DNA of 64,000 nt from an uncultured Paracoccaceae bacterium (GTDB lineage: Bacteria > Pseudomonadota > Alphaproteobacteria > Rhodobacterales > Rhodobacteraceae). The stretch lies in NCBI GenBank assembly GCA_947496605.1, contig CANMDF010000002.1, positions 372,001-436,000 on the forward strand, read 5' to 3'. A program made the translations under genes and the position numbers. Under the pieces are notes generated by a model that was not told where the DNA came from, ran no database searches, and saw only the letters and a program-made list of their open reading frames with translations. Shown piece by piece: positions 1 through 64,000 of the stretch. The stretch's first letter is position 1. Each line of letters starts with the position of its first letter.

Positions 1-1
1 C

Positions 2-352
2 GATAGTGAGATGATTTTTCTGACGTTGCTGGCGAATGGGTTGGACGATGATCCCGCGGCCGCTATGCGTGCAACCTTAGACCAGATTGGCCCTGCGGGT
101 GCTGATGGTCCGATCAAGCTGACATGCGTGTTCTCGGACGGGCAGGCCCTTTATGCGTTTCGCTATGCCAGCGGAGGCCAACCGCCGTCGCTCTATGCGT
201 CCGGTGTGTTGGATAACGGTGGGCGGTCTTTGGCGTCCGAGCCGCTTTGCGGTGTTGCAGAACGCTGGACTGAAATTCCAACAGATACGATCTGTGTTCT
301 GACTGGGGACGGTTTGGCGATCTCGCCACAAAAGGGGCGGGCGGCGGCTTAG
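2..352 (+). CDS. Class II glutamine amidotransferase, C-terminal part (5' truncated by window)
   Basis: The reading frame is open from the first bases (reading D-S-E before the first Met at 11), so the gene starts outside the window and only about 116 C-terminal residues are seen. The pattern of a DSE-type opening, a helix rich in Leu, a strand reading LTCVFSDGQALYAFRY and a late WTEIP segment resembles the end of YafJ/EgtC-type class II glutamine amidotransferases, whose catalytic N-terminal Cys would lie upstream. The stop overlaps the stop of the convergent MBL gene by 4 bases. The family call is moderate because the diagnostic N-terminus is missing. Confidence 0.6.
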   Translation, partial: DSEMIFLTLLANGLDDDPAAAMRATLDQIGPAGADGPIKLTCVFSDGQALYAFRYASGGQPPSLYASGVLDNGGRSLASEPLCGVAERWTEIPTDTICVLTGDGLAISPQKGRAAA

Positions 353-1386
353 GCCGCTTGAAACACCCATGCGCCATCACCGCGCATGCTGCGTGTTGCG
401 AGGCCCGCTTGGTGGAGGTGGTTGAGGTGGGCAACGGCCTCCACCAACGCGAGGCCGTATTCCCCGCCACTGATGTTCCGCTTGAAAAGCGGGATGAAGC
501 ATTCGCCGGCGGTGCGTGGTTCGTCCAGATGAGCCAGCAACCGTCTGAGTGCGCTGTGGTGGTTTTCGATCAATTGTCTCAGCCGCGTCGGCAGGCCGGT
601 GAATGGCAGTTTGTGCCCGCCCAAGATCAGTTGGTCGGCAGTCGCAAAATCTTGGAACTTTTCGCAAGATCGCAGCCAGTCTGTGACAGGGTCTGCGTCA
701 GGTTCTGTGGGATAGACCCCAAGGTTGGGACTGATCGACGGCAACAGTTGATCGCCACCGATGACCAAATTGTCGTCCTGGCTCCAGAATGTTGCGTGTT
801 CGGGCGCATGTCCATCGCCCATGCGGATGTCCCATGTGCGCCCGCCCATCAGAATCGTTTTGCCGTCTATCAGGCGGGTGTAGCCTTGGGGGAGCGGGGC
901 AACGCAATCGGCGAAGTTGAAGGGGCGCTCTGATTTGCGTTTCTTGAATACAGCCTGATCCATGCCAGCCCGTTTGTAGAACGTCAGCGCTTCGGCATTG
1001 GGCACCTCTTGCACGTCCAGCGTCAGCATGCGTGCCATGAGCCAGCCGGTGCGCGGCATCGCAAGTGTGGCACCACTTTCAATGAACCACGCGGCAAGAC
1101 CCACATGATCAGGGTGGTGATGAGTAACAATGACACGGGACACGGGCTTGCCTGCCAATGGTCCTTCCAGCAGTTTACCCCAGATGGCACGCCCGCGTTG
1201 CGATGCAAAGCCGGTGTCGATGATTGTCCAGCTGTCACCGTCATCCAGCGCGTAGATGTTCACATGATCCAGCGCCATGGGCAGGGGCAAACGCATCCAT
1301 AAGACACCGGAGGCGACCGTGATGGCTTCACCTTCAGCGGGCGCGTCGGGATAAGGGTAGCGGATGCCGCTGTGGCTGTCTGCCAT
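349..1386 (-). CDS. MBL-fold metallo-hydrolase
   Basis: A 345-residue metallo-beta-lactamase-fold hydrolase. The zinc-binding motif THHHPDHVG lies near residue 88, followed by a GGDQLLP segment near residue 210 and a C-terminal all-helical domain of about 100 residues, as in many bacterial MBL hydrolases of unknown substrate. Its ATG overlaps the stop of the upstream acyl-CoA dehydrogenase gene by one base (TGATG), so the two are co-transcribed and probably translationally coupled. This context suggests a thioesterase- or acyl-CoA-linked role, but the substrate cannot be read from the sequence. Confidence 0.85.
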   Translation of the reverse strand: MADSHSGIRYPYPDAPAEGEAITVASGVLWMRLPLPMALDHVNIYALDDGDSWTIIDTGFASQRGRAIWGKLLEGPLAGKPVSRVIVTHHHPDHVGLAAWFIESGATLAMPRTGWLMARMLTLDVQEVPNAEALTFYKRAGMDQAVFKKRKSERPFNFADCVAPLPQGYTRLIDGKTILMGGRTWDIRMGDGHAPEHATFWSQDDNLVIGGDQLLPSISPNLGVYPTEPDADPVTDWLRSCEKFQDFATADQLILGGHKLPFTGLPTRLRQLIENHHSALRRLLAHLDEPRTAGECFIPLFKRNISGGEYGLALVEAVAHLNHLHQAGLATRSMRGDGAWVFQAA

Positions 1387-3089
1387 CAGGCGGCGAGGTC
1401 GTCTGCGGTGATGGCCATAAGATCGCTTGCCCCTTCACGTGCGTGCACCAGAAGGCCCACATGTTCGGGCAACATACGCTTGATATAGAAGGTTGCAAGA
1501 CGTGCGCGGGCGGCGTCGCCCATGATCGCACTTGCCAGATGGACATGTGCGCCCAACACACGGGCAAAGGCCCGCAAGTATGGCACGGCCCCTGCGAAAC
1601 GGTCGTTCAGATCGTCTTGGGCCACCAGCCATTCCGTTGTTTCACGCAAGGATTCCGCGGATTGCCAAACTGCTTCGGCCAATTCGGGATGCGTGGTCTT
1701 TGCGGCCTCTGCACCTTGTTCGATCTCTTCCAAAATGGCGAAGGCTGCTTCGCCACCGTCCATCAATTTGCGGGCGACAAGATCCATGGCTTGGATACCG
1801 TTGGTGCCTTCATAGATCGTCGCCACGCGCACATCGCGGGCGTACTGGGCGGCACCGGTTTCTTCGATAAAGCCCATCCCGCCGTGGACCTGAATGCCCG
1901 TGGCTGACACTTCGCAACCGACGTCGGTACAAAAGGCTTTGCCGATGGGTGTCAGAAACGCAGCACGGGCCTGCCAGCTGTCGTCACCTGTAGCCAAGGC
2001 CATATCGATGGCAACAGCGTTCATTAATGTGATTGCGCGGGCGGCATATGTGTCGGCTTTCATCGTCGTCAGCATGCGGCGCACGTCTGCATGTTCAATG
2101 ATCGTACCTGTTCCGGGGGCTTTGCCTTGTTTGCGGTCATTGGCATAAGCCAGCGCATGTTGCAGCGCACCTTCGGCAACGCCGACACCCTGGACCGCGA
2201 CGCCTAGACGGGCGTTGTTCATCATGGTGAACATTGCAGCCATGCCGCCGTGTTCTTCTCCGACAAGCCAGCCCTTTGCGCCAGAGTATTCCATCACAGC
2301 AGTCGGTGATCCGTGCAGACCCATCTTATGCTCAAGACTGACCACACGCAGGTCGTTCTTTTCGCCGGGGTTACCGTCAGCATCTGGGATCAGTTTAGGG
2401 ACCATAAACAGGCTGATGCCTTTGGTGCCTTTCACGCCGTCTGGCAGGCGGGCCAGCACAAGGTGGCAGACGTTCTGAGTGAAGTCATTGTCGGCCCAAC
2501 TGATATAGATTTTCTGGCCGGTGATCGCATAGCTGCCATCGCCGTTGGGTTCAGCCTTGGTGCGCAATGCGCCGACATCTGATCCCGCCTGAGGTTCGGT
2601 TAGGTTCATCGTGCCGTTCCATTCGCCGGAAATCAACTTGGGGATATAGAGGTCTTTGATCGCATCGGATGCGTGGTGCTCGAGCGCCTCGATCTGACCT
2701 TGGGTCATCAAAGGGCTGAGTTGCAATGACAAGCATGCGCTCGCGATCATCTCATTGACGGTCGTGGTTAAGGTCATGGGAAGACCCAAACCGCCAACCT
2801 CTTGGCTGGCGGACATGCCGATCCAGCCGCCTTCGGCAATGGCGTTGTAGCCATCCGCGAAACCGGGGGATGTGCGCACAATGCCGTTATCCAGATGTGC
2901 AGGATGCAGATCGCCCACACGGTTCAAAGGTGCGAGGATTTCTTCGGACATCTTGGCCGCTTCCGTCAGGATCGCTTTGGTCATATCAGGGGTCGCATCG
3001 GCAAAACGGTCTGTTGCGGCGACCTCATCAAAGCCCACAATGTGATCCATCAAGAAGCGAAAATCGCTGACTGGCGCGCGATAAGGCAT
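1386..3089 (-). CDS. Acyl-CoA dehydrogenase (large, C-terminally extended type)
   Basis: A flavin-dependent acyl-CoA dehydrogenase of 567 residues, longer than the usual ~380 because of a C-terminal extension, as in the DmdC/FadE-like branch found in roseobacters. Visible signs are the substrate and FAD segment MNLTEPQAGSDVGAL, the middle-domain GQKIYIS and the catalytic Glu in ATIYEGTNGIQ. The frame is open further upstream, but the Met at 3089 (MPYRAPVSDF) matches the usual family beginning and leaves a 114-base divergent promoter gap before sua5. DmdC (methylmercaptopropionyl-CoA dehydrogenase, DMSP breakdown) is one possibility; a general long-chain role is equally possible. Confidence 0.88.
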   Translation of the reverse strand: MPYRAPVSDFRFLMDHIVGFDEVAATDRFADATPDMTKAILTEAAKMSEEILAPLNRVGDLHPAHLDNGIVRTSPGFADGYNAIAEGGWIGMSASQEVGGLGLPMTLTTTVNEMIASACLSLQLSPLMTQGQIEALEHHASDAIKDLYIPKLISGEWNGTMNLTEPQAGSDVGALRTKAEPNGDGSYAITGQKIYISWADNDFTQNVCHLVLARLPDGVKGTKGISLFMVPKLIPDADGNPGEKNDLRVVSLEHKMGLHGSPTAVMEYSGAKGWLVGEEHGGMAAMFTMMNNARLGVAVQGVGVAEGALQHALAYANDRKQGKAPGTGTIIEHADVRRMLTTMKADTYAARAITLMNAVAIDMALATGDDSWQARAAFLTPIGKAFCTDVGCEVSATGIQVHGGMGFIEETGAAQYARDVRVATIYEGTNGIQAMDLVARKLMDGGEAAFAILEEIEQGAEAAKTTHPELAEAVWQSAESLRETTEWLVAQDDLNDRFAGAVPYLRAFARVLGAHVHLASAIMGDAARARLATFYIKRMLPEHVGLLVHAREGASDLMAITADDLAA

Positions 3090-3203
3090 TGGTCTGTCTC
3101 CAAAATATACAGTCGCTTGGCAAAAGCGGGTACGAGGGCTATGCATCCCTTTACACGGCCAACCTATCCCAGCGCGGCCCCCCTTCAACCAAAACGCCAC
3201 GTC

Positions 3204-4151
3204 ATGAATGATGAACAATTGCTGATGCTGTCCCCAGATGTTGCCGGATTAGAAAAAGCAGCGGCGATTCTCGCGCGGGGTGGATTGGTCTCATTTCCGA
3301 CCGAAACGGTATATGGTTTGGGTGCGGATGCGCGTGATGACAAGGCAGTCGCCAGCATCTACGCGGCCAAGGGGCGCCCCAGTTTCAATCCGTTGATTGT
3401 GCATCTGTCGGATGTTGCGGCAGTCGCAGATTATTGTGAGATGAATGATACTGCGCGGCAGTTGGCAGATGCATTTTGGCCGGGGGCATTGACCTTGGTG
3501 TTGCCGTTAAGGGCGGTTGCGGGGATTTCCAAACTGGTCACGGCTGGATTGGATACGCTGGCTGTACGTGTGCCGGATCATCGGGTTGCGGGTGGACTTT
3601 TACAAGCCTTTGGTGGTCCTATCGCGGCGCCGTCAGCTAATCCGTCTGGTCGGATCAGTCCTACTTCTGCCGCACATGTTGCAGCTGGGTTGGGTGCTGG
3701 GATTGATGCGATCGTTGATGGCGGTGACTGCAGTGTCGGCGTTGAATCGACGATTGTCAGCTGTATTGGCGCACCTGCTTTGTTGCGTGCGGGTGGTATT
3801 CCAGTTGAGGCTTTGGAGGCCTGTTTGGGCCAGCCGTTAGTTCAGGGACAAGACACCGACTTGCCGACAGCACCGGGGCAGTTGGCGTCCCACTATGCGC
3901 CGCAAGGTAAGGTGCGTTTGAACGCAGCTTACGCTGAAGAGGGTGAAGTGCTGCTTGGGTTTGGTCCGGTCGATGCGGCGCTGAATCTATCGGTTGCTGG
4001 CGATCTGATCGAGGCAGCCGCGCGGCTGTTCGCGTGTTTGCATGAACTTGATGCGATGGGTGCGGCACGTATAGCGGTATCGCCTATTCCTGATCGCGGA
4101 TTGGGCCGTGCGATCAATGACCGGCTTAGGCGGGCCGCTGCGCCGCGTTAG
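3204..4151 (+). CDS. sua5: L-threonylcarbamoyladenylate synthase, Sua5 type
   Basis: Makes threonylcarbamoyl-AMP from threonine, bicarbonate and ATP, the first step of the t6A modification at position 37 of ANN-decoding tRNAs. The 315-residue protein has the N-terminal YrdC domain (FPTETVYGLGADA near residue 30, KGRPSFNPLIVH, SANPSGRISPT) and the extra Sua5 domain, joined by the typical linker PGQLASHYAP, which separates it from the short TsaC form. The frame is open upstream of 3204, but that stretch is antisense to the dehydrogenase gene. Its stop overlaps that of the next, convergent gene by 4 bases. Confidence 0.92.
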   Translation: MNDEQLLMLSPDVAGLEKAAAILARGGLVSFPTETVYGLGADARDDKAVASIYAAKGRPSFNPLIVHLSDVAAVADYCEMNDTARQLADAFWPGALTLVLPLRAVAGISKLVTAGLDTLAVRVPDHRVAGGLLQAFGGPIAAPSANPSGRISPTSAAHVAAGLGAGIDAIVDGGDCSVGVESTIVSCIGAPALLRAGGIPVEALEACLGQPLVQGQDTDLPTAPGQLASHYAPQGKVRLNAAYAEEGEVLLGFGPVDAALNLSVAGDLIEAAARLFACLHELDAMGAARIAVSPIPDRGLGRAINDRLRRAAAPR

Positions 4152-4474
4152 CCAGCGTTCTGCCGCTCGATATACCCGCGCAACTCTTCTGCTTCTTGGC
4201 GTGCTTCGCGCAATCCGTCCATCGCGGCACGTAGTTCCGCTTCAGTTTGGCTCAGCTGGTTGGTGATCTCGGCTTCGCGCTGTTGCAGATACGTGATCGC
4301 CTGATCGCGGGTTTCTTCTGCCTCGTGCAGGGCCTGCGCCATCTTATCCAGCTCGCCTACTTCGGCTTTGGTGACCCGTGTAAAGCGGTTAACCAGCCAG
4401 CTGGCAAACCAGCCAAGCATGAAGGCCACAAACAGGATGACAGCCGTCGCGATGATGAATTCGGTTCTGTTCAT
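4148..4474 (-). CDS. Small membrane-anchored coiled-coil protein
   Basis: A 108-residue protein with one N-terminal membrane helix (about residues 8-27, ATAVILFVAFMLGWFASWLV) followed by a charged heptad-like stretch rich in Glu, Gln, Ala and Arg (residues 40-105), consistent with a cytoplasmic coiled coil. I do not recognise a named family; similar small proteins occur in Rhodobacteraceae. It lies 9 bases downstream of the OmpA-family gene on the same strand and probably shares its transcript, which suggests an envelope-related role by inference only. Confidence 0.75.
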   Translation of the reverse strand: MNRTEFIIATAVILFVAFMLGWFASWLVNRFTRVTKAEVGELDKMAQALHEAEETRDQAITYLQQREAEITNQLSQTEAELRAAMDGLREARQEAEELRGYIERQNAG

Positions 4475-4483
4475 GGGGCTGGT

Positions 4484-6394
4484 CTATTCGCTTTCTGCCG
4501 TGGTGTCATCTGTGTCTTCCACCGGGTCTTCCGGGATTGGCTCTGCCGCCAATTCATCAAGCGTGGAGGTTTCTTCAACTGTGGATTCCGGGACGATCAG
4601 ACTAAATTCGATCCTGCGGTTCGCCTCGCGTCCTTCTTCGGTGTCATTATCTGCAATCGGGTTTTCTTCACCAAACCCGATGGATTCGAATGTCGACACA
4701 GGCACCCGACGTGCGCGGAGCGCTGTCAGAACCGCATCGGCCCGGTCTTGGGACAACTGCTGGTTCATCACTTCGCGCCCTTGGCTGTCGGTAAAGCCGG
4801 ATACTCTGATCCTTAGATCACCACATGCTTTCAGGATTTCTGCGATATCGTCGACAACCGGTTGGGTATCAGCAGTCAGATCGGCTGAGCCAGGGTCAAA
4901 CGTGATTTTCCGGCCATCCGTCGCTGCAGAAATCTGGGCGATGCATTCGTCGGGCGTTGGCAGTCCTGCGATGGGATCAAGCTCTTGGACGTATGTTACA
5001 TCGATCTCAAAGTCTGCGGTTTGGCCCAGTTTCTCGATTAACAATCTTGAAATCGCGCCGCTGGCATCTTCGTTTCCGGTATTCCCGCGGACCTGCAACT
5101 TATCGGCTTCGACGATGACAGCGCCGTTGGACAACTCTGACAGCGCTTCGATGCCGGCAAGAACACGGACGGACCAACCAGAAGGCAGGCCATCGGAAAT
5201 ACGGGTGCCCATCGTGACATCACGCTGCGCAAACCGTGCGCTGGCAAAGTTCTTGACGACGGTGTTGGTAATCTCGTCGGGGACACGTCCGCGTAGTTGG
5301 ACAACACCTTCGGGGCTAAGGGTGGCTGTGAATTGCGGCAGTTCGTCAGTTGTTTCAGTCGGCAAAGCGGTCAGTTCGGCCTGCAATGCAAAGGCATCAG
5401 GTAGCGTGTTCTCAAGGCGTCCTACGATGTTATCGAAGGTTGCTTGCCCGGTTCCGGCAGGCGCAATCAATGTGACGTCAGTGTCAGCAACTGTGATCGT
5501 ACCGCCACCCATGTTGTCGATGGCGGTGATTGATTGCGCAACGGCATCGCCCCATGTGCGTGATGGTGCGCCAAGTGCCAAAATACAGTTTGCACGTTCT
5601 TGAAAACCTGCCTCGGACGCGGCCGTCAGGATTTGGCTCAGCGCGTCCTCTGTGTCGGCTGTGCAGGCATCGAAACGTGCGCCTTCGTCATCAAGGATAA
5701 ACCGCACGGTGAAGGGTGAAATAACGGGGCGCGGTGCGCTGATGTCCACGGCCAGTCGCACGCCATCGGGGGTGTTGCGTGCGAGTGCTGTCTCAAGCTG
5801 CCGCTTTTCTTCGGGGCTGTCTGAGATCGCGCTGACGTTCACGCGGTCTGCGTTCACCGAAATCTTTGATTTATTGAGCAGTTCCAACGCCCGCAATGAA
5901 TAGTTGAGCGCGTCTCGCCAAGTATCAGGCGTGGGATAGTCCGCAATTTCCAACAGGTCTGTGACAGGCAATCCGTCGGCGATATCCGTGATCCGCTCGG
6001 CAAGTGCGTCACGGTCAGTGGATGCGGGGATTAACCCGATCAACGACACACCCGCATTGTTGCGCAGAATTTCAATAGCGAATTCGGGGGGCTTGATGAT
6101 TTCCGAATCGGTCACGGACAAGTTGTCGATCACCCGGCTTGCATCAACCATGCCACCCGCGGCCGAGATCGCACGAAAGCGCACAGCCTCGGTTGGGGCT
6201 TCGCCCTCAAGGATGACTTGCAAGCCGTCACCCAATACGGTGGCCCATTCATAGCCCTGATCTACAAGCGTTTCCTGCACTGCCAAGACCGACCGTTCTT
6301 CGACCACAGTCACGGTCGTCTGGGCCGCTGTGACGGACAAAGCGCCAGCGGCCGAGAAGACGATCAGGCGTGTAAAGAGTGCTGAAAGGCGCAT
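4484..6394 (-). CDS. OmpA-family outer-membrane/periplasmic protein with long repeat N-terminus
   Basis: A 636-residue exported protein. Residues 1-23 form a signal peptide (ending SVTAAQ). The middle ~430 residues contain several repeats of about 70-80 residues resembling BON/SpoIID-like alpha-beta modules, with the recurrent wording VxLxGxVPD..., as in large OmpA proteins of alphaproteobacteria. Residues ~490-605 form a C-terminal OmpA peptidoglycan-binding domain (FDPGSADLT, VSGFTDSQGRE, LSQDRADAV, GFGEENPIADN, NRRIEF). The acidic Glu/Thr-rich tail is unusual. It is probably an envelope-stabilising protein tethered to peptidoglycan. The small coiled-coil gene follows after 9 bases. Confidence 0.88.
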   Translation of the reverse strand: MRLSALFTRLIVFSAAGALSVTAAQTTVTVVEERSVLAVQETLVDQGYEWATVLGDGLQVILEGEAPTEAVRFRAISAAGGMVDASRVIDNLSVTDSEIIKPPEFAIEILRNNAGVSLIGLIPASTDRDALAERITDIADGLPVTDLLEIADYPTPDTWRDALNYSLRALELLNKSKISVNADRVNVSAISDSPEEKRQLETALARNTPDGVRLAVDISAPRPVISPFTVRFILDDEGARFDACTADTEDALSQILTAASEAGFQERANCILALGAPSRTWGDAVAQSITAIDNMGGGTITVADTDVTLIAPAGTGQATFDNIVGRLENTLPDAFALQAELTALPTETTDELPQFTATLSPEGVVQLRGRVPDEITNTVVKNFASARFAQRDVTMGTRISDGLPSGWSVRVLAGIEALSELSNGAVIVEADKLQVRGNTGNEDASGAISRLLIEKLGQTADFEIDVTYVQELDPIAGLPTPDECIAQISAATDGRKITFDPGSADLTADTQPVVDDIAEILKACGDLRIRVSGFTDSQGREVMNQQLSQDRADAVLTALRARRVPVSTFESIGFGEENPIADNDTEEGREANRRIEFSLIVPESTVEETSTLDELAAEPIPEDPVEDTDDTTAESE

Positions 6395-6449
6395 AAGTTT
6401 CCGGTCGTTGTTCTGGGGACTGCATAGGCCCCTGCGGCGTGGGGTTCAA

Positions 6450-7415
6450 TCACACCAGAAGGGCTAAGGCGAAAAATGGCAGAGGAATGAGCCCGGCTTC
6501 TCTGTTTGAACGGAATATCCTGAGAAGTCCGTCGTTATCTTCTGGATCAAAGCGGGTCAGCTGCCATGTCAGGTGCCAGCCCAACGCCCAAGGCCCACCG
6601 ATTGCGATGACGAGCGACAGTGGCGACCGTTCAGACGCGGCCAATAGAACGGCCAATCCGAAGAGGATGATCGTCACCGTCAAGAAGAACCGTAGCCATT
6701 TGCGGCTGTCTTCGCCAAACAGCCGTGCCGTTGATTTGACCCCGATCAGCGCATCGTCTTCGGCGTCTTGGTGCGCATAGATGGTGTCGTAGAATAGCGT
6801 CCAGGCGATCCCAGCGAAATAAAGCACGATAGGCACAGGTCCTATGCTGTTGGTATGTGCAGCCCAAGCCAGCAACGCCCCCCAGTTGAAGGCTAGTCCT
6901 AAGAATAGCTGAGGCCACCATGTGAACCGTTTGGCGAATGGGTAGATTGCGACGGGCGCCAGCGCGAGAATGCCCAAGAAGATCGCTGTCGGGTAAAACG
7001 AGATCAGGATAAAGAACGCAAGGATCGCCTGCGCGACCATCCAGATCAAAGCGGCTTTCACTGTCGCTTGCCCCGAAGGAATAGGCCGTGACCGCGTCCG
7101 TGCTACGGACCCGTCAATGTCCCGGTCCGTGATATCGTTCCAAGTGCATCCGGCTCCACGCATCAAGAAGGCGCCGATGCCACAACCTATGATCGTCCAG
7201 ATATCGTGTTGGCTGTAGCTGTCGGTGGCCAAGATTGCCAGCGACAGTCCCCATAGGCAAGGGACGTATAACAACCATGTCCCGATAGGCCGATCTGCCC
7301 GGCTAAGCCGCAGATAAGGTCGGCTAAACGCAGGCGCGAACCGGTCGACCCAGTTGTCTTTTGCGGCGTCTGCAACGGCGCCGTTCGGCTCTGGCGTCTG
7401 GGCATTTTCGGTCAT
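6450..7415 (-). CDS. ubiA: 4-hydroxybenzoate polyprenyltransferase
   Basis: Integral membrane enzyme that attaches the polyprenyl chain to 4-hydroxybenzoate in ubiquinone synthesis. Both aspartate-rich motifs are present: NDITDRDIDG (near residue 95) and DTIYAHQDAEDD (near residue 215), with about eight hydrophobic helices around them. The start at 7415 is chosen because GAGG lies about 8 bases upstream and MTENAQ starts a plausible N-terminus; the frame is open 15 codons further. That start abuts the rsmE gene on the other strand (CAT|ATG), so its promoter must lie inside rsmE. Confidence 0.94.
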   Translation of the reverse strand: MTENAQTPEPNGAVADAAKDNWVDRFAPAFSRPYLRLSRADRPIGTWLLYVPCLWGLSLAILATDSYSQHDIWTIIGCGIGAFLMRGAGCTWNDITDRDIDGSVARTRSRPIPSGQATVKAALIWMVAQAILAFFILISFYPTAIFLGILALAPVAIYPFAKRFTWWPQLFLGLAFNWGALLAWAAHTNSIGPVPIVLYFAGIAWTLFYDTIYAHQDAEDDALIGVKSTARLFGEDSRKWLRFFLTVTIILFGLAVLLAASERSPLSLVIAIGGPWALGWHLTWQLTRFDPEDNDGLLRIFRSNREAGLIPLPFFALALLV

Positions 7416-7427
7416 ATGGTTCGCCTC

Positions 7428-8150
7428 ATGGCATCCAAGGTTCGGCTTTTTGTAGATCACCCCTTAGGGGAAGGGCAATCGGTTCCTCTGTCCAAGGAGC
7501 AGGCGCACTACCTTTTCGGGGTTATGCGTTTGGCTGAAGGCACCGTGCTCTCGCTCATCAATGGGCGTGATGGCGAATGGGACGCAGAGGTTGTGAAGGC
7601 TGGCAAAAAAGGAGGCATTTTGCAATGTGCGGTGCAAACCGCCCCGTTACAGATGCCGCCAGATTTGTGGTTGATGTTTGCCCCGATCCGCAAAGAGCGT
7701 ACCGCGTTTATCGTCGAAAAAGCAGTGGAAATGGGTGTGGCGCGGGTCTGTCCGGTGCAAACTGACTTTACCCAAAGCGCCAACCGTATCCGCCAAGACA
7801 AGTTGCAGGCCCATGCAGTTGAAGCCGCCGAACAATGTGGCGGGACGTTTGTGCCGCCAGTGGATGATCTGGCAAAGCTGGACCGTCTTTTGGCCGATTG
7901 GCCCAATGATCGCCAGCTGATGTTTTGTGACGAAATTTTGATCGGTGATCCTGTTGGTTTGCCACAAATAGACGGCCCTTGGGCGATTTTGATCGGGCCT
8001 GAGGGTGGGTTTTCACCGACCGAGCGTGAGCGTTTGCGCAGTTTGCCCTTCGCGCACGCGGTCAGTCTTGGGCCACGGATTTTGCGTGCAGATACGGCGG
8101 CCGTTGCGGCAATAACAGTCTGGCAACAGGCGCTGGGTGACTGGGCATGA
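7428..8150 (+). CDS. rsmE: 16S rRNA (uracil-1498-N3)-methyltransferase
   Basis: SPOUT-class methyltransferase of 240 residues that methylates U1498 of 16S rRNA. The N-terminal PUA-like part (KEQAHYLFGVMRL) is followed by the SPOUT knot with LIGPEGGFSPTERE near residue 185 and SLGPRILRADTAA near residue 215. The ATG at 7428 gives the family-typical opening MASKVRLFVDHPLG; an in-frame ATG at 7416 would add four residues. Neither has a clear Shine-Dalgarno sequence, which fits leaderless or coupled translation. The stop overlaps the ATG of a 46-codon micro-ORF (ATGA). Confidence 0.92.
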   Translation: MASKVRLFVDHPLGEGQSVPLSKEQAHYLFGVMRLAEGTVLSLINGRDGEWDAEVVKAGKKGGILQCAVQTAPLQMPPDLWLMFAPIRKERTAFIVEKAVEMGVARVCPVQTDFTQSANRIRQDKLQAHAVEAAEQCGGTFVPPVDDLAKLDRLLADWPNDRQLMFCDEILIGDPVGLPQIDGPWAILIGPEGGFSPTERERLRSLPFAHAVSLGPRILRADTAAVAAITVWQQALGDWA

Positions 8151-8287
8151 CCCACACAAAACCTGGTGACCGTCTGGTGATTGCGGTGTCAGAGAGCGCT
8201 TGCAAAGCCTATAAGGCGATTGGGTTTCAGCGCACGGGCCACTACATTATGCTTGGCTATCAAGAACCACAGGTGACCTATGGGTGA
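8147..8287 (+). CDS. 46-residue micro-ORF resembling the tail of a GNAT acetyltransferase
   Basis: The ATG lies in the ATGA stop overlap of rsmE, and its TGA overlaps the start of the next gene (start at 8280), so it bridges two genes with translational coupling on both sides. The product contains SACKAYKAIGFQRTGHYIML, which matches the last strand-helix-strand of GNAT acetyltransferases (A..Y...GF...G.Y). The acetyl-CoA-binding part is absent, so it cannot be an active acetyltransferase. It may be a remnant left by deletion, or a retained microprotein. Coding status is inferred from the double overlap only. Confidence 0.5.
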   Translation: MTHTKPGDRLVIAVSESACKAYKAIGFQRTGHYIMLGYQEPQVTYG

Positions 8288-8798
8288 CTTCTTTCGGCCC
8301 GAAGTGCGTGCATTTTTCTGGCGTTGGCGCGAGGTCTTGCTGGCAGGTGTCGTGCTGTTGGTCGGCATTTGGTGGGCTCTCAGCGGTGTCGGAATAAACG
8401 TGTGGCTGGGCTATATTTTTTGCCTGGTCGGGATCGCATGGGCCATTGCTGGCGTGCAGCGTGCCCGCTTTGCTCAAGATGGCGATGGCCCCGGCGTTGT
8501 ACAGATCCGCGAACGCCGGTTGGCCTACTTTGGTCCGCTTGATGGGGGTATTATGGATGTGGCGGACCTGAGCCGCCTAGAGATTGATCCCGCCAGCCAC
8601 CCAGACCCAAGTTGGGTTTTGACCAGTATTGAAGGCCAGATTTTGAACATTCCTATCAATGCCAAAGGTGCCGAAGATTTGTTCGATGTCTTTGCCGGTC
8701 TGCCCGATATCAAAACCAACACTGTTTTAGATGTGCTTTCACACACACCTGATGCGCGGGTGACTGTCTGGAGTAGGGTCAAGCCGCTCTTGCATTGA
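8280..8798 (+). CDS. Conserved two-helix membrane protein, function unknown
   Basis: A 172-residue protein with two transmembrane helices near residues 18-36 and 41-59 (LLAGVVLLVGIWWALSGVG and VWLGYIFCLVGIAWAIAGV), followed by a soluble domain of about 110 residues that ends with DARVTVWSRVKPLLH. I recognise no named domain; the soluble part has a PH-like strand pattern (VQIRERRLAYFGPL.GG). It starts inside the stop region of the preceding micro-ORF and lies 57 bases before gshA, so rsmE, the micro-ORF, this gene and gshA may form one transcript. Confidence 0.8.
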   Translation: MGDFFRPEVRAFFWRWREVLLAGVVLLVGIWWALSGVGINVWLGYIFCLVGIAWAIAGVQRARFAQDGDGPGVVQIRERRLAYFGPLDGGIMDVADLSRLEIDPASHPDPSWVLTSIEGQILNIPINAKGAEDLFDVFAGLPDIKTNTVLDVLSHTPDARVTVWSRVKPLLH

Positions 8799-8855
8799 CC
8801 GCACCCTTCGGGCAGGTCTCGGAGAACACTTTATTCACGAGCGGAGCGAAGTCTC

Positions 8856-10226
8856 ATGTCTATTCCACAGTCCGGCGGCGGCCCAATCGAGCACCACGAT
8901 CAACTTGCCGAAGAACTGGCGAAGGGCTGCAAGCCCAAAGCAGACTGGCGCATTGGCACCGAGCACGAGAAGTTCGGGTATTGTCAGGATAGCCTGTTGC
9001 CGCTGCCTTATGATGGTGAGCGTTCTATCAAAGCCGTTTTGGAAGGGCTTGAGGGCCGTTTCGGTTGGGACCGCGTAGAAGAAGAAGGCAAAATCATTGG
9101 TCTGACCAAAGATGGCGCCAACGTCAGTCTTGAACCAGGTGGTGCGCTTGAATTGTCCGGTGCGCCACTAGAGACGATCCACCAGACGTGCGATGAAGTG
9201 AATGTCCATTTGGCCGAAGTGAAGTCAGTCTCGGACGAGATTGGTGTGAAATTTATCGGCCTTGGTGCTGCCCCTGAATGGTCACATGAGCAGATGCCGT
9301 TGATGCCCAAGGGCCGCTACAAGCTGATGAACAACTACATGGAAAAGGTTGGCACCATGGGCACGTCCATGATGCGCCGGACCTGTACCGTGCAGGTGAA
9401 CCTCGATTTCGGGTCCGAGGCCGACATGGTGCAGAAAATGCGCGTGGCAATTGCGTTGCAGCCTGTTGCGGCAGCGCTCTTTGCCAATTCGCCGTTCTTT
9501 GAAGGCAAGTTGAATGGCCATAAGTCATGGCGTTCACGGATTTGGCGCGACTTGGATGCCGACCGCACAGGTATGGTGCCATTCGTGTTTGACGAAGGCT
9601 TTGGGTTTGAGGCTTGGGTGCAGTGGGTTCTCGATGTGCCAATGTATTTTGTCTACCGCGATGGCAAATATATTGACGCGCTGGGCATGTCTTTCCGCGA
9701 TTTCCTGAAAGGGGAATTGCCTGCACTGCCCGGAGAAAAGCCGCTGTTGTCGGATTGGGCAGATCACCTGACGACTGTATTCCCCGAGGCGCGCGTGAAG
9801 CAGTTTATTGAGATGCGCGGTGCCGACGGTGGCCCGTGGCGTCGTCTATGTGCACTGCCTGCATTCTGGACGGGGCTGATGTATGATCAGACCGCTTTGG
9901 ATGCCGCTTGGGACCTGTGTAAGCATTGGACGGTGGAACAGCGCGAAGCATTGCGCGTGGCGGCGTCGGTCGATGGTTTGCAGGCGCAGGTCGAAGGGAT
10001 CAACATGCATGATCTGGCACGCGAGGTTGTCGCGATCTCAGAGGCGGGATTGAAAGCCCGCGCGATGCCGGGTGCGGGTGGTTTGATCGCCGATGAGACG
10101 CATTTCCTGAATGCTCTGCATGAGACGATTGAGAGCGGCAAGACCCCAGCGGACGAGTTGCTGGACCATTACAATGGTGATTGGGATGGCGATCTAAAGC
10201 GGATTTATCGTGAGTATAGCTACTAG
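8856..10226 (+). CDS. gshA: Glutamate-cysteine ligase, plant/alphaproteobacterial type
   Basis: Joins glutamate and cysteine, the first committed step of glutathione synthesis. The 456-residue length and the segments WRIGTEHEKFGYC (residue ~35), GANVSLEPGGALELSGAP and MRRTCTVQVNLDFG match the GCS2-like family found in plants and alphaproteobacteria rather than the enterobacterial GshA. A GCGGAGCG run upstream of the ATG can act as ribosome-binding site. The stop overlaps the convergent plsY stop by 4 bases. The partner gene gshB is not in this window. Confidence 0.95.
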   Translation: MSIPQSGGGPIEHHDQLAEELAKGCKPKADWRIGTEHEKFGYCQDSLLPLPYDGERSIKAVLEGLEGRFGWDRVEEEGKIIGLTKDGANVSLEPGGALELSGAPLETIHQTCDEVNVHLAEVKSVSDEIGVKFIGLGAAPEWSHEQMPLMPKGRYKLMNNYMEKVGTMGTSMMRRTCTVQVNLDFGSEADMVQKMRVAIALQPVAAALFANSPFFEGKLNGHKSWRSRIWRDLDADRTGMVPFVFDEGFGFEAWVQWVLDVPMYFVYRDGKYIDALGMSFRDFLKGELPALPGEKPLLSDWADHLTTVFPEARVKQFIEMRGADGGPWRRLCALPAFWTGLMYDQTALDAAWDLCKHWTVEQREALRVAASVDGLQAQVEGINMHDLAREVVAISEAGLKARAMPGAGGLIADETHFLNALHETIESGKTPADELLDHYNGDWDGDLKRIYREYSY

Positions 10227-10831
10227 GCTTTTGCACCGATCTTTGTTTCCGTTCCATCTCGCAGCCGTTTGATGTTGCCCAGATGGCGAACGAAAATCAG
10301 AAAGCAGAGTGCGGCTGATAGAAAGAACATTTCGCCGTTTGTGATGAATCCGATAACCAGCGGAATCCAACCTGCCGTCACCAGCGCAGCCAATGATGAG
10401 TAGCGTGTCACGGCTGCCACGACGAGCCAAATGGCGCAGGCGATCAGGCCGATCTGCCAATTGACCGCCAGAAGAATTCCAAAATAGGTCGCAACGCCCT
10501 TGCCGCCTTTGAAGCCCAGCCAAACCGGAAAGCAATGCCCGATAAAGGCCATCAATGCAGCAATTTGTGCCGCATCCTCGGACGCCAAAGCCCGCGCGGC
10601 CAGAAACACAATCGCCCCTTTTGCCGCGTCGAATAGCAAAGTCAGAGCGGCGGCCTTCTTATTGCCGGTGCGCAAAACATTGGTGGCCCCGATATTGCCG
10701 GACCCGATATCGCGCAGATTGCCAAGGTTCATCACCCGGGCCAGTATCATCCCACCTGAGACGGACCCGGCCAGATATCCAATCACAGCCCAGAGCGACA
10801 AAACAGCATATGTGCTTACCAAGTCAGGCAT
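10223..10831 (-). CDS. plsY: Acyl-phosphate:glycerol-3-phosphate acyltransferase
   Basis: Membrane enzyme that acylates glycerol-3-phosphate from acyl-phosphate, the first step of phospholipid synthesis. The 202-residue protein shows the family motifs GSVSGG (near 20), GSGNIGATNVLR (near 42) and HCFPVWLGFKGGKGVAT (near 100) spread over five hydrophobic helices. The start at 10831 is favoured over an upstream in-frame Met because it forms a TAATG overlap with the stop of the preceding pyrC-like gene, a strong sign of coupled translation. Confidence 0.93.
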   Translation of the reverse strand: MPDLVSTYAVLSLWAVIGYLAGSVSGGMILARVMNLGNLRDIGSGNIGATNVLRTGNKKAAALTLLFDAAKGAIVFLAARALASEDAAQIAALMAFIGHCFPVWLGFKGGKGVATYFGILLAVNWQIGLIACAIWLVVAAVTRYSSLAALVTAGWIPLVIGFITNGEMFFLSAALCFLIFVRHLGNIKRLRDGTETKIGAKA

Positions 10832-12114
10832 TAGGTTCCCTCCCAAATTCTGTTGCCATTGACCCATGTCCCTTTGATACGACCTTGCATCCGTGCCCCA
10901 TCAAAGGGCGTATTCTTGGATTTTGACAAGAGTGCGGCGCGGTCCAGCTGGAATGGAGCGTCAGGGTCAAAGAGGATCAGATCAGCGGGGGCGTCTGCTT
11001 GCAGGCGGCCGGCGCTGAGACCCAAAAGGTTTGCCGGGTTTAGTGACATAGCGCGGAACAGGCGTGGCAGGTCGATCATCTCGGCGTGATACAGACGCAG
11101 CGCTGCAGGTAGCAAAGTCTCAAGGCCTACGGCACCGCTGGCGGCTTCTTCATAAGGCAGGCGTTTGCTTTCTTCGTCCTGTGGTGTGTGCATGGAACTG
11201 ATGATGTCGATCAGCCCGTCTGCGACGGCTTGCACCACCGCAACCCGGTCTTCTTCGCTGCGCAGGGGTGGTTTGAGCTTAAAGAACGTCCGGTAATCGG
11301 CGACGTCCAATTCGTTCAGCGTCAAATGGTGCACCCCGATGCCTGCGGTAATCTGCAACCCGTTGCGTTTGGCCCGTTCTAATGCGGGCAAGGCGCGTGC
11401 TGTCGTGATCTGGTCAACATGATAGCGGGCCCCGGTCATTTCCAGCAGACTGATATCGCGGTCCAACCCCATGCGCTCGGCCATTGGGCTGACACCCGGC
11501 AAGCCGCGCAATGACGCAAATTTGCCAGAGGTGACCGCGGCGCCGTCGGACAAAACCGGTTCTTGGATATGACCGATCACCAAAGCGTTGAGGGACCGCG
11601 CGTAAGTCAGGGCGCGGCTGTAGACCTTGGTGTTGGTGACGACCCTATCGCAATCCGTAAAGGCCACCGCCCCTGCGTCTTGCAAAAATCCGATTTCGGT
11701 CATTTCGCGCCCGTCGCGTCCTTTGGTCAGTGCAGCCATAGGCAGCACATGCACAGGCGCATCTTCCTTTGCACGCCGTTCAACAAATTCCAGCGTTTCG
11801 GGGGTGTCGATGGCGGGCAGGGTGTCGGGGCGTGTGACGATTGTTGTTACACCGCCTGCAGCAGCAGCGCGGCCCGCAGAGCGGAAGCTTTCCTTGTGCC
11901 GCTCGCCGGGTTCCGAGACTTTGACGCCAATGTCGATGATCCCGGGAGCTAGGCATTGGCCGCCGCAATCGATGACATTCGCGGATTTGGGTGGGGTGGC
12001 GCCTGCGTCAAATACCTCTTTGATCAGGCCGTCTTCGATCAACAGCGCACCGGGGCTGTCGGTCAGTGCGACCGGGTCAATCAAGCGGGCGTTGGCAAAG
12101 AAAGTGGCAGTCAT
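10831..12114 (-). CDS. pyrC: Dihydroorotase-like protein lacking the metal ligands (PyrC'-type)
   Basis: A 427-residue amidohydrolase-fold protein of the dihydroorotase family, encoded with pyrB. Active type I enzymes carry an HxH metal motif at the end of the first strand (PGxIDxHVHxREPG). Here the matching segment reads APGIIDIGVKVSEPGERH, without either His. The later positions for the carboxylated Lys (DAGAVAFTDCD) and the catalytic Asp (ISSMHTPQDEE) are also altered. It therefore looks like a non-catalytic partner, as known for PyrC' of Pseudomonas, which supports aspartate transcarbamoylase assembly. The start at 12114 gives the family-like MTATFFANARLIDP. Confidence 0.88.
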   Translation of the reverse strand: MTATFFANARLIDPVALTDSPGALLIEDGLIKEVFDAGATPPKSANVIDCGGQCLAPGIIDIGVKVSEPGERHKESFRSAGRAAAAGGVTTIVTRPDTLPAIDTPETLEFVERRAKEDAPVHVLPMAALTKGRDGREMTEIGFLQDAGAVAFTDCDRVVTNTKVYSRALTYARSLNALVIGHIQEPVLSDGAAVTSGKFASLRGLPGVSPMAERMGLDRDISLLEMTGARYHVDQITTARALPALERAKRNGLQITAGIGVHHLTLNELDVADYRTFFKLKPPLRSEEDRVAVVQAVADGLIDIISSMHTPQDEESKRLPYEEAASGAVGLETLLPAALRLYHAEMIDLPRLFRAMSLNPANLLGLSAGRLQADAPADLILFDPDAPFQLDRAALLSKSKNTPFDGARMQGRIKGTWVNGNRIWEGT

Positions 12115-12151
12115 AAGTGTGATCCAGATATTTTGGATGGATTGTGGGTCA

Positions 12152-12706
12152 TTAGCCAGCCACCCAGATAAGCAGCCCAACAAAGGCAAACATGGCGATC
12201 AGCGCGTACATTGCGATCATGCCGCCGACGCGAGCGTCGGATTTGGGTGGTTTGCCGGTAGGGGCTTCGGTTGCGCCTTTCGCCCCGTCTGATGGCAGGG
12301 GTTCAAATTTCACGCTCGCCCCTTCCTCGGTGTAGGTGCCAATCCATTTCAGCGGGGCGGTTGGAGTGATTGTGGTCTCAAAGCCACCAAAGGCTTGTGA
12401 CAGCACGATACAGACCTGACCGTTCATCGCGTTGAGACGAGAAGCATTGGGTTTGACGTCTTCTGCCGCGACGCCCAAACCGTCGGTCAGGTAGCCGGCA
12501 AGGCCGACACCATCGAGGTTGCTGAGCGGGAACAGTTCAACGAAATCACTGTCCAGATGGGTGACACCCAATGCGCGATTGATGGGTGCGGCTGTGTTCT
12601 CATCGGGGCTTTCGGTGAAATTGGCCGCCTGTTCGGTCGTCAGGTTTGCCATGAAAATACGGATGACACCGCGTTCCGTGGCGCTGACTTGGAAGGTTTC
12701 GCTCAT
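12152..12706 (-). CDS. Conserved membrane-tethered protein between pyrB and pyrC'
   Basis: A 184-residue protein with a soluble N-terminal domain of about 145 residues, a Pro/Lys/Gly linker and a C-terminal transmembrane helix ([23 protein letters not shown], positions ~160-182), so it is tail-anchored with the bulk probably in the cytoplasm. No named domain is recognised. Its ATG overlaps the pyrB stop (ATGA) and pyrC' follows after 37 bases, placing it inside the pyrimidine operon. A role in membrane placement of the PyrB complex is only an inference. Confidence 0.8.
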
Positions 12707-13659
12707 ACCAACACCTCGGTCGGCTTGCGGCTGGCGCGGAGGTTTTGCGCCAAAAGGTCCATTGCGGCCATACGCACGGCGACGCCCATTTCAACCTGTT
12801 CTTGGATGACTGACCGGTTGATGTCGTCGGCGATTGTGCCGTCAATTTCAACACCGCGGTTCATTGGGCCGGGGTGCATAACGATGGCGTCGGGTTTCGC
12901 ATGGGCAAGCTTTTCGGCATTCAGCCCGTAGCGGTGGAAATACTCACGCTCTGACGGGATGAAACCACCGTCCATGCGTTCTTTTTGCAAGCGGAGCATC
13001 ATGACCACATCGACGTCTTTAAGACCCTCTTCCATGTTCTCGAAGACCTCGACGCCAAAGTCTGCAACGCCTGAAGGCATCAGTGTTGGGGGTGCGATCA
13101 GACGAATACGGTTCTCCATCTTGCCCAGCAGCATGATGTTTGAGCGCGCCACACGGCTGTGTGCGATATCGCCGCAAATCGCAATGGAAAGGCGATGCAA
13201 ACGCCCCTTGGCGCGGCGGATGGTCAGCGCGTCAAGCAAGGCTTGGGTGGGATGCTCATGCTTGCCGTCACCTGCGTTTAGCACGGCGCAATTCACCTTC
13301 TGCGCCAGCAGATCGACCGCCCCGGAATGCGGATGGCGCACGACCAGAAGATCGGGGTGCATTGCGTTCAGCGTGAGCGCCGTATCAATCAGCGTTTCAC
13401 CCTTTTTGATCGATGATGCCTGCATTCCCATGTTCATCACATCGGCACCCAGACGCTTGCCCGCCAACTCGAAACTCGCCTGCGTGCGAGTCGAGTTCTC
13501 AAAGAACATGTTAATCTGGGTCAGCCCCGCCAGCACATCGCGGTGGGCGATGCCGCGCCGGTTGTGATCGGCATAGCTGTCGGCCAGATCAAGCAGTGTT
13601 GTGATCTCGGTGGGATGCAGAGGTTCAATGCCCAAAAGATGCTTGGCGCGGAATGTCAT
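12703..13659 (-). CDS. pyrB: Aspartate carbamoyltransferase catalytic subunit
   Basis: Condenses carbamoyl phosphate and aspartate in pyrimidine synthesis. The 318-residue protein has the carbamoyl-phosphate motif [13 protein letters not shown] near residue 50, [14 protein letters not shown] near 80 and [11 protein letters not shown] near 130. The start at 13659 is preceded by AGAGGG at good spacing and gives [12 protein letters not shown]; the frame is open about 31 codons upstream but that part lacks family similarity. It heads a minus-strand operon pyrB - membrane protein - pyrC' - plsY. No regulatory pyrI gene is present. Confidence 0.95.
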
Positions 13660-13764
13660 GAGGGCCCTCTTGTCAGCGGTTCGAGGTCTTATAGGCGTGT
13701 CGTGTGACCGCATCAATGCCACAAGCACTGCACATCCCCGCCGATCCGTCATAACGTGGGTGTA

Positions 13765-14556
13765 ATGGATTCGAGTGACACATATTGGAACGATCGCGCC
13801 TTGTTAGAATGGCAGGTCGAATTGGGGGCAACAGATGCTATTCTGGACGCGCCGGTGGATCGCTATGCGTTAGAGGTGGCTCAGCCTGCTCCGAAGGCTG
13901 CTGTGCCTGAAAAACCTGTGACGGCGGCACCAATGCCCCCCAAAAAGGTTGAGGTTGATGCGGTTGGTTTGGCGCACACTGCGGCGCAGACGGCCTCTGA
14001 TCTGGATGCCTTATCTGCTGCGATGCAAGCGTTTGAGCATTGTGAGCTGAAAAAGGGTGCCCGCAGTTTTGTGTTCTGTGATGGCAACCCGGCCGCCCGC
14101 GTCATGATCATTGGCGAAGCGCCGGGGCGTGAAGAGGACCGCGCGGGGCGTCCTTTTGTGGGCCGTGCAGGGCAGCTGCTGGACCGGATGCTTGAGGCGA
14201 TCCAGATGGGCCGTGCGGCGGATGATGCGGCGCGCAGTGTCTATATCACCAATGTTCTGCCGTGGCGTCCGCCGTCGAACCGGACGCCGGACAAAGATGA
14301 AATCGCGATGATGCTGCCGTTTTTGGAACGGCATGTCGCACTGGTTAATCCAGAGATCATTGTCTTGATGGGGAATACCCCCTGTCAGGCCTTATTGGGG
14401 CGCACGGGCATTACGCGGATGCGGGGCAGTTGGACCGAGGTTTTAGGCAAGCCTTGCCTGCCCATGTTCCATCCGGCCTATCTGTTGCGCAATCCGATTG
14501 CCAAGCGTGAGGCTTGGGCGGATTTGCTGGCATTGAACGCGCGGTTGCGCGGGTAA
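13765..14556 (+). CDS. Uracil-DNA glycosylase, family 4-like
   Basis: Removes uracil from DNA. Motif 1 [17 protein letters not shown] (near residue 120) and motif 2 [10 protein letters not shown] (near 240) are typical of family 4 and related enzymes. The N-terminal 60 residues form a Pro/Ala-rich extension common in alphaproteobacterial members. Cysteines near motif 1 occur as FEHC and VFC, and another lies in GKPC before motif 2; the CxxC pair of classic iron-sulfur family 4 enzymes is not obvious. The frame has a GTG at 13756, but the ATG at 13765 is the likelier start. Confidence 0.87.
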
Positions 14557-14568
14557 AAAGGACACGAC

Positions 14569-15123
14569 ATGAAACGACTAGCGATGATTGCCGCCTTGTG
14601 TGCGGGGCCTGTGGCGGCTGATCCTTTGGATTTGATCAATTATCCGGCTTTGTTTGAACAGAGCGCGGCTGAGGTTGAGGATGTGTCCGAGACACGCTCG
14701 CTTTTGCGCCTTGGTGACGTGACCCTGATCCGCGATGAAAGCCTGCCGCGTGGGTATACTGGTCTGGATGAAGGCGGGCAGGGCGCGATGGGTTGTTTCG
14801 TAAGTATCTTGGCCACGATTGAGAGTGCGATGCAGGCTTGCGAGGCGGAATTGCCTGCGGATCAGGTTGATACGCAGGCTGCGTATCTGAAACAGGCGCT
14901 GACTTTTTATGCGGAAAATGTGGTGCCGCAGACGACCTATGAAATGGTTGAGGAGCGTTACAACGCGCTGGTTGCATCGCAGATCGCAGGGGCGCGGCCG
15001 TTTTGTTCGAACCTTGATTTGGTAACGCGTTTGGCGGACCGTATTTTCTCACCCGAGGGTGCCGCAGAAGTCACGGGTATGATGTCGACCCCGCGCTTGC
15101 CTGTCGCCAACCCATGTTTGTGA
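14569..15123 (+). CDS. Secreted protein of unknown function
   Basis: A 184-residue exported protein. Residues 1-17 form a short signal peptide (MKRLAMIAALCAGPVAA, cleaved before DPLD). The mature part contains four cysteines (MGCFVS, MQACEAE, RPFCSN and the C-terminal NPCL), which could form two disulfides in the periplasm. AAAAGGA lies at good spacing before the ATG. It is 12 bases downstream of the glycosylase gene and 7 bases before moaB, so all three probably share a transcript. No family is recognised. Confidence 0.82.
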   Translation: MKRLAMIAALCAGPVAADPLDLINYPALFEQSAAEVEDVSETRSLLRLGDVTLIRDESLPRGYTGLDEGGQGAMGCFVSILATIESAMQACEAELPADQVDTQAAYLKQALTFYAENVVPQTTYEMVEERYNALVASQIAGARPFCSNLDLVTRLADRIFSPEGAAEVTGMMSTPRLPVANPCL

Positions 15124-15130
15124 GGGCGCG

Positions 15131-15673
15131 ATGAGTCAGATTGATGAAAGCAAGGATTTTATGCCCGTCCGTATCGCGGTCCTGACCGTCAGCGATACGC
15201 GCCTGATGTCCGATGATAAATCGGGTCAAACCTTGGTGGACCGCATTGCAGCAGCAGGGCACGCGTTGGCGGATCGTCAGATTATTGCCGATGAGCGTGA
15301 TCAGATTGCCGAACAACTGCGCAAATGGTGCGCGGATGATGCAGTTGATGTTGTTATCTCTACTGGAGGCACGGGCCTGACGGGTCGTGATGTCACAGTC
15401 GAGGCGCACCGCGATGTTTATGAAAAAGAGATCGACGCTTTTGGCACGATCTTTACGATTGTCAGCATGCAAAAGATTGGCACCTCTGCCGTGCAAAGCC
15501 GGGCGACGGCGGGCGTGGCGCAAGGGACGTACCTGTTTGCGCTGCCCGGATCGCCGGGGGCTTGTAAGGATGCATGGGATGAAATCTTGCTCAAACAGCT
15601 CGATTATCGCCATCGTCCCTGCAATTTTGTGGAAATCATGCCCCGTTTAGACGAACATTTGCGACGGAAATAA
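15131..15673 (+). CDS. moaB: Molybdenum cofactor biosynthesis protein B
   Basis: A 180-residue MoaB/Mog-type protein that adenylates molybdopterin or binds it during cofactor synthesis. The MPT-binding motif STGGTGLTGRDVT lies near residue 77, followed by ATAGVAQGTYLFALPGSPGAC near 120-140, both characteristic. It is co-oriented with the preceding secreted protein gene with a 7-base gap. No other moa genes are nearby. Confidence 0.93.
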   Translation: MSQIDESKDFMPVRIAVLTVSDTRLMSDDKSGQTLVDRIAAAGHALADRQIIADERDQIAEQLRKWCADDAVDVVISTGGTGLTGRDVTVEAHRDVYEKEIDAFGTIFTIVSMQKIGTSAVQSRATAGVAQGTYLFALPGSPGACKDAWDEILLKQLDYRHRPCNFVEIMPRLDEHLRRK

Positions 15674-15741
15674 CGCCTGCGTGCGTATCACTGGAAAGCA
15701 ACGCGCGTGCGCCTACGTTACCAGCTAGGCCAAGGATATTT

Positions 15742-17199
15742 ATGATGCGGTTTCTACGTCGAAGTTTGACGGGTGTTTTCTTGCTGGCGGTGACGCTGGC
15801 CCTGATTGCTTGGGCGGGCGGCATGGTGCGCGGCGCTGTTGAGGCGCGGATGAATGAAGAACCCCGCAGCTTCCCACAACGTGAGCGCGTGTTGGCCGTG
15901 AATGTGGTGACGTTGGAGCCACAAACGATTGTTCCCGAATTGACCGTGTTTGGTGAACTCCGCAGCCAACGCACCCTTGATCTGCGCAGTGCAACAGGCG
16001 GGACAGTGCTTGAGGCCAACGATGCTCTGGTCGAAGGTGGTGCCGTCACGCAAGGTCAGCTTTTGCTGCGCATTGATCCGGTGGAGGCGCAAGCGGCCTT
16101 GGACCGTGTCCGCGCTGATTTACAGGATGCCCAAGCCGAGGTGCGCGATGCAGAACGTGCGCTGATTTTGGCTGAGGATGAGTTGACCGCAGCCCGTGCC
16201 CAAGCAACCTTGCGCGATCAGGCTTTGACCCGTGCGCGTGATTTGGAAACACGCGGTGTTGGCACCGCGGCGGCGGTTGAAACAGCCGAACTTGCTGCGT
16301 CATCTGCGCAAGCCGCCGTATTGACGCGCAGGCAATCTGCGGCTTCGGCACAGGCGCGAATTGATCAGGCTACAACACGTTTGGCCCGCGCCCAGATCGG
16401 TGTCGCAGAAGCCGAACGCGCGGTTGCGGACACAGAGGTTTATGCAGCGTTTGACGGTACATTGGCTGACGTCACGATCAGCCCCGGTGGGCGCGTGACA
16501 GCAAATGAACGCTTTGCACAATTGGTTGATCCGACCCGGCTTGAAGTGTCTTTTCGTGTCTCGACGTCTCAGTACGCGCGGCTGTTGGATGACGCAGGTG
16601 CGTTGACCAATGCGCCGATTGCGGTGACCTTAGATGTGTCTGGCGTAAACTTGCGTGCAGATGGTCAGATCACCCGTGAAGGGGCGGCCGTCGGTGCGGG
16701 GCAGACAGGCCGCTTGTTGTTTGCGCAACTGGACGCAGCCCCCGGCTTTCGCCCCGGTGATTTTGTGACCGTGCGGATAAATGAGCCTGCCTTGCAGGGC
16801 GTCGCCCTTGTGCCAGCGACTGCGGTCGCCCCAGACCAAACGGTCTTGATCGTTGGCGCAGAAGACCGCCTTAGGTCCGCTGATGTGACACTGTTACGCC
16901 GTCAAGGTGACGACGTGATCATTGGTGTCGGCGCAAATGTGGGTGCTACGATTGTTGCCGAGCGTTCCCCCTTACTGGGTGCGGGTATTAAGGTACGTCC
17001 GATTTTGCCGGGGGGTATTGAGGCCGCACCTGAGCCTGAGATGATTACATTGGATGCCGATCGCCGTGCCAAACTGATCGCCTTTGTCACAGATGGCCGC
17101 ATGCCTGACGACGTGAAGGCCCGTATCATTGGCCAGCTTGAAGAAGAACAGGTGTCATCTGAGACGGTCAATCGCCTTGAAGCACGGATGGGCAGCTGA
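15742..17199 (+). CDS. RND efflux periplasmic adaptor subunit (membrane fusion protein)
   Basis: A 485-residue adaptor with an N-terminal membrane anchor (residues ~9-30), a biotinyl-lipoyl-like hairpin with a long Ala/Arg/Glu-rich coiled coil (about residues 110-235), a beta-barrel part (TISPGGRVTANERFAQLVDP) and a C-terminal membrane-proximal domain. AAGGAT precedes the ATG. The stop overlaps the start of the pump gene by one base (TGATG), which shows a two-gene operon. The unusually long C-terminus after residue 430 (DADRRAKLIAFVTDGRMPDD) is helical. The exported substrate is unknown. Confidence 0.9.
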   Translation: MMRFLRRSLTGVFLLAVTLALIAWAGGMVRGAVEARMNEEPRSFPQRERVLAVNVVTLEPQTIVPELTVFGELRSQRTLDLRSATGGTVLEANDALVEGGAVTQGQLLLRIDPVEAQAALDRVRADLQDAQAEVRDAERALILAEDELTAARAQATLRDQALTRARDLETRGVGTAAAVETAELAASSAQAAVLTRRQSAASAQARIDQATTRLARAQIGVAEAERAVADTEVYAAFDGTLADVTISPGGRVTANERFAQLVDPTRLEVSFRVSTSQYARLLDDAGALTNAPIAVTLDVSGVNLRADGQITREGAAVGAGQTGRLLFAQLDAAPGFRPGDFVTVRINEPALQGVALVPATAVAPDQTVLIVGAEDRLRSADVTLLRRQGDDVIIGVGANVGATIVAERSPLLGAGIKVRPILPGGIEAAPEPEMITLDADRRAKLIAFVTDGRMPDDVKARIIGQLEEEQVSSETVNRLEARMGS

Positions 17200-20100
17200 T
17201 GGTGACCGGGGGTGAGAAACTAAACGCAGGCGCGGGCGGCATTCTGTCCTATTTCACCCGTCATCGAACCGCTGCCAACCTGTTGTTGGTCTTGATGCTC
17301 ACCGCGGGACTGTTCGCTTTTCCGAATATGCGGGCGCAGTTTTTCCCCGATGTGGTTGTCGATGATCTGACAGTGTCGGTCACATGGTCCGGTGCGGGCG
17401 CCGAAGATGTGGACGCGGCAATCGTGCAGGTGTTGGAACCCGTGTTGCTGGGTGTGGAAGGGGTGACGTCATCATCTGCCACATCTGTGGAAGGTCGCGC
17501 ATCAATCAGGATCGAATTTGACCCCGGTTACGACATCGAACGCGCTGCTGAAGATGTGCAATTGGCTGTGGATAGCACAACCAGCTTGCCTGCAGATGCC
17601 GATGAACCTTCGGTCAGGCGCGGTGGGTGGTCTGATCGTGTGACGGACGTTGTGATCACGGGCCCGGTTGGTGTGGATCAATTGGGCCGTTTCGCGGATG
17701 AGTTTTCAACACGGTTGTTTGCGCAAGGTGTGACCCAAGTGATCGTGCAAGGCGTCGCGGCCCCGTCGACGATTGTCGAAGTCCCATCGCTGTCATTGAT
17801 TCAATACGACATCGGTCTGTCTGATATTTCCGCGCGTATTGCCGAGGAAGCGGCGGCAGATCCTGCCGGTGATGTGTCAAGCAATGCGCGTGTGCGCACC
17901 GGTGTCGCCAAGCGGACGGCAGAAGAAATTGGTGCGATTGTTCTGCGATCAAACCCCGATGGATCAAAGCTGACGATTGATGATGTGGCAACCGTGCGGG
18001 TAGAAGGCACTGACCGCAACCGCGCCTATTTCGTGGGCGAAAACCCAGCGATCAAGGTGCGTGTGCAACGCTCGGCCCAAGGTGACGCGATAGGGATGCA
18101 GGAAACCGTTGAGCAGGTCGCGCAAGAGCTGACCGCATCTTTGCCCAATGGCGTATCGATTACCTTGACGAATGGCCGTGCCGAGCTGATCGAGGCCCGC
18201 TTGAACATTCTGTTGGAAAACGGATTGACCGGGCTGATGTTGGTCGTTGGCCTGCTGTTCTTGTTCCTGAATGCGCGGACGGCCTTCTGGGTCGCCTTTG
18301 GTATTCCCGTCGCGATGTTGGCCGCGATTGCGCTGATGTATGCGGTGGGGATCACGATCAATATGATCTCGCTCTTCGCGTTAATCATCACGCTGGGGAT
18401 CGTGGTGGATGACGCCATTGTTGTTGGTGAACATGCCGATTTCAGGGTCAGGCAGTTGGGTGAGCATCCGACCGTTGCCGCTGAACGTGCTGCCAAGCGC
18501 ATGTTCAGCCCTGTCTTTTCTGCGACGATCACGACGATTATTGCCTTTTTTGGTCTGGTGATTATCGGTGGCCGCTTTGGTGATCTGATTTCGGATATTC
18601 CATTCACGGTAATTGTTGTGCTGGCTGCCAGTCTGGTGGAATGCTTTCTAATTTTGCCCAACCACCTTGCGCATTCGATGGCCCATTCTGCCAAAGAGCA
18701 TTGGTACGATTGGCCCTCACGTACTGTGAACCGTGGCTTTGACTGGTTTAAAGAAACGCTGTTCCGCCCTTTTATGGGGCTTGTGGTAAAAGCGCGCTAT
18801 CCGGTGTTTGCGATGGCTTTTGTTCTGTTGGCGAGCCAGATTTCTCTTTTTATCAAAGGCGACGTCAGTTGGCGCTTTTTTAACGCACCCGAACAAAGCC
18901 AAGTGACCGGCAACTTTGCGATGCTACCCGGTGCGACCCGCGACGATACGTTTGAGATGATGCGCGAAATGCAACGTGCCGCCGAAGCGCTGGGCGCTGA
19001 GTATGAAGCCGAGCATGGCACCAACCCGTTGAAGTTTGTAGTGGCTGAGATTGGTGGCAATTCTGGCCGTGCGATTGCAGGGTCCGACACCAAAGACGCC
19101 GACCAATTGGGGTCAATCACGATCGAATTGATTGACGCCGATAGCCGCCCCTACACCAGCTTTGCCTTCGTTGCCGCATTGCAGGAAAGCGTTGTGCAGC
19201 ACCCGATGGCTGAAACGGTCAGCTTTCGTCGGTGGGGCTCTGGCCCCGGTGCGGACAGCTTGGATGTGCAGATGTTTGGCGCAGATAGTGACACGCTGAA
19301 GGCCGCCGCTGAGGCGCTGAAGGCTGAGCTTGCACAGTTTGGCGAAGTGTCGGGGCTGGAAGATACACTGTCCTATGACAAAGAAGAATTGATTCTAGAG
19401 TTGACCCCGCAAGGCCAGGCACTGGGCCTGAGTATTGACGGGCTGGGCCGTGTCTTGCGTAACCGTTTGGGCGGGATCGAAGCGGCGAGTTTCCCCGACG
19501 GGGCACGCTCGGCCACGATCAGGGTTGAATTGCCGCCGGGCGAGCTTTCGGCAGACTTTTTGGACCGCGCCCAAATACGCACACCTGATGGTATCTATGT
19601 GCCATTGGCCGATGTTGTGACCGTTCAAAGCCGTACTGGATTTTCGACCGTGCGCCGCGAGAATGGTATTCAGTTGATTTCAGTCATCGGTGATCTGGAT
19701 GATGAGGATGCCGCCCGCGCAACAGAGATACAGCAAATTATCAGCGACGATATTTTGCCGCGCGTGGAAAGTAACTTTGGGATTGAGACCCAGCTGTCCG
19801 GTCAAAGCGAGCAGGAGCAACGGTTCCTCAATGATGCGCGGACCGGGCTGATCTTGGTGCTGCTGGGGATTTACCTGACGCTGTCTTGGATCTTTAGCAG
19901 TTGGACGCGCCCTGTTGTCGTGATGTCGATTATTCCGTTTGCACTGGTTGGCACAATCTACGGCCACCATGTGTGGGGCATCCCAATGAGTATGTTCACC
20001 GTCGTGGGTTTGATCGGGATGGTGGGGATTATCATTAACGACAGTATCGTGTTGGTGACGACCGTGGATGAATACGCGCAGGATCGGGGACTGGTGCCCG

Positions 20101-20594
20101 CGATTATTGATGGCACGGTGGACCGTTTGCGCCCGGTGCTGCTGACGACCCTGACGACCGTATTGGGTTTGACGCCGCTGCTTTATGAAGGGTCCAATCA
20201 GGCAGAATTCTTAAAGCCGACTGTCGTCACGCTGGTCTTTGGCTTGGCCTTTGGCATGGTGTTGGTCTTATTGATTGTGCCCTCGGTCATGGCGATGCAG
20301 GCGGATGTGTACCGGCAGGTGCAATCGGCCAAGCGGGCTTTGCGCGGCCGCCGTTTGGCGATGTTTGTCCCCGCAGGTTTAGGCGCACTTGGGGCGTTGG
20401 CCCTGTTTGGGCTGACCGTTGGGCCGATGATCTTCACAGGTTCACCGTTGCTTGCCGTGACAACCATTTTGCCGGTGCTGAATGGTGGCATGGGCGCTGC
20501 ATTTGGTGTGTTTGTTGCGGGGCTTATGGTGTTGCTAGTGGCGATTTATGTGGTCGCGTTGCTTGGCCAAGGCTTGCGCCGGGCGCGCAGCTAG
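17199..20594 (+). CDS. RND-family efflux pump permease with extra C-terminal membrane segments
   Basis: Proton-driven inner-membrane pump of 1131 residues. The N-terminal helix, the two large periplasmic loops, and the TM4 signature with adjacent acidic residues (LGIVVDDAIVVGEH near residue 400) place it in the RND superfamily, hydrophobe/amphiphile exporter group. Typical members have about 1030 residues; here a further ~90 residues after TM12 hold two or three more hydrophobic helices (AMFVPAGLGALGALALFGL and MVLLVAIYVVALLGQ). The adaptor is encoded immediately upstream; no outer-membrane channel gene is adjacent. The stop overlaps the convergent DsbD-alpha gene. Confidence 0.92.
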   Translation: MVTGGEKLNAGAGGILSYFTRHRTAANLLLVLMLTAGLFAFPNMRAQFFPDVVVDDLTVSVTWSGAGAEDVDAAIVQVLEPVLLGVEGVTSSSATSVEGRASIRIEFDPGYDIERAAEDVQLAVDSTTSLPADADEPSVRRGGWSDRVTDVVITGPVGVDQLGRFADEFSTRLFAQGVTQVIVQGVAAPSTIVEVPSLSLIQYDIGLSDISARIAEEAAADPAGDVSSNARVRTGVAKRTAEEIGAIVLRSNPDGSKLTIDDVATVRVEGTDRNRAYFVGENPAIKVRVQRSAQGDAIGMQETVEQVAQELTASLPNGVSITLTNGRAELIEARLNILLENGLTGLMLVVGLLFLFLNARTAFWVAFGIPVAMLAAIALMYAVGITINMISLFALIITLGIVVDDAIVVGEHADFRVRQLGEHPTVAAERAAKRMFSPVFSATITTIIAFFGLVIIGGRFGDLISDIPFTVIVVLAASLVECFLILPNHLAHSMAHSAKEHWYDWPSRTVNRGFDWFKETLFRPFMGLVVKARYPVFAMAFVLLASQISLFIKGDVSWRFFNAPEQSQVTGNFAMLPGATRDDTFEMMREMQRAAEALGAEYEAEHGTNPLKFVVAEIGGNSGRAIAGSDTKDADQLGSITIELIDADSRPYTSFAFVAALQESVVQHPMAETVSFRRWGSGPGADSLDVQMFGADSDTLKAAAEALKAELAQFGEVSGLEDTLSYDKEELILELTPQGQALGLSIDGLGRVLRNRLGGIEAASFPDGARSATIRVELPPGELSADFLDRAQIRTPDGIYVPLADVVTVQSRTGFSTVRRENGIQLISVIGDLDDEDAARATEIQQIISDDILPRVESNFGIETQLSGQSEQEQRFLNDARTGLILVLLGIYLTLSWIFSSWTRPVVVMSIIPFALVGTIYGHHVWGIPMSMFTVVGLIGMVGIIINDSIVLVTTVDEYAQDRGLVPAIIDGTVDRLRPVLLTTLTTVLGLTPLLYEGSNQAEFLKPTVVTLVFGLAFGMVLVLLIVPSVMAMQADVYRQVQSAKRALRGRRLAMFVPAGLGALGALALFGLTVGPMIFTGSPLLAVTTILPVLNGGMGAAFGVFVAGLMVLLVAIYVVALLGQGLRRARS

Positions 20595-21394
20595 CCTGCG
20601 CTACAGCCACGTAGATCCACGGCATAGCCGTCATTCCCCAGTACCGTGATCCGCACACCCGAGCGATCAAAAGCGAAGGGTTCACCGCTGGGATGGACCA
20701 TTTCAACAGTAGCGCTGAGTGTGTTGCCGACGCGGGTCGTTTCCGCTTGCGAGACCCAAATCCGGGGATCGCTGGGCTCAACCACGACATATTCAGACGC
20801 GTTCTTTTGGGCGACATCAATCGAGGCGGTCATGCGCAATCCGTCGCTGATCGGGTCAATCTGGCAGGTCACATTGCCGACATTGGCTTCGCGCGGGGTC
20901 AGCGCATGGTTGGCGAAGGCTGCGTGAATCAAAGGGTCGGACTGCCCGATAGTGGGCAAGAGCGTGTCGAATGCGAAGGTGACGGGAATGCAGATTTCAT
21001 CGCACACCCCAATCGTCAGTTCGCCCGAAACAGGAATATCACCGCTAAGCCCGGTCGCATCAACAGTTAATGGAAAGACGACGCCGTCGTAGTAGCCAAT
21101 CGAGCGAAGACCTGCATCGTCATAGACATCCGGCACTGGCCAATGCGGTGTGATGCTTGTGATATCGCTTGTACTGGTAAAGCTGAATTGTGGGGGGATG
21201 CCAGCCTCGCCCGGGGCCCGCCAATAGGTGATCCAACCGGGTTTCAGCGTGATCTGCACCGCCGCCACATGCGTACCGTCCGCATTGCGCCACCCTGACA
21301 ACACCTCAAACTGTGCAAGATCGTTGAAATCTTGCGCAACCGCAAAGGTTGGTAGGGCCATGAGGGCGAAAGGGATCAGCATGTTCTTGCGCAT
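20591..21394 (-). CDS. Exported DsbD N-terminal (alpha) domain protein
   Basis: A 267-residue periplasmic protein with a 20-residue signal peptide (ending TFAVAQ) and a DsbD-alpha-type immunoglobulin fold. The redox-active cysteine pair occurs in GVCDEICIPVTF near residue 136, as in the N-terminal domain of thiol:disulfide interchange protein DsbD. The membrane domain and C-terminal thioredoxin domain of full DsbD are absent, so it needs an electron donor elsewhere. A TlpA-type thioredoxin gene lies 2 kb away on the same strand. Confidence 0.87.
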   Translation of the reverse strand: MRKNMLIPFALMALPTFAVAQDFNDLAQFEVLSGWRNADGTHVAAVQITLKPGWITYWRAPGEAGIPPQFSFTSTSDITSITPHWPVPDVYDDAGLRSIGYYDGVVFPLTVDATGLSGDIPVSGELTIGVCDEICIPVTFAFDTLLPTIGQSDPLIHAAFANHALTPREANVGNVTCQIDPISDGLRMTASIDVAQKNASEYVVVEPSDPRIWVSQAETTRVGNTLSATVEMVHPSGEPFAFDRSGVRITVLGNDGYAVDLRGCSAG

Positions 21395-21497
21395 GCCTTT
21401 TATTTATTCATTCGGGCTGCAATGGGAAGTCACGTTTGCGCCAGCCTTTGCAATGTTGGCGCTTGCGTCCCATGCGCCTGTTTCCCATCTTAGAGGC

Positions 21498-22067
21498 ATG
21501 ACTGTTTCAGATTCGAACCTTGTCGGAAAACTGTTGATCGCGATGCCCGAGATGTCCGATCCCCGCTTTGCCAATACAGTGATCTACATGTGCGCCCATT
21601 CGGACGAGGGCGGCATGGGGTTGATCGTGAACAAGCCACAGCCCGAGATAAAGTTCGCAAAGCTGTTAGAGCAGATGGACATTCCGGTGTCCGCGGGTGC
21701 CCGTGATGTGCGCGTGCATTATGGCGGCCCGGTGGAACAGCAGCGCGGGTTTGTGCTGCATTCCAATGATTATGCGTCTGACAACGGCACGCTGGACGTA
21801 GATGATAATTTCCGCATGACGGCGACATTGCAGGTGCTGGAAGATATCGCCTGCGGCCAAGGCCCCGATGTGTCGATGATGACGCTGGGCTATGCCGGTT
21901 GGGGACCGGGGCAGTTGGAATATGAGATTGGCCAGAACGGCTGGCTGACCAGCCCACCGCATGATGAGATATTGTTTGGGCCGGATAACGCAGGCAAATG
22001 GGCGGCGGCGTTAAAGCTGCTGGGGGTAGATCCATTGTTGTTATCTGCGACGGCGGGGCGGGCTTAG
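21498..22067 (+). CDS. yqgE: YqgE/AlgH family protein
   Basis: A 189-residue member of the UPF0301 (YqgE/AlgH) family, whose function is not settled. Visible family features are NLVGKLLIAMPEMSDPRF at the start, CAHSDEGGMGLIVNKP near residue 35, VHYGGPVEQQRGFVLH near 70 and LGYAGWGPGQLEYEI near 135. The ATG at 21498 gives the usual opening; the open frame extends further upstream but that part overlaps the divergent DsbD-alpha gene. Confidence 0.93.
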   Translation: MTVSDSNLVGKLLIAMPEMSDPRFANTVIYMCAHSDEGGMGLIVNKPQPEIKFAKLLEQMDIPVSAGARDVRVHYGGPVEQQRGFVLHSNDYASDNGTLDVDDNFRMTATLQVLEDIACGQGPDVSMMTLGYAGWGPGQLEYEIGQNGWLTSPPHDEILFGPDNAGKWAAALKLLGVDPLLLSATAGRA

Positions 22068-22246
22068 GGTGCGCTTGGGCTGGGGGTGACTGTTTAACCC
22101 TTTTCGTCGAATGCTGCGCTTTGAACGAACGTCTGGTTCCGTTACCTAGGTGCTCATGTTTCTCGACCACTTTCAATTGCCTTTCGACTATTCGGTGGCT
22201 CCTTTCGATGATAAGCAGCGGTACTGGCAGGAAAGGAAACTTGGGG

Positions 22247-23149
22247 ATGGGATATCACGCAGTGCTAGGAGCCGATGGAGCCATCGGTCGTGCAACCATT
22301 GAGGCCATTGCGGCGAACGGCATTGACGGAAAAGCGCTGACGCGGGCCGATGCCGATGCAATGGATGCCGATGCCTTGACGCGTGTCTTGAGCGACGCGG
22401 ACGTCGTGTACCACTGCGTCGGCCTGCCCTACAATTCCGATCTCTGGACGACCGGTTTTCCGGCAATTTCTCGGGCTTTGATCACGGCTTGTGAAAAAAC
22501 AGGGACCAGGATTGTTTATCTCGACAACATCTATCTCTACGGGCCCGCACCACTCCCGGTGCCCTTTGATGAGACCACGTCGCGCCAACCGCCTTCGCGA
22601 AAAGGCGCGGCGCGCAAGGCCGCGGTCGAGATCCTGATGGAGGCGCATCGTGCCGGTCGCGTGCGGGCGACAGTCGGACGAGCGGCGGATTTCTACGGCC
22701 CGGGCGCAGTGAATTCGCCCTTCTATATCAGCTTTCTTGAAAACATGCTGCGAGGCAAGCCGCCACAAGTTGCTATGCCCGAAGGCCCACAGCACACATA
22801 TGCCTACACCGGAGACATAGGATGCGCACTGGTGAAACTCGCGCTGGACGATGCAGCTTACGGCGAAGAATTTCATCTACCTGTCGGGCAAGCCGTCCGC
22901 GTGTCAGACATGGCCGCGCTCTTTAACGAACAGCTTGGAACCTCCCACAAGGTGATACATGTTCCCGATTTGATCCTGCGCGGTCTATCTGTGTTCAAGC
23001 CGCTGATCCGCGAGGTTCATGAAATGAACTACCAATACAAGAGCGACTACATCATGTCAGACAGCAAGTTCCGGCGGCGATTTCCCGACTTCGTGCCCAC
23101 TTCCTACAGCGATGGTGTTGCCGCAATGATAAGGCATTTCCAGTCCTGA
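22247..23149 (+). CDS. NAD-dependent epimerase/dehydratase family protein
   Basis: A 300-residue extended short-chain dehydrogenase-type protein. The Rossmann turn reads GADGAIGRATIEA instead of the usual GxxGxxG, and the catalytic YxxxK is not in its normal form; the nearest element is YLDNIYLYGP near residue 98, with the downstream GRAADFYGPG motif intact. Its substrate is unknown. AGGAAA and GGGG precede the ATG. Codon use (many CTC, ATC and CCG codons) differs from the TTG- and GCG-rich neighbours, and it sits between two ~180-200 base non-coding stretches, which suggests later acquisition. Confidence 0.85.
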   Translation: MGYHAVLGADGAIGRATIEAIAANGIDGKALTRADADAMDADALTRVLSDADVVYHCVGLPYNSDLWTTGFPAISRALITACEKTGTRIVYLDNIYLYGPAPLPVPFDETTSRQPPSRKGAARKAAVEILMEAHRAGRVRATVGRAADFYGPGAVNSPFYISFLENMLRGKPPQVAMPEGPQHTYAYTGDIGCALVKLALDDAAYGEEFHLPVGQAVRVSDMAALFNEQLGTSHKVIHVPDLILRGLSVFKPLIREVHEMNYQYKSDYIMSDSKFRRRFPDFVPTSYSDGVAAMIRHFQS

Positions 23150-23347
23150 TCCGGGCAGCAGACCGGCAGGTTCATTGGTTTCTCGTTGTGAATAGTAGGG
23201 GACCTAAGAGCTGTCATTGGCGCATTCTTCGCAAATTTCCGCACAGTCCCGCATTGTTGCCGAACAGAAAGCGTAGCGTTGAGTGTTGAATCTCGACTGT
23301 GTCTACCGATGTTTTCTGGATTGCGGCAAAAGCTCTGGCCGATCGCC

Positions 23348-23908
23348 CTAACCCTCGGCTCCAATCAAGGCTTTCATAATCGCCATCGCGTTCTCGCTTG
23401 ACCAATCTGCGTCACCTTGCATGCGACCGATCTCGCGCCCCTCAGGGTCAAGGATCACTGTCACGGGCAGACCCAAGACACCCATGCCACGCGCGAGTGC
23501 TTGGCGGGGGTCGGTGTGCAGCGGCAGGTTGTCTACCTCGATTTCAGCCAAGAACCGTTGCATGCCAGGCAGAGGGTTGCGTCCGGTGGCGATTGTCACG
23601 ACTTCCATTTGGTCGCCACCCATTGCCTCTTGCAGCGCTGATAGGTGTGGCATTTCGTGTCGGCAGGGCGCGCACCATGTGGCCCAGAAGTTCAGGACGA
23701 TGTGTTTGCCTTGGTAATCGGCCAGCGTCATGTCTTGTCCGTCTTCGCTGATGAACGCTACATCAGAGCTTTCCATAGGTGCGCTATGGAAGATCAGTTT
23801 GCGCATGTCGCCTTCCCGCATCGCCTGTGCTGTGGCCACGTCAGCGTGGCCAGTATTTGCAAGACCCATAAGGGCCGTATAAAGCAGAGCAGACATCAAT
23901 TTACGCAC
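23348..23908 (-). CDS. TlpA-like periplasmic thiol-disulfide reductase
   Basis: A 186-residue thioredoxin-fold protein with an N-terminal signal peptide (about residues 1-23) and the active site [16 protein letters not shown] near residue 75, with the cis-proline segment LPVTVILD near 150. Such proteins reduce cysteines in the periplasm, for example in cytochrome maturation. The likely start is a GTG at 23908 with AGGAAG seven bases upstream; an ATG four codons in is the alternative. Only 14 bases separate it from the divergent argH start. Confidence 0.9.
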
Positions 23909-23922
23909 AGGCGACTTCCTTT

Positions 23923-25311
23923 ATGACCAAATCTGCAAACACCATGTGGGGCGGGCGTTTTGCCGCCGGACCAGACGCGATTATGGAGGCGATTAATGCC
24001 TCAATCGGGTATGACCGTCGCCTTGCGCCGCAAGATATCGCAGGTTCACGTGCCCATGCCGCCATGTTGGCCGCCACAGGCATCATCACAGATACCGATG
24101 CCGAGGCGATCCGGGAAGGCCTGCTCACCGTATTGTCAGAGATTGAAACGGGGGCATTCCCGTTCTCGACCGCGTTGGAAGACATTCACATGAATGTTGA
24201 GGCGCGGTTGCGCGATTTGATTGGCGAACCGGCGGGTCGTTTGCACACCGCACGGTCCCGCAATGATCAGGTGGCTGTCGATTTCCGCCTTTGGGTGCGC
24301 GATCAATGCGATCAAGCGGATGAGGCGTTAGCCGCTTTGCAAGCTTCCTTGCTTGGTCAGGCCGACGCGGGCGTTGATTGGGTGATGCCGGGCTTTACCC
24401 ATTTGCAGACAGCGCAGCCCGTCACATGGGGCCACCATATGCTGGCTTATGTGGAAATGTTCGCGCGTGATCGGTCGCGGTTTGCGGATGCGCGCAAGCG
24501 GATGAACACCTCACCTTTGGGCGCTGCGGCGCTTGCAGGCACGTCATTCCCGATTGACCGTCAGATGACGGCAGAAGCGCTGGGCTTTGACCGCCCAATG
24601 TCCAATTCGCTGGATGCGGTCGCTGATCGTGATTTCGCGTTAGAGTTTCTGGCGTCCGCCAGCATTTGTGCCATGCACCTCAGCCGTTTGGCTGAGGAAT
24701 TGGTGATCTGGTCCTCGGCCCAGTTCCGCTTTGTGAAGATGTCGGACAAGTGGTCCACCGGATCCTCCATCATGCCGCAAAAGCGTAACCCGGATGCGGC
24801 CGAGTTGATCCGTGCCAAGATTGGCCGGATTTTCGGGGCCAATGTCGCGCTGATGACCGTGATGAAGGGCCTGCCGCTAACCTATTCCAAGGATATGCAG
24901 GAAGATAAAGAACAGACCTTTGATGCCGCCGATAACCTGATGCTGGCCTTGGCTGCGATGACTGGCATGGTGGCCGATATGACTGCTGAGCGTGAGAACC
25001 TGAAAGCCGCTGCCGCAAGTGGGTTTTCGACGGCGACGGATTTGGCCGATTGGCTGGTGCGCGAACTTGGGCTACCATTTCGGGACGCGCATCATGTGAC
25101 AGGGTCTTTGGTGGCGATGGCAGAGGGCAAGAATTGTGATTTGCCTGACTTGACGCTGGAGGACATGCAAACCGTGCACGACGGCATCCGAGCAGATGTG
25201 TTTGATGTGCTTGGGGTTGAAAATTCGGTTGCGTCCCGCACCAGTTTCGGGGGAACCGCGCCGGCACAGGTCCGCGCTCAGGTGGCGCATTGGAAAGAGG
25301 TATTGAAATGA
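23923..25311 (+). CDS. argH: Argininosuccinate lyase
   Basis: Splits argininosuccinate into arginine and fumarate, the last step of arginine synthesis. The 462-residue protein carries the fumarase/aspartase-superfamily signature [12 protein letters not shown] near residue 283, [16 protein letters not shown] near 108 and [16 protein letters not shown] near 155. It begins [13 protein letters not shown], typical for the family. Its stop overlaps the start of a small lipoprotein gene (ATGA), so the two are coupled. Confidence 0.97.
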
Positions 25312-25481
25312 GACGTATCGCATTGATCCTGACCGTTGTTGCTTTGGCCGCATGTGGTGCGGACGGTGCGCCAATGAAACCGACAGCAAACTTGGGCCTG
25401 AGCCTGGGATCCAACGGTGTAAACACGAACGCGAGTGTCGGTGCGTCAAACGGAACGGTATCAATCGGGGTGGGTTTATAA
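25308..25481 (+). CDS. Small argH-linked lipoprotein
   Basis: A 57-residue protein with a lipoprotein signal: [17 protein letters not shown], with the lipobox LAAC and the lipidated Cys at residue 16. The mature part is short and rich in Gly, Ser, Asn and Val. Its ATG overlaps the argH stop and its TAA overlaps the next ATG (TAATG), so it is locked into the argH operon. A small lipoprotein between argH and lysA is a recurrent arrangement in Rhodobacteraceae; its role is unknown. Confidence 0.82.
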
Positions 25482-25816
25482 TGCGCAATATCTATTTGTT
25501 GTTAGCCGTATGGGGTGCGATCCACCCGATGTATTACTTCATCCAGTGGTTTCAGACCAACAGCTGGGACATCATGGCGATGGTCGATGCGTGGCATGTG
25601 AATACCGCCACCAGTGGTTTGGTTTGGGATTTGACCATTGCCGCTGTCAGCCTGACGATCTGGATTTTGGTTGAAGCAATCAAGAACCGCAATTGGCTGA
25701 GCCTGCTTGCGATTCCTGCGACCTATTGCATTGGTGTCAGCTGTGGATTGCCGCTTTACCTCTATCTGCGCAGCCGCGTGATGTATTTGCCCCAAGTGGG
25801 TGTCGTCCGCGTCTAA
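25481..25816 (+). CDS. DUF2834-like small membrane protein
   Basis: A 111-residue integral membrane protein with three hydrophobic helices (residues ~4-22, ~42-62 and ~72-94). The pattern of an N-terminal LLLAVWGAIHPMYYFIQWF and a following VDAWHVN...DLTIAAVSLTIWILVE fits DUF2834-type proteins, whose function is unknown. The start overlaps the lipoprotein stop by one base. It ends 65 bases before the lysA start codon. Confidence 0.8.
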   Translation: MRNIYLLLAVWGAIHPMYYFIQWFQTNSWDIMAMVDAWHVNTATSGLVWDLTIAAVSLTIWILVEAIKNRNWLSLLAIPATYCIGVSCGLPLYLYLRSRVMYLPQVGVVRV

Positions 25817-25867
25817 ATCAGGGTTGGTCTTTGCCACTGATCTGCTATGTCCAAGCTTGGTTTTGGA

Positions 25868-25872
25868 CAAGG
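25868..25872 (+). promoter_or_regulatory. Ribosome-binding site that fixes the lysA TTG start
   Basis: AAGGA lies about nine bases before the TTG at 25882. It is the only good Shine-Dalgarno match near the conserved N-terminus and supports the non-ATG start. Confidence 0.6.
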
Positions 25873-25881
25873 ATCACCGAC

Positions 25882-27150
25882 TTGGATCATTTTCTCTATC
25901 GTGACGGCGCACTCTACGCCGAGGACGTTCCCGTCGCTGAGATTGCGGCTGCCGTGGGCACCCCGTTCTATGTCTATTCAACGGCGACGTTGAAACGTCA
26001 CTTTACCTTGTTTGACGAGGCGTTGGCTTGGGGTGACCACCTTGTGTGTTTCGCGATGAAATCGCTGTCGAACCAAGCGGTGATCAAACTATTGGGCGAT
26101 GCTGGCGCTGGCATGGATGTTGTGTCCGCAGGCGAATACCTGCGTGCCAAGGCCGCAGGCGTGCCGGGTGATCGCATTGTGTTTTCTGGTGTGGGCAAGA
26201 CCGCCGATGAAATGCGTCTCGCGATTGAAGGTGGCATTCGCCAGTTCAATGTCGAAAGCGAGCCGGAGATGATCGTGTTAGATCAGGTCGCACAGTCGTT
26301 GGGTGCTGTCGTGCCAATTACGATCCGTGTGAACCCCGATGTGGATGCAAAGACCCACGCCAAGATCGCAACTGGCAAGTCGGAGAACAAGTTCGGAATC
26401 CCGATTAGCCGTGCGCGTGAGGTTTACGCGATGGCGGGTGCGATGCCCGGTCTTAAGGTCGTGGGCATTGATGTGCATATCGGATCGCAACTGACCGAGC
26501 TTGCCCCATTTGAAGCGGCCTACAACAAAGTGGCTGAGCTGACCGAGCAATTGCGTGCGGATGGCCATGAAATCAAACGCCTCGATTTGGGTGGTGGTTT
26601 GGGTATTCCTTATGCGCGGTCTAATGAGGCGCCGCCATTGCCCACGGACTACGGCGCTTTGATCCAGCGCACGGTTGGTCATTTGGGTTGCGAGATTGAG
26701 ATTGAACCTGGACGCCTGATTTCGGGCAATGCGGGGCTCATGGTGACTAAGGTCATCTATGTGAAATCCGGTGAAGACCGAGAATTCTTGATCCTCGATG
26801 GGGCCATGAATGATCTGATCCGTCCAGCGATGTATGAAGCGTGGCACGATATCATCCCTGTTGAAGAGCCTGCCCCGGGGGCAGAACCCGCCAGATACGA
26901 TATTGTGGGTCCGGTTTGTGAAAGTGGTGATACATTTGCAAAAGGCCGCGAGATGCCCAAAGTTGCGGCAGATGACTTGGTCGCCTTCCGCTCAGCTGGG
27001 GCCTACGGCGCTGTGATGTCGTCAGAATATAACTCGCGTCCTATGATCCCAGAGGTTCTGGTCGACGGTGATCAATTTGCAGTTATCCGCGCACGCCCTA
27101 CCTATGAAGAAATGATTGCACGCGATACGGTGCCAGAGTGGTTAGAGTAG
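25882..27150 (+). CDS. lysA: Diaminopimelate decarboxylase (TTG start)
   Basis: PLP enzyme that converts meso-diaminopimelate to lysine. The 422-residue product has the PLP lysine in CFAMKSLSN (residue ~58), DVHIGSQL (~195), the glycine-rich GGGLGIPY and the active-site Cys in CESGDTFAKGREMP. No ATG lies at the family start; a TTG at 25882 begins the usual (M)DHFLYRDGALYAED and has AAGGA eight bases upstream, so I assign a TTG start. Length then agrees with the family. Confidence 0.94.
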   Translation: MDHFLYRDGALYAEDVPVAEIAAAVGTPFYVYSTATLKRHFTLFDEALAWGDHLVCFAMKSLSNQAVIKLLGDAGAGMDVVSAGEYLRAKAAGVPGDRIVFSGVGKTADEMRLAIEGGIRQFNVESEPEMIVLDQVAQSLGAVVPITIRVNPDVDAKTHAKIATGKSENKFGIPISRAREVYAMAGAMPGLKVVGIDVHIGSQLTELAPFEAAYNKVAELTEQLRADGHEIKRLDLGGGLGIPYARSNEAPPLPTDYGALIQRTVGHLGCEIEIEPGRLISGNAGLMVTKVIYVKSGEDREFLILDGAMNDLIRPAMYEAWHDIIPVEEPAPGAEPARYDIVGPVCESGDTFAKGREMPKVAADDLVAFRSAGAYGAVMSSEYNSRPMIPEVLVDGDQFAVIRARPTYEEMIARDTVPEWLE

Positions 27151-27173
27151 GCCTGTAACCACCGCGCCGCGCG

Positions 27174-29858
27174 ATGAATGGGAGAGGCCCGCTGAAAAAC
27201 AGCCAAGACCTGATGCGCCACTTGCGCTTTCCTGTTGCTGCCACCCGTTTGGGAATGGTGGCTGAGCGGCTTGTGCGCAATTTCTGGCCGTTTTGGACTG
27301 TTGCCTTTCTGATCCTCGCCCCGTTGATGATGGGCTGGCAGGATCTTATGCCGCTTGAGGTTTTCTGGGGCGGTACTGTTGTTGCTGTGATCGCGCTTCT
27401 GGGCACCCTTGGCTACGGCGTACGCTGGTTCCGGATGCCAACTCGGGCGGAGGCATTGGAACGCGTTGATGCCGCTATGCCTGGACGCCCGATTGCTGCC
27501 ATCGCCGACACCCAAGCGATCGGCAATGGTGATCTGGCATCGCAAGCTGTTTGGAAGGCGCACCTTGAGCGGATGGCCGAGCGCACCAAAGAGGCGCGTC
27601 CTGTTGAGCCTGACTTACGCGTTGCAGACAAAGACCCTTATGGGCTGCGCTTTATCGCGCTGTTGTTCTTTGTCGCTGCCTTGATGTTTGGATCGCTGTT
27701 CCGTGTTGCATCGGTCGGCGAAATTGTAACAGGGGGCGAACAAACGCTTGCGACGGGCCCCGTTTGGGAAGGTTGGATTGAGCCTCCGAACTACACCGGC
27801 AAGCCGTCGATATACCTGAACGACATTCCAGCAGGTCCGCTGCGCGTGCCTGAGGGCAGCCAAGTGACTTTGCGCCTTTATGGCGAAGTAGGTGCTTTGA
27901 CTGTCGCCGAGACCGTGTCAGGTCGCACAGGTGAAATCGGGTCTGCCTCTGATGCGCAGCAGCAGTTCAGCATCACCCAAACTGGCACACTGACGATTGC
28001 CGGAGAGACCGAGACAAGCTGGGACGTCACCGCAGTCGCTGATGCGGTGCCCGGTGTTGATCTGACAGGTCCAATCGAATCCGATGCAACCGGCGAGCTG
28101 TCGCAGCCATTCACGGCGTTTGATGACTATGGTGTGGAATTTGGAACGGCCAAGATCACTCTGGATTTGGCACAAGTCGATCGCCAGCACGGTTTGACAA
28201 TTGATCCCGAATCCTTTGATCCGCTGGTTCTGGACCTACCAATGCCCTTTACCGGGGACCGGACAGAGTTTGACGAATTCTTAGTCGACAATCTGAGCAA
28301 ACATCTTTTTGCAAACCTGCCTGTCACGCTCGAATTCGAAGTGATTGACGCGGCCGAACAGACTGGCATGACACCGCCGGAGCCGATGATCTTGCCGGGT
28401 CGCAGGTTCTTTCAGCCCTTTGCGAAGGCCGTGATTGAACAACGCCGTGATCTGATGTGGTCCAAGGCGAATGCAGGGCGCGTGAATCAAATTTTGCGTG
28501 CCGTTTCGCATCGCCCCGAAGGGCTGTTCTCGAATGAGACGACATACCTGCGGCTACGCACGATCATTCGCCGTCTCGATAATTTCGAAGATGTTGGCCT
28601 GACCGATGACGTACAAGCCGAGATTGCTGAGGCGCTTTGGGAGCTCGCTGTTCAGCTAGAAGACGGTCGCTTGGCTGATGCCCGTGAACGCCTACGTCGT
28701 GCCCAAGAGCGGCTGGCCGAAGCGATGCGCGATGGCGCCTCTGACGAAGAAATCGCCGAACTGATGCAGGAGCTGCGTGAGGCGACCGACGATTACATGC
28801 GCATGTTGGCCGAAGAGATGGAGCCCAATGACGGCACCGATCAGGCCGATAGCGGCCAGCAGGGCGAGCCGATGGGCATGGACGAGCTGCAGGCGATGAT
28901 GGACCGCATCCAAGAACTGATGGAAGAGGGCCGCATGGCCGAGGCGCAAGAGCTGATGGAACAGCTGAACCAGATGATGGAAAACATGCGCGTCACCCAA
29001 GGTGAAGGTGGCGATGGCCCGCCCAGCCCAGGCGAGCAATCAATGCAAGACCTAGAAGATACCTTGCGCGAGCAGGAAGAATTGTCTGACGATAGCTTTA
29101 GCGATCTGCAAGACCAGTTTGGCCAAGGTGATCAAGGCGAGCAACAGCAGGGCCAGCAAGGGCAGCAGGGTCAACAGTCAGGTCAACAGGGGCAGCAAGG
29201 CCAACAAGGCCAAGAGCCGGGCCAGCAGCCCGGCCAACAGGGCAACCAAGGCTCTGACCCCAGTCAGGGTGGTCAGCAAGGTCGGGGTCAAGGTGTCGGC
29301 GAAAGCAGCGAAAGTGGTGAACAGCGCGGCAATGGCGCAGGCGGTGAAGGCGATGAGCGTAGCCTTGCCGAGCGCCAGCAGGCCTTGCGCGAAGAGTTGC
29401 AGCGCCAACGCGAAGGCCTGCCCAATCTTGGTGGTGAAGCAGGCGATATTGCCCGCCAATCGCTTGAACGTGCCGAAGGGGCGATGGAAGGGGCTGAAGA
29501 TGCCTTGCGCGACGGTGACTTGGCCGAGGCCATTGATCAACAAGCGGAAGCAATGGACGCTTTGCGCAATGGTATGCGTCAACTGGGGCAAGCCTTGGCA
29601 GAAAACCAAAATGCAGAACCGGGCCAGGGGTCCGAGCAAGGTGAAGCGCGCGGTCGTCCCGCCCCCGGGCAACGTGATCCTTTGGGGCGTGAAATGGGCA
29701 ATACGGGCCAGTTGGGCACCGATCAGGAATTGCTAGGTGGTGAAGATATCAACCGCCGCGCCGAAGAACTGCTAGATGAAATCCGCAGACGTTCCGCACA
29801 GCAAAGCCGGCCCGAGATTGAGCGCGACTATCTGCGTAGATTGCTGGATCAGTTCTAA
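27174..29858 (+). CDS. TIGR02302/DUF4175-type large membrane-associated protein
   Basis: An 894-residue protein with three N-terminal hydrophobic helices (about residues 39-57, 62-82 and 157-177), a large soluble beta-rich domain (VWEGWIEPPNYTGKPS near 200), and a C-terminal half dominated by Glu/Met/Arg-rich helices and a Gln/Gly-rich tract (about residues 643-725). This architecture matches the TIGR02302 family seen beside lysA in Rhodobacteraceae. Function is unknown; it is probably anchored in the inner membrane with a helical bundle outside. A second in-frame Met twelve codons in is a possible start. Confidence 0.88.
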   Translation: MNGRGPLKNSQDLMRHLRFPVAATRLGMVAERLVRNFWPFWTVAFLILAPLMMGWQDLMPLEVFWGGTVVAVIALLGTLGYGVRWFRMPTRAEALERVDAAMPGRPIAAIADTQAIGNGDLASQAVWKAHLERMAERTKEARPVEPDLRVADKDPYGLRFIALLFFVAALMFGSLFRVASVGEIVTGGEQTLATGPVWEGWIEPPNYTGKPSIYLNDIPAGPLRVPEGSQVTLRLYGEVGALTVAETVSGRTGEIGSASDAQQQFSITQTGTLTIAGETETSWDVTAVADAVPGVDLTGPIESDATGELSQPFTAFDDYGVEFGTAKITLDLAQVDRQHGLTIDPESFDPLVLDLPMPFTGDRTEFDEFLVDNLSKHLFANLPVTLEFEVIDAAEQTGMTPPEPMILPGRRFFQPFAKAVIEQRRDLMWSKANAGRVNQILRAVSHRPEGLFSNETTYLRLRTIIRRLDNFEDVGLTDDVQAEIAEALWELAVQLEDGRLADARERLRRAQERLAEAMRDGASDEEIAELMQELREATDDYMRMLAEEMEPNDGTDQADSGQQGEPMGMDELQAMMDRIQELMEEGRMAEAQELMEQLNQMMENMRVTQGEGGDGPPSPGEQSMQDLEDTLREQEELSDDSFSDLQDQFGQGDQGEQQQGQQGQQGQQSGQQGQQGQQGQEPGQQPGQQGNQGSDPSQGGQQGRGQGVGESSESGEQRGNGAGGEGDERSLAERQQALREELQRQREGLPNLGGEAGDIARQSLERAEGAMEGAEDALRDGDLAEAIDQQAEAMDALRNGMRQLGQALAENQNAEPGQGSEQGEARGRPAPGQRDPLGREMGNTGQLGTDQELLGGEDINRRAEELLDEIRRRSAQQSRPEIERDYLRRLLDQF
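29100..29345 (+). repeat. Gln/Gly-rich low-complexity coding tract
   Basis: Irregular repeats of short GGCCAGCAA/GGGCAGCAG-type units inside the TIGR02302 gene encode runs of GQQ. The unit length stays a multiple of three, so slippage would change protein length without breaking the frame. Confidence 0.85.
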
Positions 29859-29867
29859 GCTATTGTA

Positions 29868-29888
29868 ACGGTCCCCGGTTTGGGCACC
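29868..29888. terminator. Candidate bidirectional terminator hairpin
   Basis: An inverted repeat CGGTcCCC...GGGcACCG with a five-base loop lies between the convergent TIGR02302 and zinc-ribbon genes. The stem has one C/C mismatch and there is no strong T-run, so it is a weak candidate. Confidence 0.35.
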
Positions 29889-29891
29889 GAT

Positions 29892-30743
29892 TTACTCTGA
29901 CCGAAGCCCGTTCACAAATTCGCTGAGTGAGAACCGGAGACCGTCAACCGTCATGACATAAGAGCTCATGATATCAGTCGTCTGTGGCAGGTTTTCGGTG
30001 ATTTGATCTGCGAAAATATAGGGCAGGAACAAGATCGCAAACAGAACGAGGATTAAGAAAAAGCCCCGACGGAAACCGCTGCGTTGCACTGCCTCTTCTT
30101 TTTCGAACTCTGTCAGGCCTGATGTATCATTAGCCTGCGCACGTGCGCGTAAGGTTGCGTTGATTTCATTGATTGTTGGAACGGTGCGCAGGTGCGCCTT
30201 GTCTGCGTTCTCTTGCGCCGTCTCGGGGGTTTGCGTGCCAGTGCGGGTGCCGCCTTCTTCCTCAGTCATCATCGCGATGCGCTGTCGCGTCGCGTCTTCT
30301 GTGACGGGAACAGGAGGGCGTGCTGCTTCGGTTTGTGGGGGTTTAGCTATTGCGCCTGCGGTCGCAACAGCAGGGCCGCCGAATGATGCTTCTTCGCGCA
30401 ATATATTCGCGACGGCGTCATCTAATTGTTTGCGTTGCGGTGCTGGATCAGCATTTGGTTCAGGCTCTGCCTCAGGCGTCTGGGCTTCGGTGGGCTCTTC
30501 TGCGGTATCTGGCTTTGGCTCAGATGCTTCGACTTCGCTGGCGTCTGATGCGGTTTCGGCTTCATCAACTTCAGGCTCTGAAGAGGTGTCTGGTGTTGCT
30601 GTGATGCGACCGGGAACGGTCGGTTTTTCGGTTTGGAACCAAGACAGTTGGCAGTTCGAACACTGAACATCGCGACCACCGGGTGGGATCGCATCATCAG
30701 ACACTTCGTATTGCGCGTCACAGTTGGGGCAAATCAGCCTCAT
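29892..30743 (-). CDS. MJ0042-type zinc-ribbon membrane protein
   Basis: A 283-residue protein whose first 40 residues form a zinc ribbon with two CxxC pairs (CPNCDAQY and CSNCQLSWF), the MJ0042 finger found at the start of many proteobacterial proteins. A long Glu/Pro/Ala-rich acidic region (residues 45-130) follows, then a transmembrane helix near residues 228-248 (GFFLILVLFAILFLPYIFA) and a short C-terminal periplasmic part. The frame begins with TTG two codons upstream, but the ATG at 30743 is the expected start. It is divergent from ftsE across 166 bases. Confidence 0.87.
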   Translation of the reverse strand: MRLICPNCDAQYEVSDDAIPPGGRDVQCSNCQLSWFQTEKPTVPGRITATPDTSSEPEVDEAETASDASEVEASEPKPDTAEEPTEAQTPEAEPEPNADPAPQRKQLDDAVANILREEASFGGPAVATAGAIAKPPQTEAARPPVPVTEDATRQRIAMMTEEEGGTRTGTQTPETAQENADKAHLRTVPTINEINATLRARAQANDTSGLTEFEKEEAVQRSGFRRGFFLILVLFAILFLPYIFADQITENLPQTTDIMSSYVMTVDGLRFSLSEFVNGLRSE

Positions 30744-30909
30744 GTTCAAATTCCTTCTGCCCGGTGTACTTGCTAATTTATTGTTATCACCGGCGTCAAT
30801 TTATCAATGGTTGCGCTAAACGCAAAGGTTTTGCGCATGGGATAGTCGCAGACATTGAAACCTGTTGCAGATTTGGGCAGAAGAGCGGAGTAGGCTCAGG
30901 GGAACCGCA

Positions 30910-31584
30910 GTGATTGAACTAGAGAATGTGTCTTATGGGTATCGGGGTAATGCACTTTTTTCCCAGTTATCTCTGACACTTGCGCCCGGATCGTTTCATT
31001 TTTTGACAGGTCCATCAGGTGCAGGAAAGACAACTTTGCTGCGTCTTTGCTATGCTGATTTGCTTGCGATTAAGGGTAAAGTCCGGATTTTTGGCCAAGA
31101 TGCAGGCGCTTTGGACCGCGATGAGGTGGCAATGTCTCGCCGACGTATTGGCGTTGTGCACCAAGATTGCCAGTTTCTGGATCATCTCAGTATTGCGGAA
31201 AATATAGCGCTTCCGCTGACTGTCTCTGGCCGGGCAAACGAGGTCGGGGGCAACTTGGAAGAGTTGCTGAATTGGGTCGGGTTGGGTGCGCAGGCCAACC
31301 AGATGCCAGCGGAATTGTCGGGTGGCGAACGCCAACGCGCCGCGTTAGCCCGCGCTGTGATCATATCCCCTGATGTGATCATCGCCGATGAACCTACTGG
31401 AAATGTTGATTGGGAAATGTCGCAGCGATTGCTGAGCCTGTTGATTGAGCTGAACAAGATGGGCAAGACAATCCTGATCGCGACCCACGATCTGGCAATG
31501 ATCCGTGCCGCCAAGTCTGATGTCAGTGCGCGCGTGTTGCGCTTGAAAGACGGACAATTACAGCAAGCGGGGGCCGAGCTGTGA
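30910..31584 (+). CDS. ftsE: Cell-division ABC ATPase FtsE (GTG start)
   Basis: ATPase of the FtsEX complex that controls peptidoglycan hydrolases at the division site. The 224-residue protein has Walker A GPSGAGKTT (residue ~36), signature LSGGERQR (~138), Walker B VIIADEPTGN (~158) and the switch His in ATHD. The conserved opening IELENVSYGY follows a GTG at 30910 with AGGGGA about six bases upstream; no ATG fits. Its stop overlaps the ftsX start (GTGA). Confidence 0.95.
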   Translation: MIELENVSYGYRGNALFSQLSLTLAPGSFHFLTGPSGAGKTTLLRLCYADLLAIKGKVRIFGQDAGALDRDEVAMSRRRIGVVHQDCQFLDHLSIAENIALPLTVSGRANEVGGNLEELLNWVGLGAQANQMPAELSGGERQRAALARAVIISPDVIIADEPTGNVDWEMSQRLLSLLIELNKMGKTILIATHDLAMIRAAKSDVSARVLRLKDGQLQQAGAEL

Positions 31585-32474
31585 AGGCGATGTTGGACCT
31601 TATTTTCGGCGATCCACAGGCCGACCGTACCGTGCCGCATACCGGCATGACCGCCCGCTTGACCGTTTTTGTGGCTGCTGTGATGGCGTTTTTGGCTGTC
31701 ATTGCTTTGGCAGTGTCGCTAACCACCAACCGCGTGGCCGGTGTTTGGGCCCAGGAGCTGGCGCAATCCGCCACCTTGCGACTGCCTGCCGATCCGGTCT
31801 CGGCCGATGCGCTACTTTTGTCAGCGCTTGATGTACTTGAGACCACACCGGGTATTCGCAATGTCCGTGCATTGTCGCAGGACGAACAGCAGGCGCTCTT
31901 GGAGCCTTGGTTTGGCCCCGACTTGCCCCTTGATGCCCTTCCGATGCCCCAGTTGATTGAGATTGTGGCCGATGGTGACGGTTATGACGTTGATGGTTTG
32001 CGTGCCCGTTTGACTGCCCAAGTACCCGGTGCGATTTTGGATGATCACACTGCTTGGCGCCAACCGTTGCTGGATGCGGCTGCCCGTGTGCGGCTGATTG
32101 GCTGGACAGTGATCATTTTGATCGGTGCGACAGTGGGCGCCATGATAACGCTGGCCGCACAAGCCGCCCTTGCTGCGAATGTGCAGGTGATCAGTGTCCT
32201 ACGCCTTGTGGGTGCGAAAGACGCTTATATCGCCCGTGCGTTCGTCCGTCGTTTCACCTTGCGTGCTGGTGCCGGGGCTATTGCTGGCATGGTGATTGGT
32301 GTGGTTGTCGTGCTCTTGATGCCTCAAGGAAGTGCCTCTGGCAGCTTGCTAACCAGCGTCGGCTTTGAGGGTGCTGAATGGATCTGGCCCTTGCTGATCC
32401 CGGCTTTGGCTGCAATTGTTGCGTTCTTTGCGACCCGCGCTGCGGCCTTTCGCCGGTTGAAGGAACAAACATGA
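31581..32474 (+). CDS. ftsX: Cell-division permease-like protein FtsX
   Basis: A 297-residue integral membrane partner of FtsE. There is one N-terminal helix (residues ~30-50), a periplasmic domain (~60-165) and three further C-terminal helices, the FtsX topology. A GTG at 31581 overlaps the ftsE stop; an ATG three codons in is the alternative. Its TGA overlaps the ATG of the plsC-like gene. Confidence 0.92.
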   Translation: MKAMLDLIFGDPQADRTVPHTGMTARLTVFVAAVMAFLAVIALAVSLTTNRVAGVWAQELAQSATLRLPADPVSADALLLSALDVLETTPGIRNVRALSQDEQQALLEPWFGPDLPLDALPMPQLIEIVADGDGYDVDGLRARLTAQVPGAILDDHTAWRQPLLDAAARVRLIGWTVIILIGATVGAMITLAAQAALAANVQVISVLRLVGAKDAYIARAFVRRFTLRAGAGAIAGMVIGVVVVLLMPQGSASGSLLTSVGFEGAEWIWPLLIPALAAIVAFFATRAAAFRRLKEQT

Positions 32475-33199
32475 GCAATGCAATCCAATGGGTCCGGTCG
32501 CTGATTTTTAACGCGCAGATGTATTTGGCGATGCTCGTTGTAGGCATCCTGTATTTGCCGGCAGCTATCATTTCAGCCAAGGGCGCTGTTGCAGGTTGTC
32601 ATGCCTATTGCCGTTATATTCGGTGGAGCGCCGGCTGGATGATTGGATTGAAATCGGAAATCCGGGGTGATCCCCCAACGGATGAGGTGATGGTCGCCCC
32701 CAAGCATCAATCGTTCCTTGATGTGCTCATGATTTATGGTGCCATGCCGCGCGGCAAATTCATCTTCAAAGCCATTCTAAAGTACGCACCGATTATTGGT
32801 CAGTTTGGATTGCGCATTGGCTGCATTCCTGTCGACCGGGGCAAGCGTGGTCAGGCGATCAAGAAGATGGTGGCAGATGTGCAGGCGGGTCGCGCTGATC
32901 CGGGTCAGTTGATCATTTACCCGCAGGGCACCCGTATCGCGCCGGGTGTGAAGGCGAAGTACAAGATTGGCACAGGTGCGCTTTACCGTGAGCTGAACCA
33001 GCCTGTCGTGCCCGTTGCCACAAATGTTGGAGTGTTTTGGCCCAAACGCGGTGTCATGCGCAAGCAAGGGACTGCCGTGTTTGAGTTTCTGCCGCGGATT
33101 GAGCCGGGGCTGGACGTAGATGAATTCATGCAGCGGCTTGAGCATGATATTGAGACCGCCTCGGACCGCTTGAATAAAGAGGCGGGTTTTCATGGCTGA
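32471..33199 (+). CDS. 1-acyl-sn-glycerol-3-phosphate acyltransferase family protein
   Basis: A 242-residue PlsC-type lysophospholipid acyltransferase. The catalytic HX4D motif is in APKHQSFLDVL (near residue 78), GCIPVDRG follows, and motif III reads IYPQGTRIAPG, with Gln in place of the more common Glu, a variant seen in other alphaproteobacteria. An N-terminal hydrophobic stretch anchors it to the membrane. The ATG overlaps the ftsX stop (ATGA). Confidence 0.92.
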   Translation: MSNAIQWVRSLIFNAQMYLAMLVVGILYLPAAIISAKGAVAGCHAYCRYIRWSAGWMIGLKSEIRGDPPTDEVMVAPKHQSFLDVLMIYGAMPRGKFIFKAILKYAPIIGQFGLRIGCIPVDRGKRGQAIKKMVADVQAGRADPGQLIIYPQGTRIAPGVKAKYKIGTGALYRELNQPVVPVATNVGVFWPKRGVMRKQGTAVFEFLPRIEPGLDVDEFMQRLEHDIETASDRLNKEAGFHG

Positions 33200-33800
33200 T
33201 CACGTTGTCACCGACATCGCAACGCTCGAAGCACTCTATGGTGCGCCCGGCAAAGCCTCATTGATCAAAGTTGCCCCGGAACTGACCCCACTCTATCGCA
33301 AATGGATCATGGCCTCGCGTCTTTGCATGGTATCGACGATTGGGCCAGATGGCACTGATGGAAGCCCACGTGGCGATGACGGCCCCGTGGTGCAGGAACT
33401 GAACCCGAAAACCTTGCTTTTGCCCGATTGGCGCGGGAACAACCGCATGGATACGCTTCGCAACATCGTGGCTGATGGCCGGATCAGTTTGATGTTTGTC
33501 GTGCCGGGATCAAACAATGTGATCCGGGTCAATGGTCGCGCTGTTGTGTCTTTGGATCCTGAACTATTGGCGCGGTTTGATCAGATGGGGCGACAGCCAC
33601 GCAGTATTGTGGTGATCACGATTGCGGAAGTGTATAGCCAATGCGCCCGTGCACTGATGCGTGCGCGCACATGGGTGTCTGAAGACGAAAGCGCAGACCT
33701 GCCGACAATCGGAGACCTTCTTGCCGAACAGGAAGCAGCTTTTGATGGTGATGCATATGACGCAAATTGGGCTGCACGTGCACAGCAGACAATGTGGTAA
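33192..33800 (+). CDS. Pyridoxamine 5'-phosphate oxidase-like FMN protein (MSMEG_1061 type)
   Basis: A 202-residue split-barrel flavoprotein. The segments CMVSTIGPDGTDGSPRGDDG and NNRMDTLRNIVADGRISLMFVVPGSNNVIRVNG are typical of the MSMEG_1061-like FMN-binding branch of the PPOX family, whose physiological substrate is unknown. It starts eight bases inside the end of the plsC-like gene, so it belongs to the same transcript as ftsEX. Confidence 0.88.
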   Translation: MADHVVTDIATLEALYGAPGKASLIKVAPELTPLYRKWIMASRLCMVSTIGPDGTDGSPRGDDGPVVQELNPKTLLLPDWRGNNRMDTLRNIVADGRISLMFVVPGSNNVIRVNGRAVVSLDPELLARFDQMGRQPRSIVVITIAEVYSQCARALMRARTWVSEDESADLPTIGDLLAEQEAAFDGDAYDANWAARAQQTMW

Positions 33801-34472
33801 CTAACGCAAGGTCAAATTGCTGCTGCGTCCCAAGACATGCCGTATCGCCCAACCGATCATCACAAGACTGATCACCAACCACAGCCCGCCCCACATAACA
33901 GTCGTGCCGCCGAATTCTTCCGCCAGCATGCGTGCATCTGACCGCAAATTGGACCGCGCGATGGTATCGCTGAAGATATCAAAGGGTACATAGATCATGC
34001 TTGTCAGGCCGATGACCCGTAGGATCATGTCGTTGATGTTATGGTTCAGAATGATTGATGCCGCGATCATTACGATGCCAGTGCCAATGGTAAAGCCAAG
34101 GGCAAAAGTCTCTCGTACATAGAACCCAGCGATGATCAGAATGACGATGCCACAAAGCGCCATGATCTGCCGATCAAGTTTTGTGCGTGTGGCAGCGATC
34201 AAGAGAGCAATGCCAATCAACAGTGATCCTAGATAGCCTGCGGTCAACGTCCAAAAACGGCTTCCCCCGCGACTTATGACCAGTCCGCCTTGGTCTGGTG
34301 ATACCGACAAGCTGATGACTTCGCCGCCAGTCAGGACAGTAGCGATTGCATGGGATGCTTCATGGAAAAAGACGATAAGGATCTTGAGTGGGACGACAGC
34401 CTTTGTTTGCCAAAAGGCAAATACCACCGCTGTCAGCAACAGAAGCTGCCAATGCCCTTTGAGAACGCGCAA
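33801..34472 (-). CDS. M50-type membrane metalloprotease (TTG start)
   Basis: A 223-residue integral membrane protein with the zinc motif HEASH near residue 37 inside a hydrophobic helix, and five or six more helices, as in M50 (site-2 protease/M50B-like) proteins. The only start that keeps the hydrophobic N-terminus is a TTG at 34472, two bases after the accA stop. Whether it cleaves membrane substrates is unknown. The stop is directly next to the stop of the convergent PPOX gene. Confidence 0.82.
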   Translation of the reverse strand: MRVLKGHWQLLLLTAVVFAFWQTKAVVPLKILIVFFHEASHAIATVLTGGEVISLSVSPDQGGLVISRGGSRFWTLTAGYLGSLLIGIALLIAATRTKLDRQIMALCGIVILIIAGFYVRETFALGFTIGTGIVMIAASIILNHNINDMILRVIGLTSMIYVPFDIFSDTIARSNLRSDARMLAEEFGGTTVMWGGLWLVISLVMIGWAIRHVLGRSSNLTLR

Positions 34473-34474
34473 GC

Positions 34475-35437
34475 CTAGGCCGCGAGCCCTTTGGACCCAA
34501 GAGCGAGGTACTTGTTACGCCGATCCGCGCGGAGTTTGTCACCGGAAAGGTCACGCAATTCGTTCAGCATGGTGACCAAGGCGACGCCGACTGATTTGAT
34601 CGCTTCATCGCGGTGCCGATGTGCGCCGCCTTCCGGTTCAGGGATGATACGGTCGCAGACGCCGAGTTCATGCAAGTCTTTGGACGTGAGGCGCAAAGCT
34701 TCTGCAGATTCACGCATCTTTTCGGCATCTTTCCACAAAATTGATGCACAACCTTCGGGGCTAATCACTGAATAGATCGAATGTTCGAGCATCGCGACCC
34801 GGTTCGCTGAGGCGAATGCCACAGCCCCGCCAGAACCACCTTCTCCGATCACGACGCTGATCAGGGGCACTTTCAGCTCAAGACATTTTTCGGTCGAACG
34901 GGCAATCGCCTCGGACTGGCCGCGCTCTTCGGCACCTTTGCCGGGGTAGGCGCCGGGCGTGTCCACAAGCGTGATGACAGGCAGACTAAAGCGGTTCGCC
35001 AGTTCCATCAAACGGATCGCCTTGCGGTATCCCTCGGGGCGGGCCATGCCGAAATTGCGCTCAATGCGGGATTTGGTGTCGTTGCCCTTTTCATGACCGA
35101 TGACCATAACAGGCATGCCGTCGATACGGGCGAGACCACCCATAACGGATAAGTCGTCTGCAAAGTTCCGGTCGCCCGCCAATGGCGTATATTCTGTAAA
35201 CAACGCATCGATATAGTCTTGGCAGTGTGGACGCTGGGGGTGACGTGCCACTTGGCATTTGCGCCAAGGTGTCAGGTCGGCATAAAGCGACGTCAGCAGG
35301 TCAGATGCTTTCTTGTCCAGCGCGGCTGCTTCTTTGGCAATGTCCATTTCAGGATTGTCACGACCCATCGCGCGCAGCTCTTCGGCTTTGCCTTCTATCT
35401 CAGCGAGCGGTTTTTCAAAGTCGAGGTATTGGGTCAT
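34475..35437 (-). CDS. accA: Acetyl-CoA carboxylase carboxyltransferase subunit alpha
   Basis: Forms malonyl-CoA together with AccD in fatty-acid synthesis. The 320-residue protein has the carboxyltransferase segments [24 protein letters not shown] (near residue 113-136, split here as one motif region) and [18 protein letters not shown] near 205. The start at 35437 gives the family opening [15 protein letters not shown]. The M50-like gene follows two bases after the stop. Confidence 0.96.
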
Positions 35438-35585
35438 GGCTGCGGGCCTTTTGCATGCGTTCATTATTATATGGCGTATGGATGACCCAAGTGCAACGGC
35501 AGGCGGTTGCCACATTATTGCCATTTGCAATGATGCCGCAAACAGGCGACGCTCTTGCCAAATTGTCGCGGGAAAGGAAATTTAT

Positions 35586-36011
35586 ATGCGCATTTTAACT
35601 ATTACTGCCGCCTTTGCTCTGAGCTTAGCAAATCCTGCGTTTGCCCAATCAATCAATTTTGGTGATGACAGCAGCCAGTGGGCGAATGACGGCGAATGTG
35701 ACGACGGGCGCTTTACGGGGCCGGGTTTGACCTCAACACCGCTGCTGCAGGACGACGTGTTGGCTGACGCCACAGATTGCAAGATGGCGTATCAGGCTGG
35801 CCAATTGACGCTCGCGGGCGTCTCATCTGACGGCACGATCGATTTTGGCAATGATGCGGGCGATTGGTCCAATGATGGCGAATGCGATGACATGCGCTTT
35901 GCTGGACCGGGCATGACTACGACGCCCTTGCTTCAAGATGACATCATGCGCGACGCATCAGATTGCCGAGACGCATTTGCAGCTGGCCGCCTAAAGCTAG
36001 CCGGCCAATAG
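35586..36011 (+). CDS. Secreted protein with tandem-duplicated cysteine-containing domain
   Basis: A 141-residue exported protein. Residues 1-20 form a signal peptide ending PAFA. The mature part is two near-identical 56-residue units (residues 23-78 and 85-140), each with NDGECDD.RF.GPG, TPLLQDD and DC, so each unit has two cysteines that may pair. Such units are widespread in Rhodobacteraceae secreted proteins, but no function is known. AAAGGAAA lies before the ATG. It is divergent from accA. Confidence 0.85.
   Translation: MRILTITAAFALSLANPAFAQSINFGDDSSQWANDGECDDGRFTGPGLTSTPLLQDDVLADATDCKMAYQAGQLTLAGVSSDGTIDFGNDAGDWSNDGECDDMRFAGPGMTTTPLLQDDIMRDASDCRDAFAAGRLKLAGQ
35652..36005 (+). repeat. 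Two 56-codon tandem units within the secreted protein gene
   Basis: Units at 35652-35819 and 35838-36005 encode the duplicated domain, separated by a six-residue linker. About two thirds of the residues match, so the duplication is not very recent. Confidence 0.8.
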
Positions 36012-36015
36012 GCGG
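35987..36015. terminator. Candidate hairpin between convergent genes
   Basis: CCGCCTA and TAGGCGG form a perfect seven-base stem with a 15-base loop across the stop codon of the duplicated-domain gene, just before the convergent mcl1 stop. No T-run follows, so function as a terminator is uncertain. Confidence 0.35.
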
Positions 36016-36022
36016 TGTCGCG

Positions 36023-36979
36023 TCAGCCCGCGATCATCTCGGACTGGCGCACGATCACTTCGGCTTGCTTGATTGACGCGATGTCGACGAGGCGGCCTTT
36101 GTAAACGGTCGCCCCTTCGCCGCGTGCTTTGGCGTCTTCCATCGCAGCAAGGATTTCGCGTGCTTCGGCGACCGCTTCCTCAGATGGTGTGAACACCTCA
36201 TTGGCAAGTGCTATCTGCTTAGGGTGGATCGCCCATTTGCCGACCATGCCTAGCGTGGCAGACCGTTTGGCCTGCGCGCGGTACCCTTCATCATCGCTGA
36301 AATCCCCGAAAGGTCCATCCACGGGCAGCACGCCATGTGTGCGGCACGCCGCTACGATGGCCGTTTGCGCCCAGTGCCATGGATCGGAGTAATGACGCGT
36401 GTCGCCATGCAGCATGTAGTAGTTTTCCTGCGTGCCGCCGATGCCCGTCGTCTGCATGCCCATGGATGCGGCAAAATCAGCGGCCCCAAGGCTCATCGCC
36501 GCCATGCGGGGTGAGCTGGCGGCGATGTCTTCGACATGGGCGATGCCTGCAGCGGATTCGATGATCACTTCAAAGCTGATTGGTTTACTGCGTCCTTTGG
36601 CGGTTTCAATTGCGGTGACCAGCGCATCGACCGCATAGACATCTGCGGCGCAACCGACCTTGGGGATCATGATCTGGTCGATCCGGTCGCCTGCCTGTTC
36701 CAGCACGTCGACCACGTCTTTGTACCAATATGGCGTATCGAGACCGTTGATTCGTACCGACAAATATTTTGTGTTCCAGTCGACCTCGTTAATCGCTTGG
36801 ATCACATTGGCGCGTGCTGTGTCTTTATCGGACGGTGAAACGCTGTCTTCCAGATCAAGGTTGATCACGTCTGCTGCACTTACCGCCATTTTCTCAAATA
36901 GTTTGGTGTTTGAACCGGGCCCAAACAGTTGGCAGCGGTTTGGACGGGCAGGGGGCGTGGGTTGCAGGCGGAATGACAT
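36023..36979 (-). CDS. mcl1: L-malyl-CoA/beta-methylmalyl-CoA lyase
   Basis: Cleaves malyl-CoA to acetyl-CoA and glyoxylate and beta-methylmalyl-CoA to propionyl-CoA and glyoxylate, as in the ethylmalonyl-CoA pathway. The 318-residue protein has the CitE/HpcH fold signs LFGPGSNTKLFEKM (residue ~19), NLDLEDSV (~40), EVIIESAAG (~138) and WAIHPKQIALAN (~250). The N-terminus MSFRLQPTPPARPNRCQLF is characteristic of Mcl1 of Rhodobacteraceae. Confidence 0.94.
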   Translation of the reverse strand: MSFRLQPTPPARPNRCQLFGPGSNTKLFEKMAVSAADVINLDLEDSVSPSDKDTARANVIQAINEVDWNTKYLSVRINGLDTPYWYKDVVDVLEQAGDRIDQIMIPKVGCAADVYAVDALVTAIETAKGRSKPISFEVIIESAAGIAHVEDIAASSPRMAAMSLGAADFAASMGMQTTGIGGTQENYYMLHGDTRHYSDPWHWAQTAIVAACRTHGVLPVDGPFGDFSDDEGYRAQAKRSATLGMVGKWAIHPKQIALANEVFTPSEEAVAEAREILAAMEDAKARGEGATVYKGRLVDIASIKQAEVIVRQSEMIAG

Positions 36980-37094
36980 GAGCGATCCTTGCGGTATGAT
37001 TATTGCGTCAGCGGTTTCTTGTGGCGTAGATTATTGCGCGCACAGGGGCAAGCGTATTTTGCAGTTGCAGCATGCCTGCCTTACGGCAACTTCG

Positions 37095-37340
37095 CTACCA
37101 GCAGATGTGTTTGATGGCTTGTCCGTCTTTCAACTGGAAAATCTCAACGCAAGTTGTGTCCCCTTGCCGTGCCGTTCTGTGTCCCAGGTCGAGGCTACGG
37201 ATCACCTCTGCCGGTGAAACGAACTGATCATCATTCAGGTCCATGTATTTGGTCGGAAAACCATGCAACAGAACAAGCCCTGCCAGCACCAGAAGCGGCG
37301 CCACTGCGATTGCGACAATGATTATGAGCAACCTACGCAT
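37095..37340 (-). CDS. Small exported or membrane protein with EF-hand-like loop
   Basis: An 81-residue protein. Residues 4-25 are a hydrophobic helix (LLIIIVAIAVAPLLVLAGLVLL), either a signal anchor or a signal peptide. DLNDDQFVSPAEV near residue 35 resembles a single calcium-binding EF-hand loop. Two cysteines occur (TTCVEI and the C-terminal HICW). It stands alone between mcl1 and the aminotransferase gene. No family is recognised. Confidence 0.7.
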   Translation of the reverse strand: MRRLLIIIVAIAVAPLLVLAGLVLLHGFPTKYMDLNDDQFVSPAEVIRSLDLGHRTARQGDTTCVEIFQLKDGQAIKHICW

Positions 37341-37401
37341 GGCCTAACTCCACAGCATTTCACCTCCTATTATGAGAGCGATGCAGAAGAGCCTTCCTGA
37401 A

Positions 37402-38586
37402 TTAAACGCCGGCTTCGACAATCGCTTTGGCCAACACAGGTACCGTCTGCGCATTCAATCCAGCAATGTTCATCCGGCTGTCGCCCACCATGTAAATCCC
37501 GTGATCGGCCCGCAGTTTTTCAACCAGTTCCGGTGTGGTTCCCAAACGGCTGAACATGCCACGGTGATGGGCTAGAAAATCGAAACGGTCACTGTTGGTC
37601 AGGCGTTTGAGTTCATCGGCCAACTGCTGCCGCAGCGCCAGCATACCGTTGCGGGTTTCTTCCAACTCGGCTTCCCAATCGGCACGCAGATCAGAGTCTT
37701 GCAGGATTGTGGTCACCACACGTGCACCGTGATCCGGCGGGAAGGAATAGTTCTGGCGGTTCAGAAACGCGAGGTTCTGTTGGGTCAGCGCCTGTTGATC
37801 GGCGTCCTTGCAGACAGCCATCAAGATGCCCGTCCGTTCGCGGTAAATCCCAAAATTCTTAGAGCAGCTTGCCGCAATCAGGCAATTCTCGAAACTGCTG
37901 GCGATCTGACGTGTGGCTTTGGCGTCATCGGCCAAACCATCGCCGAACCCTTGGTAGGCAATGTCAACGAATGGAACGGCGCCCTTGTTTTGCAGAAGGC
38001 TGATGACTTGTGCCATCTGCTCATATGTTAGGTTTGCGCCGGTGGGGTTATGGCAGCAGCCGTGCAGGAGAACGACATCGCCCGCTGCGACGTTCTGCAG
38101 GTCAGCTATCATGCCGTCGAAGTCAACGCCGCGTGTTTCGCTATCGAAATAGCGGTATTCTGCCATGCTCATCCTCAGGTATTTGATGATCGATGGGTGG
38201 TTTGGCCACGTCGGGTTGGACAGCCAAACAGTGGCTTTGGGGGCGGCAATGCGGATGAGTTCCAGCGCCTGGCGGATCGCACCAGTGCCACCGGGCGTGG
38301 CAACGGCAGCGACCCGTTCATCTAGCACACTGTCACCCAGTACGAGGTCTTTCATTACGGCGCTGAACGCAGGATCGCCAGCCAGACCAGTGTAAGCCTT
38401 GGAAGATTGGTCCGCCAAAATACGGCGCTCCGCCTCTTTCACGGCCCGCATGACGGGGGTGTTGCCTGTTGCGTCCTTATAAACACCGACGCCCAGATCG
38501 ACCTTATCGGTGCGCGGGTCGGCCTTGAATTTGGCGACGAGGGCGAGGATTTTATCCGCAGGTTGGGCGGTGAGGTTTTCCAGCAT
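37402..38586 (-). CDS. Aromatic/aspartate aminotransferase (class I)
   Basis: A 394-residue PLP aminotransferase of the TyrB/AspC type that transfers amino groups between aromatic amino acids or aspartate and 2-oxoglutarate. The opening DPRTDKVDLGVGVYKD, the substrate loop HGCCHNPTGANL (near residue 175), the PLP Lys in ASCSKNFGIYRERTG (near 240) and the C-terminal DSRMNIAGL are typical. It ends three bases after the sulfurtransferase gene begins its stop, so the two genes form one transcript. Confidence 0.93.
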   Translation of the reverse strand: MLENLTAQPADKILALVAKFKADPRTDKVDLGVGVYKDATGNTPVMRAVKEAERRILADQSSKAYTGLAGDPAFSAVMKDLVLGDSVLDERVAAVATPGGTGAIRQALELIRIAAPKATVWLSNPTWPNHPSIIKYLRMSMAEYRYFDSETRGVDFDGMIADLQNVAAGDVVLLHGCCHNPTGANLTYEQMAQVISLLQNKGAVPFVDIAYQGFGDGLADDAKATRQIASSFENCLIAASCSKNFGIYRERTGILMAVCKDADQQALTQQNLAFLNRQNYSFPPDHGARVVTTILQDSDLRADWEAELEETRNGMLALRQQLADELKRLTNSDRFDFLAHHRGMFSRLGTTPELVEKLRADHGIYMVGDSRMNIAGLNAQTVPVLAKAIVEAGV

Positions 38587-38589
38587 TTC

Positions 38590-39441
38590 TTAGGCTCCGG
38601 TGGCGATTGGAAGGTCGGCGTACATGCCCCATTCGGACCATGACCCGTCGTAGAGTGCGTGATCAGTTTTGCCGATCCGTTCAAGGGCGAGTGAGAGGAT
38701 CGCAGCGGTCACACCTGACCCGCAAGTGGTGATCGCGGGTTTGGACAGATCGACGCCTGCTTTCTTGAAGATCGCTTCAAGATCGGCTGGGTCTTTCATG
38801 GTCTGATCCGAGCTGAGCAAGTCTTTGTAAAAGACGTTCTGTGATCCAGGGATATGGCCGGACCGCATACCTTCGCGCGGCTCGTCGTCTTCGCCTTTGA
38901 AACGACCGGGTGCGCGGGCATCAATGATGCTGTAGTCGCCCAGTTTGGCAGCGCGGGCGACATCGGTCACATCGCGAACGCGGTGCGGTTCCATTTTTAC
39001 TGTCATATGGCGGTCGCGGATTGTAGGGGCCGCGGTAGTGACTTTGTGCCCGTCAGTGACCCATTTGGGCAGGCCACCATCCAAAACGGCGATATTAGTT
39101 TGCCCCATCAGGCGGAACAGCCACCAGACACGGGCGGCAGAAAATAGGCCCGTGCCGTCATAGACAACGACTTGATGTCCATCGCCCACGCCCATCGCAC
39201 GCATGCGTGACATGAATTTTTCGACAGGCGGGGCCATATGCGGTAGTTCAGACCGACCATCACTGATTTCGTCAATGTCGAAGAAGCGCGCGCCGGGGAT
39301 GTGACCTGTGGCGTATTCGGCTTTCGCGTCACGACCGCTGTCCGGCATGTACCAAGAGGCATCAAAAATCCGCAGATCCGGGTCTTTGAGGTGCGCGGCA
39401 AGCCAGTCGGTGCTTACCAGTGTTTTTGGGTCATCCGCCAT
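38590..39441 (-). CDS. sseA: 3-mercaptopyruvate sulfurtransferase
   Basis: Two-domain rhodanese of 283 residues that transfers sulfur from 3-mercaptopyruvate. The catalytic loop CGSGVTA lies near residue 236 in the C-terminal domain, and GHIPGARFFDID and SGHIPGSQNV mark the two domains. The Met at 39441 (MADDPKTLVSTDWLAAHL) fits the family start; an upstream ATG at 39453 would add four residues. The aminotransferase follows after three bases, which suggests a joint role in cysteine metabolism, since transamination of cysteine gives mercaptopyruvate. Confidence 0.93.
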   Translation of the reverse strand: MADDPKTLVSTDWLAAHLKDPDLRIFDASWYMPDSGRDAKAEYATGHIPGARFFDIDEISDGRSELPHMAPPVEKFMSRMRAMGVGDGHQVVVYDGTGLFSAARVWWLFRLMGQTNIAVLDGGLPKWVTDGHKVTTAAPTIRDRHMTVKMEPHRVRDVTDVARAAKLGDYSIIDARAPGRFKGEDDEPREGMRSGHIPGSQNVFYKDLLSSDQTMKDPADLEAIFKKAGVDLSKPAITTCGSGVTAAILSLALERIGKTDHALYDGSWSEWGMYADLPIATGA

Positions 39442-39542
39442 TGTCGCAGTCATCCTCTGCTTCTTCAAAGCAATCGGGGGACAGGTATCGCGCAGGGCCT
39501 TGTATGACAAGCCTTCGTCGCCACTCGCACACTGTGATCGGG

Positions 39543-39577
39543 CAAAGAAAAACGCCCGCAGGGCTGCTGCGAGCGTT
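39543..39577 (-). terminator. Intrinsic terminator of the glycine-rich protein gene
   Basis: On the minus strand, 24 bases after the stop, AACGC-TC-GCAG pairs with CTGC-GG-GCGTT around a short loop and is followed by TTTTTCTTTG. Stem plus T-run are those of a rho-independent terminator. Confidence 0.7.
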
Positions 39578-39600
39578 TCAAATCAAATCAAGTAGAAGGC

Positions 39601-39879
39601 TTACTTGGCCATCGCATTCTTGATCATGCCAACAATGGCCAAAGCGGCACCACCACCAACACCACCGCCTGCGACTTGCGTCAGGATGCTGCTGATATCC
39701 ATACCGCCGTCTCCGGCAGACATGCCAAGAACAGCGCTGAGGATTTGTCCGCCTACACCGCCGCCAATGATGCCCGCGATTGAATTACCCAGCGTCCCGA
39801 GCGAGAGGTTTTTCATAACCCCACCGGCCAAGTTACCGCCGACTGCACCCGATACGAGCTGAAGAATGATTTGTTCCAT
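39601..39879 (-). CDS. Small glycine-rich hydrophobic protein
   Basis: A 92-residue protein, start MEQIILQLVSGAVGGNLAGG, with many GxxxG and GGG runs (GIIGGGVGGQ, AGGGVGGGAALA) in hydrophobic segments, a glycine-zipper-like make-up that suggests membrane insertion or oligomer packing. No basic region or catalytic motif is seen. Similar short proteins occur in Rhodobacteraceae without known function. An intrinsic terminator follows it. Confidence 0.78.
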   Translation of the reverse strand: MEQIILQLVSGAVGGNLAGGVMKNLSLGTLGNSIAGIIGGGVGGQILSAVLGMSAGDGGMDISSILTQVAGGGVGGGAALAIVGMIKNAMAK

Positions 39880-39947
39880 GGTGATCCCCTTCCAAAAGGC
39901 CTTGTTTTTGCTGGCGCAAAATGTCGATCCAAGACGGCGCCACAAGG

Positions 39948-39970
39948 CGTGGGCCAATCATTGGCTCACG
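39948..39970. other. Stable hairpin in the smpB - glycine-rich protein gap
   Basis: CGTGGGCCAA and TTGGCTCACG pair over ten bases (one G-U) around a three-base loop. It lies about 58 bases downstream of smpB and 69 bases upstream of the next start, without a T-run, so it may end smpB transcription or protect an mRNA end. Confidence 0.5.
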
Positions 39971-40027
39971 TCTCAGGTGCAGATGATCGGGTTTTGGGCG
40001 CGTTAGGGTAAGGGGAAAACCTTGCGG

Positions 40028-40501
40028 TTAATCCCCGTGGCGCAACAGGCGCTGCTTTTGGCGGCCCCAATCACGCTTGGCCTCTGTCTGGCGTTTGTCG
40101 TGGTTTTTCTTACCCTTAGCCGTCGCGATCTTAAGCTTTACCAGCCCACGATCGTTGAAATACATCACCAGCGGCACAAGGGTCATGCCGTCGCGTTTTG
40201 TGGCATTCCACAGGCGCGCCAACTCGCGGTTTTTCACCAAGAGCTTGCGCTTGCGCCGTTCTTCATGGCTGAACATGGCACGGTCATAGGGTGCGATGTA
40301 GGCGTTCGTCAGCCACAGTTCACCATCATCTACGCTGGCATAGCTGTCTGCGATATTGGATTGGCCGATGCGTAGTGATTTCACCTCGGACCCGGTCAGG
40401 ATAATGCCAACCTCAAGGTCATCCTCGATGGCATAATCATAACGGGCACGCCGATTTTCAGCGATCACTTTGTAGTTTTTGTTTTCGGGTTTCTTGGCCA
40501 T
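40028..40501 (-). CDS. smpB: SsrA-binding protein
   Basis: RNA-binding partner of tmRNA in ribosome rescue. The 157-residue protein has [39 protein letters not shown] near residue 33 and the basic C-terminus [17 protein letters not shown] that enters the ribosomal decoding centre. The start at 40501 gives [17 protein letters not shown]; a second Met three codons upstream is possible. Confidence 0.96.
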
Positions 40502-40589
40502 AGTTGGCATCAGATAGGCCAAGCTTTGCGTTGGCACAAGGGCAGGGGACAACCTGCGCCTGACATCACTGAGGGTTGAAAGATTGCCA

Positions 40590-41786
40590 ATGACTGTGCC
40601 CGTTTTGCAAAACCGTACGGCCCGCCATGTTTTTCTAGAAAAACACGGCCTGTCGGATCGGCCTTCGGGGGCTGGTAAAGGTACTGACCTAAAGGCGGTC
40701 ATCGACAATCTTGGCTTTGTGCAATTGGACAGCGTGAATACCTTCGCTCGCGCCCATGATCTGATCCTATGGTCCCGTCGCCAACAGTTCCGCCCCAAGG
40801 CGTTGCAACACCTATTGCACCGCGACCGTCAGGTGTTTGAGCACTGGACACATGATGCAGCCACTATCCCGATGGAGAGCTTTGCCCATTGGCGCATGCG
40901 TTTCGCCCGCGATGCCGTGCGGATGGAGCAGCGTTGGAAAGAATGGCGGCGGGGCGATTTTACCGCCAAGATTGATGAGGTCTTGCGCCAGATTTCTGAC
41001 AATGGTTGTTGCACCTCTGGTCAAGTCGGCACGGATGAAAGCCGTGGGTCGGGCGGTTGGTGGGATTGGCATCCGTCCAAGACTGCTTTGGAATATCTGT
41101 GGCGATCGGGGCAAGTGTCTGTTGTGCGCCGTGAGGGGTTTACCAAGGTCTATGATCTGACCGAGCGTGTCATCCCGCCTGAACATCTCAACAGCCGCCA
41201 CCAAGAAGCGGATACGATTGAATGGTGTTGCGCGGGGGCCTTGGACCGCTTGGGCTTTGCAACCAGTGGCGAGTTGGCTGCATTTTGGGATCATGTTACC
41301 CCGGCTGAGGCGAAAGCGTGGTCTGCGACGGCCTTGGCCGAAGGACGAATCGTTGAGATCGATGTTGAAGGCGTAGATGGAAAGCTGCGCCGGTCCTTTG
41401 CGCGGCCTGACCTGATGGATAGGGCGGTCGCTGCGCCCGTGCCCCGTATCCGTATTTTGTCGCCATTCGATCCTGCATTGCGAGACCGCAAGCGGGCCGA
41501 ACGCTTGTTTGGTTTTCACTACCGGATCGAAATTTTTGTGCCGGCGCCCAAGCGCAAGTACGGGTACTATGTGTTTCCAGTGATGGAAGGCGACAGTTTG
41601 ATCGGGCGCATTGATATGAAACGCGAAGGCAGTGTTTTGGCCGTTCGCGCGTTTTGGCCAGAGGACGGCGTGCGCATGGGATCAGGCCGCGTCGCGGCGC
41701 TGCGAAAGGAATTGGAACGGGCGGCCCAGTTTGGCGGCTGCAATGAGCTGACCTATGCACAAGATTGGATCAGGCTCCAAAATTAA
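40590..41786 (+). CDS. YcaQ/AlkX-like winged-helix DNA glycosylase
   Basis: A 398-residue member of the HTH_42 (YcaQ) family, whose studied members unhook interstrand DNA crosslinks. The family segment [23 protein letters not shown] occupies residues ~32-54 and includes the QLD form of the QxQ/QxD catalytic motif; [20 protein letters not shown] lies near 290 and [15 protein letters not shown] near 315. The ATG at 40590 is chosen over a TTG two codons upstream. It is divergent from smpB across 88 bases. Confidence 0.88.
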
Positions 41787-41834
41787 TACTTGAACAATGT
41801 TCAAAATTGGCCTATCCCATCTGAAATTCAGTCA

Positions 41835-41840
41835 GGAGGC
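41835..41840 (+). promoter_or_regulatory. Strong ribosome-binding site of the DUF2157-like gene
   Basis: The CAGGAGGC stretch just before the ATG at 41844 is one of the best Shine-Dalgarno matches in the window and excludes a start at the upstream in-frame Met. Confidence 0.65.
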
Positions 41841-41843
41841 CGC

Positions 41844-43046
41844 ATGTATTACGTCGCCCAAACCGATCAGCTTGTGTCAGATGGTGTGATTAACACCAGC
41901 CAAGCTGATGAAATCCAAAGCCGCGCGCGTGCTGCGATGATCGCGCTTTGCGTCAATACATTGCTGATTGCAGGTATCTTGGCGGCGACGCTTGGATTGG
42001 TCTTTTTCTTGGCAAGTGCCGCGAGCGTTGCCGTTTGTGGTGGTCTTTTCCTAGGGTCGGGCTTGTTGATCCTGCGTTACGGCGCTGAACTTTACCGCAT
42101 GTTTGGCAACGCCAGTGCGCTGATCGGTGCGGGCATGTTGATATCTGGCACAGGGATTGAACTGGCCGATAAAGTGCCAGACATCGCGGGGCTTGCGATG
42201 GCGACGATTGGCGCGGTGTTAGGCGGGCTCTTTTTCTGGCGGTTCCGCATGGGATTTACGCGTTTGCGGTTTGCTTACGGTGCCGTTTTGGTGATGGCCG
42301 CCGCACTGCATTTGACCGGCGTTTATGCCGCTGCCGCTGAGTTCAATCTTGATGGTTGGCCTATGCCATTCATCCACCTCTATGTCTTTGCGGTGATAGC
42401 CGCCCTCGGATTGACGTTGGATTTGCGCATCATCACCGCGCTTGCGATCGTACCTTTTGCGCAGATGTTGGACACGGGCACGTATTATTTCACAGCCGCC
42501 TATGTCTTTTATTCACCCGAATCCACGCTGAGCATCTTGCAGTTGGGCGCATTGGTTGCGGTTTGTCTTTGGGTGGCCGGACGTGGCGGGCCTGCTTTGT
42601 CCCGGCAAGCGGGTGTGTTGATGATCATGGCATTTGTCGTGGCGAATTTGTGCTTCTTGGTTGGCAGTATTTGGGGTGATGTTGTCGGAAGCAGCTATTG
42701 GGGCCCGGTTTATGCCGATTTCGCAGGAGATTGGACTGCTTACAACGACGCACGTGATGCGTTCCGCGCACAGGCATTCACGATCAGTGAAGGTGTGTAT
42801 TCCATCGTTTGGGCGTTGCTGTTGGCCGGACTGATTGTCTGGGCTGCGATGGCCAACAAGCGGGGCATGTTCAATACCGCCATGACCTTTGCGGGCATCC
42901 ATGCCTATACGCAAATGTTTGAAAGCTTCTACGACGAGCCATTGGCCTATGTCATTGGTGGTCTGGCCGCGATCCCGCTGGCCTTTGGATTGTGGCGGTT
43001 AAACAATGCGTGGTTCAAGCCACTGAAACCCGCCAGTGCGCAGTAG
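41844..43046 (+). CDS. DUF2157-like polytopic membrane protein
   Basis: A 400-residue protein with a short N-terminal soluble part (MYYVAQTDQLVSDGVINTSQADEIQSR, residues 1-27, described in parts) that resembles the helical start of DUF2157 proteins, followed by about ten or eleven transmembrane helices. AGGAGG at six bases before the ATG at 41844 is an excellent ribosome-binding site and decides the start. No function is known. Confidence 0.82.
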   Translation: MYYVAQTDQLVSDGVINTSQADEIQSRARAAMIALCVNTLLIAGILAATLGLVFFLASAASVAVCGGLFLGSGLLILRYGAELYRMFGNASALIGAGMLISGTGIELADKVPDIAGLAMATIGAVLGGLFFWRFRMGFTRLRFAYGAVLVMAAALHLTGVYAAAAEFNLDGWPMPFIHLYVFAVIAALGLTLDLRIITALAIVPFAQMLDTGTYYFTAAYVFYSPESTLSILQLGALVAVCLWVAGRGGPALSRQAGVLMIMAFVVANLCFLVGSIWGDVVGSSYWGPVYADFAGDWTAYNDARDAFRAQAFTISEGVYSIVWALLLAGLIVWAAMANKRGMFNTAMTFAGIHAYTQMFESFYDEPLAYVIGGLAAIPLAFGLWRLNNAWFKPLKPASAQ

Positions 43047-43050
43047 AAAA

Positions 43051-43076
43051 GTAAGGTGGGTTTACACCCACGTTAC
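43051..43076. terminator. Bidirectional terminator between convergent genes
   Basis: GTAA-G-GTGGGT and ACCCAC-G-TTAC form a ten-pair stem with one G/G mismatch and a four-base loop. Read on the minus strand it follows the dapA stop by one base and is followed by TTTTC, so it should end dapA and probably the DUF2157-like transcript. Confidence 0.7.
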
Positions 43077-43077
43077 G

Positions 43078-43950
43078 TCAATTCAACAGACCCGCGTGAA
43101 CCATAGCCTTGCGCATTTTTTCCTTGGTCGCATCCGTCAAACCAACCAAAGGCGAGCGCACTTCTTCGCTACACATGCCCAGCAAAGACATACCGTATTT
43201 CGCACCCACCAAACCGGGTTCTGTAAACACCGCTTCGTGCAGCGGCATCAAGCGATCCAGCTGGGTCAACGCTTTGGCATAATCGCCGGCCAGCGTGCTT
43301 TCTTGGAACTCGGCAATTAACTTGGGCGCAATATTGGCCGTCACGGAAATACAGCCGTGGCCACCATGTGCGTTATAACCAAGTGCAGTTGCATCTTCGC
43401 CTGACAGCTGGATGAAATCCGCACCACAGCGCATGCGTTGCGCAGGGACGCGCGACAAATCAGCTGTCGCGTCTTTCACACCGATGATCATCTCAAGCTT
43501 GGCCAATTCGGCCATTGTGTCTGGCGTCATGTCGACGACGGAACGCGGCGGGATGTTATAGATCACGATCGGCAAACCACATTCGGCGGCAGCGGTGAAA
43601 TGCGCGATCAACCCAGCCTGTGTCGGCTTGTTGTAGTAAGGTGTCACAACCAGTGCTGCATCGGCCCCGGCCTTTTTTGCGGCCATCACAAGGCGCACGG
43701 TTTCGGCTGTGTTGTTCGAGCCCGCACCTGCAATCACAGGAATACGTCCTGCCGCCTCATTGACGACTGTTTCAACAACCAAATCATGTTCGGCATGGGT
43801 CAGCGTCGGGCTTTCGCCAGTTGTGCCCACAGGCACCAGCCCATGCGATCCTTGGTCCACATGCCAGTTCACTAGTTTTTTTAGCGCGTCAACATCGACT
43901 TGGCCGTTCGAAAACGGCGTGACGAGGGCGGGGAGAGATCCCTTAAACAT
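43078..43950 (-). CDS. dapA: 4-Hydroxy-tetrahydrodipicolinate synthase
   Basis: Condenses pyruvate with aspartate semialdehyde in lysine and diaminopimelate synthesis. The 290-residue protein has [17 protein letters not shown] (near 42), [10 protein letters not shown] with the catalytic Tyr (near 132) and [13 protein letters not shown] with the Schiff-base Lys (near 162). The start at 43950 gives [13 protein letters not shown]. It is divergent from the lytic transglycosylase gene across about 190 bases. Confidence 0.96.
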
Positions 43951-43971
43951 GGCACGCTTCCTTGTTGTTGG

Positions 43972-43991
43972 TGGCCGTGATTGGCCGTGAT
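43972..43991. repeat. Exact 10-bp tandem repeat in the dapA leader
   Basis: TGGCCGTGAT occurs twice head to tail 22 bases upstream of the dapA start. Its purpose is unknown; it may be a simple duplication or a paired binding site one helix turn apart. Confidence 0.55.
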
Positions 43992-44137
43992 AAAATCGCG
44001 CGGACACTAAGCGCAGTTGGTCAATCCTACAAGTTGTTCGTTTTGTCCAGAACGCAGTCGGGTTTCCGCTGATTGTCATGTTTGTGAGTTGTTATTGTGC
44101 CAACACAGGTTACCTTCCTGTTCAAAAGGGACGCGCA

Positions 44138-46135
44138 GTGAACCTAGTAAGAAAACTAAGCCTTGTTATGGCGTGTATTGTGGCGGCCCCTTTGGCTGCT
44201 CAATCAGTCGATCCCAAGAGCATTGCGGCCATTGATGCCAGCGATATTGATTGGGATGTCGCAAGCCAGATTGCACAAGAGGCAGGTTCGGTCACAGCCG
44301 ATACGCTGTTGTGGTTGCGCCTGCGCGCGGGCGAAGCCGAGTTTGCGCAGTATCGCGCATTCCTTTCTCGCCGAGCGGATTGGCCTGGATTAGATAGACT
44401 GCGATCCGAAGCAGAGTTGGCCATCGATGATAGCATTCCACCTGCGGAACGAGTGGCTTGGTTTGGTGACAGGACGCCGTTGACTGGCGCAGGGGCTGTG
44501 CGTTTGGCGCAAGCGCACCTTGCCTTGGATCAACCCGAAAAGGCGCGTGATGTATTGCGCGCCACTTGGATTGAGCGCCGCCTGTCTGAGGACGGGCAAG
44601 AGGCGATGACCGCCGCCTTCGCGGAAGACCTAAAGCCGTTTCATGCGGCTCGCGTAGATGAATTGCTGTGGCGATCCCGCGCGGCAGAGGCTGAACACAT
44701 GCTGCCGCTTTTGCCTGAAGATCAATCTGCGCTGGCTGCCGCACGTATCGGGTACATTACCCGCGCAGGAAACCTTCCTGCATTAGTTGCGAAGGTGCCC
44801 GCGGCCCTGCGTCTAGATCCCGGGTTTGCCTATGATCGCTATTCCTGGCTGTCTGGTCGGGGTGAGCGCACTGATGCGGTTAAGATGCTGCTCGAACGCT
44901 CGACCAGTCGCGCCGCTTTGGGCGAGCCTTTTCGCTGGTCTGGGTGGCGCCGTGTCTTGGCTCGGTGGGAAATGCGCGAAGGGCGGGCGGAACAGGCCTA
45001 TCTATTGGCATCGCGTCACTTTCTGACAAGTGGCAGTTCATATGCTGATCTTGAGTGGCTGTCAGGCTATATTTCATTGACGTATTTGGGTGATCCGGCC
45101 CAAGCGCTTGGCCATTTTCAGAATGCCTTGCGGGCGTCGGGCAGCCCAATTTCGCTGGGACGCATGCACTATTGGATTGGCCGTACCCATGAGGTGAAAG
45201 GTAATGCCACGTTGGCCGCCGATGCTTATAGTGCAGGGGCTGCACATCAGACCAGTTTTTATGGGCTCCTGGCCTCGGAAAAGGTGGGTCGTCCGTTAAG
45301 TCCAACGCTTGCTGGCACACAGGTCGCTTGGCAGAACGCCCCGGTGTTTGACGATGAGATTGTGCAAGCTGCGCTGATCTTATTGGCGGGCGGTGAACGT
45401 GGAGCGGCGTTTACGTTTTTCGCGCAACTTGGCCGCACATTGAATGCGACTGAACTGGCCCAACTTGGTGCTTATCTGAGTGAGATTGATGAACATCGTT
45501 ATACGATCCTTCTTGGAAAGGCGGCTGTTGCGCGGGGCATCCTTATTCCTGCGATCTATTATCCTATTCATGACATGGCAGCCCTAGACCTGCCTGCTGA
45601 CCCCGCGCTTTCACTTTCTATCGCCCGGCGCGAAAGTGAATTTAACGAAAGCATCGGAAGCCCTGTTGGGGCGCTTGGTTTAATGCAATTGATGCCAGCG
45701 ACGGCCCAAGAGGTTTCGGGAAATCTGGGCCTCCCCTATGCCCGTGGCCGCTTGACGAATGACTGGCAGTATAATGCGACTTTAGGCACGGCCTATCTTG
45801 CGTATCTGGAAGAAGAGTTCGGTCCAAGCCCAGTCATGATTGCAGCTGGCTACAACGCAGGCCCCAGCCGCCCCATTCGCTGGATGGATGAGCGCGGTGA
45901 TCCGCGATTGTTAGAGATGGATGTCGTTGATTGGATCGAACACATCCCATTTCGCGAGACCCGTAACTACGTGATGCGCGTAACTGAAAGCATCCCTGTT
46001 TATGAGGCGCGCCTGACCGGACGCACGGGCCCGGTGCGCTTTACTGATTTACTGATCGGGAAAAAACCAACGCTGCGCCCACGCGCAAGACCGACCCAAA
46101 CCGGCCCGGATGTCAGGCCCTCGGCACGCCCGTAA
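44138..46135 (+). CDS. Soluble lytic murein transglycosylase (Slt70-like, GTG start)
   Basis: A 665-residue periplasmic peptidoglycan lyase. A signal peptide spans about residues 1-22 (ending PLAAQ), a long alpha-superhelical domain follows (residues ~30-470), and the catalytic SLT domain sits near 490-620 with the catalytic Glu in ARRESEFNESIGSPVGALGLMQ (shown in part) and GYNAGP. A GTG at 44138 with AAAGGGA upstream gives the signal peptide its normal position. It is divergent from dapA. Confidence 0.92.
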   Translation: MNLVRKLSLVMACIVAAPLAAQSVDPKSIAAIDASDIDWDVASQIAQEAGSVTADTLLWLRLRAGEAEFAQYRAFLSRRADWPGLDRLRSEAELAIDDSIPPAERVAWFGDRTPLTGAGAVRLAQAHLALDQPEKARDVLRATWIERRLSEDGQEAMTAAFAEDLKPFHAARVDELLWRSRAAEAEHMLPLLPEDQSALAAARIGYITRAGNLPALVAKVPAALRLDPGFAYDRYSWLSGRGERTDAVKMLLERSTSRAALGEPFRWSGWRRVLARWEMREGRAEQAYLLASRHFLTSGSSYADLEWLSGYISLTYLGDPAQALGHFQNALRASGSPISLGRMHYWIGRTHEVKGNATLAADAYSAGAAHQTSFYGLLASEKVGRPLSPTLAGTQVAWQNAPVFDDEIVQAALILLAGGERGAAFTFFAQLGRTLNATELAQLGAYLSEIDEHRYTILLGKAAVARGILIPAIYYPIHDMAALDLPADPALSLSIARRESEFNESIGSPVGALGLMQLMPATAQEVSGNLGLPYARGRLTNDWQYNATLGTAYLAYLEEEFGPSPVMIAAGYNAGPSRPIRWMDERGDPRLLEMDVVDWIEHIPFRETRNYVMRVTESIPVYEARLTGRTGPVRFTDLLIGKKPTLRPRARPTQTGPDVRPSARP

Positions 46136-46136
46136 A

Positions 46137-47000
46137 CTAACTGGATTGTTTTGCCCGCCAAAGTGTGAAAAGGCCTGCTGCGACCACAATCGCTGCCCCG
46201 ATTGCCACGTTTGGGCGCAATGTTTCCCCCAGTAAGAAAATCCCGATGGCGCTGGCGAAGACCAATTGCAAATAGGCGAAAGGTTGGACCTCACTGGCCT
46301 CTGCCACCTCATAGGTTTTGATCAAGAGCCAGTGCCCGCCTGCGCCAGTTAGACAAAGTGCTGCCATCCATTGCCAATCATAGGCTGTCATGGGTTCCCA
46401 AAACCATACGCCTGCCACCGTCATGACCACGGCACCTGATGTGCCGGTCCAGAAGAAAGACGTGGCCGTGTTGTCTTTGCGTGCCGCATAGCGCGTGAGC
46501 AAACCATAAAGCGCAAACATAAGCGCTGATGCCAGTGGGATGATCGCTGCTGGCGCAAAGACAGTGTATCCCGGCTGCAAGATCACGAGCACACCAATGA
46601 ACCCGATACCGATGGCAACCCAACGCCGCCAGCCGACGTTCTCGCCCAAGACAGGCCCGGACAGGGCCGCGATCAACAACGGGTAACAGGCGAAAATAGC
46701 GTGGCTCTCGACAAGGCCCAACAGCACAAAGGCGCTGACCATAACGCAGATTTCGACCGCAAGCAGCGTGCCCCGTGCAATTTGGAGAAGGGGTTGCTGG
46801 GTGGCAGCCGCCGCCCGGATGGAGCCGGATTGCCGTGTGGCGATTGTTATGACGAAGGCAGCGAAGAACCAGTATCGGATCATTACGATCATGATGACAT
46901 TGTAGTTTTCCGCCAGATGCCGCGAGATGCCGTCTTGGACCGCAAAGACGAACGTCGTGGCGATCATCAAGAGGATGCCGAGGCGCGGGTTATTTTGCAT
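46137..47000 (-). CDS. EamA/DMT-family transporter
   Basis: A 287-residue membrane protein with about ten helices in two repeated EamA halves. The opening GILLMIATTFVFAVQDGISRHL and the later PLASALMFALYGLLTRYAA and FAYLQLVFASAIGIFLLGE are typical of drug/metabolite transporters related to RhaT/YdcZ-type exporters. The substrate is unknown. The start lies 11 bases inside the end of mnmD, so they are co-transcribed. Confidence 0.9.
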   Translation of the reverse strand: MQNNPRLGILLMIATTFVFAVQDGISRHLAENYNVIMIVMIRYWFFAAFVITIATRQSGSIRAAAATQQPLLQIARGTLLAVEICVMVSAFVLLGLVESHAIFACYPLLIAALSGPVLGENVGWRRWVAIGIGFIGVLVILQPGYTVFAPAAIIPLASALMFALYGLLTRYAARKDNTATSFFWTGTSGAVVMTVAGVWFWEPMTAYDWQWMAALCLTGAGGHWLLIKTYEVAEASEVQPFAYLQLVFASAIGIFLLGETLRPNVAIGAAIVVAAGLFTLWRAKQSS

Positions 47001-47670
47001 CCAGCATCCTTGCGCGGGTCATATGTCGTTTACGCCCATAGCCAGGCACGCGGGTGACGTCGAAACCAGCATCGCTCAGGCTTTGCCGGATGTGACCTGC
47101 CGCAGAATAGGTCGCAGCGGTACCCCCCGGTTTGGTGTGAGCGCCAACAGCGTCCAGCAGGTCAGGTTGCCAAAGTTCGGGGTTCTTTGCAGGTGAGAAA
47201 CCATCTAGAAACCACGCGTCGGCGTGTCCGTGCCAAGCTGGCAAGGTTGCGCGCGCGTCGCCTTTGATGACATGCAGCGTTGGGCCGTTGGTGAGGGCGA
47301 TCTCTTCTTTGTCGGGCGACCATTCCGACATCAGGATGTCGGCGTAGGAGGCGACTTGCGGGAAATGTGCAAGGGCGTTGCGCATATCGTCAATTGCCAT
47401 TGGGAAGGCCTCAAATGACGTGAAATGGAGTGTGCCTTGTCGTCCTGCGTCGGCCCAAACTGCCCAAGTCGCCAGCAGGTTCAGCCCGGTTCCGAACCCC
47501 AACTCTGCAATCTGGAAATCGCCGCCAAAACGTGCAGGCAGGTCGTTACCCGCGAGAAACACATGTGCCGTTTCAGCCAGTCCATTCTCAAGCGAATAGT
47601 AAGGGTCATCGAACGCAGTTGCGATCGGCACACCATCCCGCCAGTCGAGTTTTGCTGTCTGGTCTGTCAT
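46990..47670 (-). CDS. mnmD: tRNA 5-methylaminomethyl-2-thiouridine methyltransferase, MnmD type
   Basis: A 226-residue SAM-dependent methyltransferase that forms mnm5U34 in tRNA, equivalent to the first domain of the bifunctional MnmC. The motifs SLENGLAETAHVFLAGND, ELGFGTGLNLLATW (SAM site, near residue 60) and DAWFLDGFSPAKNPELW (near 150) are diagnostic. The start at 47670 (MTDQTAKLDWRDG) is favoured. The FAD-dependent partner is encoded divergently 47 bases away. Confidence 0.92.
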   Translation of the reverse strand: MTDQTAKLDWRDGVPIATAFDDPYYSLENGLAETAHVFLAGNDLPARFGGDFQIAELGFGTGLNLLATWAVWADAGRQGTLHFTSFEAFPMAIDDMRNALAHFPQVASYADILMSEWSPDKEEIALTNGPTLHVIKGDARATLPAWHGHADAWFLDGFSPAKNPELWQPDLLDAVGAHTKPGGTAATYSAAGHIRQSLSDAGFDVTRVPGYGRKRHMTRARMLDAK

Positions 47671-47717
47671 GCGCCCTTGCCTTACCACTGCCCCATCTTT
47701 GAGCGGAAGGATGACGA

Positions 47718-48722
47718 ATGGCAACGGCTGATGTGACAGTCATGGGGGCGGGCGTGTTTGGTCTGTCGGTGGCCTATGCTTGTGCACGCAAAGGGGCGCA
47801 GGTGCGCGTGATTGATCCGCATGGCGTGGCGTCTGGGTCCAGCGGTGGCTTGGTGGGGGCCTTGGCCCCGCACGTGCCTGAGAATTGGAATGAGAAGAAA
47901 GCGTTTCAGTTTGAAAGCTTAATCATGGCCGCAGCGTTTTGGCGCGACGTGTCGGCGTTGAGTGGCGCAGATGTGGGCTATGCCCGGACTGGCCGCTTGC
48001 AGCCTTTGGCGGACGCACGTGCTGTGGATCTGGCCCGTGCGCGTGCTGCGACTGCTGCAGACCTTTGGCAAGGCAAAGCGCTTTGGGAGGTAGTATCAGC
48101 CGATGGCGCCGCTTGGATGCCACCATCGCCCAGTGGCATGGTCGTGCATGATACTCTGTCCGCCTTGATCCATCCCCGCCGGGCGACCCGTGCTTTGGCG
48201 GATGCTGTGATTGCGCTTGGCGGTGAGGTGCTGTCGGAAGGTCTGCCTGAAGGCAAGGTCGTTTGGGCAACAGGCTGGCCGGGTATGCAAGAGATCGGCG
48301 GCAATGGCGTCAAGGGGCAGGCGGCATTGTTGCGCTTTGATGCAGCAGGCAAGCCGCAGCTGTTTGCTGATGCTTTGCATATTATTCCGCATGGGGATGG
48401 CACCGTCGCGATTGGGTCAACTTCTGAGCGCGAATTTGATGACCCTATCAGAACTGATGCGGCTTTGGATGATGTGTTGGACCGCGCGGTGAGTGCATTT
48501 CCGATCCTGCATGGTGCCGCGGTCTTAGAGCGTTGGGCCGGTGTGCGCCCGCGTGCCAAGAGTCGGGCCCCTGTCTTGGGCGTGCATCCAACGCGGGACG
48601 GCGACTATATCGCGAATGGTGGGTTCAAGATTGGCTTTGGTATGGCACCGAAAGTGGGGGCTGTGATGGCAGCGCTGGTTTTAGATGGCGACGACCAGAT
48701 ACCAGCAGGCTTTCGCGCTTGA
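47718..48722 (+). CDS. FAD-dependent oxidoreductase, MnmC C-terminal-domain type
   Basis: A 334-residue DAO-fold flavoprotein. The FAD-binding VMGAGVFGLSVAYACARKG is at the N-terminus, SGSSGGLVGALAPHVPENW near residue 38 and NGGFKIGFGMAPKVG near 300. Because it is paired divergently with mnmD, it most likely supplies the cmnm5U to nm5U oxidation done by the second domain of MnmC, but a general amino-acid oxidase role is not excluded. Confidence 0.85.
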   Translation: MATADVTVMGAGVFGLSVAYACARKGAQVRVIDPHGVASGSSGGLVGALAPHVPENWNEKKAFQFESLIMAAAFWRDVSALSGADVGYARTGRLQPLADARAVDLARARAATAADLWQGKALWEVVSADGAAWMPPSPSGMVVHDTLSALIHPRRATRALADAVIALGGEVLSEGLPEGKVVWATGWPGMQEIGGNGVKGQAALLRFDAAGKPQLFADALHIIPHGDGTVAIGSTSEREFDDPIRTDAALDDVLDRAVSAFPILHGAAVLERWAGVRPRAKSRAPVLGVHPTRDGDYIANGGFKIGFGMAPKVGAVMAALVLDGDDQIPAGFRA

Positions 48723-48734
48723 GATAGGTTGGCA

Positions 48735-48778
48735 GGGGCGCTGCCCCCGTCGCTGCGCTCCTCCCCCGAGGTATTTTC
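48735..48778 (+). terminator. Extragenic GC hairpin followed by GAGGTATTTT motif
   Basis: GGGGC-GCT-GCCCC forms a short hairpin just after the FAD-enzyme stop and is followed by CTCCCCCGAGGTATTTTCG. The CCCCCGAGGTATTTT element recurs between genes in many Rhodobacteraceae genomes, by my recollection, and probably acts as a terminator. Confidence 0.5.
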
Positions 48779-48799
48779 GAACATGAGAAATGAGGGTGA

Positions 48800-49468
48800 T
48801 CAGACAGTCGGGGCTTTAGCGAATGGCAGGTGGCCTGTCTTGATCCAGAACGTGGCTCCTGCCTTGTTTGCTGTGATCTTTAGCGGGATATTTTGTGGCA
48901 AGCGCAGCCATGCCCCTGTGCTCAGCGTGTCGGCCCCTTCGGTTGCACTACCCGAAATCATCAGCAACTCGGTGCCGCCGGTGGGCGTTTCTGCGAGAGA
49001 AGCGCCCGGTGCAAGCGAGATGAAACGTACTGTTTCACGATCGTCTTGATGGAGTGTTTGGCCTGTGATGCCTGCCCCTAAGGACGCGAGCCCAGCGGTC
49101 ATGTCTTTGCGAAACTGTGTCCGGTCATCAGGGTCGAACTGCCAGAGTTTGACAAAGATCGTGCAACCTTCGGCAGCGCCCGGTGTGTGCGATGTTGTGG
49201 GTGGATTGCGCACGTATGTGCCGGCTGGATAATCGCCATGTTCGTCTTGGAAGACACCGTCGAGGACGATGAATTCTTCACCGCCTGTATGTGTATGTGC
49301 CGAAAACGTGCTGCCGGGTGCGTAGCGTACAATCGATGTGGCCCGCGCGACTTCGTCCCCGATCCGGTCAAGCATGCGCCGGTCAACGCCGGGCATGGGT
49401 GACGCTTGCCAAGGCAGATCAGTTGTGTTGACCAAAACCCGTTGCGCGAAATCAGCGTTCAGTTCCAT
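48800..49468 (-). CDS. Double-cupin ChrR-like protein
   Basis: A 222-residue protein with two cupin domains. The first has the metal-binding pattern [25 protein letters not shown] (residues ~60-84, shown in part), close to the C-terminal cupin of the anti-sigma factor ChrR; the second (residues ~130-215) is weaker. The ChrR zinc-binding N-terminal domain is missing, so it is not a full anti-sigma factor. It lies 11 bases after pxpA and belongs to that operon. Confidence 0.88.
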
Positions 49469-49478
49469 GGTGTTTCCT

Positions 49479-50237
49479 TCAAAGCTTGGCGATTGTGATA
49501 CCGGCATCCGAGAGGTGCTGCCGAATGCCTCGTGCCATCGTCACAGCCCCGGGCGTGTCCCCATGCAGGCAGATGGTGTCAATCTGGCAAGGGATGTGTT
49601 TTCCGGATTCTGAGATAATCGCCCCGGCGTTCAGCATTTCCAGTATGCGCGGTGCCGCGGTTGTCGCGTCATGCAGTACGGCGCCGGGTTTGCTGCGATC
49701 AACCAGAGTCGCGTCATCATTGTAGGCCCTGTCAGCAAAAATTTCGCCTGCCCAGTTGCAGCCCAACTCGCGCGTGACGTCTTCCATCGCTGTTGCAGCC
49801 AGCACCATGATCACGATGTCGGGGTCCACGTCGAGGGCCGCTTGATAGCACGCCCGCGCCAAAGCGTAATCGACCGATGCCATGTTCGAGAGCGCCCCAT
49901 GCAGTTTCAGGTGCCTGACTGACCCACCAGCCCGCTTGGCCATCGCTTGTGCAGCGCCCAGTTGATAGGCGACCGCGTTGGCGATTTCATGATGCGGGAG
50001 CGGCAGTTGCCTGCGCCCGAACCCTTTGAGGTCTGCGAACCCCGGATGTGCACCTATGCCAACACCATTTGCGACGGCTAGTCGCATCGTTCCATCCATG
50101 ACATCGGGGTCGCCTGCATGAAACCCGCAGGCGATATTTGCGGATGAGACGATATCCAACAGCGCCGCATCGTCGCCCATCTGCCATGGCCCAAAGCCTT
50201 CGCCCATATCAGCATTTAAGTCGACGGTGCGTGTCAT
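49479..50237 (-). CDS. pxpA: 5-Oxoprolinase subunit A
   Basis: The LamB/YcsF-family subunit of the ATP-dependent 5-oxoprolinase PxpABC, which opens 5-oxoproline to glutamate. The 252-residue protein opens with [14 protein letters not shown] and contains [12 protein letters not shown] (near 40) and [15 protein letters not shown] (near 70), all family hallmarks. The start at 50237 is two bases past the pxpC stop. 5-Oxoproline arises from glutathione and glutamine breakdown. Confidence 0.94.
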
Positions 50238-50238
50238 G

Positions 50239-51258
50239 TCAGGGCCTTTCAAGGTCATCGCCGGGGGTCGCCCCGCTGATCAATTGGTAGCGCAGCAGAT
50301 CGGCAATGTCATGCGGGTCGCGGATAATGGGCTGGCACATCTTTGTGATCGCGCGCAGTTGCGCATCATATGACTGCGCTGTTGTATCGGCGTCTGCGAG
50401 CGACAAAAATTGAAACCGCAAAGGCGTGCCCGGAGCGGCCTGTGCGATCTTGGGCAAGTCCGCAGGAATAACGCTGCCGATCCGGGGATAACCCCCGATA
50501 GTTTGGCATTCGGCAAGTAGAATGTAGGGGACACCTGCACCCGTGATTTGGATGTCACCGGGCACAATAAGATCGGACACATGGGTCAATCCGCCCGTGG
50601 TGCTGAAATCGCCACCTTCATAGTCCAGTCTGATCCCTTGCCGGTTGCCCTTTGCACTGCGCAGGAAAGTCATGGCGCTGAATGCGGTCTGCGTTTGCTG
50701 ATCAAAGAAGTCCGTCTGTGGTCCGGGCATGATCCGGATCATGCCGCCTTTGAAACGGTCTGAGGGTGGCAGTTTTTGTGGAGCAGCCATGCGCTTTGGG
50801 TCTGGACCCAATGGCAAGGTATCACCGGCTTGTAGCCGTGCCCCGATACCTGCTGTCAGATGCGTCGCGCGGCTGTCCATGATCGGGTCTGTTGTCATCC
50901 CGCCAGCAAAGCGCAGATAGCCATAGACGCCCTTTTGCGCCCCCCGGATCGAGAGTTCTGCGCCAGCAGGCAAAAAATGCGTGCAATTGTGCGCTGCGTT
51001 TTCGCCATCGATGTCGGCCTGCATGACAGCGCCGGTTAAGGTAAACCGCACACCTTCGCTTGTGCTGAACGTCCCCCCCAAGCCCATCATTTCGATTGCG
51101 GCGTCGGCTGGATTTGTACCAAGTAAAGCTGCGCCTTCTAACAATGCAAGCGGATCAGCTGCGCCACCTGTGGACAACCCTTGGGCTTTCCATCCGGGGC
51201 GCCCGAGGTCTTGGATTGTCAGGCCGGGTCCTGCGCTGTGAATGGTCAGTTTCGGCAT
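50239..51258 (-). CDS. pxpC: 5-Oxoprolinase subunit C
   Basis: The 339-residue biotin-dependent carboxylase-like subunit (KipA/AHS2 domain). It begins with IHSAGPGLTIQDLGRPGWKA (in part) and contains GLSTGGAADPLA and the downstream RIMPGPQTDFF near 190. The ATG at 51258 overlaps the stop of pxpB (TAATG), which decides the start. Confidence 0.93.
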   Translation of the reverse strand: MPKLTIHSAGPGLTIQDLGRPGWKAQGLSTGGAADPLALLEGAALLGTNPADAAIEMMGLGGTFSTSEGVRFTLTGAVMQADIDGENAAHNCTHFLPAGAELSIRGAQKGVYGYLRFAGGMTTDPIMDSRATHLTAGIGARLQAGDTLPLGPDPKRMAAPQKLPPSDRFKGGMIRIMPGPQTDFFDQQTQTAFSAMTFLRSAKGNRQGIRLDYEGGDFSTTGGLTHVSDLIVPGDIQITGAGVPYILLAECQTIGGYPRIGSVIPADLPKIAQAAPGTPLRFQFLSLADADTTAQSYDAQLRAITKMCQPIIRDPHDIADLLRYQLISGATPGDDLERP

Positions 51259-51992
51259 TACCGTAGCACTTCGCAAATGGCACCACCGTTGGTGTCGGTG
51301 TTCTGTTGGATTGCGCGAAAATCCGTGTCGGATACGGCTTGAAACTGCACTGCATCACCGGGTTCAAAAGCGAAGGGTTGTGATGTTTCGGGCAAATAGA
51401 CGCGGAATGCGGTTTGTCCGATGTGACGCCAGCCTGTCGGTGCATCGGCGGCCCAAATGATCAACTGACGCACGGCTGTAATCAGCGCGCCGCGTGGCAG
51501 GCCTTCGGTCAACTCTGATTGACGCGGCACGTTCCAATGATCGGGTAGCATGCCGAGGTAAGGTTGTCCGGGTGCAAAGCCGATCGCGATGACACGCACA
51601 GTCGTGGCTTCGATATCGGCGATGGCTTGCGCGGGTGTGATCCCGGCCAGGGTCGCGACCTCTTGCAATTGCGGTGCAAATGCGGGGCTGAAGGCCGCTG
51701 GAATGCGCCACTGCCGACGGGGCCCGAGGTCCGTGGCAGTAGGGGTATCCAGCAAGGCTGAGATGGCTTTCGTGACAATTTCGCGGGTGGTGCGTTCAGG
51801 GTCAAAGCCAACACGCACGGACACGAGAGAAGACGCAACTTCGGTCACGCCTGTGATTGCAGCGTCCGCGACCAAACTACGAAAGCTGAGCGCGCGTGCA
51901 TTTGCGTCTTCGGATAAGACCCGCGCAAAACGTACCAATATGCCATCGACCCCAAGGGGGCGTAATTCAGGGGCATGTACGTCTGCGGTCAT
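51258..51992 (-). CDS. pxpB: 5-Oxoprolinase subunit B
   Basis: The 244-residue AHS1/KipI-like subunit. The hallmark VIAIGFAPGQPYLGMLP (near residue 135) and the RQWRIPAAFSPAFAPQLQEVA region (near 92) match PxpB. It lies nine bases downstream of the rhodanese gene and overlaps pxpC by one base, giving the order pxpB-pxpC-pxpA. Confidence 0.93.
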   Translation of the reverse strand: MTADVHAPELRPLGVDGILVRFARVLSEDANARALSFRSLVADAAITGVTEVASSLVSVRVGFDPERTTREIVTKAISALLDTPTATDLGPRRQWRIPAAFSPAFAPQLQEVATLAGITPAQAIADIEATTVRVIAIGFAPGQPYLGMLPDHWNVPRQSELTEGLPRGALITAVRQLIIWAADAPTGWRHIGQTAFRVYLPETSQPFAFEPGDAVQFQAVSDTDFRAIQQNTDTNGGAICEVLR

Positions 51993-52001
51993 GGGCGTGG
52001 T

Positions 52002-52403
52002 CTAAGAGGTCTTTTCGGGGCTGTCGATGGCTCCACCCATTTTTGCCCATTCTGAAAACCCGTTCTTAAGATGTGCTGCCGGAAAACCCATATCGTTAAG
52101 CGTCGCAACTGTCAGTGCAGATCGCCAGCCGGATGCACAGTGGAAAACAAAGGTGCGGTCTTCGCCGAAGACATCTTTGAAATAGGGGCTATCGGGGTCA
52201 ATCCAGAACTCGGCCATCCCGCGCGGGCAGTGAAAGCTGCCGGGAATGGATCCGCTGCGTTGCCGTTCGCGGATGTCGCGCAAATCCACAAAAGTGACTT
52301 GAGGGTCATGAAGCATAGCGATTGCATCGCCGGTTTCGACCTCTTCGATACGTGCGCGGGCCTCTGCGACAAGGGCTGCGGATGATGTTTTGAGTTTCGG
52401 CAT
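52002..52403 (-). CDS. Single-domain rhodanese-like sulfurtransferase
   Basis: A 133-residue rhodanese with the active-site cysteine loop HCASGWRSA (near residue 95) and the opening TFVDLRDIRER near 38. The start at 52403 (MPKLKTSSAALVAEAR) is the first Met after the divergent gap; upstream codons lack similarity. It is the first gene of the pxpBCA-cupin transcript. Its sulfur acceptor is unknown. Confidence 0.9.
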   Translation of the reverse strand: MPKLKTSSAALVAEARARIEEVETGDAIAMLHDPQVTFVDLRDIRERQRSGSIPGSFHCPRGMAEFWIDPDSPYFKDVFGEDRTFVFHCASGWRSALTVATLNDMGFPAAHLKNGFSEWAKMGGAIDSPEKTS

Positions 52404-52582
52404 AGTCGACCTGCAAGTTGGGTACGCCTTAGTTGCGCATAACCCATGTGCAGATGTCCAGATGCAGTATGGCGCAAACTGCAACATTCCCTGACGCCAA
52501 TATGATGAGTGTTCATTTTACCCCAACCTATCCCGCCAACTAAGAGGGTGGTGACGCTTTTTAGAATGACGGAGACCCTCAG

Positions 52583-53398
52583 ATGCGCACCACTTACATG
52601 ATTGCCCTTTGCCTGCTTGCGGCATCGGCCACGACAACACTTGCTCAAGAGCAGACCACGGAAACTGAAACGATGGCGGAAGAGGTCATGGAAGACGCTG
52701 TTGAAGAGATGGCAGATGACGTGATGGCCGATGATGCGATGGAAGAGGCAATGGCCGATGAGCCGATGACTGAAGAGGTTATGTCGGAAGACACGATGTC
52801 AGAAGATATGGCCGACGATGCTATGGAAGCTGAAATGGCCGACGAAACCACGGACGCTGAGATGGTCGAAGACACCATGGCTGACGAAGTGATGGCCGAC
52901 GAAACGATGGCTGAAGAGACGATGTCAGACGACACAATGGCTGATGACGTCATGGCAGATGAAACACCAACCCTAGAGGAAGTGGCCGCCGCTGACCCTG
53001 ATTTAGCTGTCCGCACAAATGAAGACGGCGAAGTTGATGCGATGGTGATGCTATCCGACGTCTTGTTTGGCTTTGGTGACGCGTCGCTGAACCCTGCTGC
53101 ATTGGACGTTCTAGCCGGCGTGGCCGAGAAACTCAGCGATGTGCCTTCTCTGGAGATCACGGGTCATACAGATTCTGTTGGCGATGAAGCGTTCAACCTG
53201 GACCTCGGTCAACGCAGGGCAGATGCCGTGCGTGATTGGCTAATCGCGAACACCAGCTTTGAGGCTGACGTGATCACAGCACGTGGCGTCGGTGAGGCCG
53301 ATCCGATTGCTGAAAACCGGACCGAGGCTGGCGGTGATAACCCCGAAGGCCGCGCTTTGAACCGCCGGGTTGAATTTACGCTGCCAGACGAAGGTTAG
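52583..53398 (+). CDS. OmpA-family protein with acidic methionine-rich pentapeptide linker
   Basis: A 271-residue exported protein. Residues 1-21 are a signal peptide (ending TTTLAQ). Residues ~31-128 form a linker of five-residue units reading M-[AS]-[DE]-[DE]-x, with 19 methionines and many Asp/Glu but no Lys or Arg. Residues ~155-268 form an OmpA peptidoglycan-binding domain (ITGHTDSVGDEAFN, LGQRRADAVRDWL, NRRVEFTL). It is probably periplasmic, attached to the cell wall. The stop overlaps the convergent OtnC stop. Confidence 0.9.
   Translation: MRTTYMIALCLLAASATTTLAQEQTTETETMAEEVMEDAVEEMADDVMADDAMEEAMADEPMTEEVMSEDTMSEDMADDAMEAEMADETTDAEMVEDTMADEVMADETMAEETMSDDTMADDVMADETPTLEEVAAADPDLAVRTNEDGEVDAMVMLSDVLFGFGDASLNPAALDVLAGVAEKLSDVPSLEITGHTDSVGDEAFNLDLGQRRADAVRDWLIANTSFEADVITARGVGEADPIAENRTEAGGDNPEGRALNRRVEFTLPDEG
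52673..52966 (+). repeat. Pentapeptide-coding repeat (M-A/S-D/E-D/E-x)
   Basis: About 19 units of 12-15 bases with ATG at the start of almost every unit, inside the OmpA-like gene. All length changes keep the frame. Confidence 0.85.
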
Positions 53399-54042
53399 TC
53401 GTAGTCCACATTGAACTGTCTGACGACCTGGGCGACCTGGGCGTCAGACATCCCGATGGCATCCAAGCTACGGGTTAGAATGGCCAGCTTGGCGTTCTCT
53501 TCCAGTTCTTCCATCGCGTAGACTGTCGCGTCGAGCGTTTTGCCTGCGACCACCGGACCGTGATTGGCCAATAAGACCGCACTGCGTTTGCCTGCCAAAC
53601 CGCGCACAGCTGCGCCCATACCCGGATCGCCGGGCAGAAAGAACGGCAATAGTTTGACCTTGCCCAGACGCATGATCGTATAGGGTGTCAGGGGCGGCAG
53701 GACGTTTTCGGGATCAATGTCGGGCAACATAGACAAGGCCACCGAATGGGTTGGGTGTAAATGCACGACGGCCCCGGTTTCAGCCCGTGTATCGTAAAAC
53801 GCAGTATGCAGCCCGACCTCTTTGGTAGGTGCATCTCCTGCAAGGTGCCGTCCATCTGCTGACAAACGGCTGATCTGTGCTGGATCAAGAAACCCCATGG
53901 AACTGCCAGTTGGTGTCACAAGGATCGTTCCGTCGGAGAGCCGTTGTGAGATGTTCCCAGATGACCCACAGGTCAGCCCGCGATCAAAGATCGACTTGGC
54001 AAAACGTGTTATGTTTTCACGGGCAAGTGCGTCTTCGGTCAT
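53395..54042 (-). CDS. otnC: 3-Oxo-tetronate 4-phosphate decarboxylase-like class II aldolase
   Basis: A 215-residue class II aldolase/adducin-fold protein. GLTCGSSGNISQRL (near residue 24), VVHLHPTHSVALS (zinc His residues, near 92) and LLANHGPVVAGK are typical. Next to a DUF1537 kinase, this family member is normally OtnC, which decarboxylates 3-oxo-tetronate 4-phosphate to dihydroxyacetone phosphate. The start overlaps the otnK stop (ATGA). The true substrate of this cluster may differ. Confidence 0.87.
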   Translation of the reverse strand: MTEDALARENITRFAKSIFDRGLTCGSSGNISQRLSDGTILVTPTGSSMGFLDPAQISRLSADGRHLAGDAPTKEVGLHTAFYDTRAETGAVVHLHPTHSVALSMLPDIDPENVLPPLTPYTIMRLGKVKLLPFFLPGDPGMGAAVRGLAGKRSAVLLANHGPVVAGKTLDATVYAMEELEENAKLAILTRSLDAIGMSDAQVAQVVRQFNVDYD

Positions 54043-55256
54043 GTGCTGATTTCCATGTCGCGCAGGGCTGTTGAGAAAAAATCCTCTGCCCCAAAGTTAC
54101 CTGATTTGAGTGCAAGCGCCATATCGCCGTGCCTCAGGGCGGGGACGCCTGCGGCCAATTTGGGGCCAATGTGAAGCGTTTGCGCCTTCAATCCGGTCAC
54201 GACAGCGCCAGAAGTTTCGCCACCTGCCACGACCATGCGTTTGATCCCCCGTGCCGCGAGTGTCGCCGCGAGCGAGGCAAAAAGCCTTTCGATTTTCTCG
54301 GCAATGACGTCGCGGCCAAAGTCCTGTTGGGCCTGTGCCACAATCGCAGGGTCGGCAGAGGAATAAACCAAGGGTGCTGTGTCTTGTGCCATCACCCAAT
54401 CGGCGAGAGTTCCGGCGGTAACATCGCCTGCCATCACCTCTCTTGCTGTGATTTCCAGTGTCGGTGTTTGTTTTGCGAATGCTGAGACTTGACCGCGTGT
54501 GGCCCGGCTACAGGATCCTGACAGTACCACGCCGGGTCCGGATATCCCGTCCCATGCTGGAATAGAGGGTGTCGCGCCAAAGTTTGCGGGTAACCCGATG
54601 GCGATGCCAGAGCCGCCGGTGAGCAGTTTTTGCCCTGCTGCCGCTTTGCCAAGGCTGTGCAGATCCGCATCGGTGATTGCATCAACAATCAGCATGGCTT
54701 TCTCGTCCGGCAAGGCATCCAAAATCGCGCCTGCCCCAGCAGTGACAGTCGGGTGCGCCAGATGGCCGACAGGCCAGTTGGTTTGCCTTGCCAAGACCTG
54801 TCGAAGGTCAGGGTCTGTCATCGGCGTCAGTGGATGATCTTGCATGCCACTGGCGTTCAACAATACATCGCCGACAAAGAGGTGCCCCATGTAAACGCTA
54901 CGCCCGTTCGCAGGGAATGCGGGACAAACCATGACGTGTTTGGTGTTCAGGTGTTCAGCCAAGGCCTCGGTCACTTGGCCGATATTGCCCGCGTCGGTGC
55001 TGTCGAAGGTTGAACAGACTTTGAAGATGATCTGTTCCGCCCCTTGTGCGAGCAACCAATCACACGCCACAAGGCTTTGGGCTACCGCATCACGCACTGC
55101 AATCGTGCGGGATTTGAGCGCGACGACACCTGCGTCGACATCGACAGGCCCATCCGGAATGCCGACAAACTGTGCGGTGCGCATACCGCCTTCGGCCAGT
55201 GTTAGCGCAATGTCAGAGGCCCCTGTGAAATCATCAGCGATGACACCGATTTTCAT
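54039..55256 (-). CDS. otnK: 3-Oxo-tetronate kinase-like (DUF1537 family)
   Basis: A 405-residue four-carbon acid sugar kinase. The N-terminal VIADDFTGASDIALTLAEGG and the C-terminal nucleotide-binding MVVAGGETSGAVV (near residue 345) are diagnostic. OtnK phosphorylates 3-oxo-tetronate at C4. Its ATG overlaps the stop of the MBL gene upstream and its stop overlaps the otnC start, so all four genes of this strand are translationally linked. Confidence 0.9.
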   Translation of the reverse strand: MKIGVIADDFTGASDIALTLAEGGMRTAQFVGIPDGPVDVDAGVVALKSRTIAVRDAVAQSLVACDWLLAQGAEQIIFKVCSTFDSTDAGNIGQVTEALAEHLNTKHVMVCPAFPANGRSVYMGHLFVGDVLLNASGMQDHPLTPMTDPDLRQVLARQTNWPVGHLAHPTVTAGAGAILDALPDEKAMLIVDAITDADLHSLGKAAAGQKLLTGGSGIAIGLPANFGATPSIPAWDGISGPGVVLSGSCSRATRGQVSAFAKQTPTLEITAREVMAGDVTAGTLADWVMAQDTAPLVYSSADPAIVAQAQQDFGRDVIAEKIERLFASLAATLAARGIKRMVVAGGETSGAVVTGLKAQTLHIGPKLAAGVPALRHGDMALALKSGNFGAEDFFSTALRDMEIST

Positions 55257-56038
55257 GTTTTGCGTCCTTGGTCTAAGCGGGTGATGTGCTCGGCGATCCC
55301 TTGCGGAAAGTGCTGCCTGACAAGCGGGTCATGGCCGGGGATGATCAGCTCGGGCGCTGAAGCAAGACGATAAAGTGTATCGTAGCCGTCCATCATATTT
55401 TGCAGATCAACGACGATTGGAAAGGGTTTACGCGCTTCAAAGTTTTCATAGTAGTGTGCGGCATCAGAAGCGAGGACAAGCCAACCCGCAGAGGTACGCA
55501 CGCGCACACACTGCAGCCCTCGTGAATGCCCGCCGATGCAATGGACCGTCACGCCGTCCGCAACTTGGCCATCCCCGTCATGAAAGATCAGCTTTCCGGA
55601 ATAGAGCCGTTTGACCGCTTCGCAGACATGTTCGGCAGTAAATGGCATCCGCAGCACGTCGTGGCACATGCACGGGCCCGTCGCAAAGGCCATTTCGGCG
55701 GCTTGCATATGCAGCGTTGCGTTGGGAAACAGATGCAACCCGCCTGCATGATCATAGTGTAGGTGGGTTACGATAAGCGTGGTGATGTCTTCGGCGCGCA
55801 ACCCCAAAGGAGCCAAAGCCGCATGTGGGTTCATGCGGATCGGACGATCGCGGTTTGCGGCTTCTTCATCGTCATAACCAGTATCCACCAAGATGACCTC
55901 TTCGCCCCGTCGCAGGACCCACATGAAGTAATCCATCGCATGTGGGGCGTCGTGATTGTCATCAAAGATAAAGCTATCGCCACGGGCGCGCGCATTGCGG
56001 TCGGCGTATTTGACAGCGTGAACTTCCCAATCGGTCAT
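55253..56038 (-). CDS. MBL-fold lactonase-like protein
   Basis: A 261-residue metallo-beta-lactamase-fold protein of the N-acyl homoserine lactonase type. The zinc motif THLHYDHAGG lies near residue 102 and DTGYDDEEA near 60. Start at 56038 (MTDWEVHAVKYADR) overlaps the stop of the ABM gene by four bases. In this catabolic operon a sugar-lactone hydrolase is more plausible than a quorum-quenching enzyme, but this is inference. Confidence 0.85.
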   Translation of the reverse strand: MTDWEVHAVKYADRNARARGDSFIFDDNHDAPHAMDYFMWVLRRGEEVILVDTGYDDEEAANRDRPIRMNPHAALAPLGLRAEDITTLIVTHLHYDHAGGLHLFPNATLHMQAAEMAFATGPCMCHDVLRMPFTAEHVCEAVKRLYSGKLIFHDGDGQVADGVTVHCIGGHSRGLQCVRVRTSAGWLVLASDAAHYYENFEARKPFPIVVDLQNMMDGYDTLYRLASAPELIIPGHDPLVRQHFPQGIAEHITRLDQGRKT

Positions 56039-56325
56039 TGCGCTATTGTATCCCATGTCTGCACGTCTTTTGCAGCGATCATTGATGTAACTGCCGCATC
56101 AAAGGTGCGAAAATGCGTGCTGGTCAAGTGAAGGTCAAACGCGGCTTTGTCTTCATAGAGTTCGTAAAGGAACACGGTGTCTGGTTTGCTTGTGTCGGTT
56201 AGAACATCAAACTGGTGGCATGCAGGCTCATTGCGCAAGGATGTTCGTGCATTCTCTTGCATCAACGGCAGGAATGCCGCGGTGCTGCCGGGGTTGAGTT
56301 GGAATGTCACACAGACAGCAAACAT
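56035..56325 (-). CDS. ABM-domain protein, LsrG-like
   Basis: A 96-residue protein of the antibiotic biosynthesis monooxygenase fold. The pattern NEPACHQFDVLTD...FLYELYEDKAAFDLH.TS.HF is close to LsrG, the AI-2 phosphate isomerase in that fold, and to so-called quinol monooxygenases. It is the first gene of the minus operon (MBL, otnK, otnC) and reads away from the palindrome-containing promoter gap. An isomerase role is discussed under findings. Confidence 0.83.
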   Translation of the reverse strand: MFAVCVTFQLNPGSTAAFLPLMQENARTSLRNEPACHQFDVLTDTSKPDTVFLYELYEDKAAFDLHLTSTHFRTFDAAVTSMIAAKDVQTWDTIAQ

Positions 56326-56399
56326 TAGCAGTCCTTTCAGTTCATTTGGTTAGGTTGCACGTCGGCACGACATTTTCAAATATCGCTCTGGTCTTATGC

Positions 56400-56418
56400 A
56401 TACATTAATGTATACATT
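56400..56418. promoter_or_regulatory. Overlapping perfect palindromes, likely GntR operator
   Basis: ATACATTAATGTAT (56400-56413) and AATGTATACATT (56407-56418) are both perfect palindromes and overlap. They lie 32 bases before the plus-strand start at 56450 and 75 bases before the divergent ABM gene. GntR/FCD regulators commonly bind short TGTATACA-like palindromes, and such a regulator is encoded in the cluster. Binding is inferred. Confidence 0.6.
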
Positions 56419-56449
56419 GTCAAGAATTGATAGCGAGATAGGACGGAAA

Positions 56450-57535
56450 ATGGCGCGAAATTTTGATATTGCCGTGTTTGAAGGCGACGGTATCGGGCCG
56501 GAAATCATGGCGCCGACGGTCGCGGTGTTGGAACAGCTTGCCGCTGAATCTGATGCGTATAATCTGACGTTTGATGCATATCCTGCCGGTGCTGCACACT
56601 ATGCCAAGACCGGCGATAGCCTTCCGGCTGCATCGCTGGAGGCGGCTGGAAAGGCCGATGCTATTTTGCTCTCCGCGATGGGTTTGCCAGACGTGCGTTA
56701 CGACGACGGGACCGAAATTTCGCCGCAGATTGACCTGCGCAAAGCGTTCAATCTATTTGCAGGTGTGCGGCCCGTGCGCATTGGGCCCGGTCACAAGACC
56801 CCGTTGAAAATTCCGGACGGCCGCGAAGTCGATTTTGTATTGATCCGTGAAAGCACCGAGGGGTTATTCTATACCCAAGGCACAGGTGAGGTCACGCAAG
56901 ACGACGCCCGTGAAACTTTGCGCATTACCCGTGATGTGTCGGAAAAGCTGTTTCGGTTTGCATTCTCTTTGGCGCAGGATCGCAAGGCTTACGGCCAAGG
57001 ACCGGGCCGTGTCACATGTGTGGACAAGGCGAATGTTTTTCGTGCATTCGCGTTCTTTCGCAGCATTTTTGACAAAGAGGCCAAGGCCTTTCCCGACCTG
57101 ATCGCGGACCATGCTTATGTCGATGCCACAGCGCTTTGGATGGTGCAGAAACCTTGGGATTTCGATGTGCTGGTGACCGAGAACATGTTTGGCGATATTC
57201 TATCGGATCTTGGCGCAGGTTTGATGGGCGGCTTGGGCGTCGCGCCCTCTGCTGATATCGGACTGGAACAAGCGGTGTTTCAGCCCTGCCACGGTTCTGC
57301 CCCCGATATTGCAGGGCAGGGCAAAGCCAATCCAATGGCCATGATCCTTTCAGCGGCCATGATGTTGGAATGGCTTGGGCTGCGCCACGACGTGCGTGCA
57401 ATGACTGCTGATGGGCAAAGGCTTCGGCAAGCTGTTGAGCAGATCATGCAAGAGGGATTGGCGGTGACGGCCGATTTGGGTGGTCACGCAACGACCAATG
57501 AGACAGGGCAGGCAATCATGGCGGCGCTGGGCTGA
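56450..57535 (+). CDS. Isocitrate/isopropylmalate dehydrogenase-family protein
   Basis: A 361-residue NAD-dependent beta-hydroxyacid dehydrogenase. GDGIGPEIMAPTV (near residue 12), QIDLRKAFNLFAGVRPVR (near 92), RESTEGLFYTQG (near 133), the Lys in CVDKANVF (near 190) and the metal-binding Asp pair in MFGDILSDLGAG (near 248) are present, so the enzyme looks active. AGGACGG precedes the ATG. Tartrate, malate or other hydroxyacid substrates are possible in this family; the cluster suggests a sugar acid. The stop overlaps the next start (TGATG). Confidence 0.9.
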   Translation: MARNFDIAVFEGDGIGPEIMAPTVAVLEQLAAESDAYNLTFDAYPAGAAHYAKTGDSLPAASLEAAGKADAILLSAMGLPDVRYDDGTEISPQIDLRKAFNLFAGVRPVRIGPGHKTPLKIPDGREVDFVLIRESTEGLFYTQGTGEVTQDDARETLRITRDVSEKLFRFAFSLAQDRKAYGQGPGRVTCVDKANVFRAFAFFRSIFDKEAKAFPDLIADHAYVDATALWMVQKPWDFDVLVTENMFGDILSDLGAGLMGGLGVAPSADIGLEQAVFQPCHGSAPDIAGQGKANPMAMILSAAMMLEWLGLRHDVRAMTADGQRLRQAVEQIMQEGLAVTADLGGHATTNETGQAIMAALG

Positions 57536-58548
57536 TGGTTGTGCAGGTTGCATGTGTTGGCGCGGGTTATTTTGCGCAGTTCCACATTGGCAGTTGGAAA
57601 CGTATGTCAGATGCAAAGTTAGTCGGCGTTTGCGATCTTGATCCTGATCGGGCAACAGCCGCGGGCGTCGCAGCCTTTACAAATATGCAAGACATGCTGG
57701 GCGCGGTGGAGGCGGACATTGTTGATATTATCTTACCGCCATTTGGGCAGGCGGAAGCGATCAAAGTTGCAGTTGCCGCGAAAGTCCGGTTGATCATTTG
57801 TCAGAAACCGTTCTGCACCTCGTTTGAAGAAGCGCGGGAAATGACAAGCCTCGTGGCCCGCGCAGGTATCCCGCTTGTCATACATGAGAATTTCCGTTTT
57901 CAGCCATGGTATCGCGTGATCAAGACAGCCATTGACCAAGGCCGCATCGGGCAGCCATTGCAGGCGACGTTTCGGTTGCGGCCTGGCGATGGACAGGGCA
58001 AGGACGCCTATTTGGATCGCCAACCTTACTTTAGGGACATGCCACGTCTATTGATCCACGAAACGGGTGTGCATTTCGTTGATGTGTTTCGTTTCCTTTT
58101 TGGAAATCCCACCCATGTTTACGCGGATTTGCGTCGGGTGAACCCGGTTATTGTGGGCGAAGACGCTGGCTTTGTCGTGTTTGATCATGCGGATGGTGTG
58201 CGCGGGGTCTTTGATGGCAACCGTTGCCTTGATCACGCCGCTGATAACACGCGACGCACGATGGGTGAGGCGCTCTTTGAAGGAACAAATGGCGCGATAA
58301 CTTTAACAGGGGATGGTGCTGTGCATTTTCGTGCTGTGGGTCAGCAGACCCAGCAACAATTGCTTGCCCCGGATAACCATGACGGATTTGGCGGGGATTG
58401 CACACATGCCTTGCAGCAGCACGTCGTCGCCGCAATGACCACAGACGGCGCGTTGGAAAACGAGGCTGCCGACTATCTAAGTGTGATTGCAGTTGAGCAA
58501 GCAATTTATGCATCTGCTGAACAACAACGACGGGTTGCCGTGGTATGA
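57535..58548 (+). CDS. Gfo/Idh/MocA-family oxidoreductase
   Basis: A 337-residue NAD(P)-dependent sugar dehydrogenase-type protein. The Rossmann motif VGAGYFAQFHIGSW, the E/QKP motif CQKPFCTSFEEA (near residue 87, with Gln in place of Glu) and HENFRFQPWYR (near 120) are family marks; IHETGVHFVDVFRFLFG near 175 carries the active-site His. In the cluster it may oxidise a free sugar to its lactone. It is coupled on both sides by overlaps. Confidence 0.9.
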   Translation: MVVQVACVGAGYFAQFHIGSWKRMSDAKLVGVCDLDPDRATAAGVAAFTNMQDMLGAVEADIVDIILPPFGQAEAIKVAVAAKVRLIICQKPFCTSFEEAREMTSLVARAGIPLVIHENFRFQPWYRVIKTAIDQGRIGQPLQATFRLRPGDGQGKDAYLDRQPYFRDMPRLLIHETGVHFVDVFRFLFGNPTHVYADLRRVNPVIVGEDAGFVVFDHADGVRGVFDGNRCLDHAADNTRRTMGEALFEGTNGAITLTGDGAVHFRAVGQQTQQQLLAPDNHDGFGGDCTHALQQHVVAAMTTDGALENEAADYLSVIAVEQAIYASAEQQRRVAVV

Positions 58549-59222
58549 GGACCGACGAAATTAGGCCAAAGAACAACTCGACAATCGCAGTCGAAAAGCT
58601 GCGCGATTTGATTTTTTCAGGTGCCCTTCCCGCCGGATCGAACCATTTGGAAACAGAACTCGCAAAGCGGCTGGGCATGTCGCGCACCCCGGTTCGAGAG
58701 GCCGCACTGACGCTAGAAGCGCAGGGGTTGGTCGCAGTTCAGGCACGAAAAGGAGTCAAGATCTTACCAATCTCGGTGCGTGACATGGAAGAAATCTATG
58801 ATGTGCTTACAGCTTTAGAAAGCATGGCGGCACGGCAAGCTGCCGAGCAGGCTTATGGCTATGAAGATCTGGCTGCACTTGCACAGACCATCACTGACAT
58901 GGAAGCCGCTCTTGGTGAAAATGACCGTGACCATTGGGCCGTGGCCGATGATAATTTCCATACCGAACTGGTGCGCCTTGGCGGAAATCGCAGGGTCATG
59001 TCGACCGTTGCGATGATGGCAGATCAGGTCCGCCGCGCAAAGGCCGTGACGCTGTATTTGCGTCCGCTGCCGTCCCAGTCAAACGAAGATCACCGCGCAG
59101 TCTTGGAAGCCATTGCCAAGGGTGATCCAGCGCGGGCCGAAGAGGTCCACCGCATGCATCGGCTCGAGGCAAAAGATACATTGATCGCGTTGTTGACCCA
59201 AAGTCGACTACAAATGCTCTAG
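58545..59222 (+). CDS. GntR-family regulator with FCD domain
   Basis: A 225-residue transcription factor. Residues ~10-75 form the winged helix-turn-helix (ETELAKRLGMSRTPVREAAL). Residues ~85-215 form the FCD effector domain with likely metal ligands Asp and His in ADDNFHTEL (near 125), His in NEDHRAVLE and His in VHRMHR. It overlaps the dehydrogenase stop (ATGA), so it is the last gene of the plus operon it probably controls. A sugar acid or lactone is the expected effector. Confidence 0.92.
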   Translation: MRTDEIRPKNNSTIAVEKLRDLIFSGALPAGSNHLETELAKRLGMSRTPVREAALTLEAQGLVAVQARKGVKILPISVRDMEEIYDVLTALESMAARQAAEQAYGYEDLAALAQTITDMEAALGENDRDHWAVADDNFHTELVRLGGNRRVMSTVAMMADQVRRAKAVTLYLRPLPSQSNEDHRAVLEAIAKGDPARAEEVHRMHRLEAKDTLIALLTQSRLQML

Positions 59223-59346
59223 GTCGTTCGGGCAAGAAGTCCGGAACATTCAACTCTAGTAACTCGTTTCAGGCGGGCCTATCTACAATCTTGAGACGAC
59301 GTTTGGCGGCGCTGTGCATGCACAAACAACTCTGAAAGGTTGCCCG

Positions 59347-60492
59347 ATGGCGCAAGATACACAGACGGATTTGGCTGGAAAACTGACATTTGAAGCCGAT
59401 AAGGGCGCTGGGCGATCAAAGTGGGTTGCTGTTTTTCTGGCATTGCTCTTGGTTTGCTGGATGGGCAGTGGCTATATTTTGCCATCGGACTTATCCGAGG
59501 ATGCTGTTGAAGAAACCCCTACGCAACGTGCCATTGCCGTCGCCGTCATGCCCTCGCAAGCTGATGATGTAGAGTTGGTCCTTTCCGCGGAAGGCCAGTC
59601 TGAGCCTGATCGCGCGACCAACATTCAGGCTGAAACGTCCGGGCAGGTCGTTTCTGTTGCCGTCCGGCGTGGTGATCTTGTGACCGCTGGACAGGAACTT
59701 GGTCGTATTGATGCGGCAACGATCGAAGCACAGCTTTTGCAGGCGCAGACCCAGCAAGAGCAAGCGACGCGAGATCTAAGAAACGCAATCGAGCTGCAAA
59801 ACCGGGGTGTCGCGACCGAGGACCGTGTCAGCAATGCGCGCGCAGCTAAAGCCGCCGCAGATGCGGCAGCGACTGCCGCACAGGAGCAGTTGGAAAATAC
59901 GATCATCCGTGCACCTTTTGCCGGTCGCTTGAACGACATGACCTTGGATGAAGGCGAATTTGTTGATGCTGGCAATGTCGTCGCCGAAGTGTTGGACAAT
60001 GATCCTTTGACGGTCGTTATCCAAGTTCCTCAGCAAGCGCTGTCTCGTATTCAGACGGGTCAGAATGCGCAGGTCCAGTTCATCACAGGTGAGCAGCGCC
60101 CGGGTGTGGTCAGTTTTATCGGCGCAAATGCGGATCAGCAAACCCGCACTTTTCGCGTAGAAGTCACCGTAGATAATCCTGATAGCGTGATGCCGGCAGG
60201 TCTGAGTGCACGTATCGCGATACCGACAGGGCAGGCGCGTGGTCATTTTATTTCGCCTGCGATCTTGTCGCTTGGGACGAACGGCGATCTTGGGATTAAG
60301 ACCGTGCAAGACGATAATACTGTCGCCTTTGCACCTGTTGCCATCGTGCGTGCGCAAACAGATGGTGTTTGGGTCACGGGATTGCCTGAAAGCGCCCAGA
60401 TCATCACTGTTGGCCAAGGCTTTGTGAATGCAGGTGATGTCGTTGATCCCCGTATTGAGGGGGCCGAACAGACAGCAGGTGTATCCCAATGA
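59347..60492 (+). CDS. RND efflux periplasmic adaptor subunit
   Basis: A 381-residue membrane fusion protein. Membrane anchor at residues ~22-42 (WVAVFLALLLVCWMGSGYI), a lipoyl-like part (NIQAETSGQVVSVAVRRGDLV), a short Ala-rich coiled coil (about 110-175), IIRAPFAGRLNDMTLDEGEFV and a C-terminal beta-barrel. GAAAGG lies at good spacing before the ATG at 59347. It overlaps the pump gene (ATGA). Confidence 0.9.
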   Translation: MAQDTQTDLAGKLTFEADKGAGRSKWVAVFLALLLVCWMGSGYILPSDLSEDAVEETPTQRAIAVAVMPSQADDVELVLSAEGQSEPDRATNIQAETSGQVVSVAVRRGDLVTAGQELGRIDAATIEAQLLQAQTQQEQATRDLRNAIELQNRGVATEDRVSNARAAKAAADAAATAAQEQLENTIIRAPFAGRLNDMTLDEGEFVDAGNVVAEVLDNDPLTVVIQVPQQALSRIQTGQNAQVQFITGEQRPGVVSFIGANADQQTRTFRVEVTVDNPDSVMPAGLSARIAIPTGQARGHFISPAILSLGTNGDLGIKTVQDDNTVAFAPVAIVRAQTDGVWVTGLPESAQIITVGQGFVNAGDVVDPRIEGAEQTAGVSQ

Positions 60493-63400
60493 ACGCCCCG
60501 ATCGATGCGGCGTTCAATCGCAGCAAGGTCGTCCAGCTCGTCTTGGTGTTTTTGCTTGCCGTTGGTGCACTGTCCTACAGTGCGATCCCCAAGGAAAGTA
60601 ACCCCGAAATCCCAATTCCGATTATCTTTGTATCGGCGTCTGTCGATGGCATCTCGCCAGAAGACTCAGAGGATGTTTTGGTCGGCCCACTTGAAACAGA
60701 GTTCGCCTCACTGACCGGACTTAAGTCGATGACCGCGACAGCCAGTGAAGGGCGTGGCGCAGTTCAGCTAGACTTTGAGCCTGGTTTTGATGCGGATGAG
60801 GCCTTGGATAAGGTCCGCGAAGGCGCTGACAAAGTTGAAAGCGAACTGCCGTCTGATGCCACGGTAATCGTGACCGAGATCAATACGGCCTTGTTCCCGA
60901 TCCTGACGGTGATCCTGTCTGGCCCGGTACCAGAACGCACGCTCAACGCGCTTGCCGAAGACCTGCAAGATGACATTGAGGCGCTGAGCGGTGTGCTTGA
61001 GGTGGATGTGGGTGGCAAGCGCACAGAATTGATGGAAGTTCTGATCGATCCCACGGTTTTTGAAACCTACAATATTTCCTTCAATGAGCTGATCAGCTCA
61101 ATCACCAACAACAATCAATTGATTGCCGCTGGAGCGATTGAAAGTGAAGCAGGACGCTTGGTTCTGAAGGTGCCCGGTCTGATCGAAGACATCGAAGATG
61201 TGATGTCTTTGCCTGTTCTTGTACGCGGCCAAACTGTTGTCACCTTTGCAGATGTCGCCACGATCCGCCGCACCTTTGAAGACCCCACTGGCTTTGCCCG
61301 CATTGATGGCCAGCCAGCGTTGGCGCTTGAGATCAAGAAACGTGTCGGTGCCAATATTATTGAGACCGTTGCCGAAGTGCGTGAAGTCGTAGAAGCGACC
61401 CAAGGCGACTGGCCAGAGAACGTGCAGGTCCGCTATACGTTGGATGAAAGCGAAACTGTGAAATCTATGCTTTCTGATCTTGAGGCCAACGTGATTGCCG
61501 CCATCATTTTGGTCATGATCGTGGTGGTCTACGCATTGGGTTTGCGATCGTCTTTGCTGGTTGGTTTGGCCATTCCCGGTGCATTTTTGACGGGCGTTGC
61601 GGGCCTCTATTTCATGGGCTTTACCATGAATATCGTTGTGCTGTTTTCGCTGATCCTTGTGGTGGGTATGCTCGTGGACGGCGCGATTGTGACCGTGGAA
61701 CTAGCGGATAGATATCTGCACGAAGGCAAATCCCCCAAAGAGGCTTACGCTTTTGCCGCCAAGCGCATGGCGTGGCCGATCATTGCGTCAACCGCGACCA
61801 CACTTTGCGTATTCTTTCCGTTGTTGTTCTGGTCAGGTGTCGTGGGCGAATTCATGAAATTCCTACCCATCACTGTGATCTTTACCCTATCTGCATCGCT
61901 GTTTATGGCGCTGGTCTTTATTCCGGTCATGGGCGGCGTCATCGGCAAACGCCAGTCGCAATCGGCAAAGTCCAAGGCGCAGCTATACGCCGCTGAACAT
62001 GGTGATCCGCGCCGGATGACCGGTTTTATGGGTGGCTATGTGCGCGTCCTGGAATGGTCGATCTTGCGGCCTTGGACCACGTTGAGCTTTGCGATGATGG
62101 CACTTGTGGCGTCGTTTGTGGCTTATGGCAGCTTTGGCAATGGCCTCACGTTCTTTCCCGAGGTCGAACCAGAGTACGCCCAGGTCGAGGTGCGTGCCAA
62201 GGACAACTTCTCGGTCTATGAGCAGGACGCTTTGGTGCGTCAGGTTGAAGCGCGGCTTGCCGTTTATGATGAAATTGCCAGCGTCTATGCCCGTTCCGGT
62301 GGGGGGAATGAAGGCGATGCGATTGGGGCGATCCAGTTGGAACTGGCGGATTGGGACACGCGGCGACCTGTTGCCAAGATTGCCGAAGATATCCGCACAG
62401 ATATGGCTCAAATCCCGGGCATCGATGTGCAGGTTCAAACAGATTCCGGCGGCCCCGGTGGCGGTAAACCGATCAACCTTGAAGTTGTCGGCAATGTTCA
62501 GGCCGAGCAGGAAGCCGCCATTGACTCGATCATCGCCGAAATGGACCGCATGGGTGGTTTTATCGACGTGGTCGATACCCGCCCAAGCCCGGGGGTTGAA
62601 TGGCAGATTGCGGTTGACCGGTCCGAGGCTGCGCGTAGCGGTGCCAATGTCGCCGTTCTGGGACAGGCCGTGCAATTGCTAACCCGCGGCATCACAGTGG
62701 CTGACTATCGCCCCGAGGATGGTGACGGCGAAGTCGATATTGTGGTGCGCTTTCCAGCCGGTGACCGTACTTTGGCTGAACTTGAGGCCCTGCGCGTGCC
62801 CACCGATGCAGGCCTTGTTCCGATCTCGAATTTTGTGTCTTTCATTCCCGCCCCGCGCAGTGGTGTCATTACCCGCATTGACCAAGAGCGAGTGATTACG
62901 ATCTCCGCTGATGTAGCTACGGGTGTGCTGGCCAATGATCAGACGGTGGCCTTACAAGCCGCCATTGCAGACCTTAATCTGCCCGCGAGCGTCCGTGTTG
63001 AATTCGGCGGTGAAGCCGAAGAACAAGCAGAATCCATGACCTTCCTGATCGGCGCATTTGTGTCCTCGATTGGGTTGATGTTCGTGATCTTGCTGACCCA
63101 ATTCAACAGCTTCTGGCAAGCATTCGTGGTGATGTCGGCGATTGTGTTTTCAATCGCGGGTGTTTTGCTGGGCTTGATGATCACCGGCCGTCCCTTTGGC
63201 GTCGTCATGGGCGGTATTGGTGTGATCGCTTTGGCGGGCATTGTGGTGAACAACAATATCGTTCTGATTGATACGTTTAATCAGTTGAAGGCGCTAGGGT
63301 ATTCGTCGCTTGAGGCCGCCTTGCGCACAGGTGCGCAGCGTTTGCGCCCGGTGGTGTTGACCTCTGTCACAACGGCGTTGGGTCTCATGCCGATGGTGAT

Positions 63401-63605
63401 TGGGTTGAACATCAACTTTTTCACGCGGGAAATTGTTTATGGGGCGCCTTCAACCCAGTGGTGGACCGAACTCTCCAGTGCGATTGCGGGTGGTTTGGTC
63501 TTTGCAACCGTACTGACGCTATTGGTTACCCCTGCAATGTTGATGCTGGGTGAACGTCGTGCGAAGCGGTTTGAAGCGGGACCTGCGTTGGTTCCAGCCG
63601 AATAA
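60489..63605 (+). CDS. RND-family efflux pump permease
   Basis: A 1038-residue inner-membrane pump of normal RND length with about twelve helices and two large periplasmic loops. The TM4 signature with acidic pair in VGMLVDGAIVTVE (near residue 402) and the symmetrical late GIVVNNNIVLIDTFNQL (near 918) are present. It resembles the HAE-type subgroup with PKESNPEI near the N-terminus. It pairs with the adaptor upstream; no outer-membrane factor gene is adjacent. Confidence 0.92.
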   Translation: MNAPIDAAFNRSKVVQLVLVFLLAVGALSYSAIPKESNPEIPIPIIFVSASVDGISPEDSEDVLVGPLETEFASLTGLKSMTATASEGRGAVQLDFEPGFDADEALDKVREGADKVESELPSDATVIVTEINTALFPILTVILSGPVPERTLNALAEDLQDDIEALSGVLEVDVGGKRTELMEVLIDPTVFETYNISFNELISSITNNNQLIAAGAIESEAGRLVLKVPGLIEDIEDVMSLPVLVRGQTVVTFADVATIRRTFEDPTGFARIDGQPALALEIKKRVGANIIETVAEVREVVEATQGDWPENVQVRYTLDESETVKSMLSDLEANVIAAIILVMIVVVYALGLRSSLLVGLAIPGAFLTGVAGLYFMGFTMNIVVLFSLILVVGMLVDGAIVTVELADRYLHEGKSPKEAYAFAAKRMAWPIIASTATTLCVFFPLLFWSGVVGEFMKFLPITVIFTLSASLFMALVFIPVMGGVIGKRQSQSAKSKAQLYAAEHGDPRRMTGFMGGYVRVLEWSILRPWTTLSFAMMALVASFVAYGSFGNGLTFFPEVEPEYAQVEVRAKDNFSVYEQDALVRQVEARLAVYDEIASVYARSGGGNEGDAIGAIQLELADWDTRRPVAKIAEDIRTDMAQIPGIDVQVQTDSGGPGGGKPINLEVVGNVQAEQEAAIDSIIAEMDRMGGFIDVVDTRPSPGVEWQIAVDRSEAARSGANVAVLGQAVQLLTRGITVADYRPEDGDGEVDIVVRFPAGDRTLAELEALRVPTDAGLVPISNFVSFIPAPRSGVITRIDQERVITISADVATGVLANDQTVALQAAIADLNLPASVRVEFGGEAEEQAESMTFLIGAFVSSIGLMFVILLTQFNSFWQAFVVMSAIVFSIAGVLLGLMITGRPFGVVMGGIGVIALAGIVVNNNIVLIDTFNQLKALGYSSLEAALRTGAQRLRPVVLTSVTTALGLMPMVIGLNINFFTREIVYGAPSTQWWTELSSAIAGGLVFATVLTLLVTPAMLMLGERRAKRFEAGPALVPAE

Positions 63606-63606
63606 C

Positions 63607-64000
63607 CTAGTGCCCAAGTATTTGCGCGGCAGCGGCTTCGGCTGCTGCCAGCGCACCTTCGATCAACCCACCATTGTCTGGCGCCATTTCGGTGGTGGCA
63701 AATAACACTTTGCCGTTCCAGATGTCGCGAACCGCTAGCGGGACTGCATAGGGCGGGTGTCCGGGTGGCGGCGTCGCGTCTGCATGTGTTGCCGTGAATG
63801 ATGCTTGGGACCAGTCCTCTAGGCTTGTCATAATTGGAGATCGCGCTGTAGGCCCAAACAGATTGGCAAGTTGGTCGATCACGGCCGCTGCCAACGCATT
63901 CCCGGCTTGTTTACGCACATCTGCGGGCAAGCCCATAAAGCCAAACAATGCGCCATACCTGCCATCCTCTGGGCTGGCGTCATGGATTTCTGCCAAGGGT
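63607..64000 (-). CDS. Flavin amine oxidase-like protein, C-terminal part (truncated by window end)
   Basis: The open frame runs off the window; about 131 C-terminal residues are seen. SLEDWSQASFTATHADATPP, the HPPYAVP segment and VLFATTEMAPDNGGLIEGALAAAEAAA match the FAD-binding C-terminus of flavin monoamine oxidase-type proteins, where the last motif contacts FAD. The start and the N-terminal FAD site lie outside. Its stop is one base beyond the pump gene stop. Confidence 0.75.
   Translation of the reverse strand, partial: PLAEIHDASPEDGRYGALFGFMGLPADVRKQAGNALAAAVIDQLANLFGPTARSPIMTSLEDWSQASFTATHADATPPPGHPPYAVPLAVRDIWNGKVLFATTEMAPDNGGLIEGALAAAEAAAAQILGH

Follow-up and report, generated by a model that had tools for sequence, protein, structure and literature searches.

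A conserved divergent seven-gene locus in Rhodobacterales as a candidate variant of tetronate catabolism

The window (the whole 64,000-nucleotide stretch of an uncultured Paracoccaceae bacterium that was analyzed) contains two divergent groups of genes between positions 53395 and 59222, and its open reading frames confirm all seven genes on the strands assigned to them in a preliminary description (Table 1). Neighboring genes within a strand overlap by 4, 4, 4, 1, and 4 bases, and the divergent layout with overlaps of 1–4 bases described earlier is borne out if the MBL gene is counted from its second ATG (56038), the overlap at MBL being 22 bases if the first ATG (56056) is used. The earlier placement of the IDH start at 56396 was wrong, as the ATG at this position opens a conserved 22-base palindrome and lies inside it; the conserved IDH protein begins at 56450, preceded by GGACGG, and this is probably the start of the gene. 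Of 55 related intergenic regions, 39 contain the palindrome with at most six mismatches, compared with a mean of 0.0 after shuffling that preserves single-base content only. It is proposed as a candidate operator to which the GntR protein would bind.

Table 1. Genes and candidate operator of the locus, in window coordinates.
Feature	Position	Strand	Basis
otnC, Aldolase_II protein	53395..54042	-	NCBIfam NF043034, Pfam Aldolase_II
otnK, 3-oxo-tetronate kinase (SBD_N + NBD_C)	54039..55256	-	NCBIfam NF043035; kinase clade
MBL-fold lactonase-like hydrolase, proposed aldonolactone lactonase	55253..56038	-	Pfam Lactamase_B; start = second ATG
ABM-fold (LsrG-like) protein, proposed 2-oxo/3-oxo-tetronate isomerase	56035..56325	-	Pfam ABM
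Palindrome ATGCATACATTAATGTATACAT, proposed GntR operator	56396..56417	.	Conserved in related intergenic regions
IDH/IPMDH-type dehydrogenase, Tyr-to-Phe clade, proposed tetronate dehydrogenase	56450..57535	+	Pfam Iso_dh; F140; tree
Gfo/Idh/MocA dehydrogenase (GFO), proposed lactone-forming aldose 1-dehydrogenase	57535..58548	+	Pfam GFO_IDH_MocA; 5uhw
GntR-family (FCD) regulator	58545..59222	+	Pfam GntR and FCD

Conservation was followed through the MBL protein in two samples. A survey of 295 genomes of the family, evenly drawn from a larger group, gave 67 MBL matches at 1e-20, among which 55 genomes with at least 57% identity were used and 12 distant matches (39–49%) were set aside; one of the 55 genomes (G151) has a stop inside MBL. 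The second sample was drawn from named genomes and comprised the 80 best-scoring loci among 148 that were confirmed, and after 12 loci with short flanks were dropped, the 68 with 8 kb on both sides were scored for neighboring genes by blastp thresholds that we set. ABM and GFO were each present in 66 of these 68 loci, IDH in 62, GntR in 53, and OtnK and OtnC in 35 each; GFO, IDH, ABM, and MBL occurred together in 62 and all seven genes in 26. The set is thus conserved across the family, the point on which its earlier description could have failed, and it is a real unit; a chance neighborhood was dropped as an explanation on these counts together with the genome counts for OtnK and MBL. OtnK above its cut-off was found in 49 of the 55 genomes with this MBL versus 49 of the 240 others, a comparison uncorrected for kinship among 295 genomes that span 294 genera. 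No kinase above the cut-off was found in 6 of the 55 MBL genomes, two of which have fragments, no OtnK was called beside the set in 33 of the 68 loci, and some loci (L138, L140, and L149) have GFO, ABM, and MBL and no IDH; these gaps weigh against the pathway preferred below.

The earlier identification of OtnK and OtnC held when both proteins were scored against their NCBIfam families, with OtnK reaching 513.5 bits (cut-off 350) in the 3-oxo-tetronate kinase family and OtnC 288.3 bits (cut-off 250). In the kinase tree, a marked clade (support 99/98) consists of 36 rows, all from loci of this set, and a second, weakly held group of seven (80/55) comes from rearranged versions of the same set. 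LtnD and OtnI, whose absence had been pointed out earlier, are indeed missing from the seven genes, but the genome carries a lone LtnD elsewhere (G000:C3:283774-284658, 418.9 bits) and an OtnI-family protein of unsure identity (C2:614512-615255), which scores 308.8 bits against a cut-off of 325 and shares 37% identity with the OtnI encoded in LtnD clusters. The NCBIfam cut-off for OtnI fails to separate OtnI from its paralogues: the model matches 201 of the 295 genomes at 1e-50 and only 17 above the cut-off, and an OtnI-family protein within an LtnD-OtnK-OtnC cluster itself scores 284.3 against 325. The one OtnI result used here is therefore that three genomes (G093, G223, and G269), which have their sole OtnK near MBL and no LtnD above the cut-off, had no OtnI-family match at 1e-50 either.

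The distant LtnD allows a rather improbable alternative, in which OtnK and OtnC serve ordinary L-threonate use together with that enzyme while GFO, IDH, ABM, and MBL form a separate pathway at the same address. This would agree with the single OtnK and the lone LtnD of this genome, and with the presence of LtnD in 23 of the 26 MBL genomes in which OtnK lies only elsewhere. Among the 20 genomes with a sole OtnK located no more than 12 kb from MBL, however, 13 have no LtnD above the cut-off (a contig-end kinase fragment in G022, under the cut-off, being tallied as a kinase in the locus), and therefore another dehydrogenase must serve there. The separate clade of the 36 kinases from these loci also speaks against this alternative, as does the occurrence of IDH and ABM with OtnK and OtnC in two rhizobial plasmid stretches where LtnD was neither annotated nor found by blastp.

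Four rhizobial plasmid stretches were chosen and read (30 records were listed among 713 plasmid records with an IDH match). GntR, IDH (∼53% identity), and ABM are consecutive in all four, OtnK and OtnC are present in two, and GFO and MBL are present in none. The stretches carry a sugar ABC importer and an SDR, for which no solved relative was found at 1e-15, and three of them an aldehyde dehydrogenase. The recurrence of IDH and ABM beside OtnK-OtnC in two of the four suggests that they may replace LtnD and OtnI. A tentative extension, less likely than not, is an additional bacterial route that takes four-carbon sugar acids to dihydroxyacetone phosphate, in which LtnD would give way to an IDH-fold dehydrogenase that has lost the decarboxylation tyrosine, and OtnI to an LsrG-fold protein. 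The two would belong to a mobile IDH-ABM-OtnK-OtnC module, whose upper half would vary between Gfo/Idh plus MBL lactonase in Rhodobacterales and SDR plus aldehyde dehydrogenase in rhizobia. Around the Phe-type enzymes of Cupriavidus (L168) and Rhodococcus (L171), the stretch read contained neither ABM nor OtnK, which, like the lack of OtnK in two of the four rhizobial stretches, weighs against the pathway preferred below.

The ABM protein may stand in for OtnI, a role absent from the preliminary description. Its score with the model of LsrG, the P-DPD isomerase, is 36.8 bits against a cut-off of 135. In its 99 relatives E33, C36, F39, and Y57 are invariant and H66 and H71 occur in 98 (a profile was built from a chosen subset of 12 of the 99). 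Counter to the preferred pathway, the residues in common with LsrG also occur in part among other ABM proteins, and LsrG has Asn at the position of C36. In 75 of 77 loci, ABM is the neighbor of MBL and shares its strand, and the TH.H.DH motif is present in 106 of 107 MBL relatives. The best family models for MBL are N-acyl homoserine lactonases, RefSeq gives relatives of this protein that name, and one plasmid relative carries a homoserine lactonase annotation; five plasmid relatives (44–48% identity) lie in contexts unlike one another, which do not fix a substrate. That MBL is a quorum-quenching enzyme and the rest of the locus unrelated to it is nonetheless highly improbable, since the AiiA model reaches 76.3 bits against a cut-off of 375 and another model 70.6 against 360, and since MBL keeps its place beside ABM; quorum quenching was dropped as a candidate function on these scores.

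For GFO, 5uhw is the closest solved relative by both sequence (E 1.4e-39) and fold (28% identity in the fold alignment; structure model from GFO aligned with 50 of its 94 relatives, pLDDT 91.7). A homologue 93% identical to 5uhw is encoded in an OiaX/OiaK-like apiose cluster, between sugar-importer genes and the ApnL lactonase and directly before the latter, and because of this homologue the aldose-lactone-acid logic proposed earlier gains support; no NCBIfam model names 5uhw. The same observation favors D-apiose, a sugar on which Carter et al. reportedly published in 2018, as the substrate. D-apiose catabolism, the alternative offered in the preliminary description, is nevertheless very unlikely and was dropped on the family of the kinase, which reaches 95.7 bits with the OiaK model (cut-off 700) and 513.5 with that of 3-oxo-tetronate kinase (cut-off 350), and OiaX and ApnL are absent among the seven genes.

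The IDH-type enzyme reaches no family cut-off, and it carries a change that the earlier description overlooked, with Phe (F140) at the position of the catalytic Tyr in all 84 relatives, whereas the LeuB-like protein of this genome and the outgroups retain Tyr. This Tyr, as Aktas and Cook are said to have described in 2009, acts on the enol after decarboxylation. The Arg, Lys, and Asp residues of the active site are kept, with R97, R107, R133, K193, D225, and D249 in 84/84 and D253 in 83/84. A second IDH lineage of 14 rows (support 100/100, ∼47% identity) occurs in rearranged versions of the set, in a tree of a chosen subset of 38 rows. The three arginines, which in this enzyme family presumably hold a malate-like dicarboxylate, do not fit well with a plain tetronate. 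They leave room, at modest odds, for a branched carboxylated sugar (for example, a 3-C-carboxy-tetrose) that GFO and MBL would convert into a dicarboxylate with a malate-like part, which IDH would oxidize and decarboxylate to 2-oxo-tetronate, with ABM forming 3-oxo-tetronate and OtnK and OtnC finishing the route. The retained lysine and metal aspartates, the near-constant ABM, and the kinship of GFO with a protein of a cluster for apiose, itself a branched tetrose derivative, are in keeping with such a substrate; the loss of the tyrosine in every relative and the sugar ABC importer of the rhizobial versions argue against it, and we know of no natural sugar of this type.

Acids are the usual cargo of TctCBA and TRAP systems. 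The absence of a transporter reported earlier is true of this locus but not of many relatives, as TctCBA lies inside the set in 26 of 68 loci and TRAP DctP in 7 (a stricter TRAP rule, DctM at 60%, gave none in the 68). These importers point to an imported acid, which favors the carboxylated sugar. Against the preferred pathway, a cell that imports an acid would have no use for a sugar dehydrogenase and a lactonase; relatives that have the importers can probably take up the acid directly as well.

Taken together, the earlier pathway reading stands in its conserved set, its OtnK and OtnC, and its aldose-lactone-acid logic, while D-apiose falls away and the absences of LtnD and transporters need the corrections given above. 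The reading that we prefer, with a probability of about 0.5, is a divergent operon pair under GntR control through which a four-carbon sugar acid would enter glycolysis. GFO would oxidize a small furanose sugar (a tetrose or a close relative), in its ring form, to a lactone, MBL would open the lactone to a tetronate, and the IDH-type enzyme, devoid of the Tyr that completes decarboxylation, would oxidize the tetronate to an oxo-tetronate with retention of CO2. If the product were the 2-oxo form, ABM would shift its carbonyl to C3 in the manner of LsrG during the breakdown of AI-2, after which OtnK would phosphorylate C4 and OtnC would decarboxylate the product to dihydroxyacetone phosphate (DHAP). 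If true, this would explain how 3-oxo-tetronate is formed in Rhodobacterales that have OtnK in the set and lack LtnD, would assign functions to four gene families whose present names mostly reflect their fold, and would provide a natural IDH-family enzyme adapted to halt before decarboxylation; it would also add a carbon source to marine carbon cycling, possibly tetronates derived from ascorbate.

No description of the gene set was found in a search of open-licence PMC papers, and the chances are about even that the locus is a new variant of tetronate catabolism, with its substrate, order of steps, and ABM role as suggested above. L-threonate and D-erythronate catabolism uses LtnD (or DenD), OtnI, OtnK, and OtnC (Zhang et al., 2016, as cited in an excerpt of PMC12540250), and a Brucella cluster comprises ltnD, otnK, otnI, denD, and otnC (excerpt of PMC10580937). 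The last two steps to DHAP are presumably the same here, as OtnK and OtnC exceed their cut-offs, whereas the IDH-type enzyme, ABM, GFO, and MBL occur instead of LtnD and OtnI. OtnI is also missing from a tetronate system of 2024, but the OtnC of that system is of the FbP-aldolase type, unlike the Aldolase_II, 3-oxo type found here (excerpt of PMC12540250). The oxidative D-apiose pathway, whose cluster is carried by a Rhodobacteraceae strain that grows on D-apiose, consists of a dehydrogenase, a lactonase, an oxidoisomerase, OiaK, and OiaX (excerpt of PMC11747546); it shares with this locus a sugar dehydrogenase and lactonase followed by a DUF1537 kinase, and differs in the family score of the kinase, in an unrelated lactonase, and in OiaX. 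In the LsrK-LsrG-LsrF breakdown of AI-2, a kinase and an ABM-fold isomerase likewise precede a C–C cleavage to DHAP, LsrG shifting the carbonyl ahead of that cleavage (excerpt of PMC8016206), but the ABM protein here falls far short of the LsrG cut-off and the cleavage would be that of OtnC, not of a thiolase. The IDH-type enzyme is of one family with the tartrate, isopropylmalate, and isocitrate dehydrogenases and shares with them the positions of the three Arg, the Lys, and the metal-binding Asp residues; it differs from them in having Phe in place of the catalytic Tyr and in reaching no family cut-off.

The seven genes at 53395-59222 appear, from their sequences and neighbourhoods, to encode a tetronate pathway variant that is conserved and also occurs on plasmids, with chemistry that is predicted. 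The reading frames have the coordinates and strands of the preliminary description, and the short overlaps that it described are likewise present (4, 4, 4, 1, and 4 bases, taking the second ATG of MBL as its start); its IDH start at 56396 is untenable, as that position falls on the palindrome ATGCATACATTAATGTATACAT and the start of the conserved protein is at 56450. Among 55 related intergenic regions, 39 contain a match to ATGCATACATTAATGTATACAT with up to 6 mismatches in 22 positions (mean of 0.0 after single-base shuffling), and the palindrome is a putative operator of the GntR protein, which we infer to bind there. None of MBL, ABM, IDH, GFO, and GntR reaches an NCBIfam cut-off. Separately, four related loci (L032, L033, L034, and L036) have a pxpBCA/cupin-like run of gene clusters after the set.

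Coordinates of features in the window, the source genome (G000, 3.47 Mb), and related loci
Feature	Position	Remarks
Window	G000:C2:372001-436000
Apparent 5-oxoprolinase genes pxpBCA and cupin	48800-51992	Ahead of the set; named by eye
OmpA-like protein	52583-53398	Named by eye; long acidic M/A/D/E-rich repeat
Palindrome ATGCATACATTAATGTATACAT	56396-56417	Intergenic; conserved in relatives
RND efflux membrane-fusion and pump genes	59314-63605	Immediately after GntR; named by eye
OtnI-family protein	C2:614512	308.8 bits (cut-off 325); 37% identity to OtnI of LtnD clusters
Lone LtnD	C3:283774-284658 (L156:9272-10174)	418.9 bits; surrounded by ribosomal protein genes (identified by eye)
OtnK pieces, Pseudooctadecabacter jejudonensis	L082, 7.6-8.5 kb	Locus gene broken
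DUF4147/MOFRL protein	L149:6072-7298	Adjoins GntR
HAD protein, Agrobacterium	L162:10430-11140	Between ABM and ALDH; resembles cis-epoxysuccinate hydrolase (8wmt, E 6.7e-50)

Of 295 genomes of the family, 67 have a match to the MBL protein at 1e-20, with an identity of at least 57% in 55 of these; the sole other sampled member of the genus lacks matches both to MBL and to the OtnK model. Conservation of the set across Rhodobacteraceae was borne out in the 68 of 80 named-genome loci with at least 8 kb of flank on both sides, where ABM (66), GFO (66), IDH (62), GntR (53), OtnK (35), and OtnC (35) were counted, with GFO, IDH, ABM, and MBL all present in 62 and the complete seven in 26. ABM and MBL are same-strand neighbours in 75 of 77 cases. 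A Sulfitobacter plasmid carries the gene order of the window plus a TRAP importer, and in two rearranged loci (L126 and L133) MBL faces GntR-IDH-OtnK-OtnC-GFO-ABM, followed by TRAP genes. Eight loci (L048, L056, L058, L059, L069, L077, L080, and L095) have an aspartate dehydrogenase gene added next to GFO and urease-like genes (named by eye) after MBL. In locus L149, GFO, ABM, and MBL are present, IDH and OtnK were not found nearby, and the DUF4147/MOFRL protein is of the glycerate kinase type.

OtnK exceeds its cut-off in 49 of 55 genomes with MBL and in 49 of the remaining 240 (odds ratio 32, for genomes of 294 genera and uncorrected for kinship). In 24 of the 55 genomes, OtnK and MBL are no more than 12 kb apart, and in 20 of these 24 the kinase is the sole OtnK; LtnD over cut-off is absent from 13 of the 20. 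Where OtnK occurs only away from MBL (26 genomes), LtnD is present in 23, and the three distant places inspected (L158-L160) are LtnD-OtnK-OtnC-OtnI clusters. The upper module therefore seems reliant on a lower half, either its own or borrowed. The locus OtnK of P. jejudonensis is in pieces, and what appears to be its genome (G145) retains another OtnK, adjoining LtnD, on another contig. In a kinase tree of 56 rows, 36 kinases from these loci form their own starred clade (99/98), a second group from such sets (L066, L079, L126, L128, and L132-L134) has support of only 80/55, and LtnD-cluster kinases fall at two other places.

Lactone formation by GFO, as proposed in the preliminary description, gains support as a predicted activity from its nearest solved relative, 5uhw, which ranks best both by sequence (E 1.4e-39; profile 4.8e-49) and by predicted fold (pLDDT 91.7, E 1.6e-33). 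The Rhizobium lusitanum cluster that encodes a 93% identical homologue of 5uhw also encodes OiaX (783.2 bits, cut-off 700), a sugar ABC importer, an OiaK-like kinase (471, under the 700-bit cut-off), and ApnL (1041.3, cut-off 750), whose gene overlaps that of the homologue; by its place, the homologue would be apiose dehydrogenase or another apiose enzyme. The TH.H.DH motif of MBL is kept in 106 of 107 proteins, and its scores are far under the AHL-lactonase cut-offs.

In enzymes of the IDH/IPMDH type, a Lys-Tyr pair performs the acid-base work, and once decarboxylation has taken place the Tyr acts on the enol. All 84 IDH relatives retain the three arginines and the lysine, together with the first and second metal aspartates (D253 in 83), and in all 84 the catalytic-tyrosine position is Phe (F140), where the LeuB-like protein of the source genome and the outgroups L165, L166, and L169 have Tyr. 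A tree was built from 38 selected rows; in it, a starred branch (97/88) separates the 31 Phe rows from six Tyr rows, with one row unread. The change may be read as adaptation to oxidation without decarboxylation, which would fit an acid whose carboxyl OtnC later removes; the kept arginines are the main argument against this reading.

In ABM, E33, C36, F39, and Y57 are present in all 99 proteins and H66 and H71 in 98, three rhizobial copies included. LsrG (2gff) shares E33, F39, D40, E55, Y57, H66, and H71 and has Asn in place of C36, with several of the shared residues also found in other ABM proteins. LsrG isomerises P-DPD ahead of cleavage to DHAP (PMC8016206), and OtnI acts as an isomerase on 2-oxo-tetronate (PMC12540250); by our own comparison of the compounds' structures, both are carbonyl shifts of one kind. 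Because it rests on this chemistry and on neighbouring genes, the isomerase role of ABM is put forward as putative. Four rhizobial plasmid stretches, sampled around IDH matches of about 53%, have consecutive GntR, IDH, and ABM and contain neither GFO nor MBL; OtnK and OtnC follow downstream in two (L162 and L172) and were not found in L161 and L173. The Agrobacterium stretch L162 reads sugar ABC importer, SDR, GntR, IDH, ABM, HAD, ALDH, otnK (575.1 bits), and otnC (310.9 bits). Cupriavidus (L168) and Rhodococcus (L171) also have Phe-type IDHs, with no ABM or OtnK in the stretches around them, which speaks against a fixed IDH-ABM pair; these two and the ABM of L172 pull in opposite directions on the pathway reading and leave its probability unchanged.

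The described lack of a transporter holds beside the set in the window but not in relatives, where TctC-TctB-TctA (TctC and TctA confirmed by Pfam, TctB assigned by position only) occurs in 26 of 68 loci, flanked by IDH and ABM in the gene orders, and TRAP-type DctP in 7, with that of L041 over cut-off. As TctCBA and TRAP systems usually carry carboxylates, the acid of the pathway may be an outside substrate. The source genome has two TctC proteins, one 32% identical to the cluster type and the other without a match at 1e-5.

Similarly, the reported absence of LtnD applies to the locus but not to the genome, which has LtnD on C3 and also an OtnI-family protein, below cut-off, on C2; L-threonate might therefore also use the OtnK and OtnC of the locus. 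This LtnD and two further genes lie between apparent rplW and rplB (by eye) of a ribosomal protein operon. What is new here is a candidate dehydrogenase and a candidate isomerase: whereas the known tetronate route uses LtnD and OtnI, the set in the window has neither and contains the IDH-type enzyme and ABM instead.
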